Source of the DNA: a bacterium
Lineage (GTDB): Bacteria > Lindowbacteria > 2-12-FULL-62-27
Length of the DNA stretch: 29,293 nucleotides
Assembly (NCBI GenBank): GCA_016202645.1
Contig: JACQOF010000142.1
Span: forward strand, 1 to 29,293
Direction: 5' to 3'
Part shown: positions 1-29,293 of the stretch, one piece after another
How the letters are laid out: the number at the start of each line of letters is the position of its first letter
How positions within the stretch are numbered: the first letter of the stretch is position 1
The notes under the pieces: model-generated
Told to the model about the DNA's origin: nothing
The model's input: only the letters and a program-made list of their open reading frames with translations
Databases searched by the model: none
Program-made: the position numbers and the translations under genes

Positions 1-74
1 CGGTCCCGGCGTCTCGCTCATTCGGCACCCTACCTACTTCAAGGGCCGTACCCTGTCAAGAAAGATTACTTATA

Positions 75-114
75 CTCCTCCCCCCTTGAGGGGGAGGCTG
101 GGAGGGGGGTTTCC
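75..114. repeat. GC-rich palindromic intergenic repeat, copy A
   Basis: A C-rich then G-rich palindrome centred on CCCCTTGAGGGGG is followed by a second G-run (GGGAGGGGGG) and TTTCC. Near-identical units lie at 5439-5474 and, as a head-to-head pair, at 18204-18286. All copies are intergenic, which fits a dispersed non-coding repeat family. This copy lies between the window edge and the DUF423 gene. Confidence 0.8.
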
Positions 115-149
115 TTCTGGGAATATAGTGTGCTTAGCTGGATCAAATC

Positions 150-536
150 GTGGACCGCTTCTACTTCATGCTTGGCTCTTTTTTCGGGTTTCTGGGCGTG
201 GCCATCGGGGCGTTCGGGGCGCACGGTCTCAAGAAATATTTTGAGGCGTGGCCTGACATGCAGCCCATTTTCAAAACCGCCGCGGAATACCAGATGTTTC
301 ATGCGCTGGCGCTGATCGCGGCGGGGTGGGCCGCCGGCCGATGGCCGAATGCGTGGATGACGGCCGCCGGGTGGCTGTTCGTCGCCGGGATCGTGATCTT
401 TTGCGGAAGCCTTTACACGCTCAGTCTGACCCGCGTTAAACCATGGGGCGCAGTCGCGCCGGTCGGCGGGCTGGCTCTCCTGGCGGCATGGCTGTGCCTT
501 TTCATCGGAGCCTGGAAAGGCAGGGGATCCGGATAG
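150..536 (+). CDS. DUF423 family small membrane protein
   Basis: This 128-residue protein has four hydrophobic segments. Its N-terminal GAFGAHGL motif (about residues 21-28) and the AAEYQMFHALAL stretch (about 45-56) are the hallmarks of the DUF423 (YgdD-like) family of inner-membrane proteins, whose function is unknown. Its length matches the family (about 120-130 residues). The chosen start is a GTG at 150 without a clear Shine-Dalgarno; an ATG at 171 (residue 8) is an alternative that would shorten the first segment. A TATAGT hexamer at 124-129 could be a -10 element, but I see no good -35. The 3' end overlaps the start region of the next gene on the same strand, which suggests co-transcription. 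The family call is firm and the start is uncertain. Confidence 0.85.
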   Translation: MDRFYFMLGSFFGFLGVAIGAFGAHGLKKYFEAWPDMQPIFKTAAEYQMFHALALIAAGWAAGRWPNAWMTAAGWLFVAGIVIFCGSLYTLSLTRVKPWGAVAPVGGLALLAAWLCLFIGAWKGRGSG

Positions 537-2320
537 AGGCGCGCCGGATTTGGGTCCTGGGCGGATGCCTGATTTTGCTGACGGGGGCCGTGTATTCCGG
601 CATTTCGGATCTGGATTTCGTCGACATCGACGACCGGCCTTACGTCACAGCCAACGCTCACGTTTTGGGCGGCCTTTCGATGGAAAGCATCCGATGGGCA
701 TTTGTTGCCGTGCATGAAGCCAACTGGCATCCGCTCACGTGGATTTCGCACATGGCGGATGCCGCGGCGTTCGGGTTGGATGCGAAGGCCCATCACCTGG
801 TCAATGTTGGATTTCACATGGCCAATGTCCTGCTCCTTTTTCTCGCCCTGCGGGGCATGACTGGACGGACGTTTGAGTCCGCGTTCGTTGCGGCGCTCTT
901 CGCCGTTCATCCGATCAACGTCGAATCGGTGGCATGGGTCTCCCAGCGGAAAACCGTCCTGTGCGGTTTTTTCTGGATGCTGACGATATGGACATATGCC
1001 GGGTACACGCGACATCCGAGCCGCATCGGATACGCGGCGGTCTTCGCCGCACTGGCCCTCGGTCTCATGGCTAAACCGATGCTTGTCTCCCTGCCGCTGG
1101 TTCTGCTGATTCTCGACCGGTGGCCCCTGCACCGGAACCGGAGGGCGGCGGCGTTGTTTTTGGAAAAAATCCCGCTTTTTATTCTTTCGGGAATATCCTG
1201 CGCCGTAACCTACATCGCCCAGAGCGCGGGCGGCGCTGTGGCGGACCTTGAACGGTTTTCCCTGAGTGTGCGATTCGCCAATGCCGCCGTCAGCTACGCG
1301 GCCTATCTGGGCCACCTGGTATGGCCGATCAACCTCGTATTTTTTTATCCGCTCGATCCGGCGGGACTGACCGCCGGGAAAATGCTCGGCGCGGCCGCGG
1401 CGCTCGCGGCCGTCACGGCGGTTGCCATGGGAATCCGGCGGCGGGCGCCTTATGTGCTCGCCGGTTGGGCCTGGTACGTCATCACCCTGGTTCCCGTCAT
1501 TGGTCTCGTGCAGGTCGGCGGGCAGGCGATGGCCGACCGCTACGCCTATTTGCCGTTCATCGGGATTTTTATCGGCGTGGTTTGGGGCGTTTCAGATCTC
1601 CTGAAAGAGCGGACGGGCAAAAAACTGGTCCTAGCGGGCATCGGGGCGGTCGTCCTGATTTTTCTCGCGGCCGGAGCCAGGCAACAGGTCGGCTGCTGGA
1701 AAACCAGCCGAGCGCTCTACGATCACGCGCTTTCGGTGAATCCGAAAAACCATCTCGCGCACTACAACATCGCCGGTCTGAAAGTCGACGCGGGAAAACT
1801 GGACGAAGCCGCGAGTCACTATGCGGAGGCGATCCGGATCGCGCCGGGCGTCTATCCGCACGCGCCGCACAATCTTTCAAGCGTACTTCTGGCCCAACGC
1901 AAGCCCGACGACGTCATCGCGCTGCTCAGGCCGGCGCTCGAACACAACCCGGCCGGCGTCGGAGACGCCGGCACTTGGGGCCGCGGGGCGGCTGACCCGG
2001 CCGAAGCGAGACTCAGGAACAACCTGGGAAGCGCCTACGCGATCCAGGGAAAATTAAACGACGCCTTGGAACAGTATGGGGAAGCCGTCCGCCTGGATCC
2101 CCACTACGACGGCGCTCAATTCAACCTCGGAAATCTTCTGGCCCGGCAGGGAAAATGGGCCGAAGCCGGGGAGCGCTACACAGAAACCCTGAAACTCAAC
2201 CCAAACCACCCGCGCGCACGGGCCAATCTGGAACTTGCCCGGCGTAAGATGTCAGGCAACAGCTTTCCCGCGGAGCAATCCGACAAGCCCGCAGGCCGCC
2301 AGAATGTCGATCAGCGGTAG
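488..2320 (+). CDS. TMTC-like GT-C glycosyltransferase with C-terminal TPR repeats
   Basis: The N-terminal part is polytopic. Its first extracytoplasmic loop carries the acidic motif FVDIDDRPYV (about residues 44-53 from the start used), the place where GT-C fold glycosyltransferases of the O-mannosyltransferase/TMTC type hold their catalytic Asp. HPLTWISHMAD and HPINVESVAWVSQRK are also typical of bacterial TMTC-like proteins. The C-terminal third has TPR-type helices (NPKNHLAHYNIAGL, NNLGSAYAIQGKLNDALEQY, FNLGNLLARQGKWAEAGERY). The likely role is glycosyl transfer from a polyprenyl donor to protein or glycan on the outer face of the inner membrane; the substrate is unknown. The frame stays open from an ATG at 443; 488 is the next ATG and neither has a good ribosome site. 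The 3' end overlaps the convergent glycosyltransferase gene by 69 nt. Confidence 0.8.
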   Translation: MAVPFHRSLERQGIRIEARRIWVLGGCLILLTGAVYSGISDLDFVDIDDRPYVTANAHVLGGLSMESIRWAFVAVHEANWHPLTWISHMADAAAFGLDAKAHHLVNVGFHMANVLLLFLALRGMTGRTFESAFVAALFAVHPINVESVAWVSQRKTVLCGFFWMLTIWTYAGYTRHPSRIGYAAVFAALALGLMAKPMLVSLPLVLLILDRWPLHRNRRAAALFLEKIPLFILSGISCAVTYIAQSAGGAVADLERFSLSVRFANAAVSYAAYLGHLVWPINLVFFYPLDPAGLTAGKMLGAAAALAAVTAVAMGIRRRAPYVLAGWAWYVITLVPVIGLVQVGGQAMADRYAYLPFIGIFIGVVWGVSDLLKERTGKKLVLAGIGAVVLIFLAAGARQQVGCWKTSRALYDHALSVNPKNHLAHYNIAGLKVDAGKLDEAASHYAEAIRIAPGVYPHAPHNLSSVLLAQRKPDDVIALLRPALEHNPAGVGDAGTWGRGAADPAEARLRNNLGSAYAIQGKLNDALEQYGEAVRLDPHYDGAQFNLGNLLARQGKWAEAGERYTETLKLNPNHPRARANLELARRKMSGNSFPAEQSDKPAGRQNVDQR

Positions 2321-3472
2321 GACCGAGATGTAATACCGGGGGATCGGCATAAAGGGAAAAACGAAAATCGCCAGATAGAGTACCGTGCCCCACACAAAAC
2401 CATAATCGCCGGAAATCAATCCGGCCCGGATCATCGCCAGACCGGCGAGGGCAAGGAGAAGTTGAATCCCGTGGTACGCCAGAAGAAGACCGTGAAGAAC
2501 GGGGCGGCTGTCAAGCAATCCAAGCGACCCGGGAACTTCCAACCAGAACCAGAAATTTACCTTGATAAACCGCCAGATCACACGGGCCGGCTCCGCCCGG
2601 AATTTTTTCCACGTCGCCTCAAGCGCCCGGCGCTCGTAATCCCTCTGTTCCTCTCCCGCGTAACGGCCGAATTCCCTGTCCGCGCGGGCGACGAGATCCT
2701 TAAATTCCGGTGTACGGGTGTCCACGAGCCCGTTGGATTCATAATGAGAAGTGAAAAAAAGGAGAATGGAGGTGGGATGACGGCGGATCAGCATGTGTCC
2801 GTCCGACAGCACCGCGTTCCGCGCCATCCAGGATCCCGCGACGATCCAGGCAAAAACCACCGCGGCGGCGCCCACCCGGCGGCCCGTCACGGCGTTTCGC
2901 CGGGCCAGTACCCACAAAAAAATAGACCAGAGCGTGTAAACCGGGAAGGACAAACCCGCCAGACCCATGAGAAAACCTTTCACGAGAAAATCTTTCCGAA
3001 AGGACATGTCCAGGGCCGACACGGTCGCCAGGACAACCGCCATGACAAATATCTCCCTCAGGATAAAAAAACAGGCGCCGGCGGCCAGCGGATCAAAGGC
3101 GTAGATCAGCGCCGCGGCCAGAGCCACGGAGCGGTCGGACCGGCGCAGAACGTAGTAGTAGACGACGGGCGCCAGGAACGCCGCCAGAAAAATTTGGATC
3201 AGGACGAGCGAGTGAATTCCGCCAAGACCCAGGATGTACCAGAAGGCAAGAAACAGGGAGTAACCCGGTTCGGCGGCGGAGAAGGGCGTGATTTTATCGT
3301 GAAGCATGGCGGCAAATCCCTGGCCGGCCGCGATCGATTCCGCCACTTCATAAAAATTTTTGCTGTCTGGGGAATAGGACGGCGGCGGCACGGCGGCGTA
3401 CATCCCGAACCGGAACAGGAGGGCGGCGGCGAAAACCAGGCAGGCCAGCTTGGCGTTACTGAGCCGGTTCAC
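2252..3472 (-). CDS. Polytopic GT-C glycosyltransferase (PMT/GT39-like)
   Basis: This 406-residue integral membrane protein has about ten hydrophobic segments. The first periplasmic loop holds [19 protein letters not shown] (about residues 35-53), the PDS..Y...A..i..G.gf pattern typical of dolichyl-phosphate-mannose mannosyltransferase-like (GT39/PMT_2) proteins, where the Asp is the presumed catalytic base. The C-terminal [15 protein letters not shown] matches the conserved R-Y-...P segment before the last helix. The start is a GTG whose bases overlap the acs stop codon (GTGA, 3469-3472), so translation is probably coupled to acs. The link to acetate metabolism is not obvious; the gene may simply ride at the end of the operon. 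Substrate unknown. Confidence 0.78.
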
Positions 3473-5430
3473 TCTTCCTCGGCGCGCAGTTTTTCCAGCA
3501 CCGAAAAATCCTCCAGCGTGGTTGTGTCGCCCTTGACGTCGCCCTGCGTCGCCAGTTCCCGGAGCAGGCGGCGCATGATTTTGCCGCTGCGCGTTTTCGG
3601 CAGGGCGTCCGTAAACCGGATCTCGTCGGGCTTGGCGATACTGCCGATCTCCCGGCCGACATGAGATCGGAGCTGTTCCTTGAGGTCGGCGCCGGGACTG
3701 CGGCCGCCCTTCAACGTCACAAACGCGACGATGGCGGAACCCTTCAGGTCGTCCGGACGGCCGACGACGGCCGATTCGGCGACGGATTCGTGGAGGACGA
3801 GCGCGCTTTCGATTTCAGCCGTGCCGAGGCGGTGACCCGCGACGTTGATGACGTCGTCCACCCGGCCCATGATCCAGAAGTAGCCGTCGGGATCGCGGCG
3901 CGCGCCGTCGCCCGTAAAATAAATCCCGGGGAAATCGCCGAAATATTGTTTTTTGAAGCGATCCGGGTCGCCCCAGATGCCCCGGAGCATTCCCGGCCAG
4001 GGTTTCTTCAGGACGAGATAGCCGCCTTCGTTCGCGTCGCACGGCGTGCCGTCTTTTCGCACAACCTCCGGCACGATTCCCGGAAACGGCAGGGTTCCCG
4101 ATCCCGGTTTCGTCGGCGTCGCGCCCGGAAGCGGACTGATGAGGATCCCGCCGGTCTCGGTCTGCCACCACGTGTCGACGATCGGACACCGGGCGCCGCC
4201 GATCACGCGGTGGTACCAGAGCCACGCCTCCGGATTGATCGGCTCGCCGACCGTGCCGAGCAGGCGCAGGGACGAGAGATCGTGTTTTTTCGGATGTTCA
4301 TCGCCCCACTTCACGAACGCGCGGATAGCGGTCGGCGCCGTATAGAAAACATTCACGCGGTGCCGCTCGATGATGTCCCAGAACCGGTCCGGGCCGGGAT
4401 GGTTCGGGGCGCCTTCGTACATGAAGGTCGTCGCGCCGATGGCCAGAGGGCCATAGACCACGTACGTGTGGCCGGTGACCCAGCCGACGTCGGCGGTGCA
4501 CCAGAAGGTGTCCTCGTCCTTGAGGTCGAAAATCCATTTGGTCGTGATCGCCGCGTGCGTGAGGTAGCCGCCGGTCGAGTGAAAAATGCCTTTGGGTTTG
4601 CCGGTGGTGCCCGAGGTGTAGAGAATACACAGCGGCTGTTCTGAGTCGACGTCCTCCGCGCGGCAGCTGAACCGGCCTTGAGCCGAAAGCTCCGCGAGGC
4701 GCTCGTGCAGCCACACATCCCGGCCCGCTTTCATGGAAACGTCCCGGCCGGTGCGGCGGACAACCAGAACGTGCTTCACGCCCGGCGTGTCCTTCACGGC
4801 GTCGTCGACGTTGACTTTGAGCGGGACGATCTGGCCGCGGCGAAAGCCGCCGTCGGCGGTGATGACGCAGGTGGCGCCGGCGTCGAGGATGCGGTCTTTC
4901 AGGGCCTGCGCCGAAAAGCCGCCGAAGACGACGCTGTGCGGCGCGCCGATCCGCGCGCAGGCAAGCATCGCCACGGCGGCTTCCGGGATCATGGGCAGAT
5001 AGATGGCGACACGGTCGCCGGTTTTGACGCCGAGGGATTTCAGGACACACGCGAATCGCACGACTTCGTTGTAGAGCTGTTGGTACGTCAGCGTCCGCTG
5101 GTCGCCCGGCTCGCCTTCCCACACGATCGCGGCCTTGTTCCGGCGCCATGTCGCCAGATGCCGGTCGAGACAGTTGTAGGAAACATTGAGCTTGCCGCCC
5201 ACAAACCACTTCGCGTTCGGGGCGGTCCACTGCATCGCCTTGGTCCAGGTCTTGAACCAGTGCAATTCCTTCGCGGCCTTCGCCCAGAACGACGCTGGAT
5301 TTTTATACGACCGCTTGTAGAGTTTCCGGTACGCCGCCATGCTCTTGATGTGGGCCTTCTTCTGGAATGCCTTCGGCGGCGGATAGAGCTTCCCCTCCTT
5401 CTGGACGGAGGTGATGCTCGGAGTGCTCAT
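3469..5430 (-). CDS. acs: Acetyl-CoA synthetase (AMP-forming)
   Basis: This 653-residue protein has the usual Acs length. It carries the N-terminal ACAS_N region (about 25-85), the P-loop-like [11 protein letters not shown] (271-281), the substrate-pocket TWWQTETGG motif and the C-terminal [10 protein letters not shown] (612-621), in which K617 corresponds to the catalytic lysine that is acetylated in Salmonella Acs. It converts acetate, ATP and CoA to acetyl-CoA, AMP and PPi in the cytoplasm. The pyrophosphatase gene lies 49 nt upstream on the same strand, which could use the PPi. The ATG at 5430 is preceded by GGAGGAG contributed by a GC-rich intergenic repeat. The stop codon overlaps the GTG of the downstream glycosyltransferase. 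Confidence 0.97.
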
Positions 5431-5438
5431 CTCAGTCT

Positions 5439-5474
5439 CTCCTCCCCCTTGAGGGGGGAGGCCAGGAGGGGGTG
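5439..5474. repeat. GC-rich palindromic intergenic repeat, copy B
   Basis: This is the same unit as at 75-114 (CTCC-CCCTTGAGGGGGG-AGG, then GGAGGGGG). It fills most of the 49-nt gap between hppA and acs. On the minus strand its GGGGGAGGAG ends about 10 nt before the acs ATG and probably serves as the Shine-Dalgarno sequence. Confidence 0.8.
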
Positions 5475-5479
5475 ACCGC

Positions 5480-7459
<1,980 letters not shown>

Positions 7460-7481
7460 AATCTCCTCCTTATACGCCTCT

Positions 7482-8117
7482 TTAGGATTTTCCTTTTCGG
7501 CCGCCCAGCGACGACGCGTGGGATTCGAGAGCCTCCACAGCCGCCGATTCCGCCGCCTTCGCCTGGGCCTCGGTGCCGGACATGTACAGCCGTCCGTAAA
7601 CCCCGCGGGGCCGGAAATCTATCAGGCGGATCGAGCCGATCGCCTTTTCCGCCGCGTTCGCCGCCAACGCGCTGTTGACGGCCGGCTGGACTTCCAGAAT
7701 AAAAAGAGACTCGCCCGGCAAAATCATGTTGCCGTAACGGTCCCGGTTTAAGACTTGCGCATGATAGGGGTTGACCCCGGTGATGATCTGGCTCGACAGA
7801 ATCTCGGGACGCCGGACGTCCTTCATCGTAAGACCGAACTGGTCCAGAACCTTCTGGCCGGAATTTTGTACCTCCTCCTGCGAAAACGAATGAAACTCCA
7901 GTATCCCGAACTCCCGCTCCTCGATCTGGCGCGACGGCCGGACCTCGGTTTGCTTGAGCGCAATGTCGGCCACCCGGTTGATCTCGACGCCGGGCATGAC
8001 CTCAATCCACAGCGACGCCATCCCCTCCACCGGAATGTCCCCCATGGCCGTCTTGGCCATCAACGCCGCAAGCTGCGGCTGCAGCCGATCCAGATACACA
8101 TACGATCGAAGTTCCAT
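7482..8117 (-). CDS. Tandem BMC-domain (BMC-T-like) shell protein
   Basis: The 211-residue protein consists of two copies of one pattern. Copy 1 has [20 protein letters not shown] then [10 protein letters not shown] and a helix ([14 protein letters not shown]). Copy 2 has [20 protein letters not shown] then [10 protein letters not shown] and a helix ([14 protein letters not shown]). This strand-helix-strand-helix layout with AANAAEKA is that of bacterial microcompartment shell domains, and a tandem pair in about 200 residues is the BMC-T (pseudohexameric trimer) arrangement. No enzyme, pentamer (BMC-P) or single-domain BMC-H gene is present in the window. It is the first gene of the hppA-acs operon. 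The ATG at 8117 lacks a clear ribosome site. Duplication is seen directly; the BMC assignment is from family memory. Confidence 0.65.
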
Positions 8118-8136
8118 CAGGAATCAGCGAAGCTAG

Positions 8137-8142
8137 TATAAT
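8137..8142 (+). promoter_or_regulatory. Candidate -10 element of the archease-rtcB leader
   Basis: A perfect TATAAT lies in the divergent gap between the BMC-like gene and the archease gene. A start near 8149 would give a leader of about 170 nt containing a strong terminator. The -35 is weak (TTCCAT at 8112-8117, spacer 19), so the promoter is tentative. An overlapping TATACT on the minus strand (8140-8135) could serve the divergent operon. Confidence 0.4.
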
Positions 8143-8148
8143 ATGGAG

Positions 8149-8292
8149 AGGATGACAATACCCCGGTCCGGGCTAAAGTTTTCCACAATGACCGCCGATG
8201 GGGAATGTAGCGGTCAAAGGTTCCCTCCCTTTACCCTGTTATCCGAAATTATGGGGCGAACGGCCGCGGCAGCCGTTCGCCCCGCTTTTTTT
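8149..8292 (+). ncRNA. Candidate structured leader or small RNA ending in an intrinsic terminator
   Basis: No convincing gene lies in this stretch. Hand folding gives hairpin 1 (TGACCGC 8189-8195 with GCGGTCA 8210-8216, 14-nt loop) and hairpin 2 (AAAGG 8216-8220 with CCTTT 8228-8232, 7-nt loop). Loop 1 contains GGGGAA (8200-8205), which can pair with TTCCCT (8221-8226) in loop 2, giving a possible kissing or pseudoknot contact. The terminator at 8253-8292 follows, and archease begins at 8321. It could be an attenuator/riboswitch-like leader of archease-rtcB or an independent short RNA. I do not recognise a known RNA family. Confidence 0.4.
8253..8292 (+). terminator. Intrinsic terminator upstream of archease
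   Basis: A perfect 12-bp stem (GGGGCGAACGGC 8253-8264 with GCCGTTCGCCCC 8272-8283) closes a 7-nt loop and is followed by GC and seven T residues (8286-8292). The T-run exists only on the plus strand. It lies 28 nt before the archease ATG, so transcription from the upstream promoter would have to read through it. Confidence 0.85.
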
Positions 8293-8320
8293 ATACCCCC
8301 CGAACAGTTAGACTTCACGC

Positions 8321-8755
8321 ATGGCTTACCGCTTCACCGATCACACGGCGGATTACGGCGTCGAAGTGAACGCCTTCACGGCCGAGGAGGCATTTTGCGA
8401 CGCGGTCCGGGCGATGTACGAGATCCTCTTTGGCGGGGAGGCGGCGCGGCTGTTCCGCGTCGGGAACAAGGGAACGCCGGGGCCGATCTCGCTGGCGGAG
8501 GAGTCTCTGGCGGATCTGCTTCACGCGTGGCTCTCCTGGCACCTCGACCGGTACACCCAGGACCGCCGCGTCGCGAGCGGCTGGCGGGTGCGGATCGATT
8601 TCCGGCAGGCACGGCTCACCGGCGAGACGTATCTTCAGGATGCGGGCGCGATGGACCTGAAGCCGGAAACCGAGATCAAAGCGGTGACCTACCACAATCT
8701 CAAAGCCTTCGCGAGCCTCGAGCGGACTCAGTTGCACTACATCGTGGACGTGTGA
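8321..8755 (+). CDS. Archease (RtcB cofactor)
   Basis: The 144-residue protein starts MAYRFTDHTADYG, with the archease DHTAD metal-site motif at 7-11. It carries EIKAVTYHNL at 118-127 and ends YIVDV with the conserved C-terminal Asp (143). Archease activates RtcB by promoting its guanylylation and allowing multiple turnovers. The stop TGA shares a base with the rtcB start (TGATG, 8753-8757), so the two are translationally coupled. Length is normal for the family. No strong ribosome site precedes the ATG. Confidence 0.93.
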   Translation: MAYRFTDHTADYGVEVNAFTAEEAFCDAVRAMYEILFGGEAARLFRVGNKGTPGPISLAEESLADLLHAWLSWHLDRYTQDRRVASGWRVRIDFRQARLTGETYLQDAGAMDLKPETEIKAVTYHNLKAFASLERTQLHYIVDV

Positions 8756-10161
8756 TGGACGTCAAAATCAAAAAGATCGGCGAACACCGCTATACGATTT
8801 CGAAAGCCGACCACCCTGGCCTGGCCGCCGATATCATTATCTATGCGACCGAAGACATCCTCGAGGCGATCCGAAAAGACCAAACGTACGTCCAGATCGT
8901 GAACGTCGCCTGCATGCCCGGTGTTGTGTCGCCTGTGCATCTCATGCCCGACGCGCATTTCGGGTACGGCTTTCCGATCGGCGCCGTCGCGGCGTTCGAC
9001 GCGGTTGATGGATGGGTCAGCCCGGGAGGCGTCGGCGCCGATATCAACTGCGGTGTGAGGCTCATGGCCACGAGCATCCCGGCCGCCGATCTCGACGCGG
9101 CACGGAAAAAATCCCTCGTCGAGGAAATGTTCCGAAAAATCCCAAGCGGTCTCGGGGTCGGCGGGCCTATCCGGCTCGAAGGGCGGTCTCTCGACGATGT
9201 CCTCGAACGCGGCGCGCCCGCCATTGTCGAAAAGGGGTTTGGCGTTCCGGAAGACTTGAAACACATCGAGGATTCCGGATCGATCGAGGGCGCTGATCCG
9301 GACGCGGTTTCGGACGCCGCCAAAAAACGCGGACGCGACCAGTGCGGGACGATGGGGTCCGGGAACCATTTCATGGAAGTTCAGGCGGTGGAGAAAGTTT
9401 TCGAGCCTGACCTCGCGGCAAGATGGGGCGTGGCGGAAGGCACTCTCGCGGTCATGATCCATTCCGGGTCACGGGGACTTGGATACCAGGTCTCGGACGA
9501 ATTCTGGAAACGCTCGAAAAAGGCCCTCTCGGAGTTCAATATCTCCATCGCTGACGCACAGCTTTCGCCCCTGCCCGTTCGGCACGAGCTGGGGCGCGAG
9601 TATCTTGCAGCGATGCGCGCGGCCGCGAATTACGCCTTCGCAAACCGCCAAGCCCTGATGCACCTTTCCCGGAAAGTTTTTGAACGGGAGTTCGGCGGTA
9701 AAGCGGAATCGCTCGGACTCAAGCTGGTTTACGACGTCGCGCACAACATCGCCAAGGAGGAGACCTACGAGACCGAAGGGCGAAAGAGATCCCTCTTGGT
9801 TCACCGCAAAGGCGCCACCCGCGCGTTTCCCGGCCAGCCGGTGATCATCCCGGGCGACATGGGCACCGCGTCGTATCTGCTGGTCGGCACGGATGAAGCC
9901 GTCCGCAGTTACTTCACGGTCTGCCACGGCGCCGGCCGGGTACTGTCCCGGACCGCCGCCAAAAAACGCGTGGATGTCGGTAAACTCGTGGCCTCGCTCC
10001 GGGAAAAAGGAATTGAAGTCCGCGGCGGATCGAAGGCGGGTCTTGCGGAGGAGGCGCCCGAGGCCTACAAGGACATCGAGCAGGTGGTCGAAGCGGTCGT
10101 CGTGAACGGACTGGCCAAACGCGTCGCGCGGCTCCGGCCGCTGTGCGTCATCAAAGGCTGA
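8755..10161 (+). CDS. rtcB: RNA-splicing/repair ligase RtcB
   Basis: The 468-residue protein carries the RtcB metal and guanylylation residues: LMPDAHFGYGFPIGAVAA, GGVGADINCGVR (D96, C99), GSGNHF (H205), IHSGSRGLGYQV (H236), VAHNIAKEE (H330) and the guanylate-accepting CHGAGR (H391). RtcB joins RNA 2',3'-cyclic phosphate or 3'-phosphate ends to 5'-OH ends using GTP and Mn2+, for tRNA splicing or RNA repair. Length is near that of archaeal and Thermus-type enzymes rather than the shorter E. coli protein. The reading frame is open upstream to 8143, but that part is archease DNA in another frame, and the ATG at 8755 fits the family start. Seven nt separate it from the next gene. Confidence 0.97.
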   Translation: MDVKIKKIGEHRYTISKADHPGLAADIIIYATEDILEAIRKDQTYVQIVNVACMPGVVSPVHLMPDAHFGYGFPIGAVAAFDAVDGWVSPGGVGADINCGVRLMATSIPAADLDAARKKSLVEEMFRKIPSGLGVGGPIRLEGRSLDDVLERGAPAIVEKGFGVPEDLKHIEDSGSIEGADPDAVSDAAKKRGRDQCGTMGSGNHFMEVQAVEKVFEPDLAARWGVAEGTLAVMIHSGSRGLGYQVSDEFWKRSKKALSEFNISIADAQLSPLPVRHELGREYLAAMRAAANYAFANRQALMHLSRKVFEREFGGKAESLGLKLVYDVAHNIAKEETYETEGRKRSLLVHRKGATRAFPGQPVIIPGDMGTASYLLVGTDEAVRSYFTVCHGAGRVLSRTAAKKRVDVGKLVASLREKGIEVRGGSKAGLAEEAPEAYKDIEQVVEAVVVNGLAKRVARLRPLCVIKG

Positions 10162-10168
10162 CCCGCGC

Positions 10169-10885
10169 GTGACGGCTTCCTGCACGCTCATCATCCCGGC
10201 GCACAACGAAGCCGCCGTCATTTCGGAATCGATTGCGGCTGTGCGACGCGCGCTGAAGGATTCCGGCCGGAAATGGGAGATCATCGTCGTCGATGACGGA
10301 TCGGCCGATGGCACCGCGGACTTGGCCGAACGCGCGCTCGGCGACACGGGCTGGGTGCTGAAAACCCCGGACTGCCGCGGCAAAGCGACGGCGATCGCCA
10401 AGGGCGTCCGGTCCTGCCGCACCGACTGGCTGATCTTCAGCGACGCCGACCTCTCCGTCAGCCCGGATTTTTTCGAGCCGGCCGTCCGCCGCCTCGATGA
10501 GGCCCACGTCGTGATCGCCTCGAGGCACTTGCCGGGCGCGAAATTCCTCCGCCGTCAGCCCTGGCTCCGCCAAACCTGCGGCGAAATATTCAGGCGAATG
10601 GTCCAAGCGGCCTTTCTCCCCGACATCACCGACTTCACGTGCGGCTTGAAGGCCTTCCGAAGCGCCGAAGCGCAAAAACTTTTTGAGAATCTCCACTGCC
10701 TCGACTGGACCTTCGACGTCGAAATCCTCCTTCGCGCAAAACAATCGGGTCTTCGAATCAACCAACTCCCGGTCTCATGGTCCAACCGCCCCGACAGCCG
10801 CGTCCGCCTCCTGTCGGCAATCTTCGGTTCCCTGCTCTCTCTGTGGAGGCTGAAATGCATCTATTTAGGCGCATGTCATAAATAG
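10169..10885 (+). CDS. Family 2 glycosyltransferase (ALG5/DPM1-like)
   Basis: The 238-residue protein has the GT-A features of family 2: LIIPAHNEA (7-15), VVDDGSADGT (40-49), the RGKATAIAKGV helix (70-80), the metal-binding SDADLSVSPD (91-100) and a TDFTCGLKAFR segment. This combination is typical of enzymes that move glucose or mannose from a nucleotide sugar to a polyprenyl phosphate. It has no long membrane anchor. The start is a GTG at 10169 with AAAGG about 10 nt upstream, 7 nt after the rtcB stop, so it is probably the last gene of the archease operon. A polyprenyl-phosphate sugar made here could feed the GT-C enzymes in this window, but that is inference. Confidence 0.87.
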   Translation: MTASCTLIIPAHNEAAVISESIAAVRRALKDSGRKWEIIVVDDGSADGTADLAERALGDTGWVLKTPDCRGKATAIAKGVRSCRTDWLIFSDADLSVSPDFFEPAVRRLDEAHVVIASRHLPGAKFLRRQPWLRQTCGEIFRRMVQAAFLPDITDFTCGLKAFRSAEAQKLFENLHCLDWTFDVEILLRAKQSGLRINQLPVSWSNRPDSRVRLLSAIFGSLLSLWRLKCIYLGACHK

Positions 10886-10888
10886 TAA

Positions 10889-10916
10889 TTGACATTTTAG
10901 ATTTATATCATATATT
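10889..10916 (+). promoter_or_regulatory. Sigma-70-type promoter of the DUF4143 ATPase, predicted leaderless
   Basis: A perfect TTGACA (10889-10894) and a TATATT (10911-10916) are 16 nt apart in an AT-rich stretch. Six nt separate the -10 from the ATG at 10923, so transcription should begin at or next to the start codon. No Shine-Dalgarno is present. Confidence 0.7.
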
Positions 10917-10922
10917 TGAAGT

Positions 10923-12170
10923 ATGATTTCGCGACAGATGGAGACGTGGCTGAAGGCGGCGTTGCCGAAACCCCAGATCGTGCAGGTGACCGGGATGCGG
11001 CAGACGGGCAAAACGACCCTCTTGCGGCAATTTGTGGCAGGCGTCGCGCCCGCCGTTTCGTTTGATCTTCAGGATCTGGTGACCCTTCGCCGGTATGAGG
11101 ACGCGCCGGAGGATTGGGCGGTCGAAATTGAAACGGCGGTAAAATCGGCCCGAGGCCGCCTGAACGTGTTCGTCGACGAAATTCAAAAAATTCCGCCGCT
11201 CTTTCAGGCGCTGCAAGGTCTCTACGACCGGCACAAGGGCCGGGTCAAATTCTGGATATGCGGATCCTCCGCGGTTGCCTTGAAGCGGCGCAAGGCCGAG
11301 ACGCTGGCGGGCCGCGTGTTGGCAATGACTCTCTATCCGTTCAGCCAGACCGAGCTTCTGGGCCGGCCGTCCATCGTGCCCCGCCTCTTTTCGGCGTCGT
11401 GGAAAAGAAAAGTTCCGCCTGAACCCCGGGGATACCGGCAGATGCTCTCTGGATGGCTTACGCGGTCCCTCCTGCCGGAACCGTGCCTCACCCCAAAAGA
11501 TGCGGACGCGTTTGAACTGCTCGAAAATTACTCGGCCACGTACGTGGAAAATGAAATACGGCGGGAGAATCTGGTTTCAAATATCGGGACATTCGGAAAA
11601 TTTCTCATGCTGGCCGGCGCATACGATGGGCAAATCGTCAATTACAGCACTCTTTCAAGCGCGCTTGGCGTCAGCGGCAATACCGTGAAATCCTACTACG
11701 CCCTCTTGGAGGACACCTTCATCTGCCGCGCTCTGCCCGCATACAGCGGATCGTTCCGTGTGCAGGTGGCCAAAAGCCCGAAACTGTATTTGGCGGACGC
11801 GGGCCTGGCGCGGATTCTGGCGGGGCGCCGGCACGCGATTCGTCCGGAGACGCCGGAATTCGGCGCCGCGCTGGAAAGTTTTGTCGTGAACGAAATCATC
11901 AAGCAAATAGCCGCCGCCCGCCTTCCCTGGAAACTTTCCTATTTCCGGACATCCACGGGGGTCGAGGTCGATCTGGTCATCGAATGCGAGGGAAAAGCGG
12001 TGGCCATCGAGATTAAATCGTCGGCAAGGCCGTCGTCGAAAGACGCGGCAGGCATCCGAAGACTCATGTCCCTGGACCGGCGCATCAAAAAGGGTTTCGT
12101 ATTCAACCTCTCGCCATCCATTCACGAACTCTCCCCGCGCATTCATTCCATCCCGATTTGGGCAATCTGA
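10923..12170 (+). CDS. AAA-family ATPase with DUF4143 domain
   Basis: This 415-residue protein has a Walker A GMRQTGKTT (24-32), a Walker B LNVFVDEIQK (80-89) and a sensor-like FWICGSSA (110-117). The C-terminal DUF4143 part includes ENEIRRENL, a helix-turn-helix-like segment (LSSALGVSGNTVKSYYALLE), YLADAGLARIL and a PD-(D/E)XK-like core (GVEVDLVIE then AIEIKSS). Such proteins are common in bacteria and archaea, are often strain-variable and have no settled function. It stands alone on the plus strand next to a toxin-antitoxin remnant, which suggests an accessory insertion. If the mRNA is leaderless, 10923 is the start. Otherwise the ATG at residue 6 is possible. Confidence 0.9.
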   Translation: MISRQMETWLKAALPKPQIVQVTGMRQTGKTTLLRQFVAGVAPAVSFDLQDLVTLRRYEDAPEDWAVEIETAVKSARGRLNVFVDEIQKIPPLFQALQGLYDRHKGRVKFWICGSSAVALKRRKAETLAGRVLAMTLYPFSQTELLGRPSIVPRLFSASWKRKVPPEPRGYRQMLSGWLTRSLLPEPCLTPKDADAFELLENYSATYVENEIRRENLVSNIGTFGKFLMLAGAYDGQIVNYSTLSSALGVSGNTVKSYYALLEDTFICRALPAYSGSFRVQVAKSPKLYLADAGLARILAGRRHAIRPETPEFGAALESFVVNEIIKQIAAARLPWKLSYFRTSTGVEVDLVIECEGKAVAIEIKSSARPSSKDAAGIRRLMSLDRRIKKGFVFNLSPSIHELSPRIHSIPIWAI

Positions 12171-12198
12171 TTTCCCCGACGCATCGCGGGCAGGAAAT

Positions 12199-12366
12199 TC
12201 AGTCTCTATTTTGCCAGGAATCGGGATCGCGACGCAGGTGCATGACGGCCATGACAATGATCTTGCGGGGTCTGTCTCTGAATAGAACGCCGAAGGGAAA
12301 TGTCTTCGTCAGGCATCGACGGACATCGAGGTCTACGACGGGGTACAAGCGAGGATTAAGGCGGCG
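12199..12366 (-). pseudogene. ParE/RelE-family toxin, N-terminally truncated
   Basis: Translation of the minus strand gives 55 residues that include NPRLYPVVDLDVRRC, PFGVLF, KIIVMAVMHLRRDPDSW and a stop at 12199-12201. This is the C-terminal half of ParE/RelE-family plasmid-stabilisation toxins (P..YPvv....RR....FPf.v.f...I.v.AV.H.rRdP..W). The first 40 to 45 residues are missing: an in-frame stop (12367-12369) and the antitoxin stop lie directly upstream, so about 130 nt appear to have been deleted. There is no start codon or ribosome site at the break. The toxin is probably dead. Confidence 0.75.
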
Positions 12367-12388
12367 TCAGGGTGGTAATTGACCCGTC

Positions 12389-12619
12389 TCACGCAATGGC
12401 CACACGAGCCTTTGCAAAAACGGTGTTGGCATCGAGAAGTCTGACAGAGCCTCGATCCATCTGCGCGCAACGCCGGCGGATTTCTCGCTTCCATTTGCCC
12501 GACAATCGCGGAGACTTCGGCGCGTCAAGACTCTCAATCAGTTTCTCCGCGACAAATGCCCGCAACGTGGGCGGAAGTTCCAGCGCCTCCGACACAACCT
12601 TCTCTGCCGTGATTTTCAT
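12389..12619 (-). CDS. Addiction-module antitoxin (Unstab_antitox type)
   Basis: The 76-residue protein has VVSEALELPPTLRAFVAEKL, then LIESLD, an R..C.Q.D.G.V.LLDA segment and a C-terminal VFAKARVAI. This is the pattern of the putative addiction-module component family (PF09720), the small helical antitoxins paired with ParE/RelE toxins. It is intact, and only a truncated toxin follows. A near-consensus promoter puts the predicted transcription start on the ATG. It might bind related toxins elsewhere in the genome, or may persist only as a relic. Confidence 0.8.
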   Translation of the reverse strand: MKITAEKVVSEALELPPTLRAFVAEKLIESLDAPKSPRLSGKWKREIRRRCAQMDRGSVRLLDANTVFAKARVAIA

Positions 12620-12625
12620 GCCCTC

Positions 12626-12653
12626 ATTATACCGCGTTCGACCTGGATATCAA
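12626..12653 (-). promoter_or_regulatory. Promoter of the antitoxin gene, predicted leaderless
   Basis: On the minus strand, TTGATA (12653-12648) and a perfect TATAAT (12631-12626) are 16 nt apart. Six nt (12625-12620) then separate the -10 from the ATG at 12619. Geometry is identical to the DUF4143 ATPase promoter at 10889-10916. Confidence 0.7.
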
Positions 12654-12667
12654 TGTCGGCGCTGTTC

Positions 12668-12690
12668 TTGTCAGAGCCCGGTTCTGACAA
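12668..12690. repeat. Perfect inverted repeat near the antitoxin promoter
   Basis: TTGTCAGA (12668-12675) and TCTGACAA (12683-12690) form an 8-bp perfect inverted repeat with a 7-nt spacer. It lies just upstream of the antitoxin -35 and downstream of the lipoprotein stop (12708). It could be an operator or an RNA hairpin after the lipoprotein operon; no T-run follows on either strand, so it is not a standard terminator. Confidence 0.5.
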
Positions 12691-12707
12691 CTGATGCCGC
12701 GATCCCT

Positions 12708-13469
12708 CTACCTTTGAGGACCCATATTTGGGAGGTCGGTGCGCTGGAATGGGCCGACGCCGAGGATTTTTCGATGCTCGAAGTACCGGGAGGCGTTTCG
12801 GGATTCGTCGAGGATGATTTTACCGGCGCCAGGGTCCACGGCCACCAGGCGGAACCACGCTTCGCCCCGCATCGTCTCCCTCGTCCAGAGCGACAGAAAT
12901 CCCTGCGCCTCGTCTTCGTCCGTTCCCAGGGCCATCACAAGCAGAACAAGATGAATGCGAGCCTCCTGGTGCGGCACAAGCCTGACGCCGGATTGTTCGG
13001 CCTTGAGGCGCAGGAGCGTATGGAGAAAATCCGCGAAGACGCCCGTCACGGGCTCAAGGACCGTGCCGGCATTCGCGGTCTGGCCGGGATGCACGTCAGC
13101 TCCAAGGCCACCCGGAACCGATTCCGGAGACGACCCAGCGCCAAGGCCGAGAAGGCCGAAGAGATCGGAGGCGATCGTTCCGACGCCGCCCAACGACACA
13201 AGTCCCTGCGGCCCCGGGCTGTGATGCGCTGTTCCGCCGCGGCCCGCCAGATGCCCAATGGTGATCGATGTCGGCGCTCCCCGCAAAATTTTGAGATCCA
13301 CGTCCGCCAAAGCGGCCTCGACCGCCGTCGTCACCAGCCTCTGACTGGTGGCGCCGCGATTCTCGGCCAAAAGCATCCGCCGACTGCATCCCCATGTCAG
13401 GGACAGGATAACGGCGCATCCGACATGAAACAAAATCCGATAACGCTTCGACCCAATGCCCGGGGTCAT
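12708..13469 (-). CDS. Predicted lipoprotein of unknown function
   Basis: From the ATG at 13469 the product is 253 residues and starts MTPGIGSKRYRILFHVGCAV, then ILSLTWGC, a signal peptide with a lipobox-like Cys. The mature part begins with ATSQRLVTTAVEAALADVDL and a LRGAPTSITIG segment. This resembles poorly characterised lipoproteins with a T..TSQ.L...A...AL..L pattern (DUF6655-like by memory, weakly held). A Gly/Pro-rich middle and the segments HLVLLVMALGTD and GEAWFRLVAVD follow. The start overlaps the stop of the upstream membrane-protein gene as ATGA (13466-13469), which decides the start over the longer open frame. It is the last gene of a three-gene unit. No function can be given. 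Confidence 0.7.
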   Translation of the reverse strand: MTPGIGSKRYRILFHVGCAVILSLTWGCSRRMLLAENRGATSQRLVTTAVEAALADVDLKILRGAPTSITIGHLAGRGGTAHHSPGPQGLVSLGGVGTIASDLFGLLGLGAGSSPESVPGGLGADVHPGQTANAGTVLEPVTGVFADFLHTLLRLKAEQSGVRLVPHQEARIHLVLLVMALGTDEDEAQGFLSLWTRETMRGEAWFRLVAVDPGAGKIILDESRNASRYFEHRKILGVGPFQRTDLPNMGPQR

Positions 13470-13816
13470 ATCAGCACCATCAATGCAATCCACAACAACA
13501 CGGGTACAATCAGCAGGGATGGAAGCAGAACCAGATAGGCCAGCCTAAAATCCCGGCCGCTCTTTCGACGGGCTTCCTCCGCCGATTCATCATCCAGCCA
13601 ACCCTTTTCCAAGTAGACATGCCGAACGATTTTTTCGGAAAAGAGGGGATAGATCAGCCACGAAAGCCCAAACGTACAGGCGCCCAGGACCGCCGAAAGA
13701 AAAACATGCCCCCAGGCGCCGTGTTTGAGAAAATAAAAAAATCCGAATATCAGGGTCCAACACCGGGGATGATTGGCTTCAACCACATAATTATTGGCGG
13801 GATTTTTGAATTTCAT
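13466..13816 (-). CDS. Small integral membrane protein, HrgC/DUF2628-like
   Basis: The 116-residue protein begins MKFKNPANNYVVEANHPRCW. It has hydrophobic segments around residues 22-55 (FFYFLKHGAWGHVFLSAVLG then FGLSWLIYPLF) and 93-115 (YLVLLPSLLIVPVLLWIALM). The W...FG..Y....GAW.H and TFGLSWLIYP features recall small membrane proteins of the HrgC/DUF2628 kind. Both ends overlap neighbours by ATGA (13813-13816 and 13466-13469), so the three genes are almost surely translated from one message. Function unknown. Confidence 0.72.
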   Translation of the reverse strand: MKFKNPANNYVVEANHPRCWTLIFGFFYFLKHGAWGHVFLSAVLGACTFGLSWLIYPLFSEKIVRHVYLEKGWLDDESAEEARRKSGRDFRLAYLVLLPSLLIVPVLLWIALMVLI

Positions 13817-14370
13817 TTGACCTCCCTGAGATCAAATTCACCGGTCGCGTCCACGTCATCTCTATTTTCCTCTATCCTGATGGAGCGAAGCCGGAACTTT
13901 ACCTCTCTTACGTCCGATGCTCTTATATCGATTAACCCGATACGATCGATAGCGTCCTTGGCTGGGCGAAGGTTGTGTCCATTCGCAGACCCTTGTCCCA
14001 AGTATTCTCCATTTTTATCGTATACTTCAGCCGTTACACTCCAATAACGGATAAAGGCGTCAGACCTATTTGTGATCTTTACGTCTATGGAGCCAACCGA
14101 ACTGACGAGTTGATAAATTTTTAATTTTCTGATCTCAATGACAGGATTTTTAATGCTGGAAATATTTCGCGGAGCCGCCACCCCCGGAGTCGGCCGATCT
14201 AGTTCCGCTTTGAGCCTTTCATTTTCTTTTTTCAGTTCGCTGACGTCATTAGTGCAGCTGGAGAAGAGCGGACAGACGAGGAAAGCAAGAAGAACTTTGC
14301 GCAGAGCGGAGCGGCGGTGGTAATGCACCTTCGCCTGCATGTCAACAGGGATCGAAAGATGCGCCAGCAC
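13813..14370 (-). CDS. Predicted lipoprotein with a C-terminal beta domain
   Basis: The 185-residue product has a basic N-region, a hydrophobic stretch (RKVLLAFLVCPLFSSC) ending in a Cys at about residue 39, then a short coiled segment (VSELKKENERLKAELDRP). The rest (IEIRKLKIYQLVSSVGSIDV then KITNRSDAFIRYWSVTAEVY and YDKNGEYLGQG) looks like a single FxLYD-type beta-sandwich, which is usually extracytoplasmic. The start used is a GTG at 14370 preceded by GGGAGGG; the ATG at 14340 is an alternative with a shorter N-region but no ribosome site. It is the first gene of the three-gene unit ending at 12708. Function unknown. Confidence 0.7.
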   Translation of the reverse strand: MLAHLSIPVDMQAKVHYHRRSALRKVLLAFLVCPLFSSCTNDVSELKKENERLKAELDRPTPGVAAPRNISSIKNPVIEIRKLKIYQLVSSVGSIDVKITNRSDAFIRYWSVTAEVYDKNGEYLGQGSANGHNLRPAKDAIDRIGLIDIRASDVREVKFRLRSIRIEENRDDVDATGEFDLREVK

Positions 14371-14390
14371 GGCAACCCTCCCGGAGAAAA

Positions 14391-14539
14391 GGGGACGGTT
14401 CTAATTTATCCGGCTGAATTTCAGCAAGATCACTCGCGGATGTCCACTTCAGAATCACCCGCATCAAATCCCCCCTCCTTTTCGAGCCAAATTGTATACA
14501 ACCTGCCACCTCTCTTGAACTTAAATTAGAACCGTCCCC
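14391..14539. mobile_element. Inverted-repeat-bounded element (MITE-like)
   Basis: GGGGACGGTTCTAATTTA at 14391-14408 is repeated in perfect inverted orientation at 14522-14539, enclosing 113 nt without a convincing gene. Similarity continues outward (GAAAA and GTTTTC flanks). An 18-bp perfect terminal repeat around a short non-coding core is the structure of a miniature inverted-repeat element. Repeats beginning GGGGACGGTTC occur around REP-associated transposases in some genomes (recollection). No transposase is present here. Confidence 0.65.
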
Positions 14540-14756
14540 GTTTTCCGTTTTCGAATGATATGCCAGCATACCGAACTCGCTATTACGTCTTTCGGCTTCC
14601 ATCTCTACTCGTCTTCTTGGTCGATAGACGTTTCAAAACTTGATCGAACGCGCAGGCACGCGCTCTAACTCGTAACGCATTACACGTGAACGGACCTCCT
14701 GGGATGCGACGAATTTCGTCGAGGTAAGCAAAAACGACCGATTTTTTACCAAATTT

Positions 14757-15044
14757 TTAATTGACGTGACAAAGAAGGCTAGATGAAACGATGTGGTGGT
14801 TTCTTTTGAGCATTTTGAAAAATGTTTTCCCCGTCTTGGCCTTTCTGACTTTTTTGATCTTGGCAATGTAAGACATCCCTCTCGGGCATCCTCTAACTTG
14901 TATGTCCGGTGTAAAATACAATGCTTTATGCAACCTTGTCTTACGCACCTGGCCACGAATGTATATTCGACTTTTAAGAAACAGTTTCAAATCCTCCCTT
15001 GTCCGGATAGGCTTGACATAAATCTCAGCAATTCCGCAGTTCAT
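14757..15044 (-). CDS. Small basic protein of unknown function
   Basis: The 95-residue frame begins MNCGIAEIYVKPIRTREDLK and has a good ribosome site (AAGAGGTG, then 5 nt to ATG) 50 nt after the CsgG-like gene on the same strand. It is rich in Lys and Arg (KIKKVRKAKTGKTFFKMLKR) with no signal peptide or clear membrane segment. The DNA is clearly more AT-rich than the neighbours. I recognise no family. It may be a small accessory gene or a fragment; an overlapping frame at 14633-14956 has no comparable start signal. DNA between 14545 and 14757 shows nothing I can name. Confidence 0.4.
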   Translation of the reverse strand: MNCGIAEIYVKPIRTREDLKLFLKSRIYIRGQVRKTRLHKALYFTPDIQVRGCPRGMSYIAKIKKVRKAKTGKTFFKMLKRNHHIVSSSLLCHVN

Positions 15045-15093
15045 GATTCACCTCTTGTAAGATTTTTGATTTTTCGGACAACTATTCGTTGTC

Positions 15094-16410
15094 TCATTCG
15101 CCATTTTCGCTATTTCCACGCTCGACTTCGAATCGGATTGTAGAAACCCTGGCAAGTCGCGCGGATTCGATTTTCGGAAGTGATACAGACGCGGAATATG
15201 AAAAGTTTTTCCCAGCGCCCTCGTAGATGCGATTACCAATACGAATCGACCGTGTTTCTCCCATCCATAAGGCCATATTTAAGGCATCCCTCAGCGTGAG
15301 GTGAAACCAGCCACTCTGAAATAATGGAGTATTACTTTCATCCAAAAAAATAAAACGCGCCCCAAGATCTTTCCAACCCCCCCGGAATTTATTTACAACA
15401 TCGTGAAGAAGCCATAGTTCGACAGGATCTGTGGAAACTTCAATGCGTTCAAAATAAATCAGCCCCTTTTCTCCCGTTCCATGCTTGGAAAAGGGCTGTA
15501 GCGTTTGCCACACGCGTTTGGCATAGTCGGCCCTGACCGTGATCGTGAAGGGAACAGTTATTTCCACTTTCCCAATTTCTGACCGGTCGGCTTCGGTTTT
15601 CATATTTTTGACATCGACTACACAGTCAAAGCCGGATGACACAGCCAGATCCAACAACTCATCAACCGCCTTTATTGAATCCTCACGGATGCGTATTTCT
15701 TGTGCGGCAGATGCAAAAAGTGATTTCCCGGATACGGCAAACGTGGCACGAGACAGGTTCAGATCGGCGGAACGATAATATTTGTCCTGCTGTAGGGCTT
15801 TTTTGAAAAAATCTTGCGCCTCATCGCGCTTGTCTTCGTCCAGCGCCGCGAGTCCCTTATAATTGTATTTGAGGGCTTCAATGTCCTGCGTCGGCATTTG
15901 AAGGACTTTAATTTTTTCCTCCTCCGCCAATCCGAGGTTTAAGATGTCGAACAATTTAAGCGCGAGTTGTTTTTCGAGGATCAGGATATTGCCGGAAAGA
16001 CCCTCAACACTTGCCGCGCCAAGCGATTTTCCGGATTCCACGTCGTACAGCGTTGTATTGATCCGCAGGACTTCGTTTAAGCGCAGGAAACTCCCGGTCA
16101 AAACGCGATTGGCGCCTACAAGTACTCCTATTTTGGAAGCCGTCACCTCGTCGACCAATCCGGATTGACCGAGTCTTTGTTCTTTCAGGATTTGTTCCAA
16201 TTTCTCGCGCTGAACGACCTGGATCTTGTTCGTGGCGGCCAGATCGGTGATGAGCATATCGGCCAACCCCTTTTTCATCCAGTCGAGTTCCTGGATATCG
16301 GTGTTGTTATCGAAATACAGAACCGACAAGACGTCGGCCTTGGCCGGCGAGAAAAGAATGGAGGCCCATACCAACGCAAGAATCGGGGTCGACAGACTGG
16401 TCCGTTTCAT
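15094..16410 (-). CDS. CsgG/FlgT-like periplasmic or outer-membrane assembly protein
   Basis: The 438-residue product has a signal peptide (MKRTSLSTPILALVWASILF, cleavage near AKA-D) without a lipobox. It continues with a CsgG-like domain: SVLYFDNNTDIQELDWMKKG, LADMLITDLAATNKIQVVQR, EKLEQILKEQRLG and GANRVLTGSFLRLN (about residues 28-110), followed by a KNYKG-type helical repeat region (about 180-210). Such domains occur in CsgG, FlgT, TolB-N-like and LpoB-related proteins that build outer-membrane or periplasmic complexes. The C-terminal 200 residues are not recognisable. The ATG overlaps the stop of the upstream LPP20-like gene (ATGA, 16407-16410). Codon composition becomes AT-richer toward the 3' end. 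Confidence 0.8.
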   Translation of the reverse strand: MKRTSLSTPILALVWASILFSPAKADVLSVLYFDNNTDIQELDWMKKGLADMLITDLAATNKIQVVQREKLEQILKEQRLGQSGLVDEVTASKIGVLVGANRVLTGSFLRLNEVLRINTTLYDVESGKSLGAASVEGLSGNILILEKQLALKLFDILNLGLAEEEKIKVLQMPTQDIEALKYNYKGLAALDEDKRDEAQDFFKKALQQDKYYRSADLNLSRATFAVSGKSLFASAAQEIRIREDSIKAVDELLDLAVSSGFDCVVDVKNMKTEADRSEIGKVEITVPFTITVRADYAKRVWQTLQPFSKHGTGEKGLIYFERIEVSTDPVELWLLHDVVNKFRGGWKDLGARFIFLDESNTPLFQSGWFHLTLRDALNMALWMGETRSIRIGNRIYEGAGKNFSYSASVSLPKIESARLARVSTIRFEVERGNSENGE

Positions 16411-17369
16411 GGGCCGTTGACTCCCGGCAACAGCCTCAACAGCTCCGCTCCTCGCGCCGCCAGGAATTTTGAGGCGGCGGCTTTCTTCGCCGCCGATTGG
16501 GTCGCGCCGGCGCCGGCGTTTGCCGAGACCATTGAACCGCCGACAATATCAACGCCGCCGTCGTCCTTGAAAAAGGCCCGGACGGAAAATGTCCCGGTCA
16601 CGGATTTCATCCCGTAGGCGTCCTCGTTGTCCGCGTAATCGGCTTTGAGTCCCAGAAGCGGATGATCCGGGTCCGGGTTGGTTTGGTTCTGGACCACGAG
16701 GACATTGTTTTGCGTCAGATACTCGGTCAGGACGGCGCGGACCAGATCGAAATTCTCGCTCGAGCCGCCGTCGTTCACGACGACGACGCCCGCCCTGTAG
16801 TTGTCGCCCCAGAGGGCGTCAAAAGAGCGTTCGTGACGTTTGCGGGACTCCGATATGGCCGTCTCGACCTCATCCGCGGGGATGGACAACAAAACTGAAA
16901 CGCGAAACGAACTGTCCATAACCCGTTTCCTGTGCACGCGGCCGAAATGCTCGACGTAATATTGATCGGCCCGGAACCGGCTGAAATAGGCGCGGGCCGA
17001 CTGCAGGACTTTGTCCGTTTCGGAAATGGACGGGTCGGCGGTCTCCGACGCCTTAAAATGGGATTCCGTGATGCGTTCCGATTTGCCGCTGATCGACACG
17101 CCGGCGTACGCGGCCGCCTTTTTTAGCGCGTCGGCCACCGCCATGTCCCTGGCCTGAGCCTCCGTACTCGCGTTTTCTGAAATCCCCGTGAAATAGAAAA
17201 ATCGGCCGTCCGGCCTCGGCGCGACCGTGAGCCAGTCGGGCCGGGTCGGGGGGACGGCTTCGATCAGGCGAACTTCGTCACCGCCTCGATAGTAGGTTTC
17301 CTCGGCCGACTTACAGCCTGAAAAGGCCGCCACGCAGAAAATAATCGCCCAGTTGAAAAATGCCCTCAT
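16407..17369 (-). CDS. LPP20-family lipoprotein (larger paralogue)
   Basis: The 320-residue product has a lipoprotein signal (FFNWAIIFCVAAFSGC, Cys at about 19). The region from RPDWLTVAP to about residue 125 holds GISENASTEAQARDMAVADA, the LPP20-type pattern of a Trp-containing start, a beta strand and then STE-x-A-A helices. A second domain (about 190-310) contains VVVNDGGSSENFDLVRAVLT and FSVRAFFKDDGG, followed by an Ala-rich helix. It resembles the smaller lipoprotein upstream, so the two are probably tandem paralogues. Members of this family include FlgP and related lipoproteins anchored in the outer membrane. Eighteen nt separate it from the upstream gene, and it overlaps the CsgG-like gene downstream. 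Confidence 0.78.
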   Translation of the reverse strand: MRAFFNWAIIFCVAAFSGCKSAEETYYRGGDEVRLIEAVPPTRPDWLTVAPRPDGRFFYFTGISENASTEAQARDMAVADALKKAAAYAGVSISGKSERITESHFKASETADPSISETDKVLQSARAYFSRFRADQYYVEHFGRVHRKRVMDSSFRVSVLLSIPADEVETAISESRKRHERSFDALWGDNYRAGVVVVNDGGSSENFDLVRAVLTEYLTQNNVLVVQNQTNPDPDHPLLGLKADYADNEDAYGMKSVTGTFSVRAFFKDDGGVDIVGGSMVSANAGAGATQSAAKKAAASKFLAARGAELLRLLPGVNGP

Positions 17370-17387
17370 GAGAAAATTTTCAGGGCC

Positions 17388-18026
17388 TTAATCCAGCGAC
17401 AGACCGTTTTTCTCAATGTCCTCGAACGCCTGCATCATCGCGTCGAGCACGGCCTTTGAGTCGAGGTCGGTCGCTTTTTCCTTTTGAGCCTGAAGCTTGG
17501 AGGTCTCGGCGCGAATGACGCGCGCCAGAGATTCGTCCAGAACGCTTTTTGGAATTTCGGCCAGAACAAAGGCCTTCCAATAGACGGCGCCCTGGGGATC
17601 CTGCCATTTTTCAAGATACCAGGATTTGGATTTGAGCTGTGAGATGCCGCCTTCGGAGAGCTGGCGTTCATACTCCCTCTGAAACCGTCCGGGATCGATC
17701 GTCTGAGAGCCTTTGCCGACTTGATCGATGACGTTCTTGACCAAAGACCGGACCTTCGTGCTCGAAAACTGGACCGCCTTCTTCCGCGCGGCCTGTTCCG
17801 CGTCGTCCCGGGCGTATTTCTCCGTGGAATATTTGTCGGAGACGGCCATAAATGCAACGCGGTCGCCTTTCACCTCGGCTTCGGTGTAAGTCCACGGCGG
17901 CCGTTGCTTCTCAGTGCTCCAGATCAACTTTTCCCCGGGATTGGGCGTTTCCGGCGGGGCCGTGGTTTTGCAGGCTGAGAGGTGGAACAGGATAGCCAAA
18001 CCTGAAATCAAGGGCAGGATTCTCAC
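17388..18026 (-). CDS. LPP20-family lipoprotein (smaller paralogue)
   Basis: The 212-residue product has a signal peptide MRILPLISGLAILFHLSAC, with the lipobox Cys at 19. The mature part has RPPWTYTEAE, VAFMAVSDKYSTEKYARDDA and EQAARKKAVQF, matching the STE..AR..A...A.KKA pattern of the downstream paralogue. The helical tail is rich in Lys and Glu. It is the first gene of the LPP20-LPP20-CsgG-like unit. The start is a GTG at 18026 with a strong GAGGAGG ribosome site. A minus-strand TACAAT (18080-18075) may be a -10, without a good -35. Confidence 0.8.
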   Translation of the reverse strand: MRILPLISGLAILFHLSACKTTAPPETPNPGEKLIWSTEKQRPPWTYTEAEVKGDRVAFMAVSDKYSTEKYARDDAEQAARKKAVQFSSTKVRSLVKNVIDQVGKGSQTIDPGRFQREYERQLSEGGISQLKSKSWYLEKWQDPQGAVYWKAFVLAEIPKSVLDESLARVIRAETSKLQAQKEKATDLDSKAVLDAMMQAFEDIEKNGLSLD

Positions 18027-18203
18027 GTTGTCCTCCTCGGCATGTCCGGGCGCGGAGACCGGATGATGATACTTATTGTATGCATTACGATACCCACGGA
18101 TGGATGGCGCGTCAAGGAAAAAATGCTACTTATCGTCTGTAGTGGTGGGTGGTGGTGAATTCGTGGGAGAGGGGGCTATTGACGGCAGTGTATTCAAATT
18201 CAC

Positions 18204-18286
18204 CTCTTCCCCCCTTGAGGGGGAAGCTGGATGGGGGGTTTCCGAGTGGAGTTCCCCCCTCCCAACCTCCCCCTCAAGGGGGGAGG
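18204..18286. repeat. Head-to-head pair of GC-rich palindromic repeats, copies C and D
   Basis: Copy C (18204-18243) reads CTCTTCCCCCCTTGAGGGGG then AAGCTGGATGGGGGGTTTCC, and copy D (18251-18286) is the same unit inverted (TTCCCCCCTCC then CCTCAAGGGGGGAGG). An RNA through here would fold into one long hairpin or two short ones. The pair sits in the 321-nt gap between the divergent LPP20 operon and polX. The rest of that gap holds only weak promoter-like hexamers. Confidence 0.8.
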
Positions 18287-18347
18287 TTGAAATTAGAAAT
18301 GCTGAGGTCAATAAGAACCGTTTTTTAGGTATACTTGCGTCAGGTCA

Positions 18348-20030
18348 ATGGAAAACACGCAAGTTTCGGATTTGCTTTCTGAAATCGGCGTCTACCTTGA
18401 GCTTCTCGGGGAGAATACGTTCAAGGTCCGCGCGTATGAGCGGGCGGCGCGGACGGTTGACGCGTTCACGGGGCGCGTGGCGGATCTCGACGAGAAACAG
18501 CTTCAGGAGATACCGGGGATCGGCAAGGCGATTGCCGAGAAGATACGGATTTTCTGTTCGACCGGGCACCTGCCGTACGTGGATGAACTGAAATCTAAAA
18601 TTCCGGCCGGGCTTGTCGAGATGCTTCGGATACCGTCCCTCGGGCCGAAACGCGCGAAACTGCTGTTCGACAAACTCAAGATCGATTCCGTCGAGAAACT
18701 CCAGATCGCCTGCCAGGAAAACCGCCTGCTCACGGTCGAAGGGTTCGGCGACCGGTCCCAGGCGAAGATTCTGGAAGGCATCCGGATGTTGTCTACGTTC
18801 AAGGACCAGCATCTGATGGCGGATGTTTTGCCGCTGGCGCAGCTGCTGGTTGCGCACCTGAAAAAATGCCGGGCCGTCCAGCGCATCGAGATCGCGGGGT
18901 CCCTCCGGCGGCGGAAAAAGATCGTCAAGGACCTCGACCTGATCGTCAGCTCGAAGCGTCCGGACGAAGTCTCCGCCGCGTTTCTCAAGGCCGATGGGAT
19001 CACGGAGATCATCGCGCACGGCGAGACCAAGACGTCCGTGCGCATCGCGAACAAAATCCAGGCGGACCTCCGCGTCGTCGCCGACGACGAGTTTCCCTAC
19101 GCGCTTCACCATTTCACCGGCTCCAAAGCCCACAACATCGCGATGCGCAGTCTCGCCAAAAATCGCGGGATGAAGATCAGCGAGTACGGGGTGTTCAAGG
19201 GGAAAAAGCGGATCCCCGCGAAGGACGAGGAGGCGTTCTTCAAGATATTTGGCCTCGCCTACATCCCGCCGGAACTCCGCGAGGACCGCGGGGAAATCGA
19301 CGCGGCCGCGGCGGGGAACCTGCCGGACCTCGTGACCGACGCCGACATCCAGGGACTTCTGCACGTCCACACGAGCTGGAGCGACGGCATTGCGGACCTT
19401 GAGACAATGGTGAAAGCCGCCGCGAAACGGGGATACAAATATGTTTCGATCACGGACCATTCCAAAACTTCGTCCTACGCGCGGGGCCTCTCCGTCGACC
19501 AGCTCAAGAAACAGATGAATGAAATTGCGGCGCTCAACAAAAAGAAACCGGGCATCCGGGTTCTCACCGGCAGTGAAGTCGACATCCTGCCGGATGGAAC
19601 TCTCGATTATTCGGACGACCTCCTTGAGAAACTCGACGTCGTCATCGCCGCCGTGCACTCGAATTTCAACATGAAGCCGGACGAAATGACCAAACGGATC
19701 TGCCGGGCGCTTCAGCACCCGGAAGTCGACATCCTCGCCCATCCGACGGGCCGGCTGCTGCTGTCCCGCCCGGGATACGAATTTGACTGGGAAGAAATCC
19801 TCAAATGCGCCGCCAAACACGGCAAAGCCATCGAACTCAATGCCCACCCAGAACGCCTCGACATCGACCCGGTCCACGCCAAACGCGCGGCGGAGCTTGG
19901 CGTGAAAATCAGCATCAACCCCGACGCCCACCGCGAAGGCGGCCTCGACGACGTCCGGTACGGCGTGTGGGCCGCAAGGCGGGGCTGGCTGACGAAAAAG
20001 GACGTATTAAACGCGCAAGCTTGGGGCTGA
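18348..20030 (+). CDS. polX: DNA polymerase/3'-5' exonuclease PolX
   Basis: The 560-residue protein has three helix-hairpin-helix elements (IPGIGKAIAEKI 55-66, IPSLGPKRAKLLF 95-107, VEGFGDRSQAKIL 130-142). A family X nucleotidyltransferase core follows, with GSLRRRKK (184-191), catalytic Asp195 and Asp197 in KDLDLIV, and Asp240. The C-terminal PHP domain includes LHVHTSWSDG (338-347), ITDHSK, TGSEVDI, AHPTGR and NPDAH, a complete set of metal ligands for 3'-5' exonuclease and AP-endonuclease activity. It acts in gap filling during base excision repair. Length is typical for bacterial PolX. A TATACT (18330-18335) and AGG precede the ATG. It converges on the YqeY gene with 16 nt between stops and no evident terminator. 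Confidence 0.96.
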   Translation: MENTQVSDLLSEIGVYLELLGENTFKVRAYERAARTVDAFTGRVADLDEKQLQEIPGIGKAIAEKIRIFCSTGHLPYVDELKSKIPAGLVEMLRIPSLGPKRAKLLFDKLKIDSVEKLQIACQENRLLTVEGFGDRSQAKILEGIRMLSTFKDQHLMADVLPLAQLLVAHLKKCRAVQRIEIAGSLRRRKKIVKDLDLIVSSKRPDEVSAAFLKADGITEIIAHGETKTSVRIANKIQADLRVVADDEFPYALHHFTGSKAHNIAMRSLAKNRGMKISEYGVFKGKKRIPAKDEEAFFKIFGLAYIPPELREDRGEIDAAAAGNLPDLVTDADIQGLLHVHTSWSDGIADLETMVKAAAKRGYKYVSITDHSKTSSYARGLSVDQLKKQMNEIAALNKKKPGIRVLTGSEVDILPDGTLDYSDDLLEKLDVVIAAVHSNFNMKPDEMTKRICRALQHPEVDILAHPTGRLLLSRPGYEFDWEEILKCAAKHGKAIELNAHPERLDIDPVHAKRAAELGVKISINPDAHREGGLDDVRYGVWAARRGWLTKKDVLNAQAWG

Positions 20031-20046
20031 AAATCGGGAAGTAAAA

Positions 20047-20490
20047 TCAGGGCAGAAGCGCGGAGACCGCCTGCTGGACGAGTTTGCCGTCGGCGCGGCC
20101 TTTGACTTTTGGCATGAGCGCGCCCATGACTTTGCCCATGTCGCGCTTGGAGGATGCGCCGGTTTCGGCGATCACGGCTTTGACCAGCGCCTGGATGTCT
20201 GATTCGGACATCTGTTCGGGGAGAAATCCTTTTAGAATTTCCATTTCCTGGGTTTCCTTGTCGGCCAAATCCGCGCGGCCGCCGGATGTGTAGGCTTCGA
20301 TCGAGTCCTGCCGTTTCTTGACGGATTTCTGGATCACGGCGAGAATATCCTCATCTGTCAGATCCGACTTCTTGTCGATCCGTACGTTGTTCAGGTCGGA
20401 CTTGAGCATCCGGAGGGTGTCCAGCCTCACCTGGTCCTTCGCCTTCATCGCCGTCTTGATGTCTTCGCCGATCCGCTCCAACAGGTTCAT
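20047..20490 (-). CDS. yqeY: GatB/YqeY domain protein
   Basis: The 147-residue protein starts MNLLERIGEDIKTAMKAKDQ and carries RLDTLRMLKSDLNN, SVKKRQDSIEAY, EMEILKGFLPEQMSE and the C-terminal GKVMGALMPKVKGRADGKLV. These are the standard YqeY features: the tail domain shared with GatB and, by family knowledge, able to contact tRNA. Its exact role is unclear. The ATG at 20490 follows a good GGAGGAACGAAC leader, 14 nt after the upstream phosphodiesterase stop. It is the last gene of the long minus-strand run. The common rpsU or dnaG neighbours are absent here. Confidence 0.93.
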   Translation of the reverse strand: MNLLERIGEDIKTAMKAKDQVRLDTLRMLKSDLNNVRIDKKSDLTDEDILAVIQKSVKKRQDSIEAYTSGGRADLADKETQEMEILKGFLPEQMSESDIQALVKAVIAETGASSKRDMGKVMGALMPKVKGRADGKLVQQAVSALLP

Positions 20491-20504
20491 GTTCGTTCCT
20501 CCGC

Positions 20505-21737
20505 TCAGGATATTTCGTCCATCGGCACGAACAGCGCCGGGACCATGACTTCGTCCTCCGTGAGACTTCCGTGGTTCGCGGCCGAAAACCGGAGGTGGCG
20601 TTCGGGTTCCGGCGGCTCGAACTCAACCCGGAGTTTCGACCCGGGGTGCAGGATCAGGGTGTAGTCGCCCAGCCGATGCGCGTACGCGGGTTTGGGACCG
20701 GCGCCGCCCGCCAGAAACCAGGACGTGTCGCGGGGGACGACCGTGGCCTTGCCCCGGCATTTTTTTGCCAGCCATTTTTCCAGGCCGGGATTCGGAAAAA
20801 TTTCGCTGTAGACGTGGGCGAGCCGGCCGGAAGTCCCGATCGCGGTGAGGCCGATGGATTTTTTTTGGGCCGATATCTCCGAAAAGGGAAAATGCAGAAC
20901 CTGGCCGGGCTTGAACGTATTCTGGCCGTGGTCGGACACGAGAACGAACAGGGACCGGCGGCGGACGGCGGAGGGAAGCTGTCTCGCCAGCCACGCGACG
21001 CCGTCTTCGATGATCTTCAGGGAAAACGCGACCTGGCTGGACGCGCCGCCGAACTTGTGGACGCCTTCGTCGATGGCGTGCTGGTAGAAATTGATCACCT
21101 CGGCCCCGTTTTTCAGAAAGTGCGCGACTTTCGACAGTCCCTCGATGTATTCCCCGTATCCCTCGCGCCGCATTTCTCCGGGATAGATCATGCCGGATAT
21201 GCCGGAATTGACGATGGACGACGGCGACACGTGGATCGCGGTGCGGCGGCCGAGAAATTCGGACGACAAGAGCGGCGGCGCCGCCAGCCAGTGTTTGATC
21301 GGGAGGCCGCTGGATTTGAGCGTTCGGCGTTCTCCCGGGATTTCCATGAGGAGAACGTCGACGAGCGACCGGATTTCGTCGAAATAAATTTTGTGGCCCG
21401 GGATGCCGTGTTTGGCCGGAGGCCGGCCCGTATAAATCGAGCAGAGGGCGGCGCTGGTGATGGAGGGGAAAACCGACGTGAGCGCGAGACCGTGGTTTTT
21501 CAGAAGGCGCGAAAACAGGCCGCCGGATTTCCGGCAGACTTCGAGACCCAGGGAATCGAGAAAAAAGAAAAACAGGCGGTCGAATTTTTTCCGGGCAACC
21601 GACCGGACGTTGAGACGCGGGTATATCCGCGGAAGTTTAACGCCGATGGCCGAGAGGGCCGTCGGCAGGACCGCGCAGATGCTGTTCGGATAATCCGGCG
21701 GGATCTGGCCGGGGCCGATGGTCCGGGGCCAGGTCAT
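20505..21737 (-). CDS. Type I phosphodiesterase/nucleotide pyrophosphatase family protein
   Basis: The 410-residue product belongs to the alkaline-phosphatase-like superfamily. FFFFLDSLG (about 57-64) gives the first metal Asp61, and SVFPSITSAALCSIYTG (88-104) carries the likely nucleophile Thr94. RPPAKHGIPG (105-114), SDHGQ (about 268-272) and a final NHGSLTEDEVMVPALFVP supply further metal ligands and the domain end. Members hydrolyse phosphodiester or phosphonate bonds; the substrate cannot be told. There is no signal peptide, so it may be cytoplasmic. The first 50 residues are not part of the conserved domain. The ATG overlaps the FtsB-like stop codon as ATGA. Confidence 0.85.
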   Translation of the reverse strand: MTWPRTIGPGQIPPDYPNSICAVLPTALSAIGVKLPRIYPRLNVRSVARKKFDRLFFFFLDSLGLEVCRKSGGLFSRLLKNHGLALTSVFPSITSAALCSIYTGRPPAKHGIPGHKIYFDEIRSLVDVLLMEIPGERRTLKSSGLPIKHWLAAPPLLSSEFLGRRTAIHVSPSSIVNSGISGMIYPGEMRREGYGEYIEGLSKVAHFLKNGAEVINFYQHAIDEGVHKFGGASSQVAFSLKIIEDGVAWLARQLPSAVRRRSLFVLVSDHGQNTFKPGQVLHFPFSEISAQKKSIGLTAIGTSGRLAHVYSEIFPNPGLEKWLAKKCRGKATVVPRDTSWFLAGGAGPKPAYAHRLGDYTLILHPGSKLRVEFEPPEPERHLRFSAANHGSLTEDEVMVPALFVPMDEIS

Positions 21738-22063
21738 CTGGTTTTCACGGGAGAGGGACGGGACGGGGATGGTTCCGTGTCGGCCTCGACGGGAACTTCT
21801 CCAGGCGCCATCATGCCGAGCCGTTCCCGGGCAAGGCGTTCGACGGCGCCCGGATCGGACTCGAGTTTCATGACCCGCTCGCGCAGGACAGCGGCTTCCC
21901 GGCGCATCGCGTCCAGTTCGGCCTCCAGCTCCGCGATCTGCTCCTGATAGGTGTGACTCTTTTTTTGAAATTGCCAGGAATGCCGGGCCACGACCAGAAA
22001 GGCCAGAATGAGCAGGGTGTTGAGAATGACCTTGACGGTCCTGGCGTTCAGCCGGTCCAACAT
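21734..22063 (-). CDS. ftsB: FtsB/DivIC family cell-division protein
   Basis: The 109-residue product has a short N-terminal tail, one membrane helix (VILNTLLILAFLVVA, about residues 12-26), a coiled coil (QEQIAELEAELDAMRREAAV, about 40-66) and the diagnostic LESDPGAVERLARERLGMM. FtsB/DivIC forms the FtsQLB complex that activates septal peptidoglycan synthesis. The C-terminal tail is Pro/Ser-rich and longer than in E. coli. The stop overlaps the phosphodiesterase ATG, and 13 nt separate it from the small membrane gene upstream. The usual neighbour eno is absent. Confidence 0.9.
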   Translation of the reverse strand: MLDRLNARTVKVILNTLLILAFLVVARHSWQFQKKSHTYQEQIAELEAELDAMRREAAVLRERVMKLESDPGAVERLARERLGMMAPGEVPVEADTEPSPSRPSPVKTR

Positions 22064-22076
22064 CCGCGCGGACCGC

Positions 22077-22376
22077 CTATCCCGAGAATTTGCAGATGAG
22101 CCGGCGCAGCCAGGAATCTTCGATGCGGGAGATGGCGAAGAGGTAGGCCAGCGTGAACGAAACGGCGCAGACCCGGAACGCGGTCAGGATCGAGACATCC
22201 GTTCCCGGCAATGTTCCGGTGATCGAGAAAAATTTCAAGGCATAAATCGCGGTCAGGAAAGAGAATGTTCCGGTCAGCAGAAAATAGTAGGGCTTGCGGC
22301 GGCGGACGGCCAGAAGGGTGAAGGCCGCGCAGTGGACGACGAAGGTGGCGGTCAGGAATCCGTAGAGAGCGTGCAT
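22077..22376 (-). CDS. Small membrane protein of unknown function
   Basis: The 99-residue product has three hydrophobic segments (YGFLTATFVVHCAAFTLLAV; YYFLLTGTFSFLTAIYALKF; VCAVSFTLAYLFAI) and a basic C-terminus (WLRRLICKFSG). It lies between the Mo subunit gene (20 nt) and ftsB (13 nt) on the same strand. I do not recognise a family. The position suggests it is co-transcribed, but no function can be drawn from that. Confidence 0.65.
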   Translation of the reverse strand: MHALYGFLTATFVVHCAAFTLLAVRRRKPYYFLLTGTFSFLTAIYALKFFSITGTLPGTDVSILTAFRVCAVSFTLAYLFAISRIEDSWLRRLICKFSG

Positions 22377-22396
22377 GGACTACTCGGCCGGGCGGA

Positions 22397-24784
22397 CTAA
22401 GCCGCCGCCGGTGCGGACTGGCGCCGGATGGCCTTGAGAACTTTTTCCGGCGTGTACGGAATGCTCCGGAGCCGGACCCCGCAGGCGTTCTTGATGGCGT
22501 TGCCGATGGCCGGCGCGGGGCCGTTGATGTTGATCTCGGCGATGCTCTTGGCGCCGAAGGGCCCGTTTGGCTCGTAGGACGGCACGAGAATCGTTTTCAT
22601 CTCCGGCAGGTCCCGCGTTGAAAACAGTTTGTAGTCCAGAAAACTCGCGTTCACCATCGCGCCGCGCGCGTTGAAAATGAACTCTTCGGTCAGCGCGTAC
22701 GAGATCCCGTTCATCGCGGCGCCCTCGGCCTGGCCTTCCGCCAGTTTCGGGTGGATCGCAACCCCGCAGTCGACGGTCATCACGTATTTCAGGAGCTTGA
22801 CCAGGCCGGTCTCGGTGTCGACGGCGACTTTCGCGAAATGCGCGGCGAAGGGCGGCGGCGACACGTAGGACACGTGAGACTCGGTCGCTTCGATCTGGAA
22901 CTGGTTCCGCGAGTACAGGGACCGCAGGGAAATGTTGCGGTAGGAAATTTTCTTCTTCGTTTTTTTGGAGACGACGTGGCCGTCCGAGCAGGCGAGGTTG
23001 TCGGCCTTTTCGGAAAGAATCTCCGCCGCGACGGACAGGATCTGCCGGCGGACGTTCTCCGCGGCTTTTTTCACGGCGCCGCCGGAGATGTAGGTCGTGG
23101 ACGAGGCGTACGCGCCGACGTCAAACGGCGTGAAATCCGTGTCGGAAGAATAAATCAGAATCTTCCCGACCGGGACGGCCAGGGCCTCGGCGGCGATCTG
23201 CGCCAGGACGGTGTCACTGCCGGTGCCGAGGTCCGTCGCGCCGACGAGGAGATTGAAGGATCCGTCCTCGTTGAGCTTGACGGTCGCGCCGCCCATGTCG
23301 ATGCCGGGGATGCCCGATCCCTGCATGAGGATCGCGCAGCCGACGCCGGTTTTGACCGGGCCGCGGCCGTGGTTCTTCCGCTCAACGGCCCAGTTGATTT
23401 CCTTCTCGCCGATGTCGATGCACTCGGACAGCTTGCAGGACGCCATCGCCTGGTCGTAGCCTTCTTTGCCTTCGCCGAGGGCCGCGAAAACCGGGGAGGA
23501 CTCGCCCAGCCGGATGTGATTTTTCCGGCGAAGCGCCAGCGGGTCCATGCCGAGCTTCTCCGCGATGTCGTCCATCATGCTTTCGAGAGCGTAAAATCCC
23601 TGGGTGCCGCCGTAGCCGCGGTAGGCGCCGCCGACCGGAAGATTCGTGTAGGCGGCTTCGCCGATGAAGCCGACATTTTTCGCCTTGTTGTAAAGCGGCA
23701 GGGCTTTCGAGCCGCAGTTGCACACGACCGTGAGGGAGTGCGTGCCGTAGGCGCCGGTGTTGGAAAGAGCCTTCATGTCGAGCGTCTCGATCATTCCGTT
23801 TTTCTTGACGCCGATCCGCATATTCACGATGTGCGGGTGGCGGGTGCGCGACGCGTAAAATTCCTCCGCGCGGGTCTGCTCGATTTTGGCGGGCCGGCGC
23901 GTTCGCAAGGTCACGAGACCCGCGACGTATTCCAGAAAAACCTCCTGCTTGGCGCCGAATCCGCCGCCGATCCGGGGCTTGATGACGCGGATCTGGCCTT
24001 CGGGTATCTGCAAAACCTGCGCGCAGATGCGGCGCGCGTGAAACGGAACCTGCGTGCTCGTGCGGATGACGAGGCGGTCGCGGTCGTCGAGATAGGTGAT
24101 GCAGACGTGAGGCTCGATGGGACAATGCTGGGCGTATCCAAGTTCGTAGCGGTCCTCGAAGCGGTGGTCGGCTTTCGCAAGGCCCTTTTCGACCGAACCG
24201 ACTTCAATGCCGACATGGGCGGCCATGTTTCTTTTGGCGTCATGGGCGCCCCGAAGGTCCGGCTCGTCGTGGATGACGGGAGCGCCGGCTTTGATGGCTT
24301 CCTCCGGATCGAACACTGCGGGCAGAACATCATACTCGACCTTGATCAGCCGGCAGGCTTCCTCGGCGATATCGGATGTTTCCGCGGCCACAGCCGCCAC
24401 GCGGTCGCCCACGTATCGGACTTTGCTGTCGAACATCGCCGCGTCGTAGGGCGAAGGTTCGGGATAACCCTGACCGGCGGTGGTGTGAAGCACGCGGGGG
24501 ACGTTGCCGTAGTGGAGGATGCACCGGACGCCTTTGAGCTGTTCGGCGTGTGTCGTATCGATTTTGGTGATCCGGGCGTGGGCGTGGGGGCTGTAGAGAA
24601 ATTTGATAAACAGCAGGCCCGGAAATTTCCGGTCGTCTACGAACTGGGCGACGCCGGTGGCAAGACAAATCCCGTCGACTTTCTCGACGTTGTGGTTGAC
24701 GACTTTGAATCCGGCGGCGGAATTCCGGGATTTCACGGGCCGGGCCGGTTTCTTCGGGCGAGCCGGAGATTTGACCGGAGACAT
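22397..24784 (-). CDS. Molybdenum hydroxylase (xanthine dehydrogenase family), Mo-binding subunit
   Basis: From the ATG at 24784 the product is 795 residues. It contains GGGFGAKQE (273-281), a GAYRGYGGTQGFYALESMMD segment (about 386-405), EKLGMDPLALRRKN, and near the end GPFGAKSIAEI with Glu750 at the catalytic base position of the family. The AYRGYGGTQ active-site loop is of the purine-hydroxylase type rather than CO-dehydrogenase type, but the true substrate is uncertain. The first 45 residues are Lys/Arg/Pro-rich and not conserved. The start shares a base with the FeS subunit stop (TGATG), which decides it over an upstream in-frame start. Mo-cofactor maturation genes such as xdhC are not seen. 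Confidence 0.93.
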   Translation of the reverse strand: MSPVKSPARPKKPARPVKSRNSAAGFKVVNHNVEKVDGICLATGVAQFVDDRKFPGLLFIKFLYSPHAHARITKIDTTHAEQLKGVRCILHYGNVPRVLHTTAGQGYPEPSPYDAAMFDSKVRYVGDRVAAVAAETSDIAEEACRLIKVEYDVLPAVFDPEEAIKAGAPVIHDEPDLRGAHDAKRNMAAHVGIEVGSVEKGLAKADHRFEDRYELGYAQHCPIEPHVCITYLDDRDRLVIRTSTQVPFHARRICAQVLQIPEGQIRVIKPRIGGGFGAKQEVFLEYVAGLVTLRTRRPAKIEQTRAEEFYASRTRHPHIVNMRIGVKKNGMIETLDMKALSNTGAYGTHSLTVVCNCGSKALPLYNKAKNVGFIGEAAYTNLPVGGAYRGYGGTQGFYALESMMDDIAEKLGMDPLALRRKNHIRLGESSPVFAALGEGKEGYDQAMASCKLSECIDIGEKEINWAVERKNHGRGPVKTGVGCAILMQGSGIPGIDMGGATVKLNEDGSFNLLVGATDLGTGSDTVLAQIAAEALAVPVGKILIYSSDTDFTPFDVGAYASSTTYISGGAVKKAAENVRRQILSVAAEILSEKADNLACSDGHVVSKKTKKKISYRNISLRSLYSRNQFQIEATESHVSYVSPPPFAAHFAKVAVDTETGLVKLLKYVMTVDCGVAIHPKLAEGQAEGAAMNGISYALTEEFIFNARGAMVNASFLDYKLFSTRDLPEMKTILVPSYEPNGPFGAKSIAEININGPAPAIGNAIKNACGVRLRSIPYTPEKVLKAIRRQSAPAAA

Positions 24785-25272
24785 CAAGCCACCCCCAGGC
24801 GCGCGCCGCGGGTCTTGCGGGTTTCCTTGACCGCCAGCGTGATGGCTTCGATTTGCTTCACGTATCCCGTGCACCGGCACAAATTGCCGTCGAGGGCCTC
24901 CCGGATTTCGTCCTCGGTCGGTTCCGGATTCTCATCGATCAGGGCGGTGGCGGAAACGACGATGCCCGGCACGCAAAACCCGCACTGGATGCCGCCCGCA
25001 TCCGTCATCTCACGCTGTACCGGGCTGGGAACTTTTGGGTTGCCGATACCCTCCACCGTCGTGATCTTGCCGCCCTCGGCCTGGGCCGCAAAGAGGATGC
25101 AGGAATTGACGGCCTTGCCGTCCAGAATAATCGCGCAGGCCCCGCAATCCCCCGTCGAACAGCCGCGCTTGACGCCTGTGTATCCGTCGTCCCGAAGAAC
25201 ATCCAGCAGCATGTCCTTGGGATGGATGTCGAATTCCTTGGCCTCACCGTTGATCGCCACGTTTAATTTCAT
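24784..25272 (-). CDS. Molybdenum hydroxylase, 2x[2Fe-2S] subunit
   Basis: The 162-residue product has a plant-type ferredoxin cluster (C38, C43, C46, C58 in RGCSTGDCGAC and NSC) and a second cluster (C97, C100, C132, C134 in IQCGFC and NLCRC). This is the complete eight-Cys set of the small subunit of xanthine dehydrogenase-like enzymes. It passes electrons from the Mo site to FAD in the medium subunit. It sits between the FAD and Mo subunit genes, with 35 nt before it and a 1-nt overlap after it. GGAGG precedes the ATG at a somewhat long distance. Confidence 0.95.
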   Translation of the reverse strand: MKLNVAINGEAKEFDIHPKDMLLDVLRDDGYTGVKRGCSTGDCGACAIILDGKAVNSCILFAAQAEGGKITTVEGIGNPKVPSPVQREMTDAGGIQCGFCVPGIVVSATALIDENPEPTEDEIREALDGNLCRCTGYVKQIEAITLAVKETRKTRGARLGVA

Positions 25273-25307
25273 GCCTGAAAAGCCTCCATGTTGTTTTTAT
25301 TCTCTCT

Positions 25308-26114
25308 TCAAATCAGCAACCGCTTCACCAGCACCGCCGCGACTTCCTTCCGGTACTCCGCCGATGCCCGGATGTCGGACTCGGCCGATATGGACGGCAC
25401 TTTCCGGGCCGCGAGATCCGCGGCGGCGGAGAGAGTCTGGCCCGCCATGCTTTTTTCGAGGTCCGGAAGACGGATCGGCCGGGAGCCGTTCCCCACCGCC
25501 ACGCGCGCCGAACGGATGGTCTTGCCGGAAAGGACGAGGCACACCGCGGCCGAGACAATCGAAATGTCGGTCTCGACTTTGGCCAGCCGGCTGTACCCGC
25601 ATTGCGCGCCGGCTGCGGCGGGCGGGATCACTACTTCGGTCAGTATCCCGCCGCCGAGACTCTTCCTGGGACCGTTCTTGATGAATTCCTCCAGAGAAAT
25701 CGTCCGTTCAGCCGCGCCGCGGATCGTGACCGATGCGTCGAGCGCCACAAGAACCGTGGCAAGATCGGCCCAGAAATTTCCGGCGGCGAGTATCCCGCCG
25801 ATCGTCGCGCGGTTGCGGATGAGAGCGGTGAGATAATTCTTCGCGGACTCGGAAATGATCCCCTGAGCCGCCTGCCGGACCGGTTCGGACCGCTGGATTT
25901 CGCGGATGGGCGTCATCGCGCCGAGCCGGAGCGACCGGTTGTCCAAGCGGATATAGGAAAGACCGAGCGCCGACATATCCACGAGCCCGTCGACCCCGCG
26001 GACATTCAGCGCAAGCGTCGTCCCGCCGGCCAAAGGCACATTCTTGTCGTTTTCGTCGGCCACAAGCCGGAGCGCTTCCTCCAGCTTCGCCGGCCGATGA
26101 TAGGTTTTCACCAT
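25308..26114 (-). CDS. Molybdenum hydroxylase, FAD-binding subunit
   Basis: The 268-residue product has PLAGGTTLAL (27-36) and ATIGGILAAGNFWADLATVL, the two FAD pyrophosphate motifs of the medium subunit (CoxM/XdhB type), followed by the C-terminal FAD_5 domain with SRLAKVETDISIVSAAVCLV. It oxidises the iron-sulfur subunit and passes electrons on, to NAD+ or another acceptor. The ATG at 26114 has GGAGG 7 nt upstream; a longer open frame to 26135 lacks this. It is the first gene of the three-subunit set, 74 nt after putA on the same strand. Confidence 0.93.
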   Translation of the reverse strand: MVKTYHRPAKLEEALRLVADENDKNVPLAGGTTLALNVRGVDGLVDMSALGLSYIRLDNRSLRLGAMTPIREIQRSEPVRQAAQGIISESAKNYLTALIRNRATIGGILAAGNFWADLATVLVALDASVTIRGAAERTISLEEFIKNGPRKSLGGGILTEVVIPPAAAGAQCGYSRLAKVETDISIVSAAVCLVLSGKTIRSARVAVGNGSRPIRLPDLEKSMAGQTLSAAADLAARKVPSISAESDIRASAEYRKEVAAVLVKRLLI

Positions 26115-26188
26115 AAGACCTCCTTGATGCGTCACGCGGAAGTGCGACCGGCATCCTAAACGGTCAGGCGGAAAAAGTCAATCGTGCG

Positions 26189-29134
26189 TCAGGCGGAAAC
26201 GTCCGGGGAGAATCCGTGCCGGGAGATGTTTTCGGAGCACGTGACCGGGAGGCAAAACTGCTGGAGGTAGTCGGGGCCGCCGGCTTTGGAGCCGACGCCC
26301 GAGCGGCGGTGGCCGCCGAAGGGCTGGCGGCCGACTTTCGCGCCGGTGATGGCGCGGTTGATGTAGAGGTTCCCGGCGTCCACTTCCGACCGGAACCTCT
26401 CGATATGCCGGGGATGCCGGGAAAAAATTCCGGCGGTGAGGGCATAGGGCGTGCGGTTGGCGATGTCGAAGGCGTCGTCCAGATTTTTCGCGGAGAGGAC
26501 CGTCACGATGGGGCCAAAGATTTCTTCTTGAGCAACGTCTGCGGCGGGTGATTTGACGGCAACGATCCCGGGCGGGACAAAAAATCCCTCCTTGAACGCC
26601 GACAGCCGATGCTGGTCCGGCGGCAGGATCCAGCGGCCCTCCCGGTTCGCGGTTTCGATGTGGCGGGTCACGCGTTTGACCGCATCGGCGTCGATGAGCG
26701 GCGAGATCCGCGTCGACGGCGTTTCGGCGGGGCCCAGCGGCCAGGTCAGAGCGGCCTCGGCGAATCGGTTCAAGAATTCATCATAAATGTCGTCGAGCAG
26801 GATGAGGCGGCTTAAGGCAGAACATTTCTGGCCGGCGTAATCGAAGGCGGACCGGAGACACTCGGCGACGGCCAGATCGAAATCGGCGTCGGAATCGATG
26901 ATCACCGCGTTCTTGCCGCCCATTTCCGCGATAACGCGCTTGGGGCCGGAAGGCCCGAAAGACGCGGCGGCGCGGCGGAGGATGTCCTCGCCGACCGCGC
27001 GCGATCCGGTAAAGGCGATGACGTCGACGTCCGGATGCTCGACCAGCGCCGGACCGATTTCCCCGCCGATGCCCGGCAGAAATTGGAGCACACCGTCGGG
27101 CAGGCCCGCCTGCCGGAGAATTTCGAAGAGCCGATAGGCGATCAGCGGGGTCTGCTCGGCCGGCTTGAACACCACGGCGTTTCCGGCCGCGATCGCCGCG
27201 GAAACCTGGCCGGCGGGAATTGCCAGCGGAAAATTCCAGGGACTGATGACGGCGACGACGCCGCGCGGGCGGTATACGCCGGCGTTGGTTTCGCCGGGAA
27301 TGCCGGGCTGAAAACGGACGCCTGATTCGAGACGTTCGGCTTCGAGAGCATAAAACCGAAGATAATCGATCGCTTCGTCCACGTCCCCGCGCGCTTCGAA
27401 CCAGGGCTTGCCGGCTTCGCAGATTTCCAGCGCCGTGAGTTCCTCCCGGTGCCGCTCCATCAGATCGGCGGCGTTTTTGAGAATGTTCGCGCGGTCCCTC
27501 GCGGTCGACCGCTGAAAGCCCTGCCATTCCCGGCGGGCGCCGGCCACCGCCTCCCGGGCAAGCGCGGCTCCCGCAAGGTCCACCTCCGCGACGGGGCGGG
27601 ACGGATGGGACGGATTCAGGGAAAGCATTTTTTTCCGGGCGGTCTGGCGTCGGCCGTTCACGATAGGGCCGATCGATTCCGGCGGTTCCGACAGAGCGCG
27701 GTCCACCATCCGCTTCAGGGAATCCCTGTCTGATTTTTGATGAAAGGCCGCAGCCGGCGTGTTTTCAAAAATTCCCGGGGAGGGACGGCCGGACACGGCT
27801 GGCGGCGCCGCAAGGTCGTGCGGATTTCGCAGCAAATCATCCGCCGCAAGTTTCCCGAGACGGCGGTGCCGGAGGAAGGACTCATTGGAACTGTTTTCTA
27901 GCAGGCGCCGGACGAGATACGCCATGCCCGGGATGAGCTGGCCGTAAGGCGTATAGACCCGGACTGTATACCCGAGGTCCGCGATGACCTTGCGGGTCGC
28001 GCGCGCCATCCCGAAGAGAAACTGGAACTCGATCCGGTCGCGGGGAAGGCCCAGCGATTCCGCCATCGCCAGCGCGGCGGCGATGCCGCGGAGATTGTGG
28101 CTGGCGATCGCGACGCGAAACTTGGCGGGAGAGTCCATCAGCGACAGCGTCAGCCGTTCGAAGGCCGCGTCGGTTTCGGATTTCCTGAGATAGACCGGTT
28201 CCAGCCATCCCATCGACCGCGCTCGGATGACTTCACTGTCCCAGTAAGCGCCTTTCACCAGCCGCACGGTCAGGGGGCGGGCGGACGGGCTTCGCCCGCC
28301 GCAGAATTCCTCCAGGCGGGAAACACGGGCGGCGGCGTCCCGGAGATATGCCTGCAGAACCACGCCGACGTCGGAAAAATTCCGGAACTCATCCTCCCGG
28401 AGAACTTTCATCAGCAGATCCAGTGTCAGATCGCAGATCTCATATTGCTCGGCGTCGAAATGCAGAAACACCCCGTGCGTCCGGGCCGACCTGAGCAGTA
28501 CACGAAGACGCGGGAGGAGTCTTCGGGAGACTTCCTCCGGATCCACCGGATCGAAATACGACGTCAGCGACGAACATTTGATCGAGAGGTTGGTCTGCGA
28601 AAGGCCGGCACGGTCTTTGGAAAGATGCTCGATCATCGCCACGATCGTTTCCAGATTTTGTTCCGCCTCCGGCTCCGTCAGCGTCGCCTCGCCCAGAAAA
28701 TCGAGGGACGATTCATACCCGTCAGCCTTGAGGCGCCGCATCGTCGCGGCGGCCTCCTTCAGAGACTCCCCGCCGATGAACCGGCGGGCCATCTTGCGCA
28801 TCATCAGCCGCGCCGCCGCGCCGACCCACCGGGACGTGAGAAGGCCGCCGCCAAACTTGAGGCCAGCCCGAAGCGGCTCCGGCAGGCGGTGGCCAGCCCT
28901 TGGAAAATAGGATTTGAGATGATCCACCAGCGCCGGGTCGTCGTCGATGGCGGGAAACACATCGATGAAGCGGAGGATGCGGGTCTTCCGGTCCGGATCC
29001 GCCAGGCTCCAGTCCATGATCTTGTCCTCCCAGGTCGCCCCGACCGAGAGATCCCCCTCGCGCCGGTCGACCGCCTCCAGAAGCTCCCGCGCGCGGCGGG
29101 CTATGGACGGTTCCAAGGATTTGAGATCATTCAT
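26189..29134 (-). CDS. putA: Bifunctional proline dehydrogenase/L-glutamate gamma-semialdehyde dehydrogenase
   Basis: The 981-residue product joins an N-terminal proline dehydrogenase barrel and an aldehyde dehydrogenase. The PRODH part holds LSQTNLSIKCSSLTSYFDP, FLHFDAEQYEICDLTLDL, RLVKGAYWDSE and RRLLENSSNESFLRH. The ALDH part holds VVAVISPWNFPLAIPAGQV, AFTGSRAVGEDIL, IAEMGGKNAVIID, the catalytic GQKCSA (Cys771) and EEIFGPIVTV. It converts proline to glutamate using FAD, then NAD+. There is no ribbon-helix-helix DNA-binding domain, so it does not regulate its own gene as E. coli PutA does. No Shine-Dalgarno precedes the ATG, and the promoter is not clear. Confidence 0.96.
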   Translation of the reverse strand: MNDLKSLEPSIARRARELLEAVDRREGDLSVGATWEDKIMDWSLADPDRKTRILRFIDVFPAIDDDPALVDHLKSYFPRAGHRLPEPLRAGLKFGGGLLTSRWVGAAARLMMRKMARRFIGGESLKEAAATMRRLKADGYESSLDFLGEATLTEPEAEQNLETIVAMIEHLSKDRAGLSQTNLSIKCSSLTSYFDPVDPEEVSRRLLPRLRVLLRSARTHGVFLHFDAEQYEICDLTLDLLMKVLREDEFRNFSDVGVVLQAYLRDAAARVSRLEEFCGGRSPSARPLTVRLVKGAYWDSEVIRARSMGWLEPVYLRKSETDAAFERLTLSLMDSPAKFRVAIASHNLRGIAAALAMAESLGLPRDRIEFQFLFGMARATRKVIADLGYTVRVYTPYGQLIPGMAYLVRRLLENSSNESFLRHRRLGKLAADDLLRNPHDLAAPPAVSGRPSPGIFENTPAAAFHQKSDRDSLKRMVDRALSEPPESIGPIVNGRRQTARKKMLSLNPSHPSRPVAEVDLAGAALAREAVAGARREWQGFQRSTARDRANILKNAADLMERHREELTALEICEAGKPWFEARGDVDEAIDYLRFYALEAERLESGVRFQPGIPGETNAGVYRPRGVVAVISPWNFPLAIPAGQVSAAIAAGNAVVFKPAEQTPLIAYRLFEILRQAGLPDGVLQFLPGIGGEIGPALVEHPDVDVIAFTGSRAVGEDILRRAAASFGPSGPKRVIAEMGGKNAVIIDSDADFDLAVAECLRSAFDYAGQKCSALSRLILLDDIYDEFLNRFAEAALTWPLGPAETPSTRISPLIDADAVKRVTRHIETANREGRWILPPDQHRLSAFKEGFFVPPGIVAVKSPAADVAQEEIFGPIVTVLSAKNLDDAFDIANRTPYALTAGIFSRHPRHIERFRSEVDAGNLYINRAITGAKVGRQPFGGHRRSGVGSKAGGPDYLQQFCLPVTCSENISRHGFSPDVSA

Positions 29135-29198
29135 GAGTTGACGTGGGACACGCTAGCATTCGGACAGACAATTCGCAAAATACCGTAACTATTCAGGT

Positions 29199-29272
29199 CG
29201 TCATTCCCGCGAAAGCGGGAAACCAGAGCAGTCCGCAAGCTGACTGGATTCCCGCGTTCGCGGGACTGACGG
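29199..29272. repeat. CATTCCCGC-type inverted repeat
   Basis: The left arm (29200-29225) contains TCATTCCCGCGAAAGCGGGA then AACCAG, and the right arm (29244-29270) contains CTGGATTCCCGCGTTCGCGGG then ACTGAC, in inverted orientation. Each arm also folds on itself (CCCGCGAAAGCGGG). This is the widespread REP/MITE-like repeat of proteobacteria-like genomes, here just upstream of putA. Confidence 0.75.
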
Positions 29273-29293
29273 AGCGGGCTGGCTCGTTTGAGC

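Follow-up and report, generated by a model that had tools for sequence, protein, structure and literature searches.

The window analysed here is a whole contig of 29,293 nucleotides from a Lindowbacteria draft genome, which comprises 146 contigs and is 82% complete. Its forward strand carries the genes for an archease (8321-8755; Pfam PF01951, E 1.3e-20) and the RNA ligase RtcB (8755-10161; Pfam PF01139, E 8.1e-154), and Pfam thereby agrees with the identities proposed in the first-pass annotation. In front of these genes, that annotation had described an attenuator-like leader beginning at a TATAAT motif, and each of its elements is indeed found in the sequence: TATAAT at 8137-8142, a first hairpin (TGACCGC/GCGGTCA, 8189-8216) with GGGGAA (8200-8205) in its loop, a second hairpin (AAAGG-TTCCCTC-CCTTT, loop 8221-8227), and a terminator with a perfect 12-bp stem (8253-8264/8272-8283) followed by seven T (8286-8292) that are separated by 28 nt from the archease start codon (8321). 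Their conservation was compared among three genomes of the uncultured phylum Lindowbacteria, the source genome and the relatives G001 and G002, which belong to one family and three genera. The TATAAT motif has a -35 match of at best 2/6 and is not conserved in the relatives. The first hairpin with its GGGGAA loop is missing from both of them, and the pairing of the complementary loops GGGGAA/TTCCCT is not conserved. For the upstream leader 8143-8250, the predicted fold is not more stable than those of shuffled sequences (z = +0.35).

A shorter element is found directly 5' of the archease gene in all three genera. In the three-genus alignment conservation sets in sharply at position 8208 (TAGCGGTC...) and ends with the terminator; pairwise comparisons of the part from 8208 to the terminator stem give 43-44 identities in 44-45 positions, whereas the DNA identity of the archease coding sequence in the same genomes is only 65-70%. 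The longest run that is invariant in all three genera measures 31 nt in this block versus 15 in the archease coding sequence, and 5' of 8208 the conserved bases are restricted to AAGTTWTCCACAA and CGAT. The element most likely represents a small RNA gene of about 84 nt on the forward strand (8208-8292, with a 5' end that probably lies at 8208-8212). It comprises a 5' hairpin with two bulged C and a 7-nt C-rich loop (8208-8238; loop UUCCCUC, 8221-8227), a near-invariant single-stranded linker UUAUCCGAAAUUA (8239-8251) and an intrinsic terminator stem-loop (8252-8284) that is followed by the T7 stretch at 8286-8292. The fold of 8208-8292 has a z-score of -3.8, and 0/200 shuffles were equally stable. 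Covariation, which had been suggested as a check of the leader, was found in the terminator, where 100% of the alignment cells of the helix are paired in the three genera, three pairs are changed on both sides and the stability amounts to -27 to -31 kcal/mol, but the first hairpin of the leader and the loop pairing are not conserved. The U-tracts of the relatives are interrupted (CCTTTTATA, CCTTATTTC). The 5' hairpin is predicted at -7.9 kcal/mol in all three genera; its fold stays a prediction because the invariant sequence leaves no covariation to test. A leader peptide in the conserved block was rejected, since the third codon positions are invariant as well and G002 carries one additional base where the hairpin meets the linker, which breaks any reading frame and makes a conserved peptide impossible. 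A GC stem-loop with a U-tract, a conserved structure and the absence of an ORF, the characteristics of an sRNA ended by an intrinsic terminator, are all seen here. The Rfam search proposed for the leader gave no family above the gathering cut-off and nothing credible at a permissive threshold. Exact searches with the 19-mer core of the element in all genome contigs returned Lindowbacteria and two chance-looking matches in Bacteroidetes/Sphingobacteriaceae that are not accompanied by the remainder of the element, and no match was obtained in viral contigs. The stretch 8208-8292 would be an RNA family new to Rfam, of a known kind. Of the two roles considered previously for the terminator, the end of an independent short RNA is supported by these data, but a conditional termination ahead of the RNA-repair genes is not.

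The RNA is preceded by a sigma-28 (FliA)-type promoter on the forward strand (8174-8201), with the -35 element TAAAGTTT at 8174-8181, a spacer of 12 and the -10 element GCCGATGG at 8194-8201. This arrangement, TAAAGTTT-N12-GCCGATGG, agrees with the consensus TAAAGTTT-N11-GCCGATAA (PMC2859248) at 14/16 positions, and the homologous sites of G001 (TCAAGTTA-N11-GCCGATAG) and G002 (TAAAGTTT-N11-GACGATCA) reach 13/16 and 14/16, respectively. Backgrounds for promoters and targets were drawn from 279 kb of the source genome and 400 kb of G001. Only one site scoring at least 14 occurs in the former, and it is the one at 8174-8201; in the latter four sites of at least 13 were found on both strands, the RNA promoter included, compared to two such sites in 1.2 Mb of Markov control (three simulated sequences of 400 kb size). 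The conserved RNA start follows the -10 element by 6-8 nt, where the transcript would begin. The promoter expected of a sigma-28-dependent flagellar sRNA is predicted in all three genera. The spacer contains, straight after the -35 element, the heptamer TCCACAA (8182-8188), which is kept in the three genera. Together with the preceding TT it resembles a DnaA box (TTWTCCACA), a reading that was set aside; the sigma-28 promoter accounts for the -35 part of this motif and not for TCCACAA.

As read from the genomes, a matching sigma-28 regulon is present in the phylum. Flagellins were found in all three genomes. In G001 and G002, FliA scores above the NCBIfam cut-off, and no FliA above this cut-off was found in the source genome, which may be due to the incompleteness of the assembly (82% complete), because FlgM is there. 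Perfect TAAAGTTT-N11/12-GCCGATAA sites precede flgM in the source genome and in G001 and a flagellin gene in G001 (spacers 12, 12 and 11), and sites of 15/16 were detected at a G002 flagellin and at a hook-like gene. A second candidate for a sigma-28-driven RNA was observed at L061:1499-1660 (C136:6028 of the source genome) and at L066 (C20:128609 of G001, minus strand). It shows TAAAGTTTCCAT-CCGATAG followed by the conserved hairpin AGCCTAACGGATAGGC, whose ACGGA loop is similar to a CsrA site, and then by a GGGCCAT...ATGGCC(C) stem with T7, the stem ends being seemingly compensated between genera; a search for it in G002 was negative.

In view of the sigma-28 promoter, flagellar gene starts were examined as possible targets of the RNA. 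The energies given in the following refer to the duplex only and ignore accessibility, the gene starts were chosen mechanically, and the gene-start background came from two of the three genomes (the source genome, G000, and G001). The loop GGUUCCCUCCC, which contains the predicted seed UUCCCUC (8221-8227), is complementary to Shine-Dalgarno (SD) regions of flagellin genes: duplexes of -38.0 and -32.3 kcal/mol were calculated for the G001 flagellins L076 (GGGAGGGAACC) and L075 (GGAGGGAGGAACCTGACC), -33.7 kcal/mol for the G002 flagellin L073 (GGAGGGAACC), and a weaker one of -30.6 kcal/mol for L071 (GGGGAGGGGGGAA), the only flagellin of the source genome, which also has no clear sigma-28 site. 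Among about 320 gene starts, these four rank at 0.3-1.2%. When only the 24-nt hairpin is used, 4/9 flagellin-family starts fall into the top 2%, and 0/600 composition-matched shuffles were as extreme. L075 is homologous to L073 (61% identity), and both are situated behind sigma-28 promoters. Complementarity to flagellar translation starts is thus predicted for 4/9 members of the family; it was looked for at four other flagellin starts and none was found, and the pairing with flgM, itself a sigma-28 gene, was not convincing. A scan of the three genomes with GGAGG-N0/1-AACC-N2-9-ATG returned 32 matches to this looser motif, among which GGAGGGAACC occurs at two flagellins and once inside an ORF, and the long complement AAAGGGAGGGAAC showed no genome-wide excess over a reversed control.

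It might be possible that the independent sRNA targets SD sequences broadly, or genes other than flagellins, and that the flagellin matches merely reflect its general anti-SD character. Any GGAGG-type SD can pair with a C-rich loop, and some non-flagellar starts score well, for example the start of a YqeY/GatB-domain-like gene in G001 (L139, C33:46670, minus strand; -34.0 kcal/mol). However, this match is not kept at the YqeY homologue-like gene of the source genome (window position 20490, minus strand; -19.4 kcal/mol with the core), shuffles matched in composition show no preference for flagellins, and the sigma-28 promoter indicates a role in motility. A general anti-SD function hence appears unlikely, albeit the most serious of the alternatives.

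Collectively, the conservation of the block, its compensated terminator, the promoter match and the flagellin complementarity support at the sequence level that 8208-8292 is probably an independent sigma-28-dependent sRNA, which pairs with the flagellin SD and lowers translation, archease-rtcB being its neighbour and not its target. Transcription of the RNA would start from the sigma-28 promoter (8174-8201) and stop at the intrinsic terminator; given this promoter, the RNA would be made when flagellin is made. In the cell, the exposed C-rich loop UUCCCUC would base-pair with the SD region of flagellin mRNAs, and the resulting decrease in flagellin translation might restrain the flagellar cascade in a feed-forward or feedback manner. 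We infer repression rather than activation from the overlap of the pairing with the SD.

The archease and rtcB genes would start separately, from a candidate near-leaderless promoter of their own with a -10 element at 8309-8314 (TAGACT, forward strand). In the source genome, G001 and G002 this element reads TAGACT, TATACT and TATACT at 6, 9 and 6 nt from the ATG, in each case downstream of the terminator and without an SD, while the -35 matches are weak (3/6, 4/6 and 3/6). Among 341 genes of the source genome and G001, 17 -10-like hexamers with a plausible -35 were located at 6-11 nt before the ATG (6 positions) versus about 9 in the other 44 positions, and this accumulation suggests that near-leaderless sigma-70 genes are common in the phylum. 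A near-consensus promoter, TTGACA-N16-TATATT (10889-10923), is also seen near the ATG of the leaderless-looking gene for an AAA_14/DUF4143 ATPase in the window. The terminator and the archease ATG are 28-65 nt apart in the three genera; the gap of about 65 nt in G002 (L004) contains a palindromic CCGCCTGCCTGCCGGCAGGCAGGC insertion.

Alternatively, the terminator could be leaky, such that sigma-28-driven read-through induces archease-rtcB together with the flagella and the sRNA is a by-product. The synteny of RNA and archease over this short distance in three genera and the interrupted U-tracts of the relatives are in line with such a scenario. It is nevertheless quite improbable, because the archease gene has its own conserved -10, the terminator stems are strong, and the upstream-facing neighbour gene of the source genome is unlike that of G001 and G002. 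Since this neighbour differs, the adjacency of RNA and archease may reflect simple linkage. The adjacency itself is conserved, and a weak coupling by read-through is conceivable. Likewise, there is only a slender chance that motility is coupled to RNA repair, with sigma-28 read-through or the RNA itself tying the expression or activity of archease-RtcB to the flagellar programme; if true, it would explain the lasting adjacency in three genera.

The reading as an attenuator or riboswitch leader of archease-rtcB, which would sense RNA damage or RtcB, as initially considered, or a ligand, could invoke the position of the terminator only 28 nt before the gene and the highly conserved block upstream of it. 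It is very unlikely, because no competing structure comes near the strength of the terminator: the best alternative with the 5' arm reaches -13 to -17 kcal/mol as opposed to -27 to -31 kcal/mol. In agreement with the first-pass annotation, which had seen no clear antiterminator, folding revealed none that is conserved among the three genera, and the stem changes its sequence while the block stays invariant. Moreover, the conserved promoter-like element sits inside the supposed leader, the TATAAT at 8137 is not conserved, and an Rfam match is lacking. A promoter downstream of 8292, which had been named beforehand as incompatible with such a leader, is predicted by the conserved -10 at 8309-8314, and its position 3' of the terminator argues against expression of the genes from an upstream promoter. 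Finally, an RNA resembling Y RNAs that serves the RNA-repair machinery as partner or substrate has a precedent in the noncoding RNAs beside rtcB (PMC7790460) but is highly improbable, because no Ro60/TROVE protein was found in the source genome (82% complete), the 5' and 3' ends do not pair with each other, a tRNA-like domain is missing and the RNA ends with an intrinsic terminator.

If our reading is correct, the element would found an RNA family of its own and, in the literature searched, no flagellar sRNA had been proposed before from bacteria other than Proteobacteria and Campylobacterota. Sigma-28-driven sRNAs that target flagellar translation would then seem to have arisen in distant phyla. 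Furthermore, a terminator just 5' of a leaderless gene need not be an attenuator, which calls for caution in attenuator surveys, especially in poorly studied phyla.

Regarding known systems, the rsr-yrlBA-rtcBA RNA-repair operon, which is controlled by RtcR in response to tRNA fragments (PMC7790460), shares with our locus a noncoding RNA adjoining rtcB; however, that operon carries Y RNAs, whereas the search of the source Lindowbacteria genome revealed no Ro60. The nearest functional analogues, as judged from this comparison, are the Campylobacter RNAs CjNC1 and CjNC4 (CJnc10 and CJnc170/FlmR) and the sigma-28-controlled sRNAs of E. coli. In E. coli, UhpU, MotR, FliX and FlgO act on flagellar genes, some of them on flagellin levels (PMC10578931). 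Sigma-28 control and flagellar targets, here predicted, are common to both, but the E. coli sRNAs are UTR-derived and Hfq-bound, and MotR and FliX pair inside coding sequences, whereas the candidate Lindowbacteria RNA would have its own intergenic gene and is complementary to SD regions. CjNC1 and CjNC4 are short, stand-alone intergenic sigma-28-dependent RNAs with a 3' terminator hairpin, which are conserved among relatives and for which base pairing with the RBS of mRNAs from flagellar genes, a flagellin among them, has been predicted (PMC4626219, PMC11187230). The likeness in stand-alone gene, sigma-28 promoter, terminator and predicted flagellin RBS pairing is one of architecture. The Campylobacter RNAs are shorter than 50 nt and located downstream of cydB and cj1633c, while the Lindowbacteria RNA measures about 84 nt, has a separate 5' hairpin and lies beside archease-rtcB. 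Moreover, the predicted targets of CjNC1 and CjNC4 are sigma-54 genes including that of the minor flagellin FlaB, whereas the Lindowbacteria RNA is predicted to target flagellins of which two are themselves behind sigma-28 promoters.
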